From Nocardioides plantarum (GTDB lineage Bacteria > Actinomycetota > Actinomycetes > Propionibacteriales > Nocardioidaceae), in assembly GCF_006346395.1 (NCBI RefSeq), contig NZ_VDMS01000001.1:806001-870000 (forward strand): a DNA stretch of 64,000 bases. The letters are read 5' to 3'. Under the pieces are notes generated by a model. That model ran no database searches and was not told the origin of the DNA. It saw only the letters and a program-made list of their open reading frames with translations. Both the position numbers and the translations under genes were made by a program. Of the stretch, positions 1-64,000 are shown piece after piece. How positions within the stretch are numbered: position 1 is the stretch's first letter; each line of letters starts with the position of its first letter.

Positions 1-913
1 GACCGGTCTTGCGGCACGCGGTGTCGTCCGACGTCGGCGGCGACGCGGGCTGCTGGCAGCTGATCCCGGCGATCGGGATGACCACGATCGAGCAGGCGAC
101 CTTGTTGTTGCAGCCCAGGGACTCGTTCTCCACGTCGCTGCGCAGCTCGTAGTTGACCGAGCCGTCGCCGTTCGCGTCGGTGAACGCGGCGATCTCGGCC
201 GGCGGGAACGCCGAGTCGACCGCCGCCTCGGGTGGCATCGTGGTCGAGCTGCACGCGTCGAAGACGGTGCCGGCGCGGGTGACGAACGGCGTCAGCGCGG
301 TGCTGTACGACGGCACGTCGAGCGTCGGGCACTCCTTGGGCTTGACGCCCTCGGTGCCGGTGACGGCCTGCTTGTCGGCGTCGGTCGCGTAGACGTCGCG
401 GCGCCAGAGCGCCTCACCCTGCGAGCGCAGGATCTGGGAGCGCTGGGCGACCGAGGCGGTCCAGCAGGTCTCGGGTCGCAGTCGCTGCGCGGCGGGCACG
501 CCGGCACCGTCGCGACCGCGGCACTGCATGACGACGACGGGGTACTCCTGGGTCAGGCCCTTCTCGCCGTAGGGGTTGCTGGCGCGGCCACCGCTGGGCT
601 GCGCCCCGCTCCAGGAGATCCGGATGCGCTGGCGACCGCGCAGGTTCGTGGTCTGGTCGGCCTTGACCGTGACCCGGTAGTCGGACACGGTCTCCTTCGC
701 GCCGTCGGCGTCGACGAAGGTGCGGGTGACCTCCTTGGTCGCCGAGAAGCCGTCGGGGGCCTTGGCGGCGCGGGCGGGCGGCGTCGCGGCGGTGCCGCTG
801 GTCGGGAAGGCCAGGCCGATCAGCACCACGGCGAGGGCGGCGGCCAGTCCAGCCCAACGGCGCGGGCTGTGCCGGGTGTGCCGGGTGCGCCGGGTGCGGT
901 CGGGCGCGCTCAT
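1..913 (-). CDS. Secreted protein of unknown function downstream of pstS, cut by left edge
   Basis: The frame opens at ATG 913-911 and runs off the left edge without a stop, so the C-terminus is missing. The start overlaps the pstS stop by one base (TGATG), which fixes it. The N-terminus has an Arg-rich stretch (MSAPDRTRRTRHTRH) and a hydrophobic segment ending near SGTA, a signal peptide. The visible mature part is polar with scattered cysteines (VMQCRGRD, ETCW, DACSS, GCNNKVAC), as expected for a disulfide-containing exported protein. I do not recognise the family. Its tight coupling to pstC-pstA-pstS suggests a surface or periplasm-side role in phosphate acquisition, but that is inference from context only. 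Confidence 0.75.
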   Translation of the reverse strand, partial: MSAPDRTRRTRHTRHSPRRWAGLAAALAVVLIGLAFPTSGTAATPPARAAKAPDGFSATKEVTRTFVDADGAKETVSDYRVTVKADQTTNLRGRQRIRISWSGAQPSGGRASNPYGEKGLTQEYPVVVMQCRGRDGAGVPAAQRLRPETCWTASVAQRSQILRSQGEALWRRDVYATDADKQAVTGTEGVKPKECPTLDVPSYSTALTPFVTRAGTVFDACSSTTMPPEAAVDSAFPPAEIAAFTDANGDGSVNYELRSDVENESLGCNNKVACSIVVIPIAGISCQQPASPPTSDDTACRKTG

Positions 914-2607
914 CAGCGGCCACCGCGGCGACGGGCCCGGGCGGTGATCAGCCCGGGCAGCAGCACGAGCGCCGCGAGGAGCAGTACCGCGGCGTAGGCG
1001 AAGGTCTTGGAGTCGAGCGGGCGGTCGTCGACCGTCGTGGCGTTGGCGTAGACGGCCTCGTCACCGGCTCCGGGCACCTCGGACCCCGGCACCGCCTCGC
1101 CAGCTCCGGGCACCTCGGCCCCGGGGACGTTGCTGGTGCCGGGCGGCGGGCTCGCCGTACCTCCTGGGTCGGTCGTGCCGCCGGGGTCGGCCGTCGCCGA
1201 GGGATCGGGACCGCCCGTGGGGTCGGCGCCGCCCGTCGGGGCGGTCGGGTCGGACTTGCCGCCGCCGTTGGGGTTGTTCTTGCCGGTGTCGGAGCCGCAC
1301 GGCGCCGAGGTGGCCTTGTCGCAGGCGGGCGGGAAGGGCGCCTTCTCGGCCAGCACGTTCTTGCTGGGGTTCTTGCCGTCGAACGTCGGGTTGTTGCAGC
1401 TCTTGACGTCGCGGTTGGTGAGGTTGACCTTGGGGTCGGCCTTCTTGAGCTCGGCGATCTGCTGGAACCCGGCGGTCACCAGGTTGACCGGCAGCGGCGA
1501 GTAGCCGAAGGGCCCGGCCTTGGTCTGTCCGGCGCACAGCGAGTAGTAGACGAAGTCGGCGATCGACTGGCGCTTGGCGGTCGTCATCCGCTTGTCGTCC
1601 TTGGCCGTCGGGATGATCATGTAGGAGTACGACGAGATCGGGTAGGCCCGCGGGTCGGGGTTGCTGTAGACGCCGTCGAGGATCTGCGTGAGGTACTTCG
1701 TCGGGTCGGACTTGTTGTTGTTGATCTTGGCCCGCGTCAGCGCCACCGCGGTGTTGTACTGCGTCGGCTCGACGTAGTAGCCGCCCTTGTTGAGCACCTT
1801 GACGACGGGGTAGCCCTTGTCGAGCGGGTAGGAGTACTCGACGTAGCCGATCGAGCCGTCGCCGGCGAAGCCCGACACGGTGTTCATCACCTGGTCCGAG
1901 CCCGACTGCGCGATCATCGTCTGCCCCTTCTTGGGGTAGTACGACGTGAGGCCCGCACGGCCCGAGAACGAGCGCCAGATCGACGGGTAGGCCTTGTCGA
2001 GCCAGGCCGTGAACTGCGCCGTCGTGCCCGAGCCGTCGGAGCGCACGACCGGCACGATCTTCTTGTCGGGGAAGGTGCGTCCGCCGTTGTCCTTGGTGAT
2101 CGCCGGGTCGCTCCAGCTGGTGATCTTGTTGGTGAAGATCTTGGCCAGGGTCTCGCCCGACAGCCGGAGGTTCTTGACCAGCTTGTTGCCGACCTTGAGC
2201 TGGTAGGTGAACGCCGTGCCGCCGGCGACCAGGGGCAGGTAGCGGTAGTCGCGACCGTTGCTGGTGTCGGCCTGGCCCTTCTCGTCCGAGCCCTGGTAGG
2301 GGATCTCGGAGATGGCGAAGTCGGTGGTGTTCTGGGCGAAGTCCTTGCGGCCCTTGGACGAACCGCCGCCGGTGTAGACGACCTTGATGCCGTTGGCGTC
2401 GACGTCGGAGATCCACTGCTTGACGATCAGCTCGGACCAGGTCGACCCGGTCCCCTCGATCGTGGCGTACGCCGCCCGCTGGGTCGGCGCTGCGGGGCTC
2501 TTCTCGTCGGCGGTCGCCGGGGCTCCTGTCGCGGCGGCGAGGGCGGCGACGGCGAGCGCCAGGACGGCGGCGACGAGGCGGGTGCGGCGGACGGGGCGGG
2601 TGGTCAT
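913..2607 (-). CDS. pstS: Phosphate-binding protein PstS, membrane-anchored long form
   Basis: Substrate-binding component of the high-affinity phosphate ABC transporter, 564 aa. A signal peptide (MTTRPVRRTRLVAAVLALAV) leads into a PstS fold with the phosphate-contact motifs GTGSTW near the N-terminus, TGGGSSKGRKDF, and RSDGSGTT in the middle. The family is usually about 350-400 aa. The excess is a C-terminal Gly/Pro/Asp/Thr-rich linker (NPNGGGKSDPTAPTGG) and one transmembrane helix (FAYAAVLLLAALVLLPGLI) with an Arg-rich tail, so the protein is tethered by its C-terminus rather than by a lipobox cysteine. The start overlaps the pstA stop (ATGA). Gene order C-A-S with pstS last is unusual; pstB is not visible here. 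Confidence 0.93.
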   Translation of the reverse strand: MTTRPVRRTRLVAAVLALAVAALAAATGAPATADEKSPAAPTQRAAYATIEGTGSTWSELIVKQWISDVDANGIKVVYTGGGSSKGRKDFAQNTTDFAISEIPYQGSDEKGQADTSNGRDYRYLPLVAGGTAFTYQLKVGNKLVKNLRLSGETLAKIFTNKITSWSDPAITKDNGGRTFPDKKIVPVVRSDGSGTTAQFTAWLDKAYPSIWRSFSGRAGLTSYYPKKGQTMIAQSGSDQVMNTVSGFAGDGSIGYVEYSYPLDKGYPVVKVLNKGGYYVEPTQYNTAVALTRAKINNNKSDPTKYLTQILDGVYSNPDPRAYPISSYSYMIIPTAKDDKRMTTAKRQSIADFVYYSLCAGQTKAGPFGYSPLPVNLVTAGFQQIAELKKADPKVNLTNRDVKSCNNPTFDGKNPSKNVLAEKAPFPPACDKATSAPCGSDTGKNNPNGGGKSDPTAPTGGADPTGGPDPSATADPGGTTDPGGTASPPPGTSNVPGAEVPGAGEAVPGSEVPGAGDEAVYANATTVDDRPLDSKTFAYAAVLLLAALVLLPGLITARARRRGGR

Positions 2608-3776
2608 GAGTCTGCTCTCCGGGTACGGCGTGAGGTGGTCTTGCGCGGGCGGGCCAGGAGCCGGGCCACGACGAAGAGGACGAGGACGAGGAGCAGCAGC
2701 ACGAGGGCGGCTCCGTAGGCGCGCTGGATGGCGACGTCGGCACCGCTGCGGACGTTGCCGTAGATGAACAGGGGCAGGGAGTTCATCGCGCCGTCGAACG
2801 GGTTGGCCTTGGTGAAGTCGGCCGCGCCGCTGGTCAGCAGCACCGGGCTGGTCTCGCCGATGCCGCGGGCGACACCCAGGATCAGGGCGGTGGCCAGGCC
2901 CGGGCGCGCCGTCGGCAGCACGACGTGCCACACGGTGCGCCACCGGCTGGCCCCGAGCGCCAGGCTCGCCTCGCGCAGCCCGCCGGGCACGACGCGCAGG
3001 ACGACGTCGGCGGCGCGGGCGATGATCGGCAGCATCATCACCGACAGGGCGAGCGCGGCCGCGAACCCCGACTTGGGCTGGCCGAGGGCGATGACCCAGA
3101 CGGTGTAGATGAACAGGCCGGCGACGATCGACGGCAGGGCGGTCATCGCCTCGACCAGCGTGCGGACGACCCGGGCGAACCTCCCCCCGACCTCGGTCAT
3201 GAAGACCGCGGTGCCGACCCCGAGCGGGAGCGTGATGGCCACGGCGATGCTGATCTCGATCAGCGAGCCGACGATGGCGTGGCGGATGCCGCCCTCGTCG
3301 AAGGGGTCCTTGGGGCCGACCCCGGACATGTCGTCGAACCAGAAGTTGAGGTTGAGCACGGGCTTGTAGCCCTTCACCGCGACGTAGACGACGACCGCGA
3401 CGAGCGACGCGCCCACGAACAGCGCGCAGCCGGTGATGACCGAGGCGGCGACCCGGTCCTTGACGTCGACCCGGGTGCCGGTGGCCGCCGTGGAGACCGC
3501 GGTCACCGCGACGCCGCAGACGAACCACATGATCAGGAACCACGGCACGCCCGGCATCGCCAGCAGCCGCTGGGTGATCACCCAGGCCAGTCCGAACCCG
3601 GCGAACCAGGAGCCCGCGCGCACGAAGAGCTCGTCTGGCGACATCCTGCCCAGGGACGCGCGCGGCACCGGGGGCGCCGCGTCGGCGTCGTACGACGGGA
3701 GGAAGGTCCTGACGCCCTGCGGGTCGGCAGGGGTGCCGGGCAGTCCGGCGTCGGGGCGCTTGTCGAGGGTCGTCAT
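2604..3776 (-). CDS. pstA: Phosphate ABC transporter permease PstA
   Basis: Inner-membrane permease subunit of the phosphate importer, 390 aa. About 90 residues of cytoplasmic N-terminal extension (MTTLDKRPDAGLPGTPADPQ) with two extra hydrophobic segments precede the usual six-helix core. The EAA loop that docks on the ATPase is seen as GGLREASLALGASRWRTVWHVVLP, followed by ARGIGETSPVLLT, typical of PstA. It forms a heterodimer with PstC. The ATG at 3776 overlaps the pstC stop and its own stop overlaps the pstS start, so translation is probably coupled through all three genes. The extended N-terminus makes it longer than the usual roughly 300 aa. Confidence 0.93.
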   Translation of the reverse strand: MTTLDKRPDAGLPGTPADPQGVRTFLPSYDADAAPPVPRASLGRMSPDELFVRAGSWFAGFGLAWVITQRLLAMPGVPWFLIMWFVCGVAVTAVSTAATGTRVDVKDRVAASVITGCALFVGASLVAVVVYVAVKGYKPVLNLNFWFDDMSGVGPKDPFDEGGIRHAIVGSLIEISIAVAITLPLGVGTAVFMTEVGGRFARVVRTLVEAMTALPSIVAGLFIYTVWVIALGQPKSGFAAALALSVMMLPIIARAADVVLRVVPGGLREASLALGASRWRTVWHVVLPTARPGLATALILGVARGIGETSPVLLTSGAADFTKANPFDGAMNSLPLFIYGNVRSGADVAIQRAYGAALVLLLLVLVLFVVARLLARPRKTTSRRTRRADS

Positions 3777-4798
3777 CAGTCGGTGTCCGCCCCGGAGCGG
3801 CTGCGGTTGACCACGATCGCGGCCATCGTGTTGATGCCGAGCGTGATCAGGAACAGCACGAGACCGGCGGCGAGCAGGGCCGAGAGCTGGGTGCTCGTGG
3901 CGTCACCGAAGCGGTTGGCGATCAGCGAGCTGATCGTGCTGCCGCCCTTCTCGGTCAGGCTGGCCTTGATCTCGAAGGACGGCGAGAGGATCAGGGCGAC
4001 GGCGATGGTCTCGCCGAGGGCCCGGCCCATCGCGAGCATCGTCCCGCCGATGATGCCGCCGCGACCGAAGGGCAGCACGACGGTGCGCACCATCCCCCAG
4101 GTGGAGGCGCCGAGCGCGAGCGCGGCCTCCTTCTCCCCCGGCGGGGTCTGCGAGAACACCTGGCGCATCACGGCGCAGGCCATCGGCATCACCATCATCG
4201 ACACCGCGATGCCGGCGACGAAGGCGCTGAAGCCGTACTGGCTCAGGGCCGGCAGCGGTGAGTCGGCCTCGCCGCCGGGGACCGAGAAGATGGGCAGCCA
4301 ACCGAGGTTGCGGTCGAACCAGATCGACAGGTCGGCGGCGTGCGGCATGATCAGCAGGAAGACGAACAGCCCGTAGATGATCGACGGCACCGCGGCCATC
4401 AGGTCGACCATCGAGACCAGGGTGGCCTTGAGCTTCACCGGCGCGTACTCGCTGATGTAGAGCGCGGTGGCCAGGGCCAGCGGGAACGCGATCACCATGG
4501 CGACCAGGGCGACCTGGAAGGTGCCGACCAGCACCGCGGCGATGCCGATGGTGTCGGTGTCGGGCGACCACTGCTGCTCGGTGAAGAAGCCGAAGCCGTA
4601 GCGCTTGAAGGTCGGGATCGCCTGGTAGCCCAGGAACAGCCCGACGCCGCCGGTGATGACGAGCACCGAGGCGCCGACCACCCGCGCGCTGTTCGCGAAG
4701 ACCGCGTCGGCGCCGGTGCTGCGTCGCGAGATCGGACGCGCCTTGACGTCGACCTCGTCCGGCTGTGGCCGGTCGAGGTCGGAGAGAGTGGTGGTCAC
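3776..4798 (-). CDS. pstC: Phosphate ABC transporter permease PstC
   Basis: Permease partner of PstA, 340 aa, first visible gene of the pst operon. After a polar N-terminus, six transmembrane segments follow with the PstC-type periplasmic loop (FTEQQWSPDTDTIG) and the EAA loop GEKEAALALGASTWGMVRTVVLPFG, then AMGRALGETIAVAL. About 230 bp separate it from the next gene upstream, on the same strand, so the promoter should lie in 4799-5026. I looked for Pho boxes there and found only one weak half-like match, so PhoP control is plausible from the family but not shown by the sequence. Confidence 0.94.
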   Translation of the reverse strand: MTTTLSDLDRPQPDEVDVKARPISRRSTGADAVFANSARVVGASVLVITGGVGLFLGYQAIPTFKRYGFGFFTEQQWSPDTDTIGIAAVLVGTFQVALVAMVIAFPLALATALYISEYAPVKLKATLVSMVDLMAAVPSIIYGLFVFLLIMPHAADLSIWFDRNLGWLPIFSVPGGEADSPLPALSQYGFSAFVAGIAVSMMVMPMACAVMRQVFSQTPPGEKEAALALGASTWGMVRTVVLPFGRGGIIGGTMLAMGRALGETIAVALILSPSFEIKASLTEKGGSTISSLIANRFGDATSTQLSALLAAGLVLFLITLGINTMAAIVVNRSRSGADTD

Positions 4799-5026
4799 CT
4801 GTGCTTGCTGCCCCGTCGTCGCGTGTGTGCTGCGCCTGTCCCTGGCGGTCTCCGGTGGGAGCCGAGACGAGTGTCAGGAGCACGACGTAACGACCGGGGC
4901 GTCGATCGTGAACGGGAGCAGAACAGCCACCCCGGGTTGGGACAACTCGTCCGCCACCTGTGGACGGGCATGGCCCGAGATGACTAGGCGGATGACCCTG
5001 ACGGGCCATCCGATGACTACCTGAGG

Positions 5027-5869
5027 TCAGGCGGTGGTCTGGACCACCACGGCACGGCGCGAGGCACGACGCAACGTCGTCAGCACCGCCGGACCCAGGA
5101 CGACCACCGCGACCGCGGTGGTGATCGCGCGGCCGGTGTCGAAGCTGCCGGTCGAGGTGATCAGCGTGTAGGCCGCGAACGTGCGCAGGTTGTGCAGCGG
5201 TCCGGCCGTCGGGTCGAAGGTCAGGTCACCGCTGGCACCGGGCACGGCGACGCCGAGCAGGAACGGCCAGCCGGACAGGTTCATCAGCGCCCCGAACAGG
5301 TAGGCCGCCACGACGCCGTACGCCGCCAGCAGGGCGATCTCCCAGCGGCCGCTGATCGCCCGTCCGAAGGCACGGCGCGGCAGCAGGCCGGCGCCCAGGC
5401 CGACCCAGGCGGCGCACAGCATCTGGAAGGGCAGCCACGGCCCGACCCCGGCCGTCATCAGCGCCGAGGCGAACAGCGACGTCACGCCCAGCACGAAGCC
5501 GAAGCCGGCACCGAAGACCCGCCCGGCGAGGATCAGCAGGAAGAACACCAGCTCGACGCCCGCCGTACCGGCCGAGACCACGCGCATCAGCGCGTTGGCG
5601 GCCGAGAGCACCCCGAGGATCGCGAGCACCCGCGCGTCCATGCCGCCCTCGCTCATCTCGGCGACCACGACCGCGATCACCACGGGCAGCAGCAGGAGGA
5701 AGAGGAACGGCGGGTCGATGCGCGAGACGCCGTCGTCGACGCGCACCAGCAGCGGCCAGCAGAGCGTCATCAGGCCGAGCAGGGACGCGACGGCGAGCGT
5801 CGCCCGCGAGCGCGGGCTGAGCGGGATCGCCCGGGTGTCGAGGGCCGGCGTGCTCGTGGGGGCGCTCAC
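5027..5869 (-). CDS. ECF transporter substrate-capture (S) component, probable cobalamin
   Basis: Integral membrane S component of an energy-coupling-factor importer, 280 aa, last gene of the riboswitch-led operon. About six hydrophobic segments are visible, with the conserved-looking stretch AGRVFGAGFGFVLGVTSLFASAL and VGPWLPFQMLCAAWVGLGAGLLP typical of actinobacterial ECF S proteins. The GTG start (5869) overlaps the stop of the ATPase gene as GTGA. S components determine substrate specificity. Here specificity is inferred from the upstream cobalamin riboswitch and from the intrinsic-factor-like exported partners, not from any residue in this protein. A different corrinoid or another cofactor remains possible. 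Confidence 0.82.
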   Translation of the reverse strand: MSAPTSTPALDTRAIPLSPRSRATLAVASLLGLMTLCWPLLVRVDDGVSRIDPPFLFLLLLPVVIAVVVAEMSEGGMDARVLAILGVLSAANALMRVVSAGTAGVELVFFLLILAGRVFGAGFGFVLGVTSLFASALMTAGVGPWLPFQMLCAAWVGLGAGLLPRRAFGRAISGRWEIALLAAYGVVAAYLFGALMNLSGWPFLLGVAVPGASGDLTFDPTAGPLHNLRTFAAYTLITSTGSFDTGRAITTAVAVVVLGPAVLTTLRRASRRAVVVQTTA

Positions 5870-7440
5870 GGCGCCACCACCTCGTCGACGCGCAGCCAGG
5901 GGGCGCCGAGCACCTTCATCACCTGGGGCGCGAACGCCGGCGACTCGGCCACGACCCGCCGGGTGGGTCCCGCGGAGACGACCTCGCCCTCGGCGAGCAC
6001 GACCACCTCGTCGGCGACCGTCGCCACGAACTCGACGTCGTGGGTGGCGACGAGCACGGCGTGGCCCTCAGCGGCCAGGTCGCGCAGGATGGCGGCGAGG
6101 GCGGCCTTGGCGTTGTAGTCGAGGCCGCGGGTGGGCTCGTCGAGGAGCACGACCCGCGGGGCCGGTGCGAGCACCAGGGCCAGGGCCAGCGCGAGCCGTT
6201 GTCCCTCGGACAGGTCGCGCGGATGGGTGGTGTCGTCGATGCCGGGCACCAGGCGGTCGAGGATGGTCCGGGTGCCCGGGCCGCCGGCGGCACACTCGTC
6301 GGCGACGGTCTCGAGGTAGAGCAGGTCGGAGGCGGTCTGCGGCAGGAGCGCCACCCGGCCCCGGCGACCGGCCGGGTCGAGAGCCGCGGTGTCGTCGCCG
6401 CCGAGGTCGACCGCGCCCGTACGGCGCTTGCGCGACCCCTGCAGGGCCCACAGCAGCGTGGACTTGCCGGCGCCGTTGCGTCCCATCAACGCGGTCACCC
6501 GACCGGCGTGCAGGGTGACGTCGACCTCGCGCAGGGCGACGGTGCTGCCGTGCACGACCCCGAGCCCCGCGGCGCGGAGGAGCGGCTCGTCGTGCAGGGG
6601 CGCCGCCACCGGCAGGGCGGGCAACGCCAGGCCGCGCGCCGCGCGCCGGGCGTCACGGACGGTCAGCGGGAGCGGCGTCCAGCCGGCCCGGCGCCCCAGC
6701 TCGACGATGGGGGGTACGACGGGCGAGCGGCCGAGCAGGTCGGCGGGCTCCCCCACCTCGCAGGTGCCGTCGCCCCGCATCAGCACCATCCGGTCGGCGA
6801 AGGGCACCACGCGCTCGAGGCGGTGCTCGGCCAGCAGCACGCTGACACCCACGTCGTGCACGAGCCGGGTCAGCGTCGCCAGGACGTCCTCGGCGGCGGT
6901 CGGGTCGAGCGCCGAGGTGGGCTCGTCGAGCACCAGCAGCCGCGGGTGCATGGTGAGGACCGACCCGATCGCGACCCGCTGCTGCTCGCCCCCGGAGAGC
7001 GTGTGGAGGTCGCGGTCACGCAGGTGCGCGATGCCGAGCAGGTCGAGGGTCTCCTCGACGCGGCGCCGCATCGTCTCGCCGGGCAGTCCCAGCTGCTCCA
7101 TGCCGTAGGCCAGCTCGTCCTCGGCGGTGTCGGTCACGAACGCCGCGGCCGGGTCCTGACCGACGTAGCCGATCGCGTGCGCGCGCTCGCGGGGCGGGGC
7201 GTCGATGATGCTGACGCCGTCGAGCAGCACGTCGCCGCTCAGCACTCCCCCGCTGAACCGAGGCACCAGCCCGGTGACGACGCCGAGCAGGGTCGACTTG
7301 CCGACGCCGGTCGGGCCCGAGACGAGCACCAGCTCGCCCTCCTCGATCGTGAGGTCGACGGCGTCGAGGACCGCGGTCTCGTCGTAGGCCAGGGTGACCC
7401 GGCGCAGGTCGAGCAGCGGGGTGGTCGTCGGGGTGGTCAT
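5866..7440 (-). CDS. ECF transporter ATPase, fused A-A' domains
   Basis: Energy-coupling ATPase with both nucleotide-binding domains in one 524-aa chain. Domain 1 has Walker A SGPTGVGKST (residues 41-50), signature LSGGEQQ (148-154) and Walker B LLVLDEPTSALD. Domain 2 has Walker A MGRNGAGKST (319-328), signature LSEGQ (410-414) and Walker B VVLLDEPTRGLD. In many ECF systems these are two genes (ecfA1, ecfA2); the fusion is common in Actinobacteria. The ATG overlaps the ecfT stop (ATGA), and its stop overlaps the S gene. It powers import by toppling the S component through the T protein. Confidence 0.93.
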   Translation of the reverse strand: MTTPTTTPLLDLRRVTLAYDETAVLDAVDLTIEEGELVLVSGPTGVGKSTLLGVVTGLVPRFSGGVLSGDVLLDGVSIIDAPPRERAHAIGYVGQDPAAAFVTDTAEDELAYGMEQLGLPGETMRRRVEETLDLLGIAHLRDRDLHTLSGGEQQRVAIGSVLTMHPRLLVLDEPTSALDPTAAEDVLATLTRLVHDVGVSVLLAEHRLERVVPFADRMVLMRGDGTCEVGEPADLLGRSPVVPPIVELGRRAGWTPLPLTVRDARRAARGLALPALPVAAPLHDEPLLRAAGLGVVHGSTVALREVDVTLHAGRVTALMGRNGAGKSTLLWALQGSRKRRTGAVDLGGDDTAALDPAGRRGRVALLPQTASDLLYLETVADECAAGGPGTRTILDRLVPGIDDTTHPRDLSEGQRLALALALVLAPAPRVVLLDEPTRGLDYNAKAALAAILRDLAAEGHAVLVATHDVEFVATVADEVVVLAEGEVVSAGPTRRVVAESPAFAPQVMKVLGAPWLRVDEVVAP

Positions 7441-8540
7441 CGGGGCGTCCCGGCGACGCGCGGAGGTGGGGTGACGGCGACGGCGGCCAGGCCGAGCAGC
7501 CCGACGAGGAGCGCCAGGACGCTGACCTCCGGGACCGTGGTGACCGCCGGGTAGGCGATCCCCACCTCGTGCTGGTTGAGCCACCAGCCCAGCCCGCCGA
7601 CGACGAGGCCGACGACGACCACGGCCAGCTCGGCGGCGCGCCACCGGTCGGGGCGGTAGCGGGTGCGCTGCACCCGGCGTCCGGCGTTGACCAGCCCGGC
7701 GACCGCGACGAGCGTGCCGACCACGAGCATCGGCCCGGCCAGCAGCCGGGGGGCGGTCTGGTCGAGCAGGGCGTAGACGCCGACCACGACGCCGCAGAGC
7801 CCGGCGAGCACGAGGGCCCCCGTCGTACGCCGCTCGGCGGCGGTCGCCGTGCCCGCGCGGCCGTAGCCGCGGGTGTCCATGCCGGCGGCCAGGGCCAGCG
7901 AGCGGTCGAAGGTGTCCTCGAGCACGGGCACCAGGAGGCGCCGCAGCCGCTTGACCCGGCCGGTGTCGCCGGCGCGCAGGGCCTGGGCGGCGCGGACCCG
8001 CTGGAAGCTCAGCGTGAGCTGGGGCAGCACGGTCACCGCGACGACCAGCGCGGTGCCGATCTCGTAGAGCGCCGGCGGCAGGCTGCGCAGCAGGCGCTTG
8101 GGGTTGGCCAGCGAGTTGGCGGCGCCGACGCAGATCACCAGCGTGGCCAGGCGCAGGCCGTCGTACAGCCCGGAGACCAGCGCCTCCCGCGTGACCGGCC
8201 CGAGCAGCGTGACGCCCAGCACGAAGTCGGGCAGCGGTACCTCGGGCAGGTCGAGCACCACCTCGCCCGGGTAGCCGCCGCCCAGGACGACGCGCCACAG
8301 CACCCGCAGCACGATCGCCGCGACGCCGAGCCAGACGTAGAAGCGGAACGAGCGCGCCCACGGGTGGTCGGTGCGCCGTGCGGTCACCACGACCGCCACG
8401 ACACCCACGATCATCAGCAGGAGCAGGGGGTTGGTCGTCAACGACGCCGCAGTCGCGAGACCGATCGCCCACAGCCACCAGGCGACGGGGTGCAGGTCCC
8501 GCGGCAGGTGACCGGGCAGGTGACCGGGCAGGACGCTCAT
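7437..8540 (-). CDS. ECF transporter transmembrane (T) component
   Basis: EcfT/CbiQ-family scaffold protein, 367 aa, linking the ATPase to the S component. Hydrophobic segments occur at the N-terminus (ATAASLTTNPLLLLMIVGVVAVVV), the middle and the C-terminus. The diagnostic cytoplasmic region with the Ala-Arg-Gly coupling motif is present: ALRAGDTGRVKRLRRLLVPVLEDTFDRSLALAAGMDTRGYGR. The family is usually 250-270 aa; this one has an extra C-terminal hydrophobic region of about 100 aa. The start is ATG 8540, only 7 bp after the stop of the anchored DUF4430-like gene. It is located inside the B12-riboswitch operon, which makes this a dedicated ECF module rather than one shared by many S proteins. 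Confidence 0.9.
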   Translation of the reverse strand: MSVLPGHLPGHLPRDLHPVAWWLWAIGLATAASLTTNPLLLLMIVGVVAVVVTARRTDHPWARSFRFYVWLGVAAIVLRVLWRVVLGGGYPGEVVLDLPEVPLPDFVLGVTLLGPVTREALVSGLYDGLRLATLVICVGAANSLANPKRLLRSLPPALYEIGTALVVAVTVLPQLTLSFQRVRAAQALRAGDTGRVKRLRRLLVPVLEDTFDRSLALAAGMDTRGYGRAGTATAAERRTTGALVLAGLCGVVVGVYALLDQTAPRLLAGPMLVVGTLVAVAGLVNAGRRVQRTRYRPDRWRAAELAVVVVGLVVGGLGWWLNQHEVGIAYPAVTTVPEVSVLALLVGLLGLAAVAVTPPPRVAGTPR

Positions 8541-8547
8541 CGCGCCG

Positions 8548-9471
8548 TCACGGGGCCGTCCGCCGCCGTTGGAGGAGCAGGAACCCCCCGGCGAGTCCGA
8601 AGAGCAGCACGATCATCAGCGGCGCGAGCCACCCGGGCAGGCCGCCGTCGTCGCCGTCGGTGTCGGCCGAGGTCGGCGCGACCGGGTCGGCGAGGTCGGT
8701 CACGGCGTCGGTGGGCGTGGCTCCCGGCGTGGGTGCCTCGGGGTCGGTCGGCGTGGGGGTGCCGGTCGGCGTCCCGGTCGGGGTGCCGCTCGGCGTGCTG
8801 GGCTGCGAGGTGGACGCGCTCGACGGTGCGCCCGGGCCGGCCGTGGACGGCGTGGCCGGGGCGCCCGACGGCGGCGTGCTCGGGTCCGGCTGCCGGGTGG
8901 GCTGGCTCGAGGGCGAGGCCGGCTGCTTCGTCGGCTGCTGGGTCGGCTGAGCGCTGGGCGACGAGCTCGGGCTCGGCGCGGGACTCGTCGGGGCCGCGTG
9001 CGCTGCCGGCGTGTACGACGGGAGCTCGCTGCCCGGGACCTGGTCCCAGGCGAACGCGACGTAGCCGCCGTCGGGCACCTTCAGCGACCCGGCCCCGAGA
9101 CTGGAGTAGGTCCACAGGCCCTTGCTGGACGGCTTGCCGTCGGACCACCACAGGCCCCAGTAGCGGTCGCTGTCGGGCGGTGTGCAGCCGGCCGGCCTGC
9201 CGCTGACCTGGCAGACGTAGCCGGGGTTGCCGGGCGCGTTGGCGTTGAGCGGGAACCCCGCCGCCGCGAACAGCGATGACGCGGTGTCGCCACCGCCCCC
9301 GGTGACGCATGCGCCCTGCACGGCACCGCCGAGCTCGTTGGGGTCGACGACGACCGTGACGCCGGTGCGGCCGGTGCACCCCGCGGCCTGGGCGGGTGCG
9401 GCGGGCAGCCCGACCCAGGCCGCCGCGACCAGGAGCATCGCGACGACCGGGCGGGCGGCCCGTCGGGTCAC
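8548..9471 (-). CDS. Surface-anchored DUF4430-like (transcobalamin beta-domain-like) protein
   Basis: Exported 307-aa protein. It has a signal peptide (MTRRAARPVVAMLLVAAAWVGLPAAPAQAA), then a compact domain of about 125 residues that looks like DUF4430, the beta domain found at the C-terminus of intrinsic factor and transcobalamin: GDTASSLFAAAGFPL, YVCQVSGRPAGC, DSDRYWGLWWSDG, and KVPDGGYVAFAWDQ near the end. A long Ser/Pro/Thr-rich stalk with a PTGT-type repeat follows, then one transmembrane helix and an RRR tail (WLAPLMIVLLFGLAGGFLLLQRRRTAP). So the domain is displayed outside the membrane on a stalk. The GTG start overlaps the toroid-gene stop (GTGA). A role as the lid of a B12 binder next to the ECF pump is inference. 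Confidence 0.78.
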   Translation of the reverse strand: MTRRAARPVVAMLLVAAAWVGLPAAPAQAAGCTGRTGVTVVVDPNELGGAVQGACVTGGGGDTASSLFAAAGFPLNANAPGNPGYVCQVSGRPAGCTPPDSDRYWGLWWSDGKPSSKGLWTYSSLGAGSLKVPDGGYVAFAWDQVPGSELPSYTPAAHAAPTSPAPSPSSSPSAQPTQQPTKQPASPSSQPTRQPDPSTPPSGAPATPSTAGPGAPSSASTSQPSTPSGTPTGTPTGTPTPTDPEAPTPGATPTDAVTDLADPVAPTSADTDGDDGGLPGWLAPLMIVLLFGLAGGFLLLQRRRTAP

Positions 9472-11129
9472 TTGACGACCGTGAACTTCGCCGAGGCCTT
9501 GCGGTCGGCGAACTGCCCGACGACGGTGACGGTCTTGGTACCGGTGATCGTCGAGGCCTTGAACGTCACGTTGAAGACGCCCTTGGCGTCGGCGACGCCC
9601 GACTTGGTCGTCGCGCCGGAGCGCACGGAGACCTTCTCGCCCACGGCGAGGCCGGTGACGATGGCCCGCTGGGTGGCGCCGCGGGAGACCTTGGCGCGGA
9701 CCCGGAGGCCGAGCGTCTTGGCGCCCAGCGACTTGACGACCGCGGTCGCCGGCGAGCCGTCGACCCCGGTGAAGGTGAACGTCGTCGTCGCGGTCTTGGC
9801 CGGGGCCTTGACGGAGAACGCGACGCTGCCCGTGATCGAGCTGTACTTCTGGACCTTGCCGGTGCTCAGGCAGACCGCGGAGCCGGGGGTCGCGCCGGTG
9901 ACCCGGACGGTGCTGGTCGAGCCGTCGGCGACGTACGTCGTGGGGCCGGCCGCCTCGAGGACGGTCGGGTCGGTGGGTGCCGACAGCAGGCCCTCGGCGG
10001 ACTGGGCGGTGGCCTTGATGAACTGGCCCTCGCTGGCGGTGGTGATGCCGTCGGTCACCGCGTCGTCACGGGCGGCGTCGTCGAAGGCGACGGCCCCGAG
10101 CTCGGCGGCGGCGTACGGCGTGCAGGAGCCGACGTTGTCGAGCTGGTGGGCGCGCAGCCAGGCGGCACCCTTGACCGCCAGCGGCGTCGCGTAGTGGTCG
10201 AACGTCGGGTTGACCGTCGCGAGCTGGCGCAGCGCGGCGGTGGCCAGGCCGGTGCTGTTGGCGTTGGGCGCGCCACCGGTCGTCGTGCCGAAGCCGCCGT
10301 TGCCGCGCTGGGCGTTCTGCAGGAAGCCGACCGCCTTGGTGAGCACGTACGCCGCGCCGCCGCCGCTCGAGTCGTCGGTGTAGAGCGGGACGAAGGCGCT
10401 CACGGCGAGCGCGGTCGCGTCGACCGACGCGGCCGCGGGGTCGGCGCAGGCCGCGCTGGGGACGACGAAGTCCTGGGTGAAGGAGCCCGTGTCGGCGCAC
10501 TGCTGCTGCGCCAGGTAGGCGGCGGCGGCCGGTGCCTTGCTGCTCCCGGCCGTGCTCAGCGCCGTCACGGCGAAGGACTGGCCGAAGTTGTTGGCGAAGT
10601 CGCCCTCGGGGTAGGCGGCGCCACCGCGGGTGACCTGGTCGGCGATCCGGCCCTCGGCGGACACGAGGCCCTCGAGGCGGGTGACGAGGTTGCCGTCGGG
10701 GTGCGTGGTCGGGTCGAGCCCGGCGGTCTGCAGGCCGACGATCGCCTTCGCCGTACCGCCGGCGGAGCGGCCCTCGACGAGGGGACCCGGGGTCGGGGGG
10801 TTCGTCGAGTAGTCGTCGTCGTTGTACTGGTAGTCGGTGTAGTCGCTCAGCCGCGAGGAGATCGCGTTGCCGATCGCGTCGACGTCGGCCGAGTGGCCGC
10901 CGATCGTGGCGAGCGCGACCTCGGCGTCGATGCTGCCGCCGAAGTCGGTGTAGGGGCCGAAGTTGTCGTAGCTCAGCAGCCCGCCGTCGAGCTGGCTGGA
11001 CAGGTAGGCGGCGGCGTCGTCGGCCTGCGCCTGGCCGCGCTGCGGCGCCGGGGCGGCCTGCGCCGGGAGTGCTCCGAGGACGAGGGCCGGGACCGCGACG
11101 AGCGCGCCGGCACGGAGGAGACGTGACAT
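9468..11129 (-). CDS. Secreted alpha/alpha-toroid (prenyltransferase-like) protein, intrinsic-factor-like
   Basis: First gene of the riboswitch operon, 553 aa from ATG 11129, chosen because GGAAGGAA lies just upstream; an in-frame start 24 nt earlier would put extra residues before the signal peptide. A signal peptide (MSRLLRAGALVAVPALVLGALPAQAAPAP) leads to about 330 residues of repeated helical-hairpin sequence with Gly-rich turns (GGSIDAEVALATIGG, NNFGQSFAVTALSTAG, NAQRGNGGFGTTTGGAPNANSTGLATAALRQL), the pattern of squalene-cyclase/prenyltransferase toroids. Mammalian intrinsic factor has the same fold. The catalytic DxDD-type acid cluster of cyclases is not evident. The last roughly 190 residues are beta-rich and Ig-like (TTTFTFTGVDG, KTVTVVGQF). 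There is no anchor, so it is secreted or held by its partner. Confidence 0.8.
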   Translation of the reverse strand: MSRLLRAGALVAVPALVLGALPAQAAPAPQRGQAQADDAAAYLSSQLDGGLLSYDNFGPYTDFGGSIDAEVALATIGGHSADVDAIGNAISSRLSDYTDYQYNDDDYSTNPPTPGPLVEGRSAGGTAKAIVGLQTAGLDPTTHPDGNLVTRLEGLVSAEGRIADQVTRGGAAYPEGDFANNFGQSFAVTALSTAGSSKAPAAAAYLAQQQCADTGSFTQDFVVPSAACADPAAASVDATALAVSAFVPLYTDDSSGGGAAYVLTKAVGFLQNAQRGNGGFGTTTGGAPNANSTGLATAALRQLATVNPTFDHYATPLAVKGAAWLRAHQLDNVGSCTPYAAAELGAVAFDDAARDDAVTDGITTASEGQFIKATAQSAEGLLSAPTDPTVLEAAGPTTYVADGSTSTVRVTGATPGSAVCLSTGKVQKYSSITGSVAFSVKAPAKTATTTFTFTGVDGSPATAVVKSLGAKTLGLRVRAKVSRGATQRAIVTGLAVGEKVSVRSGATTKSGVADAKGVFNVTFKASTITGTKTVTVVGQFADRKASAKFTVVK

Positions 11130-11133
11130 GGGG

Positions 11134-11157
11134 TTCCTTCCCGCTGCACACAACGGG
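11134..11157 (-). promoter_or_regulatory. Leader hairpin beside the Shine-Dalgarno of the B12 operon
   Basis: On the minus strand CCCGTTG-TGTG-CAGCGGG (plus 11140-11157) can form a 7-bp stem with one G-U pair. It ends directly against the ribosome site GGAAGGAA. There is no U-run, so control at translation initiation rather than by a terminator fits best, as is common for actinobacterial cobalamin riboswitches. The exact switch partner is not determined. Confidence 0.4.
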
Positions 11158-11204
11158 AGTCCCAGGGGGCCACCCGCTGCTTTTCCGCGACAGCGATGGT
11201 GAGG

Positions 11205-11368
11205 ACGCGTCGCGTTGGGTGCTCCGGCTCGCGGCCGCCGTCCCTGGTTGCTGGACGGGCGGACACCTACGGTTGCGGGTCAGCGCCGGACTTCGACCGG
11301 CTTCCCCCGCCACGGGCGTGATGAATGATTCGCCGGAGCGTAACCCGACCCGATGGCACCCGGTTAGT
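11205..11368 (-). ncRNA. Cobalamin (B12) riboswitch
   Basis: Read on the minus strand. A 5' strand GGGTGCC (plus 11355-11361) can pair with CACCC in the B12-box region. The catalogue core follows: GGGGAAGCCGGT, then CGAAGTCCGGCGCTGACCCG and CAACCGT (plus 11269-11307), matching the family core GGGAA...GGTGAAATCC...GCTGACCCGCAACCGT. A B12-box-like segment GAGCCGGAGCACCC lies at plus 11216-11235. Order and spacing agree with adenosyl- or aquo-cobalamin riboswitches. It sits about 75 nt upstream of the toroid-gene start, so it should reduce expression of the whole operon when B12 is abundant. Confidence 0.9.
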
Positions 11369-11429
11369 CGTGACCGTGGTGTGCCCGTGGTCGTCACCGG
11401 CGTCGTGACCGGCGTGCAAGGCTTCCCCG

Positions 11430-12779
11430 GTGCTGACCGCCCTCCTCGCCCCCTCCGCTGACGACGCGGCCGCGGCGGTGACGGTCGGCGGCTCGGTGCT
11501 GACCCGCGGCGCCCTGCTCGAGGCGGTGTCGGCGATCGCCGGCGGGCTCCGCGCGGCCGGCGGACCGGTCGCGGTGCACGCCACCGCCTCGGTCGAGACG
11601 GTCGTGGCCGTGGTCGGCGGCCTGCTGACCGGGGTGGCCGTCGTCCCCGTGCCGCCCGACAGCGGGCCGGTCGAGCGCGAGCACGTGCTGCGCGACTCCG
11701 GCGCCACCGCCTGGGTGGGACCGGCCGAGCTGGCCGGCGGGCTGCCTCCGGTCGCCCGGCGCGCGGGCGACCTGGCGCCGTACGACCCCGACGCGACGGC
11801 GCTGGTGCTCTACACCTCCGGCACGACCGGGCTGCCCAAGGGCGTGCCGTCGACGGGACGTCGGCTGACCGCGTGCCTCGACGGGCTCGCCGAGGCGTGG
11901 GCCTGGACGCCGGACGACACCCTCGTGCACGGGTTGCCGCTGTTCCACCTGCACGGCCTGGTGCTCGGGCTGCTCGGCCCACTGCGGGTCGGGTCACCGC
12001 TGGTCCACACGGTGCGCCCCTCCCCCGCCGCGTACGCCGCCGCGCCCGGCACCGTCTACTTCGGCGTCCCCACGGTGTGGCACCGCGTGGTCGGCTCGCC
12101 GGCCGACGCGGCGGCCCTGCGGGGCGCGCGGCTGCTCGTGTCGGGCAGCGCTCCCCTGCCGGTCTCGACGTTCACCGCCCTCCAGGAGCTGACCGGGCTC
12201 GCGCCGCTCGAGCGCTACGGCATGACCGAGACCGCCATCACCCTGGCCGCCCGGGCCGACGAGCCACCGCGGGCGGGGTGGGTCGGGCGACCCGTGGGCG
12301 TGACCGAGACCCGCATCGTCGCGGCCGATGACGAGGGCATGGGCCGCCTGCAGGTGCGCGGCCCGTCGGTGTTCACCGGCTACCTGGGCAGGGCGTCCGA
12401 CGACCTGGGCGACGACGGCTGGTTCGCCACCGGAGACCTCGCCGTCCGTGACCCCGACGGCTGGCACCGCCTCGTCGGGCGCGAGTCGACCGACCTGATC
12501 AAGACCGGCGGCTACCGCGTCGGCTCCGGCGAGGTCGAGGCGGTGCTCCTGGACCACCCGGCCGTCGAGGAGGCCGCGGTCGTCGGCGTACCCGACGACG
12601 ACCTGGGCCAGCGGATCGTCGCCTACGTCGTCGGCTCCGGCGCCACCGGGCGCGAGGCCGAGCTCGTCTCCCTCGTCGCCGAGCGGCTCTCGTGGCACAA
12701 GCGCCCCCGCGACGTCGTCGTGGTCGACGAGCTGCCGCGCAACGCGATGGGCAAGGTCCAGAAGACCCTGCTCGGCTGA
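11430..12779 (+). CDS. AMP-forming acyl-CoA ligase (MatB-like)
   Basis: ANL-superfamily adenylating enzyme, 449 aa: carboxylate + ATP + CoA to acyl-CoA. Phosphate-binding loop LYTSGTTGLPKG (residues 127-138), YGMTET (263-268), TGDLAVRD, the hinge/CoA region RESTDLIKTGGYRVGSGEVE, and the C-terminal adenylation lysine in PRNAMGKVQK are all present. It is shorter than typical 500-550-aa fatty acyl ligases and has the compact layout of malonyl-CoA synthetases, but the substrate cannot be read from the sequence. The GTG start at 11430 is the first in frame after the divergent B12 riboswitch; the ribosome site is poor. Convergent with gatB, with a palindrome array between. Confidence 0.88.
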   Translation: MLTALLAPSADDAAAAVTVGGSVLTRGALLEAVSAIAGGLRAAGGPVAVHATASVETVVAVVGGLLTGVAVVPVPPDSGPVEREHVLRDSGATAWVGPAELAGGLPPVARRAGDLAPYDPDATALVLYTSGTTGLPKGVPSTGRRLTACLDGLAEAWAWTPDDTLVHGLPLFHLHGLVLGLLGPLRVGSPLVHTVRPSPAAYAAAPGTVYFGVPTVWHRVVGSPADAAALRGARLLVSGSAPLPVSTFTALQELTGLAPLERYGMTETAITLAARADEPPRAGWVGRPVGVTETRIVAADDEGMGRLQVRGPSVFTGYLGRASDDLGDDGWFATGDLAVRDPDGWHRLVGRESTDLIKTGGYRVGSGEVEAVLLDHPAVEEAAVVGVPDDDLGQRIVAYVVGSGATGREAELVSLVAERLSWHKRPRDVVVVDELPRNAMGKVQKTLLG

Positions 12780-12800
12780 CGTCGTCGGACCGAGGTCGCC

Positions 12801-12850
12801 CGGTGGCGGTGGCGGCGGCGGTGGCGGTGCGGCGGTGGCGGTGGCGGTGG
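12801..12850. repeat. GGTGGC-rich low-complexity run
   Basis: About 50 bp of nearly pure GGTGGC/GGCGGT hexamer repeats immediately after the acyl-CoA ligase gene and directly abutting the first palindrome of the 51-bp-pitch array. The purine-rich strand bias is strong. No gene reads through it convincingly. Confidence 0.7.
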
Positions 12851-12977
12851 CCAACTCGTTCAATCGAACGAGTTGGAGGCCGACGGGCCGCCCTCAGGCC
12901 CCGAACTCGTTCGATTGAACGAGTCGGAGGCCGTCAGCGCCCCGAGAGACCAGCAACTCGTGCGATTGAACGAGTGA
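12851..12977. repeat. Array of three 26-bp palindromes at 51-bp pitch (locus 1)
   Basis: Palindromes start at 12851, 12902 and 12953, exactly 51 bp apart. Each has arms CCAACTCGTTC and GAACGAGTTGG around a 4-bp centre, with the third copy more degenerate. The 25-bp linkers differ from each other. It fills the gap between the convergent acyl-CoA ligase and gatB genes, so it could act as a bidirectional terminator, but there is no T-run. The same array, with the same pitch, recurs at 30578-30705. Confidence 0.85.
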
Positions 12978-12993
12978 GGTCCGGGGACCAACC

Positions 12994-14487
12994 TCAGCTG
13001 AGCCGCTCGAGCACCAGCTCGCGCACCCGACCGGCGTCGGCCTGGCCGCGCATCTCCTTCATGACCGCACCGATCAGCGCGCCGGCCGCGGCGTGCTTGC
13101 CGTCGCGGATCTTCTGCGCGACGTCGGGGTTGGCCTCGATGGCCTTGTCGACAGCCGCGCCGAGGGCGCCCTCGTCGGAGACGATGGCGAGGCCGCGGGC
13201 GGCCACGATCTCCTCGGGGGTGCCCTCGCCGGCCAGCAGCCCGTCGAAGACCTGGCGGGCCAGCTTGTCGTTGACGGTGCCGGCGTCGACCAGCGCCTGG
13301 ACGGCGGCCACCTGGGCCGGGGAGACCCCGAGGTCGGCGATGTCGACGCCCGACTCGTTGGCGCGGCGGGCCAGCTCGGTCAGCCACCACTTGCGGGCGG
13401 CCTGCGGCGCGCAGCCCTCGGCCACGGTCGCCTCGACGAGCCCGAAGGCGCCGGCCCCGACGGTGTCGCGCATCTCGAGGTCGGTGAAGCCCCACTCGGC
13501 CTGCAGCCGGGCGCGCTTGACGGTGGGGTTCTCGGGGAGCGTGCCGCGCAGCTCGTCGACCCACTCGCGCGAGGGGGCGACGGGCACCAGGTCGGGCTCG
13601 GGGAAGTAGCGGTAGTCGTCGGCGTCGGACTTCTCGCGACCCGAGGTCGTCGTACCGGAGCCCTCCTGCCAGTGCCGGGTCTCCTGCAGGATCGAGCCGC
13701 CATCGTTGAGGATCGCGGCGTGGCGGCGCATCTCGTAGTGGGCCGCGCGCTCGACGGAGCGGTAGGAGTTGACGTTCTTGGTCTCGGTGCGGGTGCCGAG
13801 CACGCCGGAGCCCTTGGGCGAGAGCGACAGGTTGACGTCGGCGCGCAGGTTGCCCTGGTCCATCCGGGCCTCGGAGACGCCCAGGGCGACGATCAGCTCG
13901 CGCAGCTGGGCGACGTAGGCCCGCGCGACGTCGGGCGCCTTGGCGCCGGCACCGAGAATCGGCCGGGTGACGATCTCGATGAGGGGGATGCCGGCGCGGT
14001 TGTAGTCGACCAGCGAGTAGTCGGCGCCCTGGATGCGCCCGGTGGAGCCGCCGACGTGCAGCGACTTGCCGGTGTCCTCCTCCATGTGGGCGCGCTCGAT
14101 CTCGACCCGCACGATCTCACCGTCGACGTCGACGTCCATGTAGCCGTCGAAGGCGATGGGCTCGTCGTACTGGGAGGTCTGGAAGTTCTTCGGCATGTCG
14201 GGGTAGAAGTAGTTCTTGCGCGCGAAGCGGCACCACTCGGCGATGTCGCAGTTGAGCGCCAGCCCGATCCGGATCGCCGACTCGACGGCCTTGCCGTTGA
14301 CGACCGGCATCGCGCCGGGCAGGCCCAGGCAGGTGGGGCAGGTCTGCGTGTTGGGCTCGCCGCCGAAGACGGCGGGGCAGCCGCAGAACATCTTGGTGTG
14401 GGTGTTGAGCTCGACGTGGACCTCGAGCCCGAGGGCCGGGTCGTACGCCGCCAGCACGTCGTCGTAGTCGACCAGAGCGTCGGCCAT
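12994..14487 (-). CDS. gatB: Asp-tRNA(Asn)/Glu-tRNA(Gln) amidotransferase subunit B
   Basis: Subunit of GatCAB, which converts misacylated Glu-tRNA(Gln)/Asp-tRNA(Asn) to the amide form; GatB carries the kinase and tRNA-binding tail, 497 aa. Typical family sequence: [19 protein letters not shown] with zinc-site cysteines continuing in [85 protein letters not shown], and the C-terminal YqeY-like tail ending in [20 protein letters not shown] 14487 overlaps the gatA stop by one base. Confidence 0.97.
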
Positions 14488-16010
14488 CACAGGGTTCCTT
14501 CCAGGTCGGGCGCCTTGTCGAGCAGCGGTCCGCCCCACGCGTCGAGCAGCGCGGCCTCGAGCGCCGCGCCCACGCGGTAGACCCGGTCGTCGGCGAGGGC
14601 CGGCGCCAGGATCTGGATGCCGGCGGGGAGGCCGTCCTCGTCGGCGAGGCCGCTGGGCACCGAGATGCCAGGGACGCCGGAGAGGTTGGCGGGGATGGTC
14701 GCGAGGTCGTTGAGGTACATCGAGAGCGGGTCGTCGAGCTTCTCGCCGAGCTTGAACGCCGTGGTCGGCGCCGTCGGCGACAGCAGCACGTCGGCCTGCG
14801 CGAAGGCGGCCTCGAAGTCGCGGGTGATGAGCGTGCGGACCTTCTGGGCCTGCCCGTAGTAGGCGTCGTAGTAGCCGCTGGACAGCGCGTAGGTGCCGAG
14901 GATGATGCGGCGCTTGACCTCGTCGCCGAACCCGGCGTCGCGGGTGGCGCGCATGACGTCCTCGGCCGACGGCGACGCGACGCCCTCGGGCAGCACCCGC
15001 AGGCCGTAGCGCATCGCGTCGAACTTGGCGAGGTTGCTCGACGCCTCCGCCGGCAGGATCAGGTAGTAGGTCGCCAGCGCGTGCACGAACGTCGGGCACG
15101 ACACCTCGACGACCTCGGCGCCCATGCCGACCAGCAGGTCGACCGACTCGGTGAACCGGGCCATCACGCCCGGCTGCCAGCCGTCGCCGGCCAGCTCGCG
15201 GATGACGCCGACCTTGAGGCCCGACAGGTCGCCGTCGGCACCCCGGCGCGCGGCGCCGACGAGGTCGGGCAGCGGCACGTCGGCCGAGGTGGAGTCGCGC
15301 GGGTCGTGGCCGCCGATGAGCTCGTGCAGCAACGCGGAGTCGAGCACCGTGCGGGTGACCGGGCCGACCTGGTCGAGCGAGTTGGCCAGCGCCACCAGCC
15401 CGTAGCGCGAGACACCGCCGTACGTCGGCTTGACGCCCACGGTGCCGGTGACCGCCCCGGGCTGGCGGATCGAGCCGCCGGTGTCGGTGCCGAGCGCGAG
15501 CGGCGCCTCGTAGGAGGCCACCGCGGCCGCGGAGCCACCGCCGGAGCCGCCGGGGATGCGGTCGAGGTCCCACGGGTTGTGGGTCGGTCCGTAGGCGGAG
15601 TGCTCGGTGGAGGACCCCATCGCGAACTCGTCCATGTTGGTCTTGCCGAGGATCGGCAGCCCCGCGGCCTTGAGGCGCGCGACCACCGTGGCGTCGTACG
15701 GCGGGATCCAGCCCTCGAGGATCTTGGAGCCGCAGGTGGTCGGCAGGCCCTCGGTCACCAGCACGTCCTTGACCGCGATCGGGACGCCGTCGAGCAGGTG
15801 GAGCGGGGAGCCGGCGGAGCGGCGCTCGTCGGAGGCCGCCGCCTGCGCCAGGGCGCCCTCGGCATCGACGTGCAGGAAGGCGTGGACCGCGCCGTCGACC
15901 GCGGCGATCCGGTCGAGGTGGGCCTGGGTGAGCGCGACGGAGGTGGTGGTGCCGTCGGCGAGCGCGCCGGCCATCTGCGCCGCGGTCTGCTTGATTACGG
16001 GGTCGCTCAC
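14487..16010 (-). CDS. gatA: Asp-tRNA(Asn)/Glu-tRNA(Gln) amidotransferase subunit A
   Basis: Glutaminase subunit of GatCAB, an amidase-signature enzyme that releases ammonia from glutamine and channels it to GatB, 507 aa. The Ser-cisSer-Lys triad region is visible: [14 protein letters not shown] (Lys), [14 protein letters not shown], and [16 protein letters not shown] with the nucleophile serine. The GTG start at 16010 overlaps the gatC stop as GTGA, so gatC-gatA-gatB are translationally coupled. Confidence 0.97.
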
Positions 16011-16306
16011 TGCTCGTCCCCCAGGATCCGCGGGACGGCGAAGCGCTGCTGCTCCTGCTCGGGCGCACCCGACAGCGCCTGCGCGGCGGTGAGGCCGGGC
16101 ACGACGACGTCGTCGCGGAAGACGTTGGTCAGCGGCAGCGGGTGCGAGGTCGGCGGTACGTCGGCACCGGCCACCGCGCTGATGGAGGCGACGGACTCGA
16201 GGATGACCGACAGCTGCGGCGCGAGGTGGTCGAGCTCCGCGTCGTCCAGGTCGATCCGGGCGAGCGTCGCCAGGTGGGCGACCTCGTCACGGGTGATCTC
16301 AGGCAT
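16007..16306 (-). CDS. gatC: Asp-tRNA(Asn)/Glu-tRNA(Gln) amidotransferase subunit C
   Basis: Small stabilising subunit of GatCAB, 99 aa. It starts [25 protein letters not shown], the family hallmark, and ends with the [14 protein letters not shown] segment that wraps the A-B interface. First gene of the gatCAB operon; the region upstream (16307-16473) holds a dispersed inverted element and the divergent start of the molybdenum oxidoreductase gene. Confidence 0.96.
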
Positions 16307-16337
16307 GGCACGAGCCTAGTGGCGCCGGCCTTCCCCG

Positions 16338-16455
16338 CGTCGGTCGAGGTGCGACGAGCGCTGGCGACGAGCCTCGAGACCACCGCAGGTGCGGCGCGAG
16401 TCGCCGTGGTGCTGCGGAGGCCTCGAGGCTCGCTGCGCTCGCACCTCGACCGACG
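16338..16455. repeat. Dispersed inverted-terminus element, copy 1
   Basis: Perfect 17-bp terminal inverted repeat: CGTCGGTCGAGGTGCGA at 16338-16354 and its complement at 16439-16455. An inner pair GAGCCTCGAG / CTCGAGGCTC lies within. The element is 118 bp with no coding potential. It occupies most of the divergent promoter region between gatC and the molybdenum oxidoreductase. Related copies lie at 41708, 53161 and 63844. Confidence 0.8.
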
Positions 16456-16473
16456 TGTGGGCAGACTGGACCC

Positions 16474-17094
16474 ATGCCCGTCACCCGCGGATTCACCGGC
16501 AAGCGCCGCGGCGAGGCCGCCGGGCGCTCCGACCGCCTCCCGCCCGGCCAGTACGACGTCGGGCGCGAGTGGCCCACGCTGACCGCCGAGGCCACGCCCC
16601 ATCTCGACCCCGAGCACTGGTCGATCACCGTCGACGGCCTCGTCGAGAAGCCGGTGACCTGGTCGTGGCGCGAGCTGCACGCGCTGCCCGGCGACGCCTA
16701 CTTCGGCGACATCCACTGCGTCACGACGTGGAGCCGCTTCGACGTGACCTTCGCCGGCGTCAGCGTCGACGTGCTCCTCGAGGCGGCGGGCCCCCTGCCC
16801 GAGGCGGCGTACGTGATGGCGCACTCGACGACCGGCTACACGACCAACCTGCCGATCGCCGACCTCACCGGCGGCAAGGCGTGGGTGGTGTGGGAGGCCG
16901 ACGGCAAGCCGCTGAGCGACGAGCACGGCGGGCCGGTGCGGCTCCTGGTGCCGCACCTCTACTTCTGGAAGTCGGCCAAGTGGGTCACCCGGCTCGAGCT
17001 AATGGCGCGCGACCGGCCGGGGTTCTGGGAGCAGAACGGCTACCACGACCGCGGGGACCCGTGGCTCGAGCAGCGCTACCAGGGCGACCCGTAG
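16474..17094 (+). CDS. Sulfite-oxidase-like molybdopterin oxidoreductase
   Basis: 206-aa protein of the oxidoreductase molybdopterin-binding (SUOX/MsrP) fold, without a signal peptide or Tat motif, so cytoplasmic. The expected molybdenum-ligand cysteine is Cys82 in FGDIHCVTTWSRFD. Other family motifs are WSITVDGLVEKP, the TTGYTTNLP substrate loop, and VRLLVPHLYFWKSAKWV. It lacks the haem and dimerisation domains of full sulfite oxidases. The next gene, a flavin reductase, starts in the stop codon of this one (TAGTG), suggesting they form a redox pair. The physiological substrate is unknown. Confidence 0.87.
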   Translation: MPVTRGFTGKRRGEAAGRSDRLPPGQYDVGREWPTLTAEATPHLDPEHWSITVDGLVEKPVTWSWRELHALPGDAYFGDIHCVTTWSRFDVTFAGVSVDVLLEAAGPLPEAAYVMAHSTTGYTTNLPIADLTGGKAWVVWEADGKPLSDEHGGPVRLLVPHLYFWKSAKWVTRLELMARDRPGFWEQNGYHDRGDPWLEQRYQGDP

Positions 17095-17798
17095 TGGCGA
17101 CCTCGACGAGCTGGTCGACAGCCACCGTCGCCGAGGTCGACCGCCCCGACGGCCGCCTCGCGCGCGTTCGCCTCGACGTCGCCGACCGCGTCGCGCACCG
17201 CCCGGGCCAGCACTACGTCGTCCGCCTGCGCGCCCCTGACGACTACACCGCCCAGCGCTCCTACTCGATCGCCTCCGACCCGGCCGACCCGCTGGTCGAG
17301 CTGATGGTCGAGCGGCTCCCCGACGGCGAGGTCTCGGGCCACCTGCACGACGTCCTCGAGCCCGGCGACCAGCTCGAGGTCCGCGGGCCCCTCGGCGGCG
17401 ACTGGTTCACCTGGGCCGGCGAGACCACCGCGGTGGCCGTCGGCGGCGGCAGCGGGATCGTGCCGATCGTCTCGATGCTGCGGTACGCCGCGCGCACCGG
17501 TCAGGCCGACCGGCTGCGGGTGATCGCGGTCGGGCGCAGCCTCGACGAGCTGCCCTACGCCGAGGAGCTGCTGGCCGCCGGCGCCTTCGTCGCGCTGACC
17601 CGCGAGAACCTCGGCAGCCGGGTCGCGGCGCCGCCGTACCCCGAGGAGGTCCGCGACCTCGTCGACCTGCCGACCCCCGCCGAGCGGGCCTACGTCTGCG
17701 GGTCGGTCGGCTTCGCCTCGTTCGCGACGCGGGTGCTGGGCGAGGCGGGCATGCGGGTGAGCGAGATCCGGGTCGAGCAGTTCGGCGCCAGCGGCTGA
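17094..17798 (+). CDS. Ferredoxin-reductase-type FAD/NAD(P)H oxidoreductase
   Basis: 234-aa single-module reductase. FAD-binding barrel motif RSYSIAS (residues 55-61), then GDWFTWAGETTAVAVGGGSGIVPIVSMLRYA for the nucleotide site and AYVCGSVGFASFATRVLGEAG near the C-terminus, the usual order of the ferredoxin-NADP reductase family. It has no 2Fe-2S domain. GTG 17094 shares its first base with the TAG of the molybdenum enzyme gene; that overlap and the in-frame N-terminus decide the start. It probably supplies or withdraws electrons for the upstream molybdenum protein. Confidence 0.88.
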   Translation: MATSTSWSTATVAEVDRPDGRLARVRLDVADRVAHRPGQHYVVRLRAPDDYTAQRSYSIASDPADPLVELMVERLPDGEVSGHLHDVLEPGDQLEVRGPLGGDWFTWAGETTAVAVGGGSGIVPIVSMLRYAARTGQADRLRVIAVGRSLDELPYAEELLAAGAFVALTRENLGSRVAAPPYPEEVRDLVDLPTPAERAYVCGSVGFASFATRVLGEAGMRVSEIRVEQFGASG

Positions 17799-17807
17799 TC
17801 CACCGAC

Positions 17808-18674
17808 CTACTCGCGGACCAAGGTGACGGTGCGCTCCCCCGGCTCGAAGCCGAGGCCCCGGTAGAGCACCCTGGGCACGGGGTAGTCCTGGTCGCCGCG
17901 AGGGCACACCAGCGCCTCGGTGGCTCCGGCCGCGCGAGCGGCGTGCATCGCGGCCAGGCTGACGGCCGCTGCCAGCCCGCGCCTGCGGTGGCCCGGCGCG
18001 CACCCGACCGGCTCGATCAAGGCGACCCCGGTGGCGACGTCGAGCCACACCAGGCAGGACGCCACCCAGGCGCCGTCGGGCCCGATCGCCACCCAGTCGA
18101 GGTCGGCCCGGTAGGGCTCGGTCCCCATCAGGGCGTCGTACGCCACCGTCGAGACGCGCGAAGTCCCGCCGGGCGGCGTCCAGGCGGCGCGGTGGCAGGC
18201 CGACCGCGGCGCGGCCTCGCCCTCCCGCACCGCGCGCAGGCGGTATCCCGGCACGTCGGGCACCGGCCGCAGCCTGGCCAGGTCGGCCGGGCCGAGGTGG
18301 TGGTGGGTGAACCACGGCGCCTTCTCGGGCACGAACCCCGCCTCGCCCAGCACGGTCAGCGCCAGGTGGTCGGACGCCATCACCATCGTGCGGGTCGGAC
18401 CCTCCGGCGCCCGGTCGACGAACCACGCGACGATCTCGCGCGCGACGTCGGTGGCGTAGACGTGGGCACCGTCCACGCAGAGCTCCAGCCAGTCGGGCTC
18501 CTCCGCCCAGCCCCAGCCGACGACCTCGCCGCCCTCGACCCAGGTCCGCACCACGTCCGAGGTCGCCTCGGCGTACCGCGAGCTCCACGCGAGCTGGCCC
18601 GGGTGATGTCGAGCCGTGCGCGACCACGTCCGCGACGCGAGGGCCTGCATGGCGTGGAGGTCGTCGTCACGCAT
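17808..18674 (-). CDS. GNAT-family N-acetyltransferase, two-domain
   Basis: 288-aa protein with two GNAT-like halves. The C-terminal half is the better one: acetyl-CoA loop VGCAPGHRRRGLAAAVSLAAMHAARAAGATEALVC followed by VLYRGLGFEPGERTVTLVRE. The N-terminal half has GGEVVGWGWAEEPDWLELCVDG and looks degenerate. The substrate is unknown. Convergent with the reductase gene, 9 bp apart; codirectional with the VOC gene upstream. Confidence 0.8.
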   Translation of the reverse strand: MRDDDLHAMQALASRTWSRTARHHPGQLAWSSRYAEATSDVVRTWVEGGEVVGWGWAEEPDWLELCVDGAHVYATDVAREIVAWFVDRAPEGPTRTMVMASDHLALTVLGEAGFVPEKAPWFTHHHLGPADLARLRPVPDVPGYRLRAVREGEAAPRSACHRAAWTPPGGTSRVSTVAYDALMGTEPYRADLDWVAIGPDGAWVASCLVWLDVATGVALIEPVGCAPGHRRRGLAAAVSLAAMHAARAAGATEALVCPRGDQDYPVPRVLYRGLGFEPGERTVTLVRE

Positions 18675-18699
18675 GGCGTGACCCTAGTGGCGGCGAGCG

Positions 18700-19080
18700 C
18701 TACGAGGGCTCGCCCACGTCGATCCGGTTGCCGTCGGGATCGGCCATCACGAAGGTGCGCAGCCCGAAGTCGGCGTCGCGCAGTCCCTTGACGATCCGGA
18801 CGCCGTGCGCGGTGCAGTGATCGTGGAACGCCGACACGTGCTCGACCATCAGGTGCGCCACGTTGGCGGCGCTCCCCCGGTGCCCGGTCCGGAGCGTCAG
18901 GTGCAGCTCGGCCGCGTCGCGCTCGAGGATCACGAAGCCGACCGGATCGCCGTTGCAGAAGACGACCTCGAAGCCGAGCACGTCGACGTAGAAGGCCAGG
19001 GCGCGGGGCAGGTCGGACACCGAGATCGTCGGTGCGACCCGACCGAAGGCGAACGCGGGGGTGACGGGACGGTGGGTCAT
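18700..19080 (-). CDS. Glyoxalase/bleomycin-resistance (VOC) protein
   Basis: Small vicinal-oxygen-chelate fold protein of 126 aa. It has APTISVSDLPRALAFYVDVLGFEVVF, PVGFVILERDAAELHLTL, AHLMVEHVSAFHDHCTAHGV and DFGLRTFVMADPDGNRIDVGEP, the paired beta-alpha-beta-beta-beta pattern with the metal-ligand-type His and Glu positions near HLTL and IDVGE. ATG 19080 was chosen because GAGGAG sits 6 bp upstream; a longer frame to 19134 has no such site. Bleomycin-binding-type or dioxygenase-type roles cannot be separated. Confidence 0.78.
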   Translation of the reverse strand: MTHRPVTPAFAFGRVAPTISVSDLPRALAFYVDVLGFEVVFCNGDPVGFVILERDAAELHLTLRTGHRGSAANVAHLMVEHVSAFHDHCTAHGVRIVKGLRDADFGLRTFVMADPDGNRIDVGEPS

Positions 19081-19232
19081 GGGCGCTCCTCGTGGTGAGG
19101 ACCGGCGTCGCTCCGAGAGCGGGACGGTGCCCACCCCGGTGCTCGGTCCCAGGGAGCGGAGCGGTGTCCGCGCGATGGACCGATCATAGGACGGTTCGGT
19201 GACGTGTCACCTCCCGACGGGTGGTTGAAGAT

Positions 19233-19257
19233 TCACCCTTGCCCTCCCCAAGGGTGA
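19233..19257. promoter_or_regulatory. Inverted repeat upstream of wrbA-like gene
   Basis: TCACCCTTG (19233-19241) and CAAGGGTGA (19249-19257) form a perfect 9-bp inverted repeat with a 7-bp spacer, ending 34 bp before the quinone oxidoreductase start. Its position fits a repressor or activator site in the promoter; no regulator gene is adjacent that obviously matches. A second short palindrome, GGTGAC-GT-GTCACC, lies at 19198-19211. Confidence 0.45.
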
Positions 19258-19291
19258 GTAGGGCGTAGGTCGGCGTCGATAGCGTCGGGGC

Positions 19292-19885
19292 ATGACGAAG
19301 CTCGCGATCATCTACTACTCCAGCTACGGCACCGGCCACGCGATGGCCACCCGCCTGGCCGCCACCGCCGAGGCCCAGGGCGCCGAGGTGCGCCTGCGGC
19401 ACGTGCGCGAGACGGCTCCCGACGAGGCCGTGCAGAGCCAGGAGCCCTGGGCCGCCCACGTCGCCGAGATGAAGGACAAGCCCGTCGCCCAGCCCGACGA
19501 CCTCGACTGGGCCGACGCGGTGATCATGGGGTCGGGCACGCGCTACGGCCACATCACCAGCCAGCTGCAGTCGTTCATCGACACCCTCGGACCGCTCTGG
19601 GGCCAGGGCAAGCTCGCCGACAAGGTCTACGCCGCGTTCACCTCCAGCCAGACCAAGCACGGCGGCCAGGAGACGACGCTCGAGGCGATGAACACGACGT
19701 TCGCCCACTTCGGCGGCATCATCGTGCCCCCCGGCTACACCGACCAGGTCAAGTTCAACGACGGCAACCCCTACGGCGTCGGCAAGGTCACCGGCGAGTC
19801 GCCGGAGCTCAACGACACCGACAACGCCGCGCTCGACCACCTGGTCACCCGGGTGCTGACGATCGCCGGCAAGCTCAACGCCTGA
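19292..19885 (+). CDS. wrbA: NAD(P)H:quinone oxidoreductase, WrbA type
   Basis: Flavodoxin-like FMN enzyme of 197 aa that reduces quinones by two electrons, protecting from redox cycling. FMN phosphate loop IIYYSSYGTGHAMA at the N-terminus; WADAVIMGSGTRYGHITSQLQSFIDTLGPLW and AAFTSSQTKHGGQETTLEAMNTTFAHFGGIIVPPGYT are characteristic of WrbA. Length matches the family. Single gene; upstream inverted repeat at 19233-19257. Confidence 0.92.
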   Translation: MTKLAIIYYSSYGTGHAMATRLAATAEAQGAEVRLRHVRETAPDEAVQSQEPWAAHVAEMKDKPVAQPDDLDWADAVIMGSGTRYGHITSQLQSFIDTLGPLWGQGKLADKVYAAFTSSQTKHGGQETTLEAMNTTFAHFGGIIVPPGYTDQVKFNDGNPYGVGKVTGESPELNDTDNAALDHLVTRVLTIAGKLNA

Positions 19886-19898
19886 CCCACCGCAGCGG

Positions 19899-20582
19899 TC
19901 AGGGCTCCAGCGCTCGACGCACCGCCTGCACGACCTCCTCGACGGGCCGGTCGCCGCGCAGCACCACCACCGTGGTGTCCTGCGCAGCGGCCGGCCCGCC
20001 CGTCGTGTCGCCCGCCGCCGCCAGGACGCTGGACATCGCGTCGTCGTACTCGTGCCACGGGTCGGTGGTCTCGCCACGCAGCCAGCGCCGCAGCACGACG
20101 TTGTGGGCGGTGACGACCGAGGCGGCCAGCAGCTCGGCGTGCAGGTCGACGTCGGGGCCGCCCACCTCGGCGAGCCAGCGGCGCAGGTGCTCGCGGAAGA
20201 GCCGCTGGTAACCGACCATGCTGGCCACCTCACGGTCGCGCAGCGCCGGCACCGACCGGGTCAGCCGGTAGCGGCTCAGCGCCACCTGGCCCTCGGCGAG
20301 GTACTGCGCCAGCACCAGCCCGGCCGCCTCGCGCAGTGCCACCCGGTAGGTCTGGGAGGTGCCGGTGTCGAGGCGCGCCTCGATGCGCGCCTGCAGCTCG
20401 TCGTGCCGCGGGAAGATCACGTCGTCCTTGGAGCCGAAGGCACGGAAGAACGTCGAGCGGCTCACCGCGGCTCGCTCGACGATCTGCTCGACCGTGGTCG
20501 CGTCGTACCCCTGCTCGTCGAAGAGCGCGAACGCCGCATCGACCATCCGCTCGCGCGATGTCCTGGGGTTCCTGGCTGCCAT
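19899..20582 (-). CDS. TetR-family regulator
   Basis: 227-aa repressor-type protein: N-terminal helix-turn-helix RMVDAAFALFDEQGYDATTVEQIVERAAVSRSTFFRAFGSKDDVIF, then a variable ligand domain. ATG 20582. It is divergent from the acyl-CoA dehydrogenase gene with 69 bp between the starts, and a perfect inverted repeat (20611-20638) sits in that gap. Repression of both genes, relieved by an acyl-CoA or related ligand, is the simplest reading but is inferred. Confidence 0.88.
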   Translation of the reverse strand: MAARNPRTSRERMVDAAFALFDEQGYDATTVEQIVERAAVSRSTFFRAFGSKDDVIFPRHDELQARIEARLDTGTSQTYRVALREAAGLVLAQYLAEGQVALSRYRLTRSVPALRDREVASMVGYQRLFREHLRRWLAEVGGPDVDLHAELLAASVVTAHNVVLRRWLRGETTDPWHEYDDAMSSVLAAAGDTTGGPAAAQDTTVVVLRGDRPVEEVVQAVRRALEP

Positions 20583-20610
20583 GTTGGGATTGTGCCGCCT
20601 GCCGTGTGAG

Positions 20611-20638
20611 ACTCGGTATCGCCGAGACGATACCGAGT
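20611..20638. promoter_or_regulatory. Probable TetR operator
   Basis: ACTCGGTATCG and CGATACCGAGT form a perfect 11-bp inverted repeat around the 6-bp spacer CCGAGA, midway between the divergent tetR and acyl-CoA dehydrogenase starts. Size and position fit a TetR-dimer operator controlling both promoters. Confidence 0.7.
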
Positions 20639-20651
20639 TCCAGGGGCATTG

Positions 20652-21812
20652 ATGACCAGCACCGCGTTCGACCTGTTCCGCACCTCCGACGACCACGAGG
20701 AGCTGCGCGCCGCGGTGCGCGAGCTCGTCGCCGACAAGGTGACGCCGTACGCCGCCGAGGTCGACGAGTCCGCGACCTACCCCCAGGCCGCGCACGACGC
20801 GCTGGTCGCCTCCGACTTCCACGCGCCCCACGTCCCCGAGCAGTACGACGGCGTCGGCGCCGACGCGCTCGCCACCTGCATCGTCATCGAGGAGGTCGCC
20901 CGCGGCTGCGCGTCGTCCTCGCTCATCCCCGCGGTCAACAAGCTCGGCTCGCTGCCCGTCATCCTCGGCGGTGGCGAGGAGATCAAGCAGAAGTACCTGC
21001 CGCGGCTCGCCCACGGCGAGGGCTTCTCCTACGGCCTGTCCGAGCGCGACGCCGGGTCCGACACCGCCTCGATGAAGACCCGCGCGGTCCGCGACGGCGA
21101 CGACTGGGTGCTGACCGGGCAGAAGTCCTGGATCACCAACGCCGGCGTCTCGGAGTTCTACACCGTCCTGGCCGTCACCGACCCCGACGCCCCGCGCGGC
21201 AAGGGCATCAGCGCCTTCGTGGTCGAGAAGTCCGACCCGGGCTTCACCTTCGGCGCCAAGGAGCGCAAGCTCGGCATCAAGGGCTCCCCCACCCGTGAGC
21301 TGCTGCTCGACGGCGTGCGCATCCCCGGCGACCGGATCATCGGCGAGCCGGGCACCGGCCTGCCGCTGGCCCTGCGCACCCTCGACCACACCCGCGTCAC
21401 CATCGGCGCCCAGGCCGTCGGCATCGCCCAGGGCGCCCTCGACCTCGCCGTCGACTACGTCAAGCAGCGCCAGCAGTTCGGCAAGCGGATCGCCGAGTTC
21501 CAGGGCATCCAGTTCATGCTCGCCGACATGGCCATGAACCTCGAGGCCGCCCGCCAGATGGTCTACGTCGCCGCCGCCAAGTCCGAGCGCAACGACCCCG
21601 ACCTGCCGTTCTTCGGCGCGGCCGCCAAGTGCCTGGCCTCCGACACCGCGATGGCGATCACCGTCGACGCCGTCCAGCTGCTCGGCGGCTCGGGCTACAC
21701 CCAGGACTTCCCGGCCGAGCGGATGATGCGCGACGCCAAGATCACCCAGATCTACGAAGGCACCAACCAGGTCCAGCGTCTGGTGATGGCCCGCCAGCTC
21801 CTCGGCCGCTGA
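20652..21812 (+). CDS. Acyl-CoA dehydrogenase
   Basis: FAD enzyme of 386 aa that introduces the 2,3-double bond into an acyl-CoA and passes electrons to ETF. The N-terminal helical domain is followed by YGLSERDAGSDTASMKTRAV and GQKSWITNAGVSEFYTV (FAD/substrate strands), LDHTRVTIGAQAVGIAQGALD, QFGKRIAEFQGIQFMLADMA, LLGGSGYTQDFPAERMMRDAKITQIYEGTNQVQR; catalytic-type glutamate Glu369. ATG 20652 with AGGGG upstream. Short- or branched-chain substrates are likely from the overall type, but no specificity residue was judged. Confidence 0.93.
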   Translation: MTSTAFDLFRTSDDHEELRAAVRELVADKVTPYAAEVDESATYPQAAHDALVASDFHAPHVPEQYDGVGADALATCIVIEEVARGCASSSLIPAVNKLGSLPVILGGGEEIKQKYLPRLAHGEGFSYGLSERDAGSDTASMKTRAVRDGDDWVLTGQKSWITNAGVSEFYTVLAVTDPDAPRGKGISAFVVEKSDPGFTFGAKERKLGIKGSPTRELLLDGVRIPGDRIIGEPGTGLPLALRTLDHTRVTIGAQAVGIAQGALDLAVDYVKQRQQFGKRIAEFQGIQFMLADMAMNLEAARQMVYVAAAKSERNDPDLPFFGAAAKCLASDTAMAITVDAVQLLGGSGYTQDFPAERMMRDAKITQIYEGTNQVQRLVMARQLLGR

Positions 21813-21839
21813 TCCACGACGGCTCGATCCAGCCCTCAC

Positions 21840-21914
21840 ACGCTGACCCGTCGCCCATGGGCGACGGGTCAGCGTCATCTCGTCGGTGACCCGTCGCCCG
21901 TGGGCGACGGGTCA
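21840..21914. terminator. Twin palindromes between convergent genes
   Basis: The first is a perfect 36-bp palindrome, arms ACGCTGACCCGTCGCCCA and its complement, centred at 21857/21858. The second, 21887-21914, repeats the same arms (TGACCCGTCGCCC ... GGGCGACGGGTCA). They lie between the convergent acyl-CoA dehydrogenase and marR genes, the second touching the marR stop. The outer arms of the pair can also pair with each other. Bidirectional termination is likely although there is no T-run. Confidence 0.65.
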
Positions 21915-22430
21915 GCGTGAGGGCTGGAAGTCGCCGCGGTTGGCGCGGAACCGACCGAGGATCTCGACCAGGGTCGTGATGTCGTCGGGCTCGAGGCCGA
22001 CCTGCTCGAAGACCTCCTCGTTGAGCGCCTTCGTGGCGCGCTCGACGAGCTCGAGGCCGGCCGGTAGGAGCACCAGGATCGCGGAGCGGCGGTCGTCGGG
22101 GTTGATCACCCGCTCGACCAGGCCGTCGTCCTTGAGCCGCGAGGCCAGGCTCGTGAGGGAGGTCGGGTGCACCTGGAGGCGGTGGCCGGCGCGGAGCATC
22201 GTCATCCGCTGCTCGGAGGCGAAGCTGAGCAGCCGCAGCAGCTCGAAGCGGGCGAAGGTCAGCTCGAAGGGGCGCAGCAGTGCATCGATCTGGGTCAGCA
22301 GCAGCTGCTGGGCCCGCATCACCGAGGTCACCGCGGCCATGCCCGGCGCGGCGTCGTCCCAGCCGTGCACGCACCACTGACGGCGGGCCTCCGCGATCGG
22401 GTCGCGGCCGGGCAGGGCGGGCGTGCTCAC
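21912..22430 (-). CDS. MarR-family regulator
   Basis: 172-aa winged-helix regulator. LTFARFELLRLLSFASEQRMTMLRAGHRLQVHPTSLTSLASRLKDDGLVERVINPDDRRSAILVLLPAGLELV matches the MarR helix-turn-helix plus wing with the DDRR tip. The GTG start at 22430 is the start consistent with the domain; it lies 29 bp after the ligA stop on the same strand. The target is unknown. Confidence 0.87.
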   Translation of the reverse strand: MSTPALPGRDPIAEARRQWCVHGWDDAAPGMAAVTSVMRAQQLLLTQIDALLRPFELTFARFELLRLLSFASEQRMTMLRAGHRLQVHPTSLTSLASRLKDDGLVERVINPDDRRSAILVLLPAGLELVERATKALNEEVFEQVGLEPDDITTLVEILGRFRANRGDFQPSR

Positions 22431-22459
22431 CGGCCCGACTGTAGTGAAGGCCGACGGGG

Positions 22460-25422
<2,963 letters not shown>

Positions 25423-25426
<4 letters not shown>

Positions 25427-27036
25427 CCGACCTCTCCCACCCCGAGGCCCCCGCCCCGGACACGCACCCCGAGGAGGGCAAGCAGCTCCACCTCGGGTGG
25501 GCGCTCGTCCTGATCTCGATGGCCCAGCTGATGGTGGTCCTCGACGCCTCCATCGCCAACATCGCCCTGCCCTTCATCGGCAACGACCTCGAGATCGCCG
25601 ACGCCAACCTCACCTGGATCGTCACGGGGTACGCCCTGGCCTTCGGTGGCCTGCTGCTGCTCGGCGGCCGTCTCGGTGACCTCTACGGTCGCCGTCGCGT
25701 CTTCATGATCGGCCTCGCCGTCTTCGCGGTCGCCAGCTTCATCGGCGGCTTCGCCCAGAACGAGGCCATGCTGCTCGCGTCGCGTGGCCTGCAGGGCCTG
25801 GGCGCCGCTCTCGCCTCGCCTGCCGCCCTCGCCCTGATCACCACGACGTTCCCGGCCGGCCCGGCCCGCAACCGCGCGTTCGCGGTCTACGCCGCCATGT
25901 CCGGCGCCGGTGCAGCCGTCGGCCTCATCCTCGGTGGCTGGCTCACCGGGCTCGACGACGTCGTCGGCCTCGAGGGATGGCGCCTGACGTTCCTCATCAA
26001 CGTCCCGATCGGCCTGATCGCCGCCTTCCTGGCCCCGCGCTTCCTGCGGGAGTCCGAGTCGCACCCCGGCGAGCTCGACGTCCCCGGCGCGATCACCGGC
26101 ACGCTCGGCCTGCTCGGCCTGGTCTACGGCTTCAGCCGCGCCGGCGAGGAGGCCCACGGGTGGGGCGACACCTGGACCATCGCGTCGCTGGTCGCCGGCA
26201 TCGCGCTGCTCGTCGTCTTCGCCGTCGTCGAGTCCCGCGTCAAGCACCCGCTGCTGCCGGTCCGCGTCTTCAACAACCGCACCCGTGCCACCAGCTTCCT
26301 GGTGATGGCGCTGGTCCCCGCGGCCATGTTCGCGATGTTCTACTTCCTGAGCCTGTTCATCCAGCTGGTCATCGGCTACAGCCCGCTCCACACGGGCTTC
26401 GCGTTCCTGCCGTTCTCCGTCGGCATCGTGATCGGCGCGGGGCTGTCCTCCAACCTGGTCAACCGCATCGACCCCCGCTACATCGCCGGGGTCGGCACGC
26501 TGATGGCGGCGGTCGCCCTGTTCGGCTTCTCCCGGCTCTCGGTGCCCACCGGCACCGACGACCTGCTCGCCGTGGCCAACAGCGGCGGCTTCCTCGGGGC
26601 CGACGTCAACTACTGGTCGTCGATCTTCCCGTTCATCGTCCTGATGTCGATCGGCATGGGCATGACCTTCGTGCCGCTGACCCTGACCGCGGTGCACCAC
26701 CTGCGCTCCGAGGACTCCGGCATCGGCTCCGGCGTGCTCAACACGATGCAGCAGGTCGGTGGCGCCCTGGGCCTGGCGATCCTGGGCACCGTCTCGCTGC
26801 ACTTCGCCGACGGCACCAAGACCGACCTGGCTCGCGACCTCGCCACCAAGGGCGTCCCGCCCGAGGGTGCCAAGGGACTGGCCTACATCGGCTCGTTCAC
26901 CGAGGGTGCCACGGCGGCCTTCCTGGTCGGCGCGGTCCTGATCGCGATCGGCTCGGCCGCGATCTGGCTGTTCCTCAACGTCAAGCACGAGGAGCTGGCC
27001 ACCGACGGTCCCGAGACCCCGGTGCACGTGGGCTGA
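25423..27036 (+). CDS. DHA2-family drug:H+ antiporter (14 TM)
   Basis: Major-facilitator exporter of 537 aa. Motif D1-like LMVVLDASIANIALPFI in helix 1, motif A GGRLGDLYGRRRVFMIG between helices 2 and 3, motif C-type GAGAAVGLILGGWL in helix 5; about 14 hydrophobic segments, and a large loop SNSGG-type region near residues 380-400. It probably exports lipophilic drugs or an endogenous metabolite. Controlled by the overlapping TetR gene. A strong hairpin terminator follows at 27055. Confidence 0.92.
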
Positions 27037-27054
27037 CGCCCACCCGCCGTACGA

Positions 27055-27089
27055 CGGCCCGTCGCCTCTCCGAGAGAGGCGGCGGGCCG
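27055..27089 (+). terminator. Hairpin terminator after the efflux gene
   Basis: CGGCCCGTCGCCTCT (27055-27069), loop CCGAG, and AGAGGCGGCGGGCCG (27075-27089) form a 15-bp stem with a single G-T pair. It sits between convergent genes, so it may serve both strands. No T-run follows. Confidence 0.75.
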
Positions 27090-27107
27090 CAGTGCGTCCG
27101 GCGTCCC

Positions 27108-28097
27108 TCAGGCCTCGGACAGGTGGCGGGCCGTGCTCGCGGCCAGCACGAGCGCGCGCCGGGCCCACCCGGGCGTGGCACCCGCCATCCCGCAGCTCGG
27201 CGTCACGACCAGGCGGTCGCGCACGACATCGGGGTCCAGGCCGAGCATGTCGAGCCAGCGCACGACGCGCTCGACCAGCTCGGACTCCGTCGGCGCCACC
27301 CCGTCCACCGCGGGTACGACGCCCAGCGCGACGCTCTCGCCGGCCTCGAGGGCCGATCCGAGGGCGTCGTGACCGGTCGCGTCGATGACGCCGAGGTCCA
27401 CCGACAACCCCTGGGCCCCGGCCCCGCGCAGCAGGTCGAGCGGGGTCCCGGGCGCACACGAGTGCACCCACGGGACGGCGCCCTCGGCGGTGACGGCCTC
27501 GAGCACCCAACCGAGGTGCTCGGAGAGCTCGGGCGGGTGCACGACGCGGTGCCGCCCGAAGCCCGAGGCGGTGCGGATGCCGCCGGCGGCGACGGCGGCG
27601 AGCGCGGGCTCGTCGACCTGGACGATCAGGGTCTCGACGCCGCCGACGCGCCGGCGTACGTCGCGCACGTGGGTGCGCACCCCCTCGGCGAGCGACTGCG
27701 CCAGGTCGCGGCGCGCCCCGTGGTCACTGACGACCTTGTCGCCGCGGGGCTTCTCGACCGAGGCGGCCAGGGTCCACGGACCGGCGACCTGCACCTTGAA
27801 CGGACCCGTCCAGCCCTGGGAGAGCTCCTCGAGCACGTCGAGGTCCTGCGCGAGCCGGCTCTGCGCGCGGCGGTGGTCGATGCCGCTGGCGTCGGTGAGG
27901 CGCCAGCCGGCCGGCTGCAGGTCGACCCCGATGGCGCCGACCAGCGCGAGCGACCGGGCGACCATGCCGGAGTGGATGCCCCGGTCGGGCAGCTCGACGA
28001 GGTGCGGCAGGTGGTCGGCGAGCTCGTCGAGGACCAGCCGCTGGGCGGCGGCGAGGTCGTCGCCGGGCATCGACCCGACACCGGTGGCCGTGCTCAT
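27108..28097 (-). CDS. MetE-like core methionine synthase-type protein
   Basis: 329-aa protein resembling only the C-terminal (catalytic, zinc) half of cobalamin-independent methionine synthase. FKVQVAGPWTLAASVEKPRG, LIVQVDEPAL (158-166), and zinc-ligand-type residues in VHSC (His212, Cys214) and PSCGMAG (Cys302) are present. Family members of this size lack the N-terminal folate barrel; some such core proteins in other lineages methylate homocysteine from donors other than folate. In this cluster (next to mnmA and ligA) it is a regular actinobacterial companion. The methyl donor is unknown. Confidence 0.8.
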   Translation of the reverse strand: MSTATGVGSMPGDDLAAAQRLVLDELADHLPHLVELPDRGIHSGMVARSLALVGAIGVDLQPAGWRLTDASGIDHRRAQSRLAQDLDVLEELSQGWTGPFKVQVAGPWTLAASVEKPRGDKVVSDHGARRDLAQSLAEGVRTHVRDVRRRVGGVETLIVQVDEPALAAVAAGGIRTASGFGRHRVVHPPELSEHLGWVLEAVTAEGAVPWVHSCAPGTPLDLLRGAGAQGLSVDLGVIDATGHDALGSALEAGESVALGVVPAVDGVAPTESELVERVVRWLDMLGLDPDVVRDRLVVTPSCGMAGATPGWARRALVLAASTARHLSEA

Positions 28098-28104
28098 CGC
28101 GCCC

Positions 28105-29247
28105 TCATGCGGTGGCCGCGATGGTGGCCGAGCCGACGACGCGGGTGCCGTCGTAGACCACGGCGGCCTGCCCGGGCGCGATGCCGTAGGCCGGCTCGTG
28201 CAGCTCGACCTCGACCGCCTCCCCCGACACCACGACGGTGGCCGGCAGCTCGGAGCCGTGCGCGCGCAGCTGGACCGTGCCCTGCAGGCGCGTCGGCGCG
28301 CTGCCGCACCAGCGCGGCCGGATGCCGGTGAGGCGGCGTACGGCGAGGCGCTCGTGGGGCCCGACGGTCACGGTGCCGGAGACCGGCTCGATGTCGAGCA
28401 CGAAGCGTGGCTTGCCGTCGGGGGCGGGCCGGCCGATCCGCAGGCCCTTGCGCTGGCCGATGGTGAAGCCGTAGGTGCCGGCGTGACGGCCGAGCTCCTC
28501 GCCGGTCTCGGCGTCGACGATCGGGCCCTCGTGGTTGGGCGCACGGTCGCCGAGCTTGTCCTGCAGCCAGCCGGCGGTGTCGCCGTCGGCGACGAAGCAG
28601 ATGTCGTGGCTGTCGGGCTTGTCGGCGACCAGCAGCCCGCGCTCCGCGGCCTCGAGCCGCACGTCGGCCTTGGTCGAGCCGCCGAGCGGGAACAGCGAAT
28701 GGGCCAGCTGGCGCTGGTCGAGCACGCCGAGCACGTAGGACTGGTCCTTGCCGTCGTCGACGGCGCGGTGCATCTCGACCAGCCCGTCCGGGCCGGTCGC
28801 CAGCTGCGCGTAGTGGCCGGTCGCGACGGCGTCGTAGCCCAGGGCCAGGCCCCGCTCGAGGACCGCGGCGAACTTGATCTTCTCGTTGCAGCGCAGGCAC
28901 GGGTTGGGGGTGCGCCCGGCGGCGTACTCGTCCATGAAGTCCTCGACCACGTCCTCGTGGAAGCGGTCGGAGAGGTCCCAGACGTAGAACGGGATGCCGA
29001 TGACGTCGGCCGCGCGGCGGGCGTCGTTGGCGTCCTCGATGGTGCAGCAGCCGCGGGCGCCGGAGCGGTACGACGCGGGGTTGCGCGACAGGGCGAGGTG
29101 GATGCCCGTGACGTCGTGGCCGGCGTCGTGGGCGCGTGCGGCGGCGACGGCGGAGTCGACGCCGCCGGACATCGCGGCGAGCACCCTTCGAGGGGCGCCG
29201 GTGGGGCCCTCCGGGCGGGAGGCGCCCACCTCAGGGACCGCTCTCAC
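28105..29247 (-). CDS. mnmA: tRNA-specific 2-thiouridylase MnmA
   Basis: Transfers sulfur to U34 of Lys/Glu/Gln tRNAs using ATP, 380 aa. PP-loop [12 protein letters not shown] (SGGVDS at 27-32), catalytic cysteine in [12 protein letters not shown] (Cys117), second cysteine in [12 protein letters not shown] (Cys217), GHYAQL, and [11 protein letters not shown] are all conserved. GTG 29247 was chosen, 13 bp after the cysteine desulfurase stop; GTG 29280 would overlap that gene. The upstream desulfurase most likely supplies the persulfide. Confidence 0.95.
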
Positions 29248-29260
29248 GACGCGGTCACCC

Positions 29261-30472
29261 TCACAACCGCCGGGCAGCACGGGCGCGGTCGACGACGGGC
29301 ACGATCGCCTCGACGACGGCGTCGACGTCGGCCGGGGTGGAGGTGTGGCCGAGGGAGAAGCGCAGCGAGTGGCGGGCGGCCTCCTGCTCGCAGCCCATGG
29401 CCAGCAGCACGTGGGAGGGCTGCGCGACGCCGGCCGAGCAGGCCGAGCCGGTGGAGCACTCGATGCCCCGGGCGTCGAGCAGCATCAGCAGCGAGTCGCC
29501 CTCGCAGCCGGGGAAGCCGAGGTGGGCGTTGCCGGGCAGCCGCGTCTCGACCCCGCCGGCCCGTCCGCCGAGCACGTCGGGGCCGTGGAGGTGGGCGTCG
29601 GGCACGACCTCGATCACCCGGCGGACGAGGTCGTCGCGCAGGGCGGCGACGTGGACGGCGTGCTCGGCCTGGTGCTTGACGGCCAGCTCGACCGCGGCGG
29701 CGAACGCCGCGATGGCCGGGGTGTCGATGGTGCCGCTGCGGATGTCGCGCTCCTGGCCCCCGCCGTGGACGAGGGCGGTGACGGCGAGCTCACGGCGGAC
29801 GAGGAGGGCCCCGACGCCGAACGGGCCGCCGACCTTGTGGCCGGTGATGGTCATGGCGTCCACGCCGGAGGCCGCGAAGCCCAGGGGTACCGACCCCAGC
29901 GCCTGGACGGCGTCGGTGTGGACCGGGATGCCGTGGGGGCGACAGATCTCGACGACCTCGCACACCGGCTGCAGGGTGCCGACCTCGTTGTTGGCCCACA
30001 TCACCGAGACGACGGCGACGCTCTCGGGGTCGCGCTCGATGCTGGCGCGCAGCGCGTCGAGGTCGAGGCGACCGGTGCCGTCGACGGGCAACAGCTCCAC
30101 CTCGGCGCCGTCGTTGTCCCCCAGCCAGTGCACCGGGTCGAGCACGGCGTGGTGCTCGACGGCGGTGGTGAGCACCCGCACGCGGCGGGCGTCGGCCGTA
30201 CGGCGGGCCCAGAACACGCCCTTGATCGCGAGGTTGTCGGACTCGGTGCCGCCGGAGGTGAACACGACCTCGCCGGGACGGCAGTCGAGGGCCTGCGCGA
30301 TCGTCTCGCGCGACTCCTCGACGACCCGCCGCGCGTGCCGCCCGGAGGCATGCAGCGAGCTCGGGTTGCCGACGTCGCGCAGGTGCGCCGTCATCGCCTC
30401 CACCGCCGCACCCACCATCGGGGTCGTGGCGGCGTGGTCGAGGTAGTGCACCTGCCCGTGGATCGCTGTCAT
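29261..30472 (-). CDS. Cysteine desulfurase (IscS/NifS type)
   Basis: PLP enzyme of 403 aa that moves sulfur from cysteine to an active-site persulfide. [11 protein letters not shown] at the N-terminus, [36 protein letters not shown]-lysine in [12 protein letters not shown] (Lys213), and the mobile-loop cysteine in [19 protein letters not shown] (Cys345) match class I desulfurases. ATG 30472 has GGAGATGAC before it. First gene of a unit with mnmA and the MetE-like gene; role in tRNA thiolation inferred from this order. Confidence 0.94.
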
Positions 30473-30577
30473 GTCATCTCCAGAGTACGGCGCGCTCCCC
30501 CGTCGGGCCGCACCGAGACCACCATCCGCGCAGGTCAGGGCACCATGGCTCACCCGCACGGCCTACGGGGCGGGTGA

Positions 30578-30705
30578 CCAACCCGTGCAATCGAACGAGT
30601 TGGGGTCCTGGCGGGCCCGATTACCAGCCCAACTCGTTCGATCGAACGGGTTGGTCGCTCCGGAGCCGCGCATCCCCACCCAACTCGTTCGATTGCGCGA
30701 GTTGG
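30578..30705. repeat. Array of three 26-bp palindromes at 51-bp pitch (locus 2)
   Basis: Palindromes begin at 30578, 30629 and 30680, again exactly 51 bp apart, with arms of the CCAACTCGTTC / GAACGAGTTGG type and one or two changes per copy. The 25-bp linkers differ from those at locus 1. It lies between the end of the GNAT gene (30722) and the start of the cysteine desulfurase gene (30472), both minus strand, so it could terminate the former or affect the promoter of the latter. The stretch 30473-30577 shows nothing else. Confidence 0.85.
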
Positions 30706-30721
30706 CAGCCGACCCCGCTCC

Positions 30722-31327
30722 TCAGGCGGGCGCGACCTCGAGCCGCACCACGCAGTTGCCCATCCCCTTGGGGCGGTCGTAGGTGAAGCCCACGCGCTCG
30801 TACATCGTGCGGGTGCCGTTGTAGAGGAAGGACGACGAGGTCTTCTTGCCCAGTGCCTTCTTCTCGGCCAGGTCGTGGGGGTAGCCCTCGACGACGCCGC
30901 CCCCGGCGGCGGCGATGAGCTCGAGCGCACCGCGCAGGGCGGCCTCGGCGAGCCCTTGCTTGCGGAACCGCTTGTCGACCTGGATGCAGGTGACCCGCCA
31001 GTCGGTCGACGGGGCGCCGAGGGCGACCTCGGCGTCGTACTGCTTGCGGTGGTGGATCGTCGGGAGCTCGCACGGAGTGCCGTACTCCGCCCAGGCCAGC
31101 GCCTCGCCGTCGCGGACGACCAGAGCGGCGTGGGCGACCCCGTCGTCGACCATGCGCCGCTTGAAGTCGCGGTTGCCCTCGGCGGTGACGCCGCGGTCGT
31201 CGCTGTGGGGGTGGAACCACGAGCACCAGCAGCTGCTGAACAGTCCACCCTGGCGCTCGACCAGGTCGGCGAACAGGTCCCAGGTCCGCGGGGTCAGGGC
31301 CACGATCGTGTCGTCCACCCCTCGCAC
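30722..31327 (-). CDS. GNAT-family N-acetyltransferase
   Basis: 201-aa acetyltransferase-like protein. SCWCSWFHPHSDDRG, GEALAWAEYGTPCELPTIHHRKQYD, then the acetyl-CoA region VTCIQVDKRFRKQGLAEAALRGALELIAAAGGGVVEGYPHDL and TMYERVGFTYDRPKGMGNCVVRLEV. The N-terminal CWC motif plus GNAT core occurs in a family of unknown substrate. GTG 31327 has AGGG upstream; GTG 31318 is possible. Confidence 0.8.
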   Translation of the reverse strand: MRGVDDTIVALTPRTWDLFADLVERQGGLFSSCWCSWFHPHSDDRGVTAEGNRDFKRRMVDDGVAHAALVVRDGEALAWAEYGTPCELPTIHHRKQYDAEVALGAPSTDWRVTCIQVDKRFRKQGLAEAALRGALELIAAAGGGVVEGYPHDLAEKKALGKKTSSSFLYNGTRTMYERVGFTYDRPKGMGNCVVRLEVAPA

Positions 31328-31393
31328 GCTAGACCCTGATGCGGACGGGACGAGGTAGCGAGACCGGGTGCCCCTCAGCGACTCATCGGGCGG

Positions 31394-32473
31394 TCACAGC
31401 AGCACCAGGTCGTCGCGGTGCACGACCTCACGCTCGTGGGAGCGCCCGAGGAGCGCCGGAAGCTCGTCGGCGTCGAAGCCGACCAGTCCGCGGGCGACCA
31501 CCGAGCCGTCGGGCCCGGCCAGGTCGACCGGGTCGCCGGCCACGAACTGCCCTGTCACCGCGGTGATGCCGGCGGCCAGGAGCGAGGCTCGGCGCTCGAC
31601 GACGGCGCGCACGGCGCCCGCGTCGAGGGTGAGCGTCCCGTGCGCCTGGGTCACGTGGGCCAGCCACAGCAGCCGGATCGGGCGCTTGCGGCCGGTGGCG
31701 TGGAAGAGGGTGCCGACCGGGTCACCGGCCAGGGCCGCGGCGGCGTGCGGCGCGGAGGTGAGGACGACGGGGATGCCCGCGCCGGTGGCGATCCGGGCCG
31801 CCTCGACCTTGGTCGCCATGCCGCCGGTGCCGAGACCGGCTGCGCCCGGCTTGCCGAGGCGTACGCCGTCGAGGTCGGTGTCGACCGCGACCTCGGCGAC
31901 CAGGGTGCTCGACGGGTCGTCGGGAGGGCCGTCGTAGAGCCCGTCGACGTCGGAGAGCAGGACGAGCAGGTCGGCGTGGACCAGGTGCGCGACGAGGGCG
32001 GCGAGGCGGTCGTTGTCGCCGAAGCGGATCTCGGAGGTGGCGACGGTGTCGTTCTCGTTGACGATCGGGAGCACGCCGAGCTCGAGGAGCTTGCTGAAGG
32101 TCTGGTGGGCGTTGCGGTGGTGGGCGCGACGGGTCACGTCGTCGACGGTGAGCAGCACCTGGCCGGCGACGATGTCGTGCCGGGCCAGCTCGGCGGTGTA
32201 GCGGTGCACGAGGAGCCCCTGGCCGACGGCGGCCGCGGCCTGCTGGGCGGCCAGCGCAGAGGGCCGGCGCTTGAGCCCGAGCGGGGCCAGGCCGGCGGCG
32301 ATGGCTCCCGACGAGACGAGCACGACCTCGACGCCGCGTGAGCGCAGCGACGCCAGGGCGTCGACGAGCGCGCCCAGGCGTGCCGGGTCGAGGCCCCCGG
32401 CCGTGCTGGTCAGCGAGGAGGAGCCGACCTTGACGACGACCCGTCGGGCCCCGGTGACCTCAGTCCTGGGCAC
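31394..32473 (-). CDS. proB: Glutamate 5-kinase
   Basis: First step of proline synthesis: glutamate + ATP to glutamyl-5-phosphate, 359 aa. [12 protein letters not shown] at the N-terminus, [68 protein letters not shown] in the kinase domain; a C-terminal PUA domain ([36 protein letters not shown]). The GTG start at 32473 (GAGGAA upstream) overlaps the obg stop by 14 bp. proA is not in the window. Confidence 0.95.
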
Positions 32474-34001
32474 CGGGGTCTTCCTCGGCCCAGTCGGGAT
32501 CGTCGGGCGACTTGATCTCGTAGGACGTCGGCCCGTAGACCTCGGGCTTGTCGAGGCGGCGGGCCACGTCGGCGCGGGTCTCGGCCTCGGTGCGGTCGGG
32601 CATGTTGGCAGCGATCGCGCGACGACGGCCCACGGCGGCCCGCTCCTCGCGCATCCGGGTGTCCTCGCCACGTCGGGCGAGGTTCTCGGCACCGGCGTCG
32701 AGACCCGGCTTGAAGTCGAAGACGACCGAGTTGTCGGGGTGACCGATGAGCACGGTGTCGCCCTCGACCGCGCCGAGCTCGACGAGCTTGCGCTCGACGC
32801 CGAGCCGGTCGAGCCGGTCGGCGAGGAACCCGACGGCCTCGTCGTTGCTGAAGTCGGTCTGGCGGATCCAGCGCTCGGGCTTGGCGCCGCGCACGCGCCA
32901 GCCGTCGCTCTCCTGGGCGATGGTGAAGTCTCCGGCCCCGTCGACGCTGGGCGGGCGCAGCACGATGCGGGTGGCGACCTCCTCGGCCTCCTCGACGCGG
33001 GCGGCCAGCACGATCTCGGCCATCGCGAAGGTCAGGGCCCGGGTGCCCTCGCCGGAGGCCGCCGAGACCGGGAACACCTTCAGCCCGCGGGCGGTGAGCT
33101 CCTCGATGACCATGTCGGAGATGTCGCGCCCGTCGGGCACGTCGACCTTGTTGAGGGCCACGAGCCGGGGCCGGTCCTCGAGCCCGCCGTAGCGGCTCAG
33201 CTCGAGCTCGATGATGTCGAGGTCGTCGACCGGGTTGCGGCCGGGCTCGAGGGTCGCGGTGTCGAGCACGTGGACCAGCGCGGCGCACCGCTCGACGTGG
33301 CGCAGGAAGTCGTGGCCCAGGCCGCGGCCGTCGCTGGCCCCCTCGATCAGACCGGGTACGTCGGCGACGGTGAACGTCGTCTCGCCGGCGGTCACCACCC
33401 CGAGGTTGGGGACCAGGGTCGTGAACGGGTAGTCGGCGATCTTGGGCCGGGCGCGCGAGATGGAGGCGATCAGGCTCGACTTGCCGGCGCTGGGGAAGCC
33501 CACCAGCCCGATGTCGGCGACGACCTTGAGCTCGAGGACGACCTCGATCTCGTGGCCCGGCTCGCCGAGGAGCGCGAACCCGGGGGCCTTGCGCTTGGAG
33601 CTGGCGAGCGCGGCGTTGCCGAGGCCGCCGCGACCACCCTCGGCGACCACGAGCTCGGTGCCGGCGCCGACCAGGTCGGCGACGACCTCACCGGTCTTGA
33701 GGCTGACCACGGTGCCGCTGGGGACCGGCAGCACCAGGTCGGCGCCGTGCCCGCCGTTCTTGTGGGCACCGGCGCCGTGGCCGCCGTGCTCGGCCTTGCG
33801 GTGCGGGCTGTGGTGGTAGTCGACCAGCGTGGTGACGTTGGGATCGACCCGCAGGATCACCGAGCCGCCCGGGCCGCCGTTGCCGCCGTCGGGGCCGCCG
33901 AGCGGCTTGAACTTCTCACGGTGCACCGAGGCGACACCGTGCCCGCCGCGCCCGGCGCTGACGTTGAGGGTCACGCGGTCGACGAACGTGGGGACGGCCA
34001 T
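32460..34001 (-). CDS. obg: GTPase Obg (CgtA)
   Basis: Ribosome-assembly and stress-linked GTPase, 513 aa. N-terminal Obg glycine-rich domain ([43 protein letters not shown]), G domain with G1 [10 protein letters not shown]3 [17 protein letters not shown]4 NKVD, then the C-terminal OCT domain ([39 protein letters not shown]) and an extra acidic, Arg-rich tail of about 70 aa typical of Actinobacteria. Directly follows rplU-rpmA, the usual arrangement. Confidence 0.97.
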
Positions 34002-34023
34002 GAGGGTGCTCCTAGAGGCTACG

Positions 34024-34066
34024 AAAAGCCACGAAGGACGCCCCGGTGCGGGACGCCCTGTCGTGG
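34024..34066 (-). terminator. Weak hairpin between rpmA and obg
   Basis: On the minus strand CCACGA ... TCGTGG (plus 34029-34066) brackets a small CCCG-CAC-CGGG stem and is followed by CTTTTCG. It could attenuate read-through from the two ribosomal genes into obg. Stem is short, so this is tentative. Confidence 0.35.
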
Positions 34067-34096
34067 TGGTGCAGGTGAAGCGGGGTGAGCGTCAGC

Positions 34097-34351
34097 TCAC
34101 TCCGACGGCAGAATGTTGATGACGCGACGGCCGCGCTTGACGCCGAACTCGACCGCGCCGGGCTGCAGCGCGAACAGGGTGTCGTCGCCGCCCCGACCCA
34201 CGCCGCTGCCCGGGTGGAAGTGCGTGCCACGCTGGCGGACGATGATCTCGCCGGCGTTGACGAGCTGACCGCCGAAGCGCTTGACGCCGAGTCGCTGGGA
34301 GTTGGAGTCGCGGCCGTTCTTGGTGGACGCGGCGCCCTTCTTGTGAGCCAT
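34097..34351 (-). CDS. rpmA: 50S ribosomal protein L27
   Basis: 84-aa ribosomal protein near the peptidyl-transferase centre. [29 protein letters not shown] and [12 protein letters not shown] match the family throughout. The N-terminus begins MAHKK directly, so no leader cleavage of the Firmicutes type is needed. 34 bp after rplU. Confidence 0.98.
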
Positions 34352-34385
34352 GTCAGTAGTCCTTCAGTCTCAGTCAGGGATCGGG

Positions 34386-34688
34386 TCAGGCGGAGATGTC
34401 GGTCACGCGGACCTGGGTGTACTTCTGACGGTGGCCCTGGCGCTTCTTGTAGCCGGTCTTGTTCTTGTACTTCTGGATGACGATCTTGGGGCCCTTGGTG
34501 CCGCCGAGGACCTCGACGGTGACCGAGGCCTTCTCGAGGCCGGTGGCCTTGATCGTCTCGCCGTCGACGGTCAGCACGACCGGCAAGGTGAACGTGTCAC
34601 CGACGGGGGTCGTGACCAGGTCGATCTCGATGACGTCGCCGACAGCGACCTTCTGCTGCTTCGCGCCTGCGCGCACGATCGCGTACAC
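34386..34688 (-). CDS. rplU: 50S ribosomal protein L21
   Basis: 100-aa 23S-rRNA-binding protein. MYAIVRAGAKQQKVAVGDVIEIDL, and the C-terminal YKNKTGYKKRQGHRQKYTQVRVTDI are diagnostic. Start is GTG 34688 with a strong AAGGAG site. Heads the rplU-rpmA-obg-proB set. Confidence 0.98.
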   Translation of the reverse strand: MYAIVRAGAKQQKVAVGDVIEIDLVTTPVGDTFTLPVVLTVDGETIKATGLEKASVTVEVLGGTKGPKIVIQKYKNKTGYKKRQGHRQKYTQVRVTDISA

Positions 34689-34805
34689 CGCGGTCTCCTT
34701 CGTCTGTCACTGCTCGGTCTTGAGGCCTGCGGCACGGCCGACCGCGCTCGAGGACGAGGGTGGGTGCCGGGCAGGGGCGTTCCGTTGCCGGACGCACAAG
34801 GAGCC

Positions 34806-34834
34806 ATCGTACGGACGCCGCACCGCGAGGGCAA
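34806..34834 (-). promoter_or_regulatory. Predicted sigma-70-type promoter of rplU
   Basis: On the minus strand TTGCCC (plus 34829-34834) and TACGAT (plus 34806-34811) are separated by exactly 17 bp, a good -35/-10 pair, giving a leader of about 110 nt before the rplU GTG. Confidence 0.5.
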
Positions 34835-34881
34835 AACGACCGGGCTCCCCGGACACCCCTGCGGGACCGTAGGGTCGCCGG

Positions 34882-35235
34882 ATGAGCGGTGCCCCCTTCT
34901 CCTTCGAGCCCTACCCGTCCCCCGGCCCGACGGCGCCGCCGCCGTCCGAGACCCGCACCGGCGACGTCGTCGTCACGATCGTCGAGCTCGTGGCGCTGCT
35001 GCTCGGGGCGTTGCTGGTCACCCTGATGGCCGCGATCGTCGGCCTGTTCGTCGAGGCCGGCGACGGCGACTCCAGCGGGCTGATGGCGTTGGTGCTGGTG
35101 CCGACCTGGGGCCTGTGGCTGGTCGCCGTCGCCGCGTCGGTCGCCCTGATGAGCGCCAAGAAGCTGGCGTTCTGGGTGCCGATGGTCGCGTTCGCCGTGT
35201 GGGTGGTCCTGCTGATCGTGGTCACCCACGTCTGA
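34882..35235 (+). CDS. Small membrane protein of unknown function
   Basis: 117-aa protein with a Pro-rich N-terminus (FEPYPSPGPTAPPPSETRTG) and three hydrophobic segments (VELVALLLGALLVTLMAAIVGLFV, LMALVLVPTWGLWLVAVAASVALM, LAFWVPMVAFAVWVVLLIVVTHV). Not recognised. It is transcribed away from rplU and converges with the RNase E gene 16 bp away. Codon bias is like its neighbours. Confidence 0.7.
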   Translation: MSGAPFSFEPYPSPGPTAPPPSETRTGDVVVTIVELVALLLGALLVTLMAAIVGLFVEAGDGDSSGLMALVLVPTWGLWLVAVAASVALMSAKKLAFWVPMVAFAVWVVLLIVVTHV

Positions 35236-35251
35236 GTCCGGCTGAGCCGCC

Positions 35252-38200
35252 TCAGCGCTTGCGGGCGCCGCCCTTGCGCTTGATCGGCACGTGCAGGCCC
35301 GACTCGCCGTCGACCTCGGCGTCGCCGCCGACCTCCGGCTCGGTGGGCTCGCCCGGCTCGGTCGACTCAGTGGGCTCAGTGGGCTCGGTGGGCTCCGCCG
35401 CCACCGCCGTACGACGGGCGCCACCGCGGGTGCGGGTGACCACCTTCGGCGGCTCGGGCGCGGCCTCGGGAGCCGCGACCGGCGCGGGGGCCGGGACGAC
35501 GACCTCGACGGGCGCCACCGGCGCCGTCGTGGTCACCGAACGGCTGACGCCGCGACGGGTCCGGGTGATGACCTTGGGCTCGGCCGGGACGACCGGCGCC
35601 ACGGGCTCGGCCTCCTGGGCGGACAGCTCGGGCGCCTGCTCGACGATCTCGACCGTCGGCTCGGACACCTCCACCGTGGGCTCGACCGCGTCGAGGGCCT
35701 CGGCGGCATCGAGCGCCGCGAGCTCCTCCTTGTGGGTCTCGGCCTTGGCCATCGCGGCGAACTCCGCCGGCGTCGGCTTGTGGGCCGAGGCGGCGGGAGC
35801 CGCGACCGGGGCGGCCGGGGCGTCGTCGCCGCGGCCGCGGCCACCACGTCGACGTCCACGACGCTCGCCGTCGGCCTCGGTACCGGCGTTGCCGCCGTTG
35901 CTGCTGGTACCACCGCCACCGCCACCGTTGCCGTTGCCACCGCCGGTGTTGCCGTTGGCGTTGCCGCCACCGTTGCCGCCACGACCACCGCTGCGACCTG
36001 AGCCGCCGTGGCCGCCGTCGTCGGCACTCCGCTTGGGCTCGACGGGCAGGTCGTGGATGATCACGCCGCGGCCCTGGCAGTGGTCGCAGGTCTCGCTGAA
36101 GGCCTCGATCAGGCCGGTGCCGATGCGCTTGCGGGTCATCTGCACCAGGCCGAGCGAGGTGACCTCGGCGACCTGGTGGCGGGTGCGGTCGCGGCCCAGG
36201 CACTCGACCATCCGGCGCAGCACCAGGTCGCGGTTGGCCTCGAGGACCATGTCGATGAAGTCGATGACGATGATGCCGCCGATGTCGCGCAGCCGGAGCT
36301 GGCGCACGACCTCCTCGGCGGCCTCCAGGTTGTTCTTGGTGACCGTCTCCTCGAGGTTGCCGCCGGAGCCGGTGAACTTGCCGGTGTTGACGTCGACGAC
36401 CGTCATGGCCTCGGTGCGGTCGATGACCAGGGAGCCCCCGGAGGGCAGGAAGACCTTGCGGTCGACGGCCTTGGCGATCTGCTCGTCGATCCGGTAGGTC
36501 GAGAACAGGTCGACGCCGTTGTGCTCGGTGGGGTCGTACTTCTCGACGCGCTCGAGCAGGTCGGGGGCCATGCCCTCGACGTAGCCGTGCACGAGGTCCC
36601 AGGCGTCGTCGCCCTGGATGACGAGCCGGGCGAAGTCCTCGGTGAAGAGGTCGCGCACCACCTTGAGGGTCAGGTCGGGCTCGCCGTGCAGGAGCTGGGG
36701 GTTGCCGCTCTTGCTCTTGGCCTTGGACTCGATCTCCTCCCAGCGCGCCTTGAGCCGCTCGACGTCCTGGGTGAGCTCCTCCTCGCTGGCGCCCTCGGCC
36801 GCCGTCCGGACGATGACACCCGCCGTGGACGGGACGACCTCCTTGAGGAGGGTCTTGAGGCGGTTGCGCTCGGTGTCGGGCAGCTTGCGGGAGATGCCGG
36901 ACGTCGTGCCGTCGGGCACGTAGACGAGGAACCGGCCGGCCAGGCTGATCTGGCTGGTCAGGCGGGCGCCCTTGTGGCCGACGGGGTCCTTGCTGACCTG
37001 CACGAGGATCGTCTGGCCCGAGGAGAGGACCGACTCGATCTTGCGCGGCTGGCCGTCCTTGTGGCCCAGCTGCGACCAGTTGACCTCGCCGGCGTAGATG
37101 ACGGCGTTGCGGCCCTTGCCGATGTCGATGAACGCAGCCTCCATCGAGGGCAGCACGTTCTGGACCCGGCCGAGGTAGATGTTGCCGATCAGCGAGGTCT
37201 GCGACTCGCGGGCGACGTAGTGCTCGACCAGGATCTTGTCCTCGAGGACGCCGATCTGGGTCAGCTCGTCGCGCTGACGCACCACCATGACGCGGTCGAC
37301 CGACTCGCGTCGGGCCAGGAACTCGGCCTCGCTGACGATGGGGGCGCGGCGACGGCCGGCCTCGCGCCCGTCGCGGCGGCGCTGCTTCTTGGCCTCGAGA
37401 CGGGTCGAGCCCTGGATCGAGGTGATCTCGTCCTCGGCGTTGCGGGCGCGACGCACGCGCGTGGTCGTGCCGGGCTCGTCGGAGCCACCGTCGTCGCCCT
37501 CGCGGCGACGCTTGCGGCGACGACGGGTGGACGTGCCACCCTCGGCCTCGCCGGACTCGGAGTCAGCACCCTCGGCGGAGTCAGCACCCTCGGCGCCCTC
37601 GGCCTTGTCACCCTGCTCGGACTTCTCGGTCCTGTCGGCGCCCTGGTCCTGCTGGGCGCCGCGGCCGCCACGGGCGCGGTCGCCCGTGGGCTCGTCGCCC
37701 TCGGTCGCGTCGGCGTCGGCGTCGCCACCCTCGCCGGACCCGCTACGACGACGACGGCGGCCGCCTCGGCGGCGGCGGCGGCGGGGTCCGGTGTCGCCGG
37801 CGGCCTCGTCGTCGGAGTCGTCGTCCGACTCGTCGTCGGACTCGTCACCGGCGCCGTCGTCCGAGCTCTCGCCGGCGGTGTCGGCAGCGGTGGCGGTGTC
37901 GGTGGCGGTGGTGTCGGTGGCGTCGGCGGCCGGGAGCGTCCCGTCGGCTGCGGCCTCCAGTGCGTCCCAGGTGGCCTCGGTGTCGTCCTCGTCCTCGTCC
38001 TCGTCGAGCTCGACGGGCTCGACGGGCTCGACCGCGGGGGGCTCCTCGACCGGCGGGGGGACCGCGGCCTTGCGGGTGCGGGTGCGCTTGGCCGGGACGA
38101 CCTTCTCGGGCACCTGGAAGAGCGGCATGACGCCCTGGTCGGCCACGTCCTCGCCCTCGGCCGAGCCAGCCGGCTCGACGGCCTCGACAGCGGTGGCCTC

Positions 38201-38548
38201 GGCGGCTGCGGCCTTCTTGGTGGTCTTCTTGGCCGCGGCCTTCTTGGCAGGAGCCTTCTTGGCTGCCGCCTTCTTGGTCGCGGTCTTCTTGGCGGGCTTC
38301 GCCTGGTCGGCGTCGGCCACCCCGGTGTCGGTGGAGGCGGGCTCGCCGGGCTCGGCGGCCGGGGTCACGTCGGTCCCGGGAAGGGCGTCCGCGCTCGCCG
38401 CTGCCTTCTTGGCAGCCGCCTTCTTGGCGGGCGCCCGCTTGGCCGGGGCCTTCTTGGCGGCCTTCTTGGCCGGGGCGGCGGTCGGCTCCCCGGCCGGCGT
38501 GTCGCCGGTCTCGACGGCGGGGACGTCCTGGGTGTTGTCGTCAGCCAT
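35252..38548 (-). CDS. rne: Ribonuclease E/G with long disordered extensions
   Basis: Endoribonuclease for rRNA processing and mRNA decay, 1098 aa. A roughly 400-residue low-complexity N-terminus has KKA/AKK repeats, acidic runs (DEDEDEDD, DESDDESDDDSDDE) and Arg clusters (RRRRRRGGRRRRR). The catalytic core follows: S1 domain (SLIGNIYLGRVQNVLPSMEAAFIDIGKGRNAVIY), 5' sensor/RNase H part, metal site VIDRTEAMTVVDVNTGKFTG, VIDFIDM, and the zinc-link CDHCQGRG. A Gly/Asn- and Pro/Ala-rich C-terminus ends in KRKGGARKR. ATG 38548 has GAGGAG upstream. Confidence 0.95.
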   Translation of the reverse strand: MADDNTQDVPAVETGDTPAGEPTAAPAKKAAKKAPAKRAPAKKAAAKKAAASADALPGTDVTPAAEPGEPASTDTGVADADQAKPAKKTATKKAAAKKAPAKKAAAKKTTKKAAAAEATAVEAVEPAGSAEGEDVADQGVMPLFQVPEKVVPAKRTRTRKAAVPPPVEEPPAVEPVEPVELDEDEDEDDTEATWDALEAAADGTLPAADATDTTATDTATAADTAGESSDDGAGDESDDESDDDSDDEAAGDTGPRRRRRRGGRRRRRSGSGEGGDADADATEGDEPTGDRARGGRGAQQDQGADRTEKSEQGDKAEGAEGADSAEGADSESGEAEGGTSTRRRRKRRREGDDGGSDEPGTTTRVRRARNAEDEITSIQGSTRLEAKKQRRRDGREAGRRRAPIVSEAEFLARRESVDRVMVVRQRDELTQIGVLEDKILVEHYVARESQTSLIGNIYLGRVQNVLPSMEAAFIDIGKGRNAVIYAGEVNWSQLGHKDGQPRKIESVLSSGQTILVQVSKDPVGHKGARLTSQISLAGRFLVYVPDGTTSGISRKLPDTERNRLKTLLKEVVPSTAGVIVRTAAEGASEEELTQDVERLKARWEEIESKAKSKSGNPQLLHGEPDLTLKVVRDLFTEDFARLVIQGDDAWDLVHGYVEGMAPDLLERVEKYDPTEHNGVDLFSTYRIDEQIAKAVDRKVFLPSGGSLVIDRTEAMTVVDVNTGKFTGSGGNLEETVTKNNLEAAEEVVRQLRLRDIGGIIVIDFIDMVLEANRDLVLRRMVECLGRDRTRHQVAEVTSLGLVQMTRKRIGTGLIEAFSETCDHCQGRGVIIHDLPVEPKRSADDGGHGGSGRSGGRGGNGGGNANGNTGGGNGNGGGGGGTSSNGGNAGTEADGERRGRRRGGRGRGDDAPAAPVAAPAASAHKPTPAEFAAMAKAETHKEELAALDAAEALDAVEPTVEVSEPTVEIVEQAPELSAQEAEPVAPVVPAEPKVITRTRRGVSRSVTTTAPVAPVEVVVPAPAPVAAPEAAPEPPKVVTRTRGGARRTAVAAEPTEPTEPTESTEPGEPTEPEVGGDAEVDGESGLHVPIKRKGGARKR

Positions 38549-38807
38549 GTGCTGCTCCTCGCCCGGCGAGCGCCGGGCTGTCCGGTGGCTGATCCGCACA
38601 GGGCGGGCGCCACGAAGTCTGATGGGCGGCGGCGCCACTCGGTGTCCGACGCTGGGACTGTCCTCACCTGCCGCGGTCGCTGTGCCCGGGGCTGCTGTCA
38701 CCCGCCCGGGACCGCGTCGCGGTCTGGCGACGATCGTCCCACCGTGCCGTCTCGATGTGCCGAGGCGGCGGAGGAGCCGTCGGGGCCACTATCGCACACG
38801 GCCCCGG

Positions 38808-38827
38808 GCCCGGTGCGATCACCGGGC
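38808..38827 (-). terminator. Short hairpin after the DUF2344 gene
   Basis: GCCCGGT-GCGATC-ACCGGGC forms a 7-bp stem about 20 nt past the stop at 38846, separating this gene from the RNase E promoter region. The remaining 38549-38807 is the RNase E leader, in which I see no clear motif. Confidence 0.4.
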
Positions 38828-38845
38828 GGGCGCGTTCGGGGTCGC

Positions 38846-39580
38846 TCAGCGGGCGAACGGGTCGCCGACGGTGCCGTCGGCCTCGTCGAGCGGCCCCTGC
38901 AGCAGCCGGGTCAGCAGCGGCGCCGGGCCGACGTCGAGGGTCGTGGACCGGCTCAGACCGGTGAGCACGTCGTCGGGTCGTACGGCGGGGACGGCGTGGC
39001 GCAGGACGAGGTCGAGGCGGGCCCCGTCGCCGTCGGCCTCGGCGGTCCCGACCACGGCGAGGGAGACCACGGCCGCACGGCAGTCGAACTCACGCAGGCC
39101 CTTCTTGGTCATCCGCTCGACGATCACGGACTCCTCGGCCAGGAACGTCGCCACCGCCGCCTCGGCCTCCAGCGGCAGGGCCGCGGTGTCGATGATCCAC
39201 CGGCTGGCGGTGAGCAGGTCGGCCAGGCTGCCGCCCGGCAGCTCGGCGGCGTCGACCACCTCGAGGACGTCGAGCCCGTCGGGCAGCGCCTCGTCGAGCA
39301 GGACGTGGATGGCGGCGGTGTCGACGACCTCGGCGAGGGCGATCTCGAGGTACTCCGCCTCGCTGGCCGACCCGGTGGGTGCGGCGCCGGCGTACGAGAT
39401 GCGGGGGTGGGGGTTGAACCCCGACGAGTAGGCCATGGGCACCCGGGCCCGGAACACCGCCCGCTCGAAGGCGCGGCTGAAGTCACGGTGGCTGGTGAAC
39501 CGCAGCCGGCCACGCTTGGTGTAGCGCACCCGGAGCCGCTGCACGGGGGGCAGCTGCTGCTCGGGCGGTTGTCGGCTCAC
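38846..39580 (-). CDS. TIGR03936/DUF2344 radical-SAM-associated protein
   Basis: 244 aa: RLRVRYTKRGRLRFTSHRDFSRAFERAVFRARVPMAYSSGFNPHPRISYAGAAPTGSASEAEYLEI is the DUF2344 signature. In many bacteria this domain is fused to, or encoded next to, the TIGR03960 radical SAM protein, here at 41967-43952. Its function is unknown; the steady link with RNase E and ribosomal genes suggests RNA or ribosome modification. GTG 39580 is the only start consistent with the domain beginning. Confidence 0.88.
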   Translation of the reverse strand: MSRQPPEQQLPPVQRLRVRYTKRGRLRFTSHRDFSRAFERAVFRARVPMAYSSGFNPHPRISYAGAAPTGSASEAEYLEIALAEVVDTAAIHVLLDEALPDGLDVLEVVDAAELPGGSLADLLTASRWIIDTAALPLEAEAAVATFLAEESVIVERMTKKGLREFDCRAAVVSLAVVGTAEADGDGARLDLVLRHAVPAVRPDDVLTGLSRSTTLDVGPAPLLTRLLQGPLDEADGTVGDPFAR

Positions 39581-39591
39581 GGAGGACGAGG

Positions 39592-40773
39592 CTAGTCCGC
39601 CGCCCGCGCGGCCTTCATGGCCGGGCTGGGATAGACCGTGCCGACGCGTACGCCGTCCAGCCAGGTCGTGAGCCGGGCGGCCTCGGCGTCGAGCGCGGCG
39701 CGTGCCGCGGCCGGCACCGGCTCGAGCAGGTGCACCGAGACCACTCCCCCGTCGTCCTGCACCCAGGCCCCGACGACACGCCCGTCGACCCAGGCCGTGG
39801 TGCCGGCGTTGCCGTTGCGGTCGAAGAGGTCGGGACCGTGGTCGCCGAGGTACCAGGCGCGCTCCTTCCACCCCATCACCGTCGGGTCGAGGACCGGGAG
39901 CAGCGCCGCCCACGGATCCGCGGCGGGCTCGGGCTCCGCGTCGTCGGGCAGCACCCACCCGGTGCCGCCGCCGTCGAGCGACACCTCGACGGCCTCGACC
40001 GAGGCCAGGGCGGACCGGACGGCTCCCTTGGTGCCGCCGAGCCACCAGACCAGGTCGGCCTCGGTGCCGGGACCGAAGGTGCGCAACCAGCGCCGGACGA
40101 TCTCGGCGTACCCCTCCTCGAGCGACAGCGGTGCCTCCGGCGAGCCGAGCCAGTCGGACATCAGGGTCCACCGCGGCCGGGAGAGCCGCCAGTGCTGGGT
40201 GTTGGTGCCCCGCACGAGGTCGGCGGTGAGACCGAGGTGGGTGAGCACGCGACCGTGGTTCCACACCGAGCCGGCGGTCACGTCGAACCTCACCGCCACG
40301 TCGGGCAGCAGGCCGCGGACCTCGACCGCGGTCAGGCCGTCGGGCCGGGTCGCCAGCTCGGCCAGGATCGCGGCCCGGGCCTCGTGCACCCACCGGGCGC
40401 CGTCCGCGGCGATCCCCGCCTTCTCGACGTCCTTGGCCATCCGCTTGAGCTCGGCCTCGGCCACCCGGGCCGAGGCGCTCCCCCACGCCGCCGCCAGCAG
40501 GTCGCGGGGGAAGACGAACAGGGTGCGGCGCATGGCGAGCTGCTTGACCAGGGTCCGCTCGACGTGCAGCGCCCGGTCGACGTCGGCCACGGCGAGCCCG
40601 TCGACGCGGGCCCAGCAGGACAGGTAGACGGTGGCGGGCTCGGTCGAGTGCAGGACGGTCATCGCGCGGGTCGCGGCCTCGGCGTCGCCGACCCGGGACC
40701 AGGGCGCCACGGCGTGTCTCCGGGCCAACCGGGCTCGCCGCTCGTCGTCGGTGATGTGACGCACCCGCGTCAT
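39592..40773 (-). CDS. Winged-helix DNA-binding (AlkZ-like glycosylase) protein
   Basis: 393-aa protein of the HTH_42/AlkZ superfamily: RHITDDERRARLARRHAVAP, VLHSTEPATVYLSCWARVDGL, LVKQLAMRRTLFVFPRDLLAAAWG, RRWLRTFGPGTEADLVWWLGG, and LLPVLDPTVMGWKERAWYLG. AlkZ-type members unhook DNA crosslinks, but I did not confirm the catalytic Q-x-Q/D motif, so glycosylase activity is not claimed. ATG 40773 lies 97 bp from the divergent DUF4190 gene. It separates the two radical-SAM-linked genes. Confidence 0.8.
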   Translation of the reverse strand: MTRVRHITDDERRARLARRHAVAPWSRVGDAEAATRAMTVLHSTEPATVYLSCWARVDGLAVADVDRALHVERTLVKQLAMRRTLFVFPRDLLAAAWGSASARVAEAELKRMAKDVEKAGIAADGARWVHEARAAILAELATRPDGLTAVEVRGLLPDVAVRFDVTAGSVWNHGRVLTHLGLTADLVRGTNTQHWRLSRPRWTLMSDWLGSPEAPLSLEEGYAEIVRRWLRTFGPGTEADLVWWLGGTKGAVRSALASVEAVEVSLDGGGTGWVLPDDAEPEPAADPWAALLPVLDPTVMGWKERAWYLGDHGPDLFDRNGNAGTTAWVDGRVVGAWVQDDGGVVSVHLLEPVPAAARAALDAEAARLTTWLDGVRVGTVYPSPAMKAARAAD

Positions 40774-40869
40774 CCTGCCCGACCTGCCGCCGGCGCGGGC
40801 CGGGCCTGACACACTGTCGTCCACCTCGACCCGGCGACCCGTCGGGCCTGCGCGCTAAGGACTGCCCCG

Positions 40870-41607
40870 ATGAGCAACCCGTATGACCCCAACGCCGGCA
40901 ACAACCCCTACGAGCCCAACGCCAGCAACAACCCCTACGGGAGCCCGGCCTCGTCCGGCGGCTACGGCCAGGGCGGTGGCTACGGCGACCCCTACGGCCA
41001 GCAGCCCAACCCCTACGGCGAGGGACCGAAGAAGACCGACGCGGTCTCCATCGTCGGCTTCGTCCTCAGCCTCACCTGCTGCCTGTCGATCGTCGGCGCC
41101 ATCCTCGGCTTCGTCGGCCTGAGCCGCACCAAGGGCGGCAAGCGCAAGGGTCGCTGGGCGGCCGTCTCCGCCGCGATCATCGGCATCATCGGCACCCTGG
41201 TCGCCGGTGGCGTGATCGTCGCGATCGTCTTCTTCGCCAACTCCGTCGTCGACGTCGACGAGGCCAAGGTCGGCGAGTGCGCCGACGTCTCCAACGACAA
41301 CGGCGACTCCGTGCTGCTGACCGAGCAGGACTGCGACGGCAAGCACGACGCCGAGATCACCTGGGTCGGCAAGGTCAGCGACGTCGAGAACCTCGACGTC
41401 GCCCCGTCCAACCCCGACGACTTCACCGACGCCGGCGCGTCCCTCCTCATCTGCACCGCGCTGATGGACCCGGCCGACGTCACCACCCTCGGCGACGACG
41501 TCGAGTACCAGTACGTCACCCAGGACACCAGCCCGAAGAGCACCGACGCGGCGCTCTGCTACGCCGAGAAGAAGAGCGGGTCGTTCACCGAGAAGCAGCT
41601 GAACTAG
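40870..41607 (+). CDS. DUF4190-domain membrane protein
   Basis: 245 aa. A Tyr/Asn/Pro/Gly-rich N-terminus with NPYxPNA repeats (NPYDPNAGNNPYEPNASNNPYG), two membrane segments with the DUF4190 pattern AVSIVGFVLSLTCCLSIVGAILGFVGLSRTKGGKRKGRWAAVSAAIIGIIGTLVAGGVIV, then an exported C-terminal domain with four cysteines (GECADV, EQDCDG, LLICTAL, ALCYAEK) like septum-formation-type domains. ATG follows AAGGA. Function unknown; probably envelope-associated. Confidence 0.8.
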   Translation: MSNPYDPNAGNNPYEPNASNNPYGSPASSGGYGQGGGYGDPYGQQPNPYGEGPKKTDAVSIVGFVLSLTCCLSIVGAILGFVGLSRTKGGKRKGRWAAVSAAIIGIIGTLVAGGVIVAIVFFANSVVDVDEAKVGECADVSNDNGDSVLLTEQDCDGKHDAEITWVGKVSDVENLDVAPSNPDDFTDAGASLLICTALMDPADVTTLGDDVEYQYVTQDTSPKSTDAALCYAEKKSGSFTEKQLN

Positions 41608-41633
41608 CCGCTCCCCCAGCACCCCCAGCACGC

Positions 41634-41679
41634 CGCGGCCGCGGCGGCGAGGTCCCTCGGACCTGCCGCCGCGGCCGCG
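41634..41679 (+). terminator. Strong hairpin terminator after DUF4190 gene
   Basis: A stem of about 21 bp with one bulged base: CGCGGCCGCGGCGGCGAGGT (from 41634) pairs with ACCTGCCGCCGCGGCCGCG (to 41679) around a CTC loop. It lies 27 bp after the stop. Confidence 0.8.
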
Positions 41680-41707
41680 TCGTCGTTCGGTCGTACGACG
41701 ACCGCAC

Positions 41708-41956
41708 GGCGGTCGAGGTGCGAGGAGCCCCGGCGACGAGCCTCGAGACCACCGCAGGGGCAAGCAGCCCGCGTCGCGTAGTCCCCGCTGTCGTCCACGG
41801 TCGACGAACCTCCGTCTTCCACGACGACGTTTGTCGTGGACGAGCCAGGTCCGCCGAGCCGAGAGGTGTCCGAGCTGGACGAGGGCGCGGCGCAGAGCGT
41901 CGGCTGCCGGGGTCTCGAGGCTCAGGCCTGGCGGCCTTCGCACCTCGAACGACGTG
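41708..41956. repeat. Dispersed inverted-terminus element, copy 2
   Basis: Left end GCGGTCGAGGTGCGA, followed by CGACGAGCCTCGAGACCACC; right end GGTCTCGAGGCTCAGG ... TTCGCACCTCGAACGACG. The termini match copy 1 with a longer, unrelated centre of about 130 bp. It lies between the convergent DUF4190 and radical SAM genes. Confidence 0.75.
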
Positions 41957-41966
41957 GTGGTGGAGC

Positions 41967-43952
41967 TCAGACGACGGCGAGCGGCAGCAGCCGCTGGCCG
42001 GTGGGCCCGATCTGGATCTCGGTGCCCATCTCGGGGCAGACGCCGCAGTCGTAGCAGGGGGTCCAGCGGCAGTCCTCGACCTCGACGTCGGAGCTGCCGT
42101 CGGCGACCGCGAGGGCGTCCTCCCAGTCGGCCCACAGCCAGTCCTTGTCGAGGCCGGAGTCGAGGTGGTCCCAGGGCAGGGTCTCGTCGTAGCCGCGCTC
42201 GCGGGTGGTGAACCAGTCGAGGTCGACGCCGGTGCCGCCCAGGCCGGCCTCGGCGGCGGCCATCCACCGCTCGAAGGAGAAGTGCTCGCTCCAGCCGTCG
42301 AAGCGGCCGCCGTCGCGCCACACGGCCTCGATGACGCGGCCGACGCGACGGTCGCCGCGCGAGAGCAGTCCCTCGATGATGCCGGGCTTGCCGTCGTGGT
42401 AGCGGAAGCCGATGGCGCGGCCGTAGCGCTTGTCGTCGCGTACGACGTCGCGCAGCTTCTTCAGCCGGGCGTCGGTGGTCTCGACGTCGAGCTGGGAGGC
42501 CCACTGGAACGGCGTGTGCGGCTTGGGCACGAACCCGCCGATCGAGACGGTGCAGCGGATGTCGTTCTTGCCGGTGACCTCGCGGCCCTTGGCGATCACG
42601 GCCTTGGCGAGCTCGGCGACCTGCATGACGTCCTCGTCGGTCTCGGTGGGGAGGCCGACCATGAAGTAGAGCTTCACCTGGCGCCACCCGTGGGAGTAGG
42701 CCGCCGCGACGGTGCGGATCAGGTCCTCCTCGGTGACCATCTTGTTGATCACCTTGCGCATCCGCTCGCTGCCGCCCTCAGGGGCGAAGGTGAGCCCGGA
42801 GCGACGGCCGTTGCGGGAGAACTCGTTGGCCAGCGTGATGTTGAAGGCGTCGACGCGGGTGCTGGGCAGGGACAGCGAGACGTTGGACCCCTCGTAGCGG
42901 TCGGCCAGGTCGGTGGCGAGCTCGCCGATCTCGGTGTGGTCGGCGCTCGAGAGCGAGAGCAGGCCGACCTCCTCGAAGCCGGTCTTGCGGATGCCGTTCT
43001 CGACCATCGCGCCGATCGTCTCGATGCTGCGCTCGCGCACCGGGCGGGTGATCATCCCGGCCTGGCAGAAGCGGCAGCCACGGGTGCAGCCACGGAAGAT
43101 CTCGACGCTGAAGCGCTCGTGGACGGTCTCGGCCAGCGGCACCAGCGGCTTGGCCGGGTAGGGCCAGGCGTCGAGGTCCATCAGCGTGTGCTTGGTGACG
43201 CGGTGCGGGACACCGGGGCGGTTGGGCGTGACCGCGACGACGGCGCCGGTCCCGCCCGGGGCGTCGTCATAGGAGACGTCGTAGAAGCGCGGGACGTAGA
43301 TGTTGCCGGTCACCGCGAGGCGGCGCAGCAGCTCGTCGCGCCCACCCGGCTCGCCCTGGGTCTTGAACTCGCGCACGACGTCGGAGATCGCGAGCACGAC
43401 CTCCTCGCCGTCACCGAGGACGGCGGCGTCGATGAAGTCGGCGATCGGCTCGGGGTTGAACGCCGCGTGGCCACCGGCGAGCACGATCGGGTCGGCCTCG
43501 GTGCGGTCGGCGGCGTGCAGCGGGATGCCGGCCAGGTCGAGGGCGTTGAGCATGTTGGTGTAGCCGAGCTCGGTGGAGAAGCTCAGCCCGAAGACGTCGA
43601 AGTCCTTGACCGAGCGGTGGGCGTCGACGGTGAACTGCGGGATCGGCCCGGCCTCGTCGCCGGCCCGCAGCACGGCCTCCATGTCGGGCCACACGGCGTA
43701 CGTGCGCTCGGCGAGGATCCAGTCGCGCTCGTTGAGCACCTCGTAGAGGATCTGGACGCCCTGGTTCGGCAGGCCGACCTCGTAGGCGTCGGGGTACATC
43801 AGGGCCCAGCGGACCGTCGGGCCACCCTCGCCCGACGTGGTCGCGCAGTCCCAGTCCTTGACGGTGGAGTTGAGCTCGCCACCGACGTACTGGATCGGCT
43901 TGGACACCGACGGGAGGTGGGGCTCGAGGCGGGGGAAGACGCTGGCGGACAT
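41967..43952 (-). CDS. TIGR03960 B12-binding-domain radical SAM protein
   Basis: 661-aa iron-sulfur enzyme. N-terminal Rossmann/B12-type region (RWALMYPDAYEVGLPNQGVQILYEVLN, DVFGLSFSTELGYTNMLNALDLAGIPL), then the radical SAM core with 4Fe-4S cysteines C289-x3-C293-x2-C296 in RGCTRGCRFCQAG, TFAPEGGSERMRKVINK, and a Cys-rich tail CRWTPCYDCGVCPEMG that may hold another cluster or zinc. Reaction unknown. Its usual partner (DUF2344) is 2.4 kb away on the same strand. It starts 10 bp after the DHA2 transporter stop. Confidence 0.92.
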   Translation of the reverse strand: MSASVFPRLEPHLPSVSKPIQYVGGELNSTVKDWDCATTSGEGGPTVRWALMYPDAYEVGLPNQGVQILYEVLNERDWILAERTYAVWPDMEAVLRAGDEAGPIPQFTVDAHRSVKDFDVFGLSFSTELGYTNMLNALDLAGIPLHAADRTEADPIVLAGGHAAFNPEPIADFIDAAVLGDGEEVVLAISDVVREFKTQGEPGGRDELLRRLAVTGNIYVPRFYDVSYDDAPGGTGAVVAVTPNRPGVPHRVTKHTLMDLDAWPYPAKPLVPLAETVHERFSVEIFRGCTRGCRFCQAGMITRPVRERSIETIGAMVENGIRKTGFEEVGLLSLSSADHTEIGELATDLADRYEGSNVSLSLPSTRVDAFNITLANEFSRNGRRSGLTFAPEGGSERMRKVINKMVTEEDLIRTVAAAYSHGWRQVKLYFMVGLPTETDEDVMQVAELAKAVIAKGREVTGKNDIRCTVSIGGFVPKPHTPFQWASQLDVETTDARLKKLRDVVRDDKRYGRAIGFRYHDGKPGIIEGLLSRGDRRVGRVIEAVWRDGGRFDGWSEHFSFERWMAAAEAGLGGTGVDLDWFTTRERGYDETLPWDHLDSGLDKDWLWADWEDALAVADGSSDVEVEDCRWTPCYDCGVCPEMGTEIQIGPTGQRLLPLAVV

Positions 43953-43962
43953 GGGATCCAGG

Positions 43963-45627
43963 CTACGCGGGCCCTGGTCCTGCTCCCGATTCGCTGCGCA
44001 CGGCCGCGGCGGCCGAGGTCGCCCGCAGCTCGACCTTGGGCATCATCAGCAGGATCAGGAACGCCAGCACGCCGGCACCGGCGGCGATCAGGAACACCGT
44101 GTCCATGGACTCGGCGAAGCCGACCTTGATCGGGTGGGCCACGGCCGGGTCGAGCGTCTCGATCACCGAGGAGTCGTCCTGGACCCCGGCGATGGTGTCC
44201 TGGAACGACGGGTCGCGCAGGGCGGTGGCGACCTCGGGGTTGTCGGCCTCGTCGGCGAAGGCGGTCGAGATGTTGGCGCCCACGGTGCCGAACAGCACCG
44301 ACAGCAGGACCGCGACGCCCAGGGTGCCGCCCATCTGGCGGAAGAAGGTCGCCGAGGAGGTCGCCACGCCGATGTCGCTGGGCGGCACGGCGCTCTGCAT
44401 CGTCAGCAGCAGCGGCTGCATGCACTGACCGAGCCCGAGGCCCAGCACGAACATCGCCAGCATCACCCACAGCAGCGACGTGTCGGCGGTGGTGAAGGAC
44501 AGCGCCACGAGGGCCACCACGACCATCGACGAGCCGATGATCGGGAACACCCGGACCTGGCCGGTGCGGCTGATGATCCGGCCGGAGCCGATCGAGGCGA
44601 TCATCAGCCCGCCCACCATCGGCAGGGTCAGCAGACCCGACTCGGTCGGCGAGGCGCCGTGGACGATCTGCATGTAGAGCGGCAGCAGCATGATGCCGCC
44701 GAACATCGCGACGCCGACGACGACGCTCGCGGCGATGGTGACCACCGCGGCGCGGATCTTGAAGAGCTTGGGCGGGATCAGGGCCGCGTCGCCCATCGCC
44801 CGCTCGGCCAGGACGAACGCGACGAGGCCGAGGGCACCCACGACGTAGCAGGTGAGGGAGCGACCGGAGGTCCAGCCCCACTCACGACCCTGCTCGGCCA
44901 CCGTCAGCACCGGGACGAGGGCGACGACCAACGACAGGGCGCCCCACCAGTCGATGCGGACCTTGCCGACGGGCTTCGGCGTCTGCAGGTGGAGCGTGCG
45001 GGTCACGACGACGAGGGCGGCCAGCCCGATCGGCACGTTGACCAGGAACACCCAGCGCCACCCGGTCACGCCGAGGATGGAGTCCTGGCCGGCGAAGAAC
45101 CCGCCGATCAGCGGGCCCAGGACGCTCGAGGTGCCGAACATGGCCATGAAGTAGCCGGTGTAGCGGGCCCGCTCCCGCGGGCTGACCAGGTCGCCGATGA
45201 TCGCCAGGACGAGGGTGAACAGCCCGCCCGCGCCGAGGCCCTGCAGGGCGCGGAACATCGCGAGCTGGGTCATCGAGCCGGCGAACGAGCACAGCGCCGA
45301 CCCGGCGATGAAGACCGAGATGGAGAACAGGAAGAGCTTCTTGCGGCCGTAGAGGTCGCCGAGCTTGCCGTAGATGGGCGTCGTGATCGTGGCGGTGATC
45401 AGGTAGGCCGTGGTCGCCCAGGCCTGGATCGACAGGCCGTTGAGGTCGTCGGCGATCGTGCGGATCGAGGTGCTGACGATCGTCTGGTCGAGCGCGCCGA
45501 GGAACATGCCCATCATCAGGCCGGCCAGGATCGCGAGGATCTGGGTGTGCGAGTAGTCGCCGGACTCGGTGGTCCCGGCGGGCCCGGCAGCCGCGCCGCC
45601 GGTCGCCTTGGGGTCGGTGGTTGTCAT
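43963..45627 (-). CDS. DHA2-family MFS exporter (14 TM)
   Basis: 554-aa drug/metabolite exporter. LGALDQTIVSTSIRTIADDL (helix 1), YGKLGDLYGRKKLFLFS (motif A), FGTSSVLGPLIGGFF (motif C), about 14 hydrophobic segments, and an exported loop DEADNPEVATALRDPSFQDTIAGVQ typical of the EmrB/QacA group. ATG 45627 preferred over an upstream TTG. No regulator is adjacent; it lies between the Mrp operon and the radical SAM gene, all on the minus strand, so it may be cotranscribed. Confidence 0.91.
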   Translation of the reverse strand: MTTTDPKATGGAAAGPAGTTESGDYSHTQILAILAGLMMGMFLGALDQTIVSTSIRTIADDLNGLSIQAWATTAYLITATITTPIYGKLGDLYGRKKLFLFSISVFIAGSALCSFAGSMTQLAMFRALQGLGAGGLFTLVLAIIGDLVSPRERARYTGYFMAMFGTSSVLGPLIGGFFAGQDSILGVTGWRWVFLVNVPIGLAALVVVTRTLHLQTPKPVGKVRIDWWGALSLVVALVPVLTVAEQGREWGWTSGRSLTCYVVGALGLVAFVLAERAMGDAALIPPKLFKIRAAVVTIAASVVVGVAMFGGIMLLPLYMQIVHGASPTESGLLTLPMVGGLMIASIGSGRIISRTGQVRVFPIIGSSMVVVALVALSFTTADTSLLWVMLAMFVLGLGLGQCMQPLLLTMQSAVPPSDIGVATSSATFFRQMGGTLGVAVLLSVLFGTVGANISTAFADEADNPEVATALRDPSFQDTIAGVQDDSSVIETLDPAVAHPIKVGFAESMDTVFLIAAGAGVLAFLILLMMPKVELRATSAAAAVRSESGAGPGPA

Positions 45628-45655
45628 CGACAACCAGCCTAACGGTCACGCCCGC

Positions 45656-46042
45656 TCAGCGTGGCGGATCGATCTCGCGTCCCGGATCGGGCCGGCGTCC
45701 GAGGTCGGGATCGAGGGCGCCGGTGAGCTCGTCGACCAGGAGCAGGTCGTCGCGCACCTGACCGGCGCGGTACGACGCCCGGCCGACCATGTGGGCCGCG
45801 ACCGGGGCGGTCGCCATCTGGGCCAGGACCACGAGCACCGCCAGCACCGCGGCGCCGGGGTCGCGGAGCACCAGCGACACCCCCAGCAGGACCAGCATCA
45901 GGCCGAGCACCTGCGGCTTGGTGGCGGCGTGCATGCGGGTGAGCAGGTCGGGCAGCCGCAGGACCCCGACCGCGGCGACCAGGCTGAACAGCGACCCCAG
46001 CAGGATGCAGACGGCGCCCGCCACGTCGAGCACGTCGTTCAC
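45656..46042 (-). CDS. mnhG: Mrp antiporter subunit G
   Basis: 128 aa, three membrane segments: DVAGAVCILLGSLFSLVAAVGVLRLPDLLTRMHAATKPQVLGLMLVLLG is the MrpG signature. Last gene of the Mrp operon. Its ATG overlaps the mnhF stop. A charged C-terminal tail of about 40 residues is longer than usual. Confidence 0.93.
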   Translation of the reverse strand: MNDVLDVAGAVCILLGSLFSLVAAVGVLRLPDLLTRMHAATKPQVLGLMLVLLGVSLVLRDPGAAVLAVLVVLAQMATAPVAAHMVGRASYRAGQVRDDLLLVDELTGALDPDLGRRPDPGREIDPPR

Positions 46043-46359
46043 GGCGTCCCCTCCTCGTCGGTCTCGTCGGTCTCGTCGGTCTCGTCGCGCTCGGCGTCCA
46101 CGTCGTCGCTGCCCGGGCTGAACCGGGCCAGGCTGATGGACCCCACGAACCCCAGCAGGGTGGCGACCAGGAGCAGCGGCAGGTTGTCGGAGGTACGCCG
46201 GACCGCGGCGTCGACGGCGATCGCCGCGATCGAGATCGAGACGATCACGTCGAAGGCGATGGCCCGGTCGAGCATCGTGGGACCCATGGCCATGCGCAGG
46301 GTCACGAGCAGGGCCGACAGCGCCAGGACGCCGCCCGCCACGACCAGCACCGCGGTCAT
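46039..46359 (-). CDS. mnhF: Mrp antiporter subunit F
   Basis: 106 aa, three membrane segments with MAMGPTMLDRAIAFDVIVSISIAAIAVDA typical of MrpF. The acidic tail contains a 9-bp tandem repeat coding DET-DET-DET (46055-46090), in frame, so copy-number change would alter length but not frame. Overlaps both neighbours by 4 bp. Confidence 0.92.
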   Translation of the reverse strand: MTAVLVVAGGVLALSALLVTLRMAMGPTMLDRAIAFDVIVSISIAAIAVDAAVRRTSDNLPLLLVATLLGFVGSISLARFSPGSDDVDAERDETDETDETDEEGTP

Positions 46360-46958
46360 CGTCGTGCCCCCTCGTCGTCGGCTGTGCCGTCGACTGGGCC
46401 GTCGACTGGGGTCGACGGGTCGTGACCCAGCGCGTGGAGCACCCTCGTCTCCTGCTCCCAGACCCGGCGCCGTACTCGCTCGACGTCGTCGAGCGAGCGC
46501 ACGTCGAGGGCGTGCAGGTAGAGGGTGAAGGAGCTGCGCTGCACCTCGACGACCACGCTGCCGGGCACCAGCGAGGTCAGCTCGGCGACGAGCACCAGCA
46601 CGAGGTCGGAGTCGGTGCGCATCGGCACCCGGACCAGCGCGTTGCGCAGCCCGGGCGGCGGCCGCAGCACGGTCCAGGCGACCTGCAGGCTCGCCACCAC
46701 GACGTCGCGCACGAAGCAGCCGACCAGGACCACGACCCCGAACGGGCGGATCCGGACGTCGAGGTCGAGCGGGGGCAACGGGAACAGCAGCAGGGCGAGC
46801 GTGGCGACGATGACGCCGCCGACCAGCGACATGGCCGACCAGGTGCCCCAGAGCACCCACCAGACCACGGTCAGCCAGAGCACCATCGGCCACTGGACGC
46901 GGCGGCGTGAGCGGCGCGAGCGGGGAGACGGGTGCGCGGCTCCGGCGGGCCCGCTCAC
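46356..46958 (-). CDS. mnhE: Mrp antiporter subunit E
   Basis: 200 aa. Two N-terminal membrane segments then the MrpE cytoplasmic domain: VVVASLQVAWTVLRPPPGLRNALVRVPMRTDSDLVLVLVAELTSLVPGSVVVEV and LYLHALDVRSLDDVERVRRRVWEQETRVLHALG. The GTG at 46958 overlaps the mnhD stop (GTGA). Confidence 0.92.
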   Translation of the reverse strand: MSGPAGAAHPSPRSRRSRRRVQWPMVLWLTVVWWVLWGTWSAMSLVGGVIVATLALLLFPLPPLDLDVRIRPFGVVVLVGCFVRDVVVASLQVAWTVLRPPPGLRNALVRVPMRTDSDLVLVLVAELTSLVPGSVVVEVQRSSFTLYLHALDVRSLDDVERVRRRVWEQETRVLHALGHDPSTPVDGPVDGTADDEGARR

Positions 46959-48646
46959 TCGGCGGCCTCCGCGACGGCGGTGACGTAGGTGCTGCGGTCG
47001 ATCACGTCGCCCGCGGCCCGCTCGGTGAACGCGTAGAGCGGGCCGGCCACGACGGTGATCGCGACGCTGATCGCGACCAGCACGGCCGTGGTCCAGGTCA
47101 TCAGCGCGGGCAGGCGGGTCGGCATGCCGTCGTCCTCGAGGCGCTGGTGCAGGTCGCGGTCGGGCCGGTCGCTGTCGACGATGGCACCGGCCTGGCGCAC
47201 CAGCCCGGCGTCGTACGACGTCGTGTCGAGCCGGACCTGGCCGCGGCGGCCCACCGCGGGTGCGTCCGGCGCGGCCGGCCCGTGCGAGGCGTCGGCGGCG
47301 GCGAGCTCCTCGGCCATGGCGTGCGCCTCCTGCGGGGAGCGCCAGAAGGCCAGGGCCCAGGTCTTGGCGACGGCGTACAGGGTCAGCAGGCTGGTGACGG
47401 TGCCGCCCACGACGAGGGTCCAGGCCAGGGCGCCCCCGTCGGCGATGCCGGCCTCGAGCAGGCCCACCTTGCCCAGGAAGCCCGAGAGCGGGGGGATGCC
47501 GGCGAGGTTCATCCCGGCCACGAAGAACAGCACGCCGAGCACCGGGAAGAGCCGGGCCAGGCCACCGAGCCGGAGCAGGGAGGTGCTGCCGGCCTGTCGC
47601 TCGATGAGGCCGACGACCAGGAACAGCGCGGTCTGGATGGTGATGTGGTGGGCGACGTAGAAGATCGCCCCGGCCATGCCGGCCTGGCTGGACAGCCCGA
47701 TGCCGAAGATCATGTAGCCGATGTGGCTGACCAGCGTGAAGGAGAGCAGGCGCTTCATGTCGGACTGCGCGATCGCGCCGAGGATGCCGATCAGCATCGA
47801 CAGCAGCGCGACCACCATCAGCAGCTCGGACAGCCGGCCGCCCGGGAACAGCAGCGTCTCGGTGCGGATGATGGCGTAGACGCCGACCTTGGTGAGCAGG
47901 CCGGCGAACACCGCCGTGACCGGCGCCGGCGCGGTCGGGTAGCTGTCGGGCAGCCACAGCGACAGCGGGAACACCGCGGCCTTGATGGCGAAGGTGACCA
48001 GCAGCAGCAGGTGCAGCATCAGCGAGGTCGAGTCGGGCAGGTCGTCGAGCCGGACCGCGATCTGGGCCAGGTTGAGGGTGCCGACCGCGGCGTAGACGGC
48101 CGCGATGGTGATCAGGAAGAGCATCGAGGACAGCGCGTTGACGACGACGTAGATCGTGCCCGCCCGGATCCGCCCGGCGGTGCCGCCCAGGGTCAGCAGC
48201 ACGTAGCTGGCGAACAGCAGGATCTCGAAGCTGACGAACAGGTTGAACAGGTCGCCGGCCAGGAAGGCGTTGCTCACGCCGGCGACCAGCGTCAGGAACG
48301 TCGGGTGGTAGATCGACACCGGGGCCGACCGGTTGCTGTCGGAGATGCCCTGGCCGAGGGAGTAGAGCATCACGGCGAGCGTCACGATCGACGACACCAG
48401 CAGCATCAGGACGGCGAGGCGGTCGGCGACCAGGGCGACGCCGATCTCGGTCCACCCGCCGAGCCACACGACCTGGGTGCCCTCGCGGTCGACGACGACG
48501 AGCAGCGTCGCCGACACCAGGACGACCAGCGCGAGCACCACCACGCTGACCAGGCGCTGGGCGCGCGGGAAGCGGAACAGCATCAGCGCGGCGCCCGACC
48601 CCAGCAGGGGCAGCAGCACGGGCAGCGGGACCAGGGAGGTCATCAT
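46955..48646 (-). CDS. mnhD: Mrp antiporter subunit D (NuoN-like)
   Basis: 563 aa, about 14 membrane segments, proton-pumping subunit homologous to complex I NuoM/N. FNLFVSFEILLFASYVLL carries the conserved helix-5 glutamate; FAIKAAVFPLSLWLPDSYPTAPAPVTAVFAGLLTKVGVYAIIR has the TM7 lysine and broken helix; SDMKRLLSFTLVSHIGYMIFG follows. A hydrophilic insert of about 40 aa (SPQEAHAMAEELAAADASHG) lies near the C-terminus. Overlaps mnhC and mnhE. Confidence 0.94.
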   Translation of the reverse strand: MMTSLVPLPVLLPLLGSGAALMLFRFPRAQRLVSVVVLALVVLVSATLLVVVDREGTQVVWLGGWTEIGVALVADRLAVLMLLVSSIVTLAVMLYSLGQGISDSNRSAPVSIYHPTFLTLVAGVSNAFLAGDLFNLFVSFEILLFASYVLLTLGGTAGRIRAGTIYVVVNALSSMLFLITIAAVYAAVGTLNLAQIAVRLDDLPDSTSLMLHLLLLVTFAIKAAVFPLSLWLPDSYPTAPAPVTAVFAGLLTKVGVYAIIRTETLLFPGGRLSELLMVVALLSMLIGILGAIAQSDMKRLLSFTLVSHIGYMIFGIGLSSQAGMAGAIFYVAHHITIQTALFLVVGLIERQAGSTSLLRLGGLARLFPVLGVLFFVAGMNLAGIPPLSGFLGKVGLLEAGIADGGALAWTLVVGGTVTSLLTLYAVAKTWALAFWRSPQEAHAMAEELAAADASHGPAAPDAPAVGRRGQVRLDTTSYDAGLVRQAGAIVDSDRPDRDLHQRLEDDGMPTRLPALMTWTTAVLVAISVAITVVAGPLYAFTERAAGDVIDRSTYVTAVAEAAE

Positions 48647-49074
48647 CCGTCCTCCCGGTAGTCGTCCTCGTCGTCACGGTCGGCGGTCATGTCGTAGCTG
48701 TCGGAGGTCGCGTCGTCGACGGCCAGCCGGCGGATCCGGGCGTCCTCGGTGTCGTCCTGGACGTCGTCGTGGCCGGCCAGCTGCCAGTTGCGGTGGGCCA
48801 TGGCGAGCAGGAACGCGATGGTGCCGAGCGTGATGACGATGGCGGTGAGGACCATCGCCTGCGGCAGCGGGTCGGACATGTCGTCGACGTCGGCCGAGCC
48901 GTAGAACGGGGCCTCCCCCGCCCGGCCGCTGGTGGCCAGGATGGCGACGTTGACGCCGTTGCTCAGCAGGACCAGGCCCACGAGCACCCGGGTCAGGCTG
49001 CGCTCGAGCAGCAGGTAGGCGCCGCAGCCCACCAGGGCACCGGCCACCACCACCAGGGTCAGGTTGACGTCCAT
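48643..49074 (-). CDS. mnhC: Mrp antiporter subunit C (NuoK-like)
   Basis: 143 aa with three membrane segments; GCGAYLLLERSLTRVLVGLVLLSNGVNVAILATSG and SDPLPQAMVLTAIVITLGTIAFLLAMAHR match MrpC/NuoK. The polar tail of about 45 residues is very acidic (ADRDDEDDYREDG), an addition to the core. ATG 49074 overlaps the mnhA stop. Confidence 0.93.
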   Translation of the reverse strand: MDVNLTLVVVAGALVGCGAYLLLERSLTRVLVGLVLLSNGVNVAILATSGRAGEAPFYGSADVDDMSDPLPQAMVLTAIVITLGTIAFLLAMAHRNWQLAGHDDVQDDTEDARIRRLAVDDATSDSYDMTADRDDEDDYREDG

Positions 49075-51962
49075 CAGGGACTCACCTCCGCGGGCTGCTG
49101 GGACCGGTCGGCCTCGCGCTGGGCGGTGAGGATCTGGCGGTCCAGGCGGGCCCCGAAGGTGCGCAGCAGGTCGAGGACCAGCCCCGTGACCACCAGGTAG
49201 ACGCCGATGTCGAAGCCGACGGACGAGACCAGGTGCAGCTCGCCCAGCAGCGGCAGGTCGACGTAGACGTCGGCGGTCTGCAGCACCTCGCCGCCGAAGG
49301 CGACCGGGCCCAGCCCGGAGACCGCGGCCACGAACAGGCCGGTGCCGATGATGACGCCGGCGTCGATCGGCAGGGCCTCGGCGAGCTCGTAGCGGCCGCC
49401 GGCGAGGTAGCGCACCATCAGCGCCAGCCCGGCGACCATCCCGGCGGCGAACCCGCCCCCGGGCAGGTTGTGGCCGGCGATCAGCAGGTAGACCGAGAAG
49501 ACCAGGATGCTGTGGAAGATCAGCCGGGTGACGACCTCGAAGACGATGGAGCGGCGGTCGGGGCTCAGCGTGCCGGGAGCCGGCAGCCAGGTCCGGGCCG
49601 TCGGGGCGCTGGCGGCGTGGGCCTCCTGCGTCGCCGGGTCGGCGTCGGCCAGTCGGCGTACGCCGCCGCTGCGGGTGTCGAGGAAGACGAGGCTCGCCAC
49701 GCCCGTCGCCGCGACGACGAGCACCGAGATCTCGCCGAAGGTGTCCCAGGCGCGGATGTCGACGAGGGTCACGTTGACGACGTTGCGTCCGTAGCCGAAC
49801 TCGTAGGCGGCCTTGGCGAACCGGGTCGAGACGGCCTCGGCGGTGCGGGAGCTGCCGGCCACGACCAGCACCCCGGAGACCACGGCGCCGATCACGGCGG
49901 CCAGGGCCATCCGGGCGTAGCGGATCGGGTGGAGCGGCTTGTCGGAGAAGTAGTCGGGCAGGCGACGCAGCACCAGGACGATGACGACGAGCGCGACGGT
50001 CTCGACGAGGATCTGGGTCAGCGCGATGTCGGGCGCCCCGTGCAGGACGAACAGCAGCGCGCACCCGTAGCCGGTGACCCCGGCGAGGATGAACGCGCGC
50101 AGGCGGCGCCGGGAGCGCACGGTCATGACGGCGGCCGCGATCATCACCAGGCCCACGGCGGGCTGGCCCAGGGAGTCCCAGGCGAAGACCTTCAGGTCGG
50201 GACCGTCGACCAGGGCGAGCACCAGCGCGGTCCCGGGTCCGGCGGCGACGACCAGCAGGATGATGGCGAGGTAGGACGCCGCCGATCCTCGTTGGACCGT
50301 GCCGGTGACCTCGACCGCGAGCCGGTCGACGCCGCGCAGGGTCGCGCGGTAGACCTGCCCGCCGGACACCGGCAGCTCGACCCGGTGCTGGAAGGCGCAC
50401 AGCGGGTCGCGCACGACGAACAGCGCGGCCCCGACCACGACGGTCACCGCGGACAGCAGCAGCGGCAGCTCGAGCCCGTGCCACAGGGCGAGGTACTCCT
50501 CGTGGTCACCGGCCTCGAACCGGTCGGCGTACGGCTGGAGGGCGTCGGTCAGACCGGCCCCGAGGAAGCCGAGGACGAGCCCGAGGGCGGCCAGCAGCAC
50601 GGGTCCGGCGGCGAACGGGACGGCGAGCGGGCGCACCGCCGTCGGCGCGACGCCGGGCTTGGTCGCGAACGCGCCCCACCAGAAGCGCACGGTGTAGGCC
50701 GCGGTGAGGCTCGACCCGAGCAGCACCCCGGCGACCAGCAGCCACCCGGCCCAGACGGGCACCCCGGCGGTGTTGCCGTCGTGGGTCAGCTCGAGCAGGG
50801 CGGTCCACATCGTCTCCTTGCCCAGGAACCCGACGAGCGGCGGCAGGCCGGCCATCGAGGCGCCCGCGAGGGCCGCGGCGACGGCGAGGGCGGGCAGCCG
50901 GCGACCGACGCCGCTGAGGGTGTGCAGGTCGCGGGTGCCGGTGAGCCTGTCGACGACGCCGACGACCAGGAAGAGCGTGGACTTGAACAGCGCGTGCGCC
51001 AGCACCAGGGCGGTGCCGGCCAGCGCCGCCGTACGGCTGCCGACCGCCAGGACGACGAGCAGGAACCCCAGCTGGCTCACGGTGCCGTAGGCGAGCAGCA
51101 GCTTGACGTCGATCTGGCGCAGCGCGCGCCACCCGCCGGAGACCATGGTGGCGACGCCGAGGGTCAGCAGCACCGGGCGCCACCCCGGGGTGTCGGCGAA
51201 CGCGGGCACCAGGAGCGCGACGAGCAGCAGGCCGGCCTTGACCATGGACGCGGCGTGCAGGTAGGCGCTGACCGGGGTCGGCGCCGCCATGGCGCCGGGC
51301 AGCCAGAACTGGAACGGGACGATCGCCGACTTGCTGAGCGCACCGACGAGGATCAACCAGACCGCGACGGTCGTCGCCGCGCCCGAGGGCGGGTCGGCCA
51401 CGATCGCGGCGAGGGAGAAGGTGCCGGCCACCTGGCCGAGCAGCAACATGCCGACGAGCATGGCCAGGCCGCCGAGCGTCGTGACGAGGAGCGCCTGGAT
51501 GGCGGCGCGGCGGCTGGCCCGGTTGGTGGGGTCGAACCCGATGAGCAGGAACGACGCGATCGTCGTGAGCTCCCAGAACACGAACAGCAGCAGCAGGTTG
51601 TCGGCCAGGACCAGGCCGAGCATCGCCCCGACGAACGCCGAGAAGCTGCTCGCGAAGCCGACCAGGCCGCGCGAGGAGTCCTCGAAGTACCAGGCGCAGT
51701 AGGCCAGGACCACCACGCCGACGCCGGCGACGATGAGGACCATCAGCCAGCGCAGCGAGTCGAGGGTCAGGTCGAGGGTGAACCCCAGTGAGGGGATCCA
51801 GGCCGACGACTCCTCGACCACGCCGCCGTCGAGGACGGTGCCGGTCTGCGTGAGCGCCCACACCACGGCGGCCAGCGGGACCAGCGCCAGCGCCAGGAAC
51901 GCGCGTCGGCCCAGCCACCGCACCAGCCCGGGCGCGACAGCCGCTGCGAGGCCGTGAGCCAC
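49074..51962 (-). CDS. mnhA: Mrp antiporter fused subunits A and B
   Basis: 962 aa. Residues 1 to about 790 are MrpA (NuoL-like): LLLLFVFWELTTIASFLLIGFDPTNRASRRAA, LSKSAIVPFQFWLPGAMAAPTPVSAYLHAASMVKAGLLL, LAHALFKSTLFLVVGVVDRLTGTRD, GLPPLVGFLGKETMW. The C-terminal part after the SPDRRSIVFEVVTRLIFHSILVFSVYLLIAGHNLPGGGFAAGMVAGLALMVRYLAGG junction is MrpB. The fusion is known in Actinobacteria. It exports Na+ in exchange for H+. GTG 51962 has a poor ribosome site. First gene of the Mrp operon A/B-C-D-E-F-G. Confidence 0.94.
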   Translation of the reverse strand: MAHGLAAAVAPGLVRWLGRRAFLALALVPLAAVVWALTQTGTVLDGGVVEESSAWIPSLGFTLDLTLDSLRWLMVLIVAGVGVVVLAYCAWYFEDSSRGLVGFASSFSAFVGAMLGLVLADNLLLLFVFWELTTIASFLLIGFDPTNRASRRAAIQALLVTTLGGLAMLVGMLLLGQVAGTFSLAAIVADPPSGAATTVAVWLILVGALSKSAIVPFQFWLPGAMAAPTPVSAYLHAASMVKAGLLLVALLVPAFADTPGWRPVLLTLGVATMVSGGWRALRQIDVKLLLAYGTVSQLGFLLVVLAVGSRTAALAGTALVLAHALFKSTLFLVVGVVDRLTGTRDLHTLSGVGRRLPALAVAAALAGASMAGLPPLVGFLGKETMWTALLELTHDGNTAGVPVWAGWLLVAGVLLGSSLTAAYTVRFWWGAFATKPGVAPTAVRPLAVPFAAGPVLLAALGLVLGFLGAGLTDALQPYADRFEAGDHEEYLALWHGLELPLLLSAVTVVVGAALFVVRDPLCAFQHRVELPVSGGQVYRATLRGVDRLAVEVTGTVQRGSAASYLAIILLVVAAGPGTALVLALVDGPDLKVFAWDSLGQPAVGLVMIAAAVMTVRSRRRLRAFILAGVTGYGCALLFVLHGAPDIALTQILVETVALVVIVLVLRRLPDYFSDKPLHPIRYARMALAAVIGAVVSGVLVVAGSSRTAEAVSTRFAKAAYEFGYGRNVVNVTLVDIRAWDTFGEISVLVVAATGVASLVFLDTRSGGVRRLADADPATQEAHAASAPTARTWLPAPGTLSPDRRSIVFEVVTRLIFHSILVFSVYLLIAGHNLPGGGFAAGMVAGLALMVRYLAGGRYELAEALPIDAGVIIGTGLFVAAVSGLGPVAFGGEVLQTADVYVDLPLLGELHLVSSVGFDIGVYLVVTGLVLDLLRTFGARLDRQILTAQREADRSQQPAEVSP

Positions 51963-52159
51963 GACGAGAGCGAGCAGGGAACGGCCTTCCAGAGGTCGAT
52001 CGGGTGCGAGACTCGTGGTGAGGGTCGAGCAACGCGTGGGAGGACGCCGACGAGCCGGCGTCCGCTGAGTTTACTAGGGGCGACCACTGGCGCCGTCGCC
52101 GCCCGAACCGCGTCATCGCGGACGTCGTCCGTCCGCGTGCCCCGCTAGCGTGGTCCGTC

Positions 52160-52723
52160 ATGACGACAGCTCCCTGGGAACCCCCGCTGGCCGGGACCGA
52201 CGTCGAGCACCTGGTCGGGTCGCTCGAACGCCTGCGGGCGACGTTCCGCTGGAAGGCCGACGGCCTCGACGCCGCCGGGCTGACCACGACGATCGGCTCC
52301 TCGAGCCTCACCCTGGGCGGCCTGCTCAAGCACCTGGCCCTGGTCGAGGACTACCACCGCGTCACCAAGATCGGCGGCGGCGACCTCTCCGACGACGCCG
52401 ACTCGCCCTACCGCGCGCATGACGGCACCGACGACTGGGAGTTCCGTACGGCGGCCCACGACTCCCCCGCCGAGCTCTACGCGCTGTACGACGGCGCCGT
52501 CGAGCGCTACCGGAGCGACCTGGCGGCCCGCATCGCCGGCGACGGCATCGACCAGCTGGTCGCCGTCGCCGACGGCGAGGGCCACCACGCCTCGCTGCGG
52601 CGGATGGTCTTCGACATGGTCGAGGAGTACGGCCGCCACACCGGCCACGCCGACCTGCTCCGCGAGGCCGTCGACGGGAGGGTCGGAGAGGACCCGCCCG
52701 CCGACTGGCGCCCGAGCGCCTGA
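52160..52723 (+). CDS. DinB/DUF664-like four-helix protein
   Basis: 187 aa. LVGSLERLRATFRWKADGLDAAGLTTTIGSSSLTLGGLLKHLALVEDYHRV and FDMVEEYGRHTGHADLLREAVDGRVGEDPPADW match DUF664, with His residues (LLKHL, GRHTGH) in the metal-ligand positions of the DinB fold. Some relatives are thiol-dependent transferases; the reaction here is unknown. Divergent from the Mrp operon. Confidence 0.85.
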   Translation: MTTAPWEPPLAGTDVEHLVGSLERLRATFRWKADGLDAAGLTTTIGSSSLTLGGLLKHLALVEDYHRVTKIGGGDLSDDADSPYRAHDGTDDWEFRTAAHDSPAELYALYDGAVERYRSDLAARIAGDGIDQLVAVADGEGHHASLRRMVFDMVEEYGRHTGHADLLREAVDGRVGEDPPADWRPSA

Positions 52724-52758
52724 CGGCCCGCTGGCCGCCCGTGGTGCACGCTGGTGCC

Positions 52759-53151
52759 ATGACGGAGCTCAACGTGCTGGACGAGGAGCTCGAGCCCTGC
52801 GGGACCGAGCCGATGACCGGGTTCTTCCGCGACGGGTGCTGCCGGCCCTCGGAGCAGGACCCGGGCAGCCACACCATCTGCGCCGTGGTGACGCCGGAGT
52901 TCCTCGAGCACCAGCGCGCGATCGGCAACGACCTGGTCACGCCGCTGCCGATGTACGGCTTCGCGGGACTCAGGCCGGGTGACCGCTGGTGCGTGACCGC
53001 GCGCAACTGGGCGCGGGCCCACCGGGACGGGGCGGCCGCGCCCGTCGTGCTCGCCGCGACCAGCCGTGCCGTGCTCGAGCTGGTGCCGCTCGACGTGCTG
53101 CGCCAGCACGCGGTCGACGTACCGCCGGACCTCAGTGGGCTGGACGGCTGA
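52759..53151 (+). CDS. DUF2237 family protein
   Basis: 130 aa, small soluble protein: LNVLDEELEPCGTEPMTGFFRDGCCRPSEQDPGSHTICAVVTPEFLEHQRAIGNDLVTP and FAGLRPGDRWCVTARNWARA are the DUF2237 hallmarks, with conserved cysteines. ATG 52759 preferred over the upstream GTG at 52741. Function unknown. Confidence 0.87.
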   Translation: MTELNVLDEELEPCGTEPMTGFFRDGCCRPSEQDPGSHTICAVVTPEFLEHQRAIGNDLVTPLPMYGFAGLRPGDRWCVTARNWARAHRDGAAAPVVLAATSRAVLELVPLDVLRQHAVDVPPDLSGLDG

Positions 53152-53160
53152 CGCAGCCAC

Positions 53161-53284
53161 GGTGATCGAGGAAGGCGCGCTGGCGCCTGTCTCGAGACCA
53201 CTCGACCGCAACGTCGGGTCGTGCGGGTGGGTCGGCTGCGGTGGTTTCGAGACGGTTGCCAGCGCAACCTCCTCAACCGACGTG
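53161..53284. repeat. Dispersed inverted-terminus element, copy 3 (diverged)
   Basis: Left part GGTGATCGAGGAAGGCGCGC ... TGTCTCGAGACCAC, right part GGTTTCGAGACGGTTGCCAG ... CCTCCTCAACCGACG. Same layout as the other copies (terminal TCGAGG-type plus inner CTCGAGACC) with more mismatches. It fills the convergent gap between the DUF2237 gene and the copper-locus lipoprotein gene. Confidence 0.65.
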
Positions 53285-53288
53285 GGCG

Positions 53289-54155
53289 TCAGGCCACGTC
53301 GGTGGTCAGGGCGATGGTGTGGACGAACCCGTCGACGCGCACCTGGACGAAGAAGCGGTAGGTCCCCGGAGTGCCGAGCGCGGTGTGGAAGGTGAGGTCG
53401 CTGCCGTCGGCGGTGGTCACGGGCGCGCCGAGGGGGTGGGCGTGGACGAACGCTCCCGTGGCGGTGTCGAAGCCGGTCAGGTGGGCGTAGGAGCCGAGGT
53501 AGGTGCCGAGGTTGAGCACGCCCTTGTGCCCGTCGGAGACGACGAGGTCGAACTGCGTGTCCTGGCCCGCCGGCAGGGTCTTGGGAGCCGTGATGGTGAC
53601 CATGCCGTCGGTGTTGGTGCGTCCCGGCGCCTCGGTCTCGACCGGGGTCTTGCCGGCCACCACGGCCTCGTCGCCGAGCACGACGTGACTGGCCCGCGGG
53701 TTGCCCCGGGGGTCGTCGGGCACGAACTCGGCGACCACCCGGTAGCGACCCGGATCGGTCAGGTCGGTGCGGGCGGTCCAGGTGCCGTCGTCACCGAGGA
53801 CCGGGTGCAGGTGGCGGAAGTCGGTGAGGTCGTCGCGCACGAGGTAGAGGTGGATCAGCTTGGTCTGCTCCTCGACGTAGTCCATGACGGGCTTGCCGCG
53901 GGAGTCGAGGATCCGGAACGACAGGTCCCCCGGCTCGCGCGAGACCTTCGGGAACCTCAGGCCGGCCATGGAGTAGCCCCCGGCGCCGGCGGTGGTGCCG
54001 TCGCCGATGAACGTGTCGTGGGTGTGCGGGGGGCCGTTGTCGGGGCTCAGCACCTGCCTACCGTCGGTCGGCGGGGCGGGGTCGTCCCCGCCGCACGCGG
54101 TCAGCGTCGCCGCCAGCAGCAGGCCGGCGGCCATCGACGTCAGGAGCTTCCTCAT
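53289..54155 (-). CDS. Copper-locus lipoprotein, His-rich
   Basis: 288 aa lipoprotein: MRKLLTSMAAGLLLAATLTAC places the lipidated cysteine at residue 21. The mature part has beta-rich segments and many histidines (PHTHDTFIG, DFRHLHPVLGDDGTW, FVHAHPLGAP), which could bind copper. Internal repeat-like beta modules (DPGRYRVVAEFVPDDP, TPGTYRFFVQVRVDGFVHT). Family unnamed to me. The start overlaps the CopC-CopD stop by one base; last gene of the copper operon. Confidence 0.8.
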   Translation of the reverse strand: MRKLLTSMAAGLLLAATLTACGGDDPAPPTDGRQVLSPDNGPPHTHDTFIGDGTTAGAGGYSMAGLRFPKVSREPGDLSFRILDSRGKPVMDYVEEQTKLIHLYLVRDDLTDFRHLHPVLGDDGTWTARTDLTDPGRYRVVAEFVPDDPRGNPRASHVVLGDEAVVAGKTPVETEAPGRTNTDGMVTITAPKTLPAGQDTQFDLVVSDGHKGVLNLGTYLGSYAHLTGFDTATGAFVHAHPLGAPVTTADGSDLTFHTALGTPGTYRFFVQVRVDGFVHTIALTTDVA

Positions 54156-55819
54156 CACTTCACCTCGAACTCGACGGTAGTCACGGGGTTGTCGAACTCG
54201 GACGTGCGCAGGCTCACCTGCACCACCCAGGTGCCGGGCGTCGGGACGACCGTCTCGACGACGTAGGTGCCGGCGGCGGCGGGGACCACCGGCTGCTGCC
54301 CCAGGTCGACGCTCCCGTCGGCCGAGGAGACCGACACCGACGGCTCGGCGTACGCCGTCAGCGGCTCGCCGGACTGGTCCTGCACCTGCACGGTGATCGT
54401 GTTGGGCCCGGTGGTGCGTGGGGTCATCGTGGCCAGGACCTTCATGCCGGAGTCCTCCTCGAGCACCCCGACCGACACCCGGGAGGCCACGGGAGCCCGG
54501 TCGGGCGGGGCCTCGCGGGGCGACTGGTTGGTCAGGAAGCCCGTCACGCCCAGCAGGACGACGAGCAGCCCGGCCTCCACCCGGACGACGGTGCGCACCC
54601 GCAGCACGGCCCCCCGGCGGGCCTCGTGCCCCGAGACCCCCGCCCCGGCCGCCGCGGGCAGGACCCTCCACCGGTTGAAGCCGGCGACGAGGGCCACGAC
54701 GGCGGCGATGCCGACCTTGATCAGCAGCAGGCGCCCGTAGGTGGTGTCGAACAGCGGCGCCCAGGCGCCGAGGATCCGCCAGCCCATCAGGGTGCCGCTC
54801 ACGGCGAGCAGGCCGAGCAGACCGGCCGCGACGCCGGAGAAGCGGGTGAGCACCAGCGCCGCGTCGCGCTCCCGGCCGGCGAGCGGCTTGAGGACCAGCA
54901 CCAGCCCGACGAGGCCGCCGAACCAGGTCGCGCCGGCGGCGAGGTGCAGGAGGTCGGTGGCCACCATCAGCCACACCGGATCGATCGCCCGGGAGTGGCC
55001 GACGATCGCCGGCGAGAGCGCCGCGACCGCGGCCGCCCCCACCGCGAGGCGGCGCGTGGTCAGGCTCGCGCGGACCACCAGCACCAGGGCGGCGACCAGT
55101 CCGACGGCCTGCAGACCCAGCACGATGACGTCGTCGCCCACCAGGGACAGGTCGACGGCGGCCGAGTCGCCGAGCTGGTCGAGCGGCAGGCCCTGCTGGT
55201 AGGCGCCGGTCAGCGGGATCAGCGCGACCCCGGCCACCAGGGCGACCCCGGTGGCCGACCAGGCGACCTTGAGGACCCGGTCGCGCACGGCGACGTCGAG
55301 GCGCACGTCCCGCACGGCCCAGGCCCAGAAGAGCACCAGGCCGGCGGCCAGCAGGAGCCCGACGTAGGACAGTGCCTGGAACACGCTCAGGACGTTGCGG
55401 ACGTCGGCCGGGTCGGCGTCGGGCACCCGGGGGGCGGCGACCTGCGGGCTGGGGGCACCGATCGAGAACGTCAGCGAACCGGCGATCGGGTGCCCGTCGG
55501 CCGAGATGGCGCGCCACACGATCACGTAGCTGCCGTCGTCGAGCGACTCCGGCAGGTCGGTGGTGATCACCGCGTCGCGCGAGGAGGAGTCGGAGTCGAC
55601 CGGCTCCCCCGTCGCGTCGAAGACCTGGACGGCCTTGCCGGGCAGCGAGACCGGCTCGTCGAAGGTGAACGTGACGACGTCGGGCGTCGAGGCCAGCACC
55701 GACCCCTCGGCGGGGTCGGTGCTGACCAGGGTCGCGTGCGCGGAGGCCGGACCGGCCGACCCCACCACGAACAGGATCGTGGTGAGGGCGGCGAGCAGCA
55801 GCCCCGCGCGACGCGTCAT
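54155..55819 (-). CDS. Copper resistance CopC-CopD fusion
   Basis: 554 aa. A signal peptide ending ...GPASA is followed directly by HATLVSTDPAEGSVLASTPDVVTFTFDEPV, so the mature protein starts with the copper-binding histidine of CopC; a second His lies in ISADGHPIAGSLTFSI. Eight or so membrane segments of the CopD domain follow (AGATWFGGLVGLVLVLKPLAG, LIKVGIAAVVALVAGFNRWRVLP), then an exported C-terminal beta domain (GMKVLATMTPRTTGPNTITVQVQDQSG). Likely imports or handles copper. Five bp after the ycnI stop. Confidence 0.92.
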   Translation of the reverse strand: MTRRAGLLLAALTTILFVVGSAGPASAHATLVSTDPAEGSVLASTPDVVTFTFDEPVSLPGKAVQVFDATGEPVDSDSSSRDAVITTDLPESLDDGSYVIVWRAISADGHPIAGSLTFSIGAPSPQVAAPRVPDADPADVRNVLSVFQALSYVGLLLAAGLVLFWAWAVRDVRLDVAVRDRVLKVAWSATGVALVAGVALIPLTGAYQQGLPLDQLGDSAAVDLSLVGDDVIVLGLQAVGLVAALVLVVRASLTTRRLAVGAAAVAALSPAIVGHSRAIDPVWLMVATDLLHLAAGATWFGGLVGLVLVLKPLAGRERDAALVLTRFSGVAAGLLGLLAVSGTLMGWRILGAWAPLFDTTYGRLLLIKVGIAAVVALVAGFNRWRVLPAAAGAGVSGHEARRGAVLRVRTVVRVEAGLLVVLLGVTGFLTNQSPREAPPDRAPVASRVSVGVLEEDSGMKVLATMTPRTTGPNTITVQVQDQSGEPLTAYAEPSVSVSSADGSVDLGQQPVVPAAAGTYVVETVVPTPGTWVVQVSLRTSEFDNPVTTVEFEVK

Positions 55820-55824
55820 CGACG

Positions 55825-56589
55825 TCAGGCCGTACGACGGGTGCGCGCGAGCGCCACGGCCGCGACCACGATCCCGGCGAGGCCGGTCGCGAGTCCGGCG
55901 ATGGCCAGCCCGTTGCCGTCCCCGTCGTCGTCGGAGGCGGCCTCGGTGTCGGTGGCGGCCGAGACCTGCGCGGTGTCGGCGCCCTTGTCGTCCTCGGTCG
56001 CGGCAGCGGCGCCGTGGCCGTCACCCTCGCCGGCTGCGGTCACCGCGACCGCCGGCGCCGGGTGCTCGAGGTCGTCCTCGCTCTGACCGTCCTTGGCGAC
56101 CTCGGTCCAGGCCGTCTCACCCTTCTCGCAGGTCTGGATGACCGGGAACGCCAGGGTCTTGCCCTCGGCGTCCTCGGGCAGCTGCAGGGACAGCTCGAAG
56201 CTGTCCCGCTCCCCGTCGGGCAGCGGCGTGACGGCGGTGTAGGTGACCGTGCTGGTGCGCTCGGTGACCTCGTCGCCGTCCTCGGCCACGAGCGGCTCGG
56301 CGAGCTTCTCGGTGGTCGTGGACAGCTTGTAGAAGGGGTTGCGCGTCGCCGCCGCCTCGTTGATGCCGTCGGGGAGCTGGATGGCGACCTTGGTCGTCGG
56401 GGACCCGTCGCAGCCGTGGGGCACCGAGAAGGTCAGCAGGGTGTACGAGCCGGCGGCCGTGTCGGACGGGGTGACCGAGACGTGGGCCGAGGCCGCACCG
56501 GCCGCCAGCAGGGTGAGCGCGCCGGCGGCGCCGGTCGCGGCGGCGATGCGGGTGAGCGGGCGCGTGGGGGTACGTCGTGCAGAGGACAT
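55825..56589 (-). CDS. YcnI-family copper-binding protein
   Basis: 254 aa. A signal peptide ending GAASA puts His at the mature N-terminus (HVSVTPSDTAAGSYTLLTFSVPHGCDGSPTTKVAIQLPDGI), as in YcnI/DUF1775 copper proteins. The conserved-looking PHGCDGSPTTKV follows. A Glu/Asp/Ala-rich stalk and a C-terminal membrane helix (GLAIAGLATGLAGIVVAAVALART) anchor it. Between a His-rich membrane protein and CopC-CopD in one operon, so probably a surface copper chaperone. Confidence 0.9.
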   Translation of the reverse strand: MSSARRTPTRPLTRIAAATGAAGALTLLAAGAASAHVSVTPSDTAAGSYTLLTFSVPHGCDGSPTTKVAIQLPDGINEAAATRNPFYKLSTTTEKLAEPLVAEDGDEVTERTSTVTYTAVTPLPDGERDSFELSLQLPEDAEGKTLAFPVIQTCEKGETAWTEVAKDGQSEDDLEHPAPAVAVTAAGEGDGHGAAAATEDDKGADTAQVSAATDTEAASDDDGDGNGLAIAGLATGLAGIVVAAVALARTRRTA

Positions 56590-56666
56590 GGTGGATCCGT
56601 TCTGGATGGTGTGGGGTCGGGCAGGCACGCCTGACGGGTCCACGACCAGCACGGTCGATCGGAGGG

Positions 56667-57242
56667 TCAGGCGGTGGCGACCGGCGCCGGCGGTCCGCGG
56701 CGCGGCGCCGCGGCCACCACGAACCGGCTCGACAGCGCGCGCGGCAGCGGCACCGGAGCAGCCACCGGGCGCAGCGCGGGTAGCGGCGGCAGCGGCGAGC
56801 GGGTCCAGGTCACGACGACCTCGCCCGCCCGGGCGCGCAGCTCCCACAGCAGCGCGGTCAGCAGACCACCCGCGACGTGGACGACGAGCATCGTCGGGTC
56901 GAGCAGCGCGTGGGCGTGGTGGCCGTCCGACAGGTGGGCGTGGGCCAGGTGACCTGCGCCGTCCATGGGCGTCGACAGCGCCGTCAGCCACGCGTGCAGC
57001 AGCAGCTGCGCCGCCACCAGCACGGGCACGGCGACCAGTGGGCGCACGCGTCCGCGCAGCACCAGCAACCCGGTGCCGAACACGACCGACGCCATCACCA
57101 GCAGCCAGGGCACCGACGGCAGGCTGCCTCCGGCCCAGAGGTGGCCGACCGCGAGGGCTGCGGTCACCTCGACGGTCGCGGCGGCGGCGCGCAGGGTGAC
57201 CCCCTCGCGCGGCAACACCCGGACCGTCAGCACGAGCGCCAT
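56667..57242 (-). CDS. His-rich membrane protein of the copper operon
   Basis: 191 aa, four hydrophobic segments. An exported or membrane-facing loop is very His-rich (AGHLAHAHLSDGHHAHALLDPTMLVVHVAG), suited to metal binding. The C-terminal tail is Pro/Arg/Ala-rich. Not recognised by name; found upstream of ycnI genes in related genomes is what context suggests, not something I can verify. ATG 57242; first gene of the copper operon, 77 bp before ycnI. Confidence 0.75.
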   Translation of the reverse strand: MALVLTVRVLPREGVTLRAAAATVEVTAALAVGHLWAGGSLPSVPWLLVMASVVFGTGLLVLRGRVRPLVAVPVLVAAQLLLHAWLTALSTPMDGAGHLAHAHLSDGHHAHALLDPTMLVVHVAGGLLTALLWELRARAGEVVVTWTRSPLPPLPALRPVAAPVPLPRALSSRFVVAAAPRRGPPAPVATA

Positions 57243-57297
57243 TCTGCCTGGTCACACGACCGGCGGACCATGTGGCCCCAGGGCCTCCGGTTCCGAC

Positions 57298-57492
57298 GTG
57301 ACCCACCCCGCCTCACTTCCGGCACCGCCCGAATCACGAAAGTGACCCACCCCGCCTCACTCCTGGACACCGTCCAGATCATGAAGTGACCCACCCCGCC
57401 TCACTTACGGCACCGCCCGAATCACGAAGTGACCCACCCCGCCTCACTCCTGGCCGCCATCGAGATCAGGAAGTGACCCACCCCGCGTCACT
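57298..57492. repeat. 44-bp tandem array A (five units)
   Basis: The 20-bp core GTGACCCACCCCGCCTCACT starts at 57298, 57342, 57386, 57429 and 57473 (last copy one change). Between cores are 23-24-bp stretches of two alternating types, one beginning YMCGGCACCGCCCGAAT, the other CCTGGACACCGTCCAGAT or similar, so there is a higher-order period of about 88 bp. It starts 55 bp upstream of the copper-operon first gene. Confidence 0.85.
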
Positions 57493-57527
57493 TCACCTTC
57501 ATCGATGCTCGCCAACCGACCCGGGGT

Positions 57528-57749
57528 GGGTCACCTCCCACTCACCGAGGCCCACCAACCGACGCACCGCGGGTCACTTCCCACTCACCGAGGCCCACCA
57601 ACCGACGCACCGCGGGTCACTTCCCACTCACCCAAGCCCACCAACCGACGCACCGCGGGTCACTTCCCACTCACCCAAGCCCACCAACCGACGCACCGCG
57701 GGTCACTTCCCACTCACCCAAGCCCACCAACCGACGCACCGCGGGTCAC
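57528..57749. repeat. 43-bp tandem array B (five units plus partial)
   Basis: Units start at 57528, 57571, 57614, 57657 and 57700, with a partial at 57743. Each begins GGGTCACTTCCCACTCACCG or with a C-to-A change near its end, and is nearly identical for 43 bp. The GGGTCAC core is the complement of the GTGACCC core of array A, so the two arrays face each other in opposite orientation. The array ends 40 bp before the rodA stop. Confidence 0.85.
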
Positions 57750-57788
57750 GTCACGATCAGCGGTGTCCGCCCACCGACCCAGGCGGGG

Positions 57789-59048
57789 TCAGCGTCGCGT
57801 CGGCCGCATCCGCGCCGCCGGCGCCTCGGCGGAGCGGCGCGAGATGTTGAGCAGCAGCCCCACGGCGAGCATCGAGGCGAACATCGAGCTGCCGCCGTAG
57901 GAGACGAACGGCAGGGGGACGCCGGTGACCGGCATGATGCCGAGGCACATGCCGATGTTCTGGAAGGCCTGGAAGCCGAACCAGCAGGCGATGCCCGCGG
58001 CGGCGACCCGGCCGAAGACGTCGTCGGCACGCGAGGCGATCCGCAGGGCGCGCCACAGGACGACGCCCAGCAGGGCGATGATGACGCCGGCGCCCAGGAG
58101 GCCGAGCTCCTCGCCGGCGACGGTGAAGACGAAGTCGGTGTGCTGCTCGGGGACGAAGCCCGAGCGGGTCTGCGACCCGTGGAAGAGGCCCTGGCCGAAG
58201 AAGCCGCCGTTGCCGACGGCGATGCGGGCCTGCTCGACGTTGTAGCCGGCGCCGCGCGGGTCGAGGGACGGGTCGGTGAAGGCGAGGAAGCGGTCGACCT
58301 GGTACTGCTCGAGCAGGCCGCCGGCGACCGCGGCGACCGCGCCGGCGACCCCGGCGAGGCCCAGGGCGACCAGCCAGCGACGCGGGGCGCCGGTGGTGGC
58401 CAGGACGCCGAAGACGGTCGCGCTCAGCACCAGCATGGTGCCGAGGTCGGGCTGGGCGAGGATCAGGACCGCCGGCACACCGGCGATGAGCAGCATCAGG
58501 ACGACGTCGACCCCGGTGGCGCCGTCGGCTCCCTTGAGCCGCCGTCCCTCGGAGCGCTCGGCGACCACGAGCGCCATCCCGATGACGACCGCGAGCTTGG
58601 CGAACTCCGAGGGCTGGATGGAGGCGCCGCCGACCATCAGCCAGGAGCGCGAGCCGTTGACCACCGTGCCCATGGTCAGCACGAGGACCAGGCCCCCGAC
58701 CGAGGCGAGGTAGACCAGGGGCGCCACGATCCGCACCCACCGGTGGTCGGTGACGACGACCAGGAAGAGCAGGACCAGGCCGATGACGACGTTGACCACC
58801 TGCTTGAGCAGGTAGGCGCGCGGGTCGCCGCCGGTCAGGTCGTCGCGGGTGCTGGTCGCCGACCAGACGAGCAGGCAGCCGATCACCGTGAGCGCGAGGA
58901 CAGCGAGCAGCAGCAGCCGGTCGGGAGCGGGTACCCGCGAGACCAGCGACGGCGTGGACGCCGCGGCCGGCCGGCTGGCCGGGCTGGGCCGGCTCGTCCG
59001 GCCGGGCCGGCTCGTCCGGCCGGTCCGGCTGGGCGTCGTGGTGCTCAC
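57789..59048 (-). CDS. rodA: Rod-shape/elongasome glycosyltransferase RodA
   Basis: SEDS-family peptidoglycan polymerase, 419 aa, working with PBP2. Ten or so membrane segments; SRSWLMVGGASIQPSEFAKLAVVIGMALVVAE, ILAQPDLGTMLVLSATVFG, NVEQARIAVGNGGFFGQGLFHGSQT, FVPEQHTDFVFTVAGEELGLLGAG, and GVPLPFVSYGGSSMFASMLAVGLLLNISRRS are SEDS hallmarks (catalytic-type Asp in AQPDLGT). The N-terminal 40 residues are an Arg/Ser/Pro-rich extension. GTG 59048 overlaps the PBP2 stop (GTGA). Confidence 0.96.
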   Translation of the reverse strand: MSTTTPSRTGRTSRPGRTSRPSPASRPAAASTPSLVSRVPAPDRLLLLAVLALTVIGCLLVWSATSTRDDLTGGDPRAYLLKQVVNVVIGLVLLFLVVVTDHRWVRIVAPLVYLASVGGLVLVLTMGTVVNGSRSWLMVGGASIQPSEFAKLAVVIGMALVVAERSEGRRLKGADGATGVDVVLMLLIAGVPAVLILAQPDLGTMLVLSATVFGVLATTGAPRRWLVALGLAGVAGAVAAVAGGLLEQYQVDRFLAFTDPSLDPRGAGYNVEQARIAVGNGGFFGQGLFHGSQTRSGFVPEQHTDFVFTVAGEELGLLGAGVIIALLGVVLWRALRIASRADDVFGRVAAAGIACWFGFQAFQNIGMCLGIMPVTGVPLPFVSYGGSSMFASMLAVGLLLNISRRSAEAPAARMRPTRR

Positions 59049-61186
59049 GGGGTCTCCTTCACGGCCGGCGGGAGGATCGTGCCGTCCTTGCGGAAGGACG
59101 GCAGCCGGTCGGGCAGCACGGTGCCGGGGACGGCCGCCTTGTCGGGCGTGACCTGGTCGCCGTCGACGCCGTAGAGCGCCTCCCAGATCTTGCGGACGCC
59201 GGGCCCGACGGTGCCGGAGCCCGTGCCGCCCTGGCTGACCATCATCACCACGACGTAGTCGTCGGAGTAGGAGGCGACCCACGACGTCGACTGCTTGCCG
59301 TAGACCTCGGCCGAGCCGGTCTTGGAGCGGATCGGTACCTCGTCGAGCGGGAAGCCGTTCATCTTCCAGGCCATGGTGCCCTCGCGGGTGACTCCGCGCA
59401 GGGCCTGGTCGAGGTAGCCCTGGACGCCCTTGGGCAGGTCGACGTGACCGGTGACCTCGGGCTTGATGCGGCGGATCACGGTGCCGTCGGAGGCGACCAC
59501 GGCCCGGGCGACGCGGGGGGCGTAGAGCGTGCCGCCGTTGGCGATGGCGGCGTACCCGCGGGCGAGCTGGAGGGGCGTGACGATGGTGTCGCCCTGGCCG
59601 ATGGCGAAGTTGACCGCGTCGGTCACCTTGTACTTGTAGCCCTCGACGCAGAACTCGCTGGCGAACTTGTAGACGAAGTCGCTCGTGTCGGCGTCCTGCG
59701 GCTTGTCCGCGATGCCGCAGTAGAACTTCTTCATCGAGCGGTAGTAGGAGCGCTTCCAGTGCCGGTCGGCGATCCGGCCGGAGGCCTCGCCGGGCAGGTC
59801 GATGCCGGTCTCGGCGCCGAAGCCGTACTTCTCGGCCTCCTCGACCAGCGGGTCGCGGGCGTCGACGTCGGCGGCGTCCGAGCCGTACTGCTGCCAGTAG
59901 TCGTAGCCGACGCGGAAGAAGAAGGTGTTGCAGGAGACCTCGAGGGCCTTCGCGAAGCCGATGTCGCCGTAGGCCGCCGACTCGTGGTTGTGGAAGGCGC
60001 GGTTGCCGACCTGGAAGGACGACGAGCACGGCAGCGTGGTGTCGGTCGAGTAGCCGTGGGTCAGCGCACCGGCCGTCATGAACGGCTTCCAGGTCGAGCC
60101 GGGGGCGAACTGCCCCTGCGTCGCCCGGCTGAGCAGCGGCGTACCGGCGGCCTCGGAGTAGAGCCGGGAGAGCTGCTTCTTGGTGATGCCACCGACCCAG
60201 ACCGACGGGTCGTACGTCGGCTGGCTGGCCATCGCGACGATCCGGCCGGTGCTGGCCTCCATCACCACCGCGGCGCCGGAGTCGGCGGCGTAGTTCTTGC
60301 CCGAGACCGGGTCGTGGGTGGCGCGAGCGGTCGTGATCATCTCGTGCAGCTGCTTCTCCACGACGCTCTGCACCTTGGCGTCGATGGAGGTGACCAGCGT
60401 GTCGCCGGGCTGGGCCTCGACGCTGCGGACGTTGTCGGCGTCGTCCTTGATCTCGCGGCCCAGCGAGTCGACCTTGACCTGCTGGTAGCCGGGCATCCCC
60501 CGCAGCCAGCTGTCGTACTGCTGCTCGATGCCGGCGCGTCCGACGACCGAGGCGCCGTTGACGGACTGGTCGCCCGACTCCTTCGAGGCGTCGAGCTCGT
60601 CCTCGGTGATCGGGCTGAGGTAGCCGAGCAGGTGGGCGGCGTTGATGCCGAAGGGCTCCGGGTAGGCGCGCACGGTCTGCTGCTCGACGACGACCCCCGG
60701 GTAGTCCTCGGGCTGCTCGCGGAAGCGCTGCGCGCGCTCCTGCGCGAGGTCCTGGGCCACCGGGACGGGCTGGTAGGCCGACCCGTTCCAGCACACGCCG
60801 GGCTCGGCGCCCTTGTCGCCGCAGGAGGTCAGCACCTTCTCGATCCGGCCGGGCGACATCGAGATCACCTTGCCGACACGGCGCAGCAGGACCCGACGCT
60901 CGGCGGCCGGGAGCTTGCCGAGCACGGTCCGGTCGAGGGCGACGACCCAGGTCAGCCGGTTGGCGACCAGGGGCCGGCCCTGGTCGTCGACGATGAGGCC
61001 GCGGGTGGGCTGGACGACGATCTCGCGGACCGACTGGGCCGCTGCGCGGCCCTGGTACTCGTCGCCGTCGACGACCTGGAGGTAGTAGAGCCGCACGAAC
61101 AAGGTGGCGAACAGCGAGAAGACCAGGGCCTGGATCACGATCAACCGGAGTCCGCCGCGGCTGGGGTTGCCCGTCGACCGCGTCAT
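59045..61186 (-). CDS. mrdA: Penicillin-binding protein 2 (elongation transpeptidase)
   Basis: Class B PBP of 713 aa, single N-terminal membrane helix (GGLRLIVIQALVFSLFATLFVRLYYLQVV). Dimerisation domain to about residue 290, then the transpeptidase with SxxK = Ser364-Thr-Trp-Lys367, SxN = SCN 418-420, and KTG 622-624 (RSKTGSAEVYG). The insert between SxN and KTG contains an additional Cys-bearing stretch (KKFYCGIADKPQDADTSDFVYKFASEFCVEGYKYK). Cross-links glycan strands laid down by RodA. The ATG overlaps mreD. Confidence 0.96.
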   Translation of the reverse strand: MTRSTGNPSRGGLRLIVIQALVFSLFATLFVRLYYLQVVDGDEYQGRAAAQSVREIVVQPTRGLIVDDQGRPLVANRLTWVVALDRTVLGKLPAAERRVLLRRVGKVISMSPGRIEKVLTSCGDKGAEPGVCWNGSAYQPVPVAQDLAQERAQRFREQPEDYPGVVVEQQTVRAYPEPFGINAAHLLGYLSPITEDELDASKESGDQSVNGASVVGRAGIEQQYDSWLRGMPGYQQVKVDSLGREIKDDADNVRSVEAQPGDTLVTSIDAKVQSVVEKQLHEMITTARATHDPVSGKNYAADSGAAVVMEASTGRIVAMASQPTYDPSVWVGGITKKQLSRLYSEAAGTPLLSRATQGQFAPGSTWKPFMTAGALTHGYSTDTTLPCSSSFQVGNRAFHNHESAAYGDIGFAKALEVSCNTFFFRVGYDYWQQYGSDAADVDARDPLVEEAEKYGFGAETGIDLPGEASGRIADRHWKRSYYRSMKKFYCGIADKPQDADTSDFVYKFASEFCVEGYKYKVTDAVNFAIGQGDTIVTPLQLARGYAAIANGGTLYAPRVARAVVASDGTVIRRIKPEVTGHVDLPKGVQGYLDQALRGVTREGTMAWKMNGFPLDEVPIRSKTGSAEVYGKQSTSWVASYSDDYVVVMMVSQGGTGSGTVGPGVRKIWEALYGVDGDQVTPDKAAVPGTVLPDRLPSFRKDGTILPPAVKETP

Positions 61187-61707
61187 CGGGCGGGTACGCC
61201 GTCGGGCTCGAGACGGGCGCGCGCCAGGGCGACCACGGCCAGCACGACCGCGGTGAGGGCGAGGTCCCAGGCGACCCCGGTGAGGACGACCTCGAGCAGG
61301 TCGGGAACCGTCGCGGACCGGTCCTGCAGCAGGAGCCCGGTCAGGGCGAAGACGGAGGTGCCGAGGAACGAGCAGGCGGCGACCGCCGCCAGGGTCGCGC
61401 CGAGGCCGGCCGGTGCGTCCTGACGGACCCGCCCGGCGACGTACCCGACGAGGAGCAGGGCGAGGGCCCAGCGACCGGCGACGTGGTCGGCGGGCGGTGC
61501 GAGGTCGAGCAGCAGGCCGGCGCCGAAGCCCAGGACCAGGCCGACCTGGGGTCCGCGCAGCAGGCCGCCGGCGACGACCACGAGGAGGACCACGTCGGGT
61601 CCGACACCGCGCCAGGCGAAGTGCGGGAACACGCTGGTCTGCAGGACGAGGGCGACGACGGCCGCCAGGGCGAGGAGCACGGTGCGCACGGCGCGGGACG
61701 ACGTCAT
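61183..61707 (-). CDS. mreD: Rod-shape protein MreD
   Basis: 174 aa with five or so membrane segments; ALVLQTSVFPHFAWRGVGPDVVLLVVVAGGLLRGPQVGLVLGFGAGLLLDLAPPADHVAGRWAL matches MreD. Sits between mreC and PBP2, ATGA overlaps on both sides. Confidence 0.94.
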   Translation of the reverse strand: MTSSRAVRTVLLALAAVVALVLQTSVFPHFAWRGVGPDVVLLVVVAGGLLRGPQVGLVLGFGAGLLLDLAPPADHVAGRWALALLLVGYVAGRVRQDAPAGLGATLAAVAACSFLGTSVFALTGLLLQDRSATVPDLLEVVLTGVAWDLALTAVVLAVVALARARLEPDGVPAR

Positions 61708-62639
61708 CGCAGGCTCCCGTCGGCCTCGACCACGGCGCGGTCGCTGCGGGTGCCGGAGGGGACGACGACGCCCACGATGTCGAGGCTGGCGAAGTCGACG
61801 TACGGGTCGATCACGGCGCGTTGAGAGGTGTCGCGCAGGCTGGAGAAGACCGACACGACCCGGCCGATCGGGACGCCGGCGACGTAGGGGCTGTCACCGT
61901 GCTCGCTGCCCCAGGTGACGACCGTGTCGTGCTTGCGCGGCACCACGGTCTCGTCGACGAGCTCGAGGTCGAGGCGTGCCGTGCGACCCATGACACCGCG
62001 GCCCTTGAGGAAGCCGATCTCCATGCTCTCCGCGAGCCGGCCACCGACGGTGGAGTCGGGGTCGACGATGAGCAGCACCGTGGCGGTGGTGTCGGTGACC
62101 CGCAGGACGCGGCCGACCAAGCCGTCGTCGTTGACGACCGTGAGGTCGGGGGTGATGCCGGAGTCGGAGCCGGCGTCGATGGTGACCGTGCTGGAGAACG
62201 ACTGCGAGGACCCGATCGCGATGACCCGGGCCGGCACCAGCGCCTGGCTGAGCTCGGTGGCCGCGGCCGTGAGGCCCTCGAGCTCGGCGAGCCGGGCCGC
62301 GTCGTACGGCGCCTTGCGGACGCGGGCGCGCAGCTCGGCGTTCTCGGACTCCAGGGCGGTGAGCCGCCCGCGCAGGTCGTCCTGGCTCTCGAAGCGGTCG
62401 GACAGACCGGCGATCGGGCGTACGGCGCTGTCGGCCGCGGCCTGCGCGGGTCCGACGGCCTCGCCGATCGCCCGCCGGGCGGGGTCGAGCGCACCGTCGT
62501 CACTGCTGTCGAGGACCATCAGGCTGGCGCAGGCGAGCACCAGCGCGATCACCAGCGCGCCCGGTGGACGACCGGGGCGGTCCTCGCGCGGGGCCCGGCC
62601 GTAGCCGCGCCGGCCCAGCGCGCGCAGCGCGGTCGTCAC
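61704..62639 (-). CDS. mreC: Rod-shape protein MreC
   Basis: 311 aa bitopic protein: short Arg-rich cytoplasmic end, one membrane helix ([19 protein letters not shown]), coiled coil ([32 protein letters not shown]), then two beta barrels with [32 protein letters not shown] and the C-terminal [24 protein letters not shown] 62639 overlaps mreB (GTGA). Links MreB to the PBP2-RodA complex. Confidence 0.94.
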
Positions 62640-63667
62640 CGGTACCGCCGGTGGTCGGCGACGAGCACGGCCTGCAGGGCCTCGAACTCCTCGACGCAGC
62701 GCCCGGCGCCCAGGGCGACCGAGACCAGGGGGTTCTCCGCGACGTGGACCGGCATGCCGGTCTCGTGGCGGATCCGGTCGTCGAGCCCGCGGAGCAGCGC
62801 ACCCCCGCCGGTCAGCACGATGCCGCGGTCCATGATGTCGCCGGCCAGCTCGGGCGGGGTCTGGTCGAGGGTCACGCGGACCGCGTCGACGATCGCGTGC
62901 AGCGGCTCCTCGAGGGCCTGGCGGATCTGGGCCGGGGTGACCTCGACGGTGCGCGGCAGCCCGCTGACCTGATCGCGGCCTCGGACCTCGGCGGGCGACT
63001 CGTCGAGGGAGGGGAAGGCCGAGCCGAGGGTCATCTTGACCTCCTCGGCGGTGCGCTCCCCCAACATCAGGGAGTGCTCCTTCTTCATCCAGCTCACGAT
63101 CGCCTGGTCGAGCTCGTCGCCCGCGGTGCGGATGCTGAGGCTGGTCACGATGCCGCCGAGCGAGATGACGGCGACCTCGGTGGTGCCGCCGCCGACGTCG
63201 ACGACCATGTTGCCGGTGGGCTCGTGGACGGGGAGGCCGGCGCCGATCGCGGCGGCCATCGGCTCCTCGATGATGTAGACCCGGCGGGCGCCGGCCTGGT
63301 AGCCGGCCTCCTTGACCGCGCGCTGCTCGACCGCGGTGATGCCGCTCGGCACGCAGATGACCATCCGCGGCTTGGCGAAGTAGCGCCGCTTGTGGGCCTG
63401 CTGGATGAACCATCGCAGCATCTGCTCGGTCGCCTCGAAGTCGGCGATGACGCCGTCCTTGAGCGGTCGCAGCGCCGTGATGTTGTCGGGCGTGCGCCCG
63501 ATCATCCGCTTGGCGTCGTGACCCACGGCGAGCACCTCGCCGGTGGTGTCGTTGACCGCGACGACGCTCGGCTCGTCGAGCACCACGCCCCGGCGCCGCA
63601 CGTAGACCAGCGTGTTGGCCGTGCCGAGGTCGACGGCCATGTCACGACCGATGATGCTGTTCGCCAT
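62636..63667 (-). CDS. mreB: Rod-shape actin homologue MreB
   Basis: 343-aa bacterial actin. Phosphate-1 loop [107 protein letters not shown], and [17 protein letters not shown] all fit. ATG 63667 with GAGG 8 bp upstream was chosen over a longer frame. First gene of mreB-mreC-mreD-mrdA-rodA. Confidence 0.97.
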
Positions 63668-63843
63668 GCGCGCGCGCCTCACTGTCGTGCGCGGGGTCGG
63701 GGAAGACGGGGGAAGACCCGAGGCCCGTCACGCGCACGAAACGGCGGACCCGGTAGCGAGCGTAGGCAGTGGGACGCGTGTGACAGCGGAGGCGCATGGG
63801 GTGTGTCGCGCCGTACCCCGGCCGAGGCCGCGAATGCCCCACG

Positions 63844-63977
63844 CCGGTCGAGGTGCGAAGGCCGCCAGGCCTGAGCCTCGAGACCCCCGCCACCGACCCA
63901 CCCGACTAGACCTGGACAGGACGCCACCAAGGTCTCGAGGCGCGCGACCAGAGCTCCTCGCGCCTCGACCGACGTGG
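63844..63977. repeat. Dispersed inverted-terminus element, copy 4
   Basis: Left end CCGGTCGAGGTGCGAAG with inner GAGCCTCGAGACCCCCG, right end GGTCTCGAGGCGCGCGA ... CTCGCGCCTCGACCGACG. It lies upstream of mreB. The rest of 63668-64000 holds the mreB promoter region; I see no other gene, and no clear -35/-10 pair. Confidence 0.75.
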
Positions 63978-64000
63978 GTCAGGTCAGGTCGTCGACGCCC

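Follow-up and report, generated by a model that had tools for sequence, protein, structure and literature searches.

We identified an operon in Nocardioides plantarum that is probably a corrinoid (vitamin B12) salvage system, in which an ECF importer would work together with an exported, transcobalamin-like receptor that is here split between two proteins. The operon lies on the minus strand of the window, the whole stretch of 64,000 nucleotides that was analysed (contig NZ_VDMS01000001.1, positions 806,001 to 870,000), and all features described below are on that strand. It comprises, in order, genes for a toroid protein, a stalked beta-domain protein and the ECF components T, A-A' and S, with a cobalamin riboswitch ahead of them. 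This gene set and its riboswitch had been described in an earlier note on this DNA, and that description is confirmed as a whole; its remark that almost all of the genes overlap is true of three of the four junctions, which have 4-base overlaps, while the beta-T junction is a 7-base gap. Consensus scans found neither a promoter nor a terminator.

The riboswitch (11197..11357) matches the RF00174 cobalamin aptamer over the full model (1-189), with 30.7 bits and an E-value of 7.9e-6 in a 901-base stretch. This score is just below the Rfam gathering score of 31.5, and a default scan of the window therefore reports nothing, although the position of the match is conserved among relatives of the operon and the riboswitch claimed earlier is upheld. 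Relatives were collected as three sets of loci that overlap partly (L153 and L037, for example, appear to be on the same contig). The toroid was matched in 48 genomes, of which 45, the window genome included, were kept once three tail-only matches had been dropped; a second, tail-only place in G070 was also dropped. The beta profile matched 50 further genomes of the phylum, and 40 were taken as phylum loci. The S profile was built from loci found with the toroid or beta protein and is a reverse test that is not fully independent; the best 80 of its 539 loci were kept, 68 of which had enough upstream sequence. Riboswitch places near the loci were chosen by eye and counted if they lay on the strand of the locus and upstream of it by at most 900 or at most 1500 bases. 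By this count, RF00174 matches precede 40 of the 56 toroid genes, which belong to 38 of the 45 genomes (the window genome among the 38), and 31 of the 40 phylum loci, with 20 of the former and 18 of the latter exceeding the Rfam cut-off; no match was seen at the loci of 7/45 genomes and at 9/40 phylum loci. In genomes with exactly one riboswitch match, this match is at the operon in 21 of 24 cases, against about 0.007 expected by chance placement. RNA folding near the start codon of the window operon does not exceed that of shuffled sequences (z -0.04), so no switching element is claimed in the leader.

The stalked protein (8548..9471) begins with a signal peptide, assigned by eye, and contains a 127-residue beta domain of the transcobalamin type (9007..9387), which was modelled with a pLDDT of 90.7. 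When compared with known structures, this model of the window's own domain scored Z 9.5-10.6 to 14 entries for transcobalamin, haptocorrin or intrinsic factor and to one protein from Ruminococcus, with bovine transcobalamin at 10.6 and the next row at 5.1. Foldseek with the same domain gave a best E-value of 6.6e-3 and none at 0.001 or better. The structural matches include PDB 5np4, titled as a beta domain bound to cyanocobalamin, and PDB 3u7z, titled as a putative metal binding protein. Fold comparison alone gave this link: the beta profile matched neither transcobalamin nor DUF4430 among PDB sequences, its hhalign comparison with transcobalamin was negative (probability 0.2%), and the toroid and beta proteins of the window matched neither of the two in Pfam, NCBIfam or PDB sequences. 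The protein had been called DUF4430-like in the earlier note, and here the fold stands and the family does not, as Pfam DUF4430 (PF14478) has no match in the window protein and matched one of 50 members of the beta alignment, at 0.075. Beyond the beta domain follow a low-complexity, Ser/Pro/Thr-rich stalk (8632..9006, limits by eye; 112 residues counted, 83% Pro/Ser/Thr/Gly/Ala) and a hydrophobic C-terminal segment (8572..8631, limits by eye; best 17-residue mean hydropathy 2.46) with RRR after it, and these are the features from which a lid tethered by a C-terminal helix had been proposed.

The toroid protein (9468..11129) consists of a signal peptide, again assigned by eye, an alpha/alpha toroid-family domain (9987..11051) and a C-terminal tail of about 170 residues. 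The window sequence by itself gives a hint of the family (Pfam Prenyltrans, 0.049), whereas a profile of 52 rows, the first being the window domain, matches squalene-hopene cyclase at 2.7e-22; no B12 carrier is among the best 60 of its 71 matches to PDB sequences. In a modelled relative (L074), in which toroid and beta domains are fused, the toroid has the alpha/alpha toroid fold with a pLDDT of about 97, and from this relative the window protein is predicted to have the same fold. The highest Z scores for the toroid of L074 are those to terpene cyclases and GH76, and there is no B12 carrier among the 50 rows listed, which is not evidence of absence. Comparison of the toroid profile with transcobalamin by hhalign gave a weak link (probability 2.6-26%).

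Q158, D211 and N265 (numbered from the start of the domain stretch) are invariant in the 52 rows, and N263 is found in 51 of them. The weak hhalign alignment places D211 with Asp176, N263 with Asn224 and N265 with Tyr226 of transcobalamin, of which Asp176 and Asn224 are B12 contacts. Class II terpene cyclases of the squalene-hopene cyclase type have DxDD as their catalytic motif; this motif surrounds the invariant Asp in none of the 52 rows and occurs as a string elsewhere in the toroid in 14. The motifs VDxT and NxNST cannot be taken to prove a B12 site, since squalene-hopene cyclase aligns to VDxT and partly to NxNST.

We found 15 reading frames in which a toroid and a beta domain are joined, nine in toroid-beta and six in beta-toroid order (two, in L064 and L193, appear to come from one genome). 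For the fused L074 model, Foldseek ranks transcobalamin first, with a match that spans both domains (E 9.6e-7), and a terpene synthase next at a nearly equal E-value (2.6e-6). The model has both folds, and with an rmsd of 22-24 angstrom and a TM of 0.34-0.46 to the carriers it does not have their closed arrangement; its linker is of low confidence (pLDDT about 57). An initial alignment in which fused proteins were placed together with toroid and beta rows was discarded, as the beta rows fell onto the toroid.

The two exported genes recur with ECF genes and B12 riboswitches across the phylum, and this conservation supports the interpretation in the earlier note. Relatives of all five proteins occur together at 42 of 45 loci in the genomes found with the toroid, at 30 of the 40 phylum loci and at 58 of the 68 that the S profile yielded. 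A beta protein without a detected toroid was seen at 7/40 phylum loci, one of which (L121) is at a contig end, and at 6/68 S-profile loci, and neither protein at 4/68. The loci with beta and no detected toroid include L128 and L130, where lipoprotein-like beta proteins lie beside one-piece ECF proteins, and in four loci with beta and ECF genes a B12-binding frame of methionine-synthase size is found about 4-7 kb away. Among the frames counted without deduplication (175 beta, 161 toroid), tails of at least 120 residues are present in 91/161 toroid frames and LxxTG in 28/161, and the toroid frames of L073 and L132 carry SLH repeats.

Loci with beta and no detected toroid, such as L128 and L130, the tails, LxxTG motifs and SLH repeats, and the nearness of the toroid to terpene cyclases and GH76 mannanases speak for a rival reading, in which the beta protein alone would bind B12 and the toroid would serve in wall attachment, as a scaffold, in glycan binding or as an enzyme, with no clamp being formed. 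We regard this as somewhat unlikely, as fusions occur in both orders, the toroid is linked to the other genes at most of the S-profile loci, the cyclase motif is missing around the invariant Asp, and the invariant residues include D211, which, like N263, aligns weakly with a transcobalamin position named above. A receptor of two cooperating parts is the reading that we prefer.

The remaining genes encode the importer. T (7437..8540) belongs to the CbiQ family (PF02361, 1.2e-12). A-A' (5866..7440) is a double ATPase within a single protein, with two ABC_tran stretches (2.7e-50); its best NCBIfam match is ECF_ATPase_2 at 5.8e-78, under the cut-off of that family. S (5027..5869) matches PF12822 (ECF_trnsprt) at 3.8e-6, with 27.5 bits against a cut-off of 30.7, and the same family is matched at 0.001 by 36 of the 41 members of the S alignment. 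Pfam agrees with the ECF genes proposed earlier, with S below the cut-off, and T, two ATPase domains and S, by which an ECF system is recognized, are present in a single operon of the window. Members of the S alignment also have weak matches to the folate (12/41) and riboflavin (17/41) S families. The 41-protein profile matched no ECF chain among solved structures. Deduced from its context alone, the substrate of S would be a corrinoid.

CbiMNQO cobalt importers are riboswitch-controlled systems, and the operon could in principle import cobalt for corrin synthesis in a similar manner, with the exported proteins binding metal or metal complexes. The CbiQ family of T and the title of 3u7z would fit such a role, as would the window genome, which has CbiC and, beside its other riboswitches, CobN and sub-cut-off CobG and CobS. 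We nevertheless consider it very improbable: S matches ECF_trnsprt, with no CbiM family among its Pfam matches at E-values up to 1, and the beta domain shares its fold with B12 carriers. Moreover, of 80 genomes that have either the whole operon or its beta and ECF genes, 51 are without CbiC (42 of the 71 well-assembled ones), while B12-binding domains are present in all 80. These 80 were taken from 85 genomes, leaving out G047 and G051 (no full operon) and G254, G182 and G346 (no T, A or S seen). As many genomes with the operon lack CbiC and yet have B12-binding domains, a corrinoid is favoured over cobalt as the cargo.

The cargo may also be a corrinoid precursor or another part of a cobamide, such as cobinamide or a lower-ligand base, instead of complete B12. 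S is not recognizably CbrT, and ECF-CbrT itself transports both cobalamin and cobinamide (PMC5997447). We found no feature that favours a precursor, and many genomes without CbiC have a single cobalamin riboswitch match, which heads the operon; this option is decidedly unlikely in our view.

For a salvage system that takes up corrinoids, the following course can be proposed. Low intracellular cobalamin would permit expression of the operon through the riboswitch, as expected from its known class. The beta-domain protein would be exported and stay at the membrane, tethered through its flexible stalk and C-terminal helix; the toroid protein, also exported, would either be set free or remain at the wall. 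Of the two, the protein with the transcobalamin-type beta domain is more likely to be the first to bind the corrinoid, and the toroid would most likely complete the binding site in the manner of the alpha domain of intrinsic factor and transcobalamin. The loaded receptor would hand the corrinoid to S, and T and A-A' would drive its transport across the membrane. The earlier interpretation, a split receptor of the intrinsic factor type coupled to an ECF importer, is in this way partly supported. Control by B12, coupling to ECF genes, two exported proteins with carrier-type folds, tethering signals, conservation and fusions in both orders speak for it, and the lack of a closed arrangement in the fused model, the nearest structural neighbours of the toroid and the loci with beta and no toroid speak against. 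Whether Actinomycetota have a corrinoid receptor at their surface that follows the plan of the animal carriers, with a toroid and a beta domain, split or fused either way, that close around the corrinoid and load an ECF importer, is to us an evenly balanced question; the animal carriers may descend from this design or converge on it.

The vertebrate carriers (intrinsic factor, transcobalamin and haptocorrin; PDB 2pmv, 2bb5, 2bb6, 4kki) resemble the system at the level of the fold, through the beta domain of the window, and the nine fused bacterial frames noted above share their toroid-then-beta order. They are single chains used with an endocytic receptor, whereas the window has two genes, an anchored beta protein and an ECF pump. 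ECF-CbrT of Lactobacillus delbrueckii, which imports cobalamin, shares with the window system the set of S, T and two ATPases, and cobalamin import is established there and predicted here; the text available (PMC5997447) names no exported accessory and nowhere uses the word lipoprotein, and the S, T and A-A' genes of the window are in one operon. A table for lactobacilli lists an "Additional lipoprotein component of putative cobalamin ECF transporter" and also a DUF4430 protein, which the excerpt does not state to be the same (PMC9963975). This lipoprotein is likewise exported and annotated as an accessory of a cobalamin ECF system; the entry is a label alone, and the excerpt mentions no toroid partner. 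Because this label already exists (PMC9963975), the idea of an exported accessory to a cobalamin ECF transporter, one part of the proposal in the earlier note, is not wholly new. In acI freshwater Actinobacteria, ECF modules behind cobalamin riboswitches have been proposed as cobalamin transporters in genomes without B12 synthesis; they are riboswitch-led like the window operon, and exported binders are unmentioned in the passages available (PMC5301498). Surface lipoproteins of Bacteroides capture B12 ahead of a transporter, a comparable exported capture in a different, Gram-negative setting, as far as the available text describes it (PMC6143338). Among the literature titles searched, none pointed to a bacterial receptor of toroid plus beta domain, which is not meant as a claim that none has been published.

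In the usual description of ECF importers, the vitamin is caught by the membrane component S (PMC5997447), and a conserved exported receptor ahead of the importer would, if true, change that picture for much of the phylum. It would also help to account for B12 scavenging by actinobacteria that depend on the vitamin and do not synthesize corrin. Intrinsic factor and transcobalamin would have in it a prokaryotic relative or mimic whose halves can be separated, so that the clamp mechanism and the origin of the animal carriers become testable. A function would further be suggested for SCO2321_fam (NF053823) and SCO2322_fam (NF040672), gene-named families for which the listing states no function and whose link to cobalamin ECF systems is drawn here. 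Both are matched below cut-off by toroid and beta proteins of the system. In the window, the toroid matches SCO2321_fam at 2.7e-13, with 49.6 bits where the cut-off is 300, and the beta protein has no NCBIfam match to either family. SCO2321 is also named in a paper on peptide delivery.

The operon reads from 11357 to 5027 on the minus strand and consists of a riboswitch and five genes. The cobalamin riboswitch, which starts at 11357 (minus strand), is a full-model match of 30.7 bits (E 7.9e-6), and because this lies below the gathering score of 31.5, a default scan misses it. It is followed on the same strand by the toroid gene (11129-9468), which encodes a secreted protein, and by the beta gene (9471-8548), whose product has a signal peptide, a small domain, a Pro/Ser/Thr-rich stalk, a hydrophobic tail and a final RRR. 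The remaining three genes, also on the minus strand, encode a T component of the CbiQ family, a double ATPase (A-A') and, by a sub-threshold match, an ECF S component. Three gene junctions have a 4-base overlap and one has a 7-base gap. The layout described in the earlier note, with almost all genes overlapping, was therefore confirmed, with a riboswitch of sub-gathering score. By eye, genes resembling those of a phosphate transporter (PstS, PstC and PstA) lie after the operon at 913-4798 (minus strand), and the PstS-like frame likewise has a hydrophobic stretch with basic residues at its end.

The earlier description of the beta protein as DUF4430-like held for its fold and not for its Pfam assignment: a Pfam search with the window protein returned no match, and DUF4430 was found in one of the 50 members of the beta alignment (E 0.075). 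A model of the window beta domain built with these 50 rows has a mean pLDDT of 90.7. Its best 14 PDB chains in Foldseek are transcobalamin and haptocorrin, followed by the Ruminococcus protein 3u7z, at modest E-values (best 6.6e-3). VIA-align gave Z scores from 10.6 for bovine transcobalamin (96 residues, 2.9 angstrom) down to 9.5 for intrinsic factor, with the next unrelated row at 5.1. All 50 rows share three invariant Cys and two invariant Trp. The proposed C-terminal membrane tether was likewise upheld as a sequence prediction. A transmembrane tail with basic residues after it was counted in 142 of 175 beta frames (duplicates included); in the 126 of these where it could be measured (not deduplicated), the stalk has a median of 108 residues, 75% of them Pro/Ser/Thr/Gly/Ala.

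By sequence, the toroid protein resembles terpene cyclases. Its profile hits squalene-hopene cyclase at 2.7e-22, and B12 carriers are absent from the best 60 of the 71 PDB sequences that it matched. None of the 52 toroid rows carries the cyclase motif DxDD around the invariant Asp. Numbered from the start of the toroid-family domain (9987-11051, minus strand), Q158, D211 and N265 are invariant, and N263 is Asn in 51/52 rows. Hhalign places D211, N263 and N265 opposite Asp176, Asn224 and Tyr226 of human transcobalamin (2bb5 numbering), of which Asp176 and Asn224 contact cobalamin. The hhalign probability is 2.6% for the window toroid and 26% for the fused alignment, in which Asn224 is opposite a Ser. 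Because these probabilities are low and squalene-hopene cyclase also aligns to the toroid VDxT motif, the possible correspondence is a lead rather than proof. Anchors differ among toroid relatives, with SLH repeats in L073 and L132, CWB2 repeats in L113, and LxxTG close to the end in 28 of 161 toroid frames (not deduplicated).

Toroid and beta domains occur in one protein in 15 frames, a count that includes L064 and L193, apparently one genome. Nine have the toroid-beta order, which is that of the animal carriers, and six the reverse; next to T, A and S, L133 and L151 show no toroid or beta protein other than the fused one. L118 (6897-9779) encodes one toroid and two consecutive beta domains. 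One fused protein, that of L074, a member of the window's genus, was modelled, with pLDDT of ~97 for the toroid, ~75 for beta and ~57 for the linker. The toroid fold claimed in the earlier note was recovered in this relative. Foldseek ranked bovine and rat transcobalamin first (E ~1e-6, spanning both domains) and a terpene synthase seventh (E 2.6e-6), and a toroid-dominated VIA-align placed terpene cyclases and GH76 on top (Z 22.4). Superposed on the carriers, the model deviates by an rmsd of 22-24 angstrom, so both folds are present but the closed arrangement is not predicted.

The toroid protein was matched in 48 of 147 genomes of the order, the window's own counted; three with tail-only matches were excluded, and the other 44 yielded 45 loci in addition to that of the window. 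Relatives of all five proteins were found by phmmer in 42 of these loci, and in a 43rd (L064) the beta domain is joined to the toroid. Rfam riboswitch matches (E up to 0.001 per genome) lie upstream of 40/56 toroid genes in 38/45 genomes, 20 of the 40 exceeding the gathering score. Across the phylum, the beta profile matched 52 of 346 genomes. Among 40 of these loci, 30 carry the full set of toroid, beta, T, A and S, three have toroid and beta only, and in seven no toroid was detected, one of which (L121) begins at a contig end. A riboswitch match precedes the matched domain by 120-700 bases in 31 of the 40 (18 above the gathering score). Exactly one match occurs in 24 of the 40 genomes, and it is at this operon in 21, against a chance placement expectation of ~0.007. 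In the reverse test, named genomes were gathered with the S profile, and the best 80 of 539 matches, which were kept, include organisms of the genera Nocardioides, Streptomyces, Amycolatopsis, Actinomadura, Micromonospora, Tessaracoccus and Kytococcus. Upstream sequence of 6.5 kb or more was available for 68 of their loci: 58 contain the complete set, six lack the toroid and four lack both toroid and beta. The expected co-occurrence of both genes with ECF genes and B12 riboswitches was borne out.

Among 80 genomes that carry the operon or its beta-plus-ECF part, CbiC, a marker of corrin-ring synthesis, is present in 29 and absent from 51 (29 and 42 in the well-assembled subset of 71), and all 80 have a B12-binding domain. 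Cobalt would therefore hardly serve corrin synthesis in those 51. The window genome has CbiC, and four other riboswitch matches in one region with CobN and with CobG and CobS, both below their cut-offs, so the operon there would serve salvage. In L128-L131, the beta protein adjoins one ECF protein, 1013-1196 codons long, that matches the T, A and S profiles together (L128 5617-8862, L129 6037-9075, L130 5342-8929, L131 5608-8661); no toroid, riboswitch or CbiC was detected. A B12-binding frame of 1213-1251 codons, by its size probably methionine synthase, lies ~4-7 kb from the beta protein.

We infer that the beta domain, on its long stalk tether, would catch a corrinoid outside the membrane, that the toroid would complete the site, and that the corrinoid would pass to S and be pumped inward by T and A-A'. 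That some loci have beta and lack the toroid points to beta as the core binder, with the toroid as an added half; the crystallisation of an isolated transcobalamin beta domain with cyanocobalamin, as given in the title of PDB 5np4, agrees with this. The evidence speaks well for a system that imports corrinoids by way of an exported, carrier-like part, predicted to bind them; toroid and beta domain may clamp the corrinoid between them.

ECF-CbrT carries cobalamin and cobinamide inward, with no accessory protein named in the excerpted text (PMC5997447). In a lactobacillus paper, one table entry reads "Additional lipoprotein component of putative cobalamin ECF transporter", and the text places a DUF4430 protein next to an rtpR gene (PMC9963975). 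Riboswitch-led ECF modules have been put forward as cobalamin transporters in acI genomes (PMC5301498), and a survey describes finding transporters for B12 and its precursors in gut genomes as an open problem (PMC6593275). Toroid and beta proteins, including those of Streptomyces loci, give sub-cut-off matches to the NCBIfam families SCO2321_fam and SCO2322_fam. With no claim of priority, the present analysis adds to these the fold of the beta domain, its toroid partner, the fused forms and a coupling to this ECF family that extends across the phylum.

Several loci depart from the window's arrangement. L041 (5906-5985), L042 (5676-5755), L055 (6358-6493) and L059 (6355-6490) have a second cobalamin riboswitch match, placed after the beta gene and before T, so the pump may be switched separately from the receptor. 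Two consecutive toroid genes with a riboswitch match between them occur in L048, L053, L054, L058, L060, L065, L066 and L070, where no match was found before the upstream toroid. L042 (1408-2715), L044 (9051-10661), L049 (8821-10425), L050 (10144-10881), L055 (9157-10755) and L059 (9156-10754) each have a second, divergent beta-domain frame, located at the S gene or beyond it.
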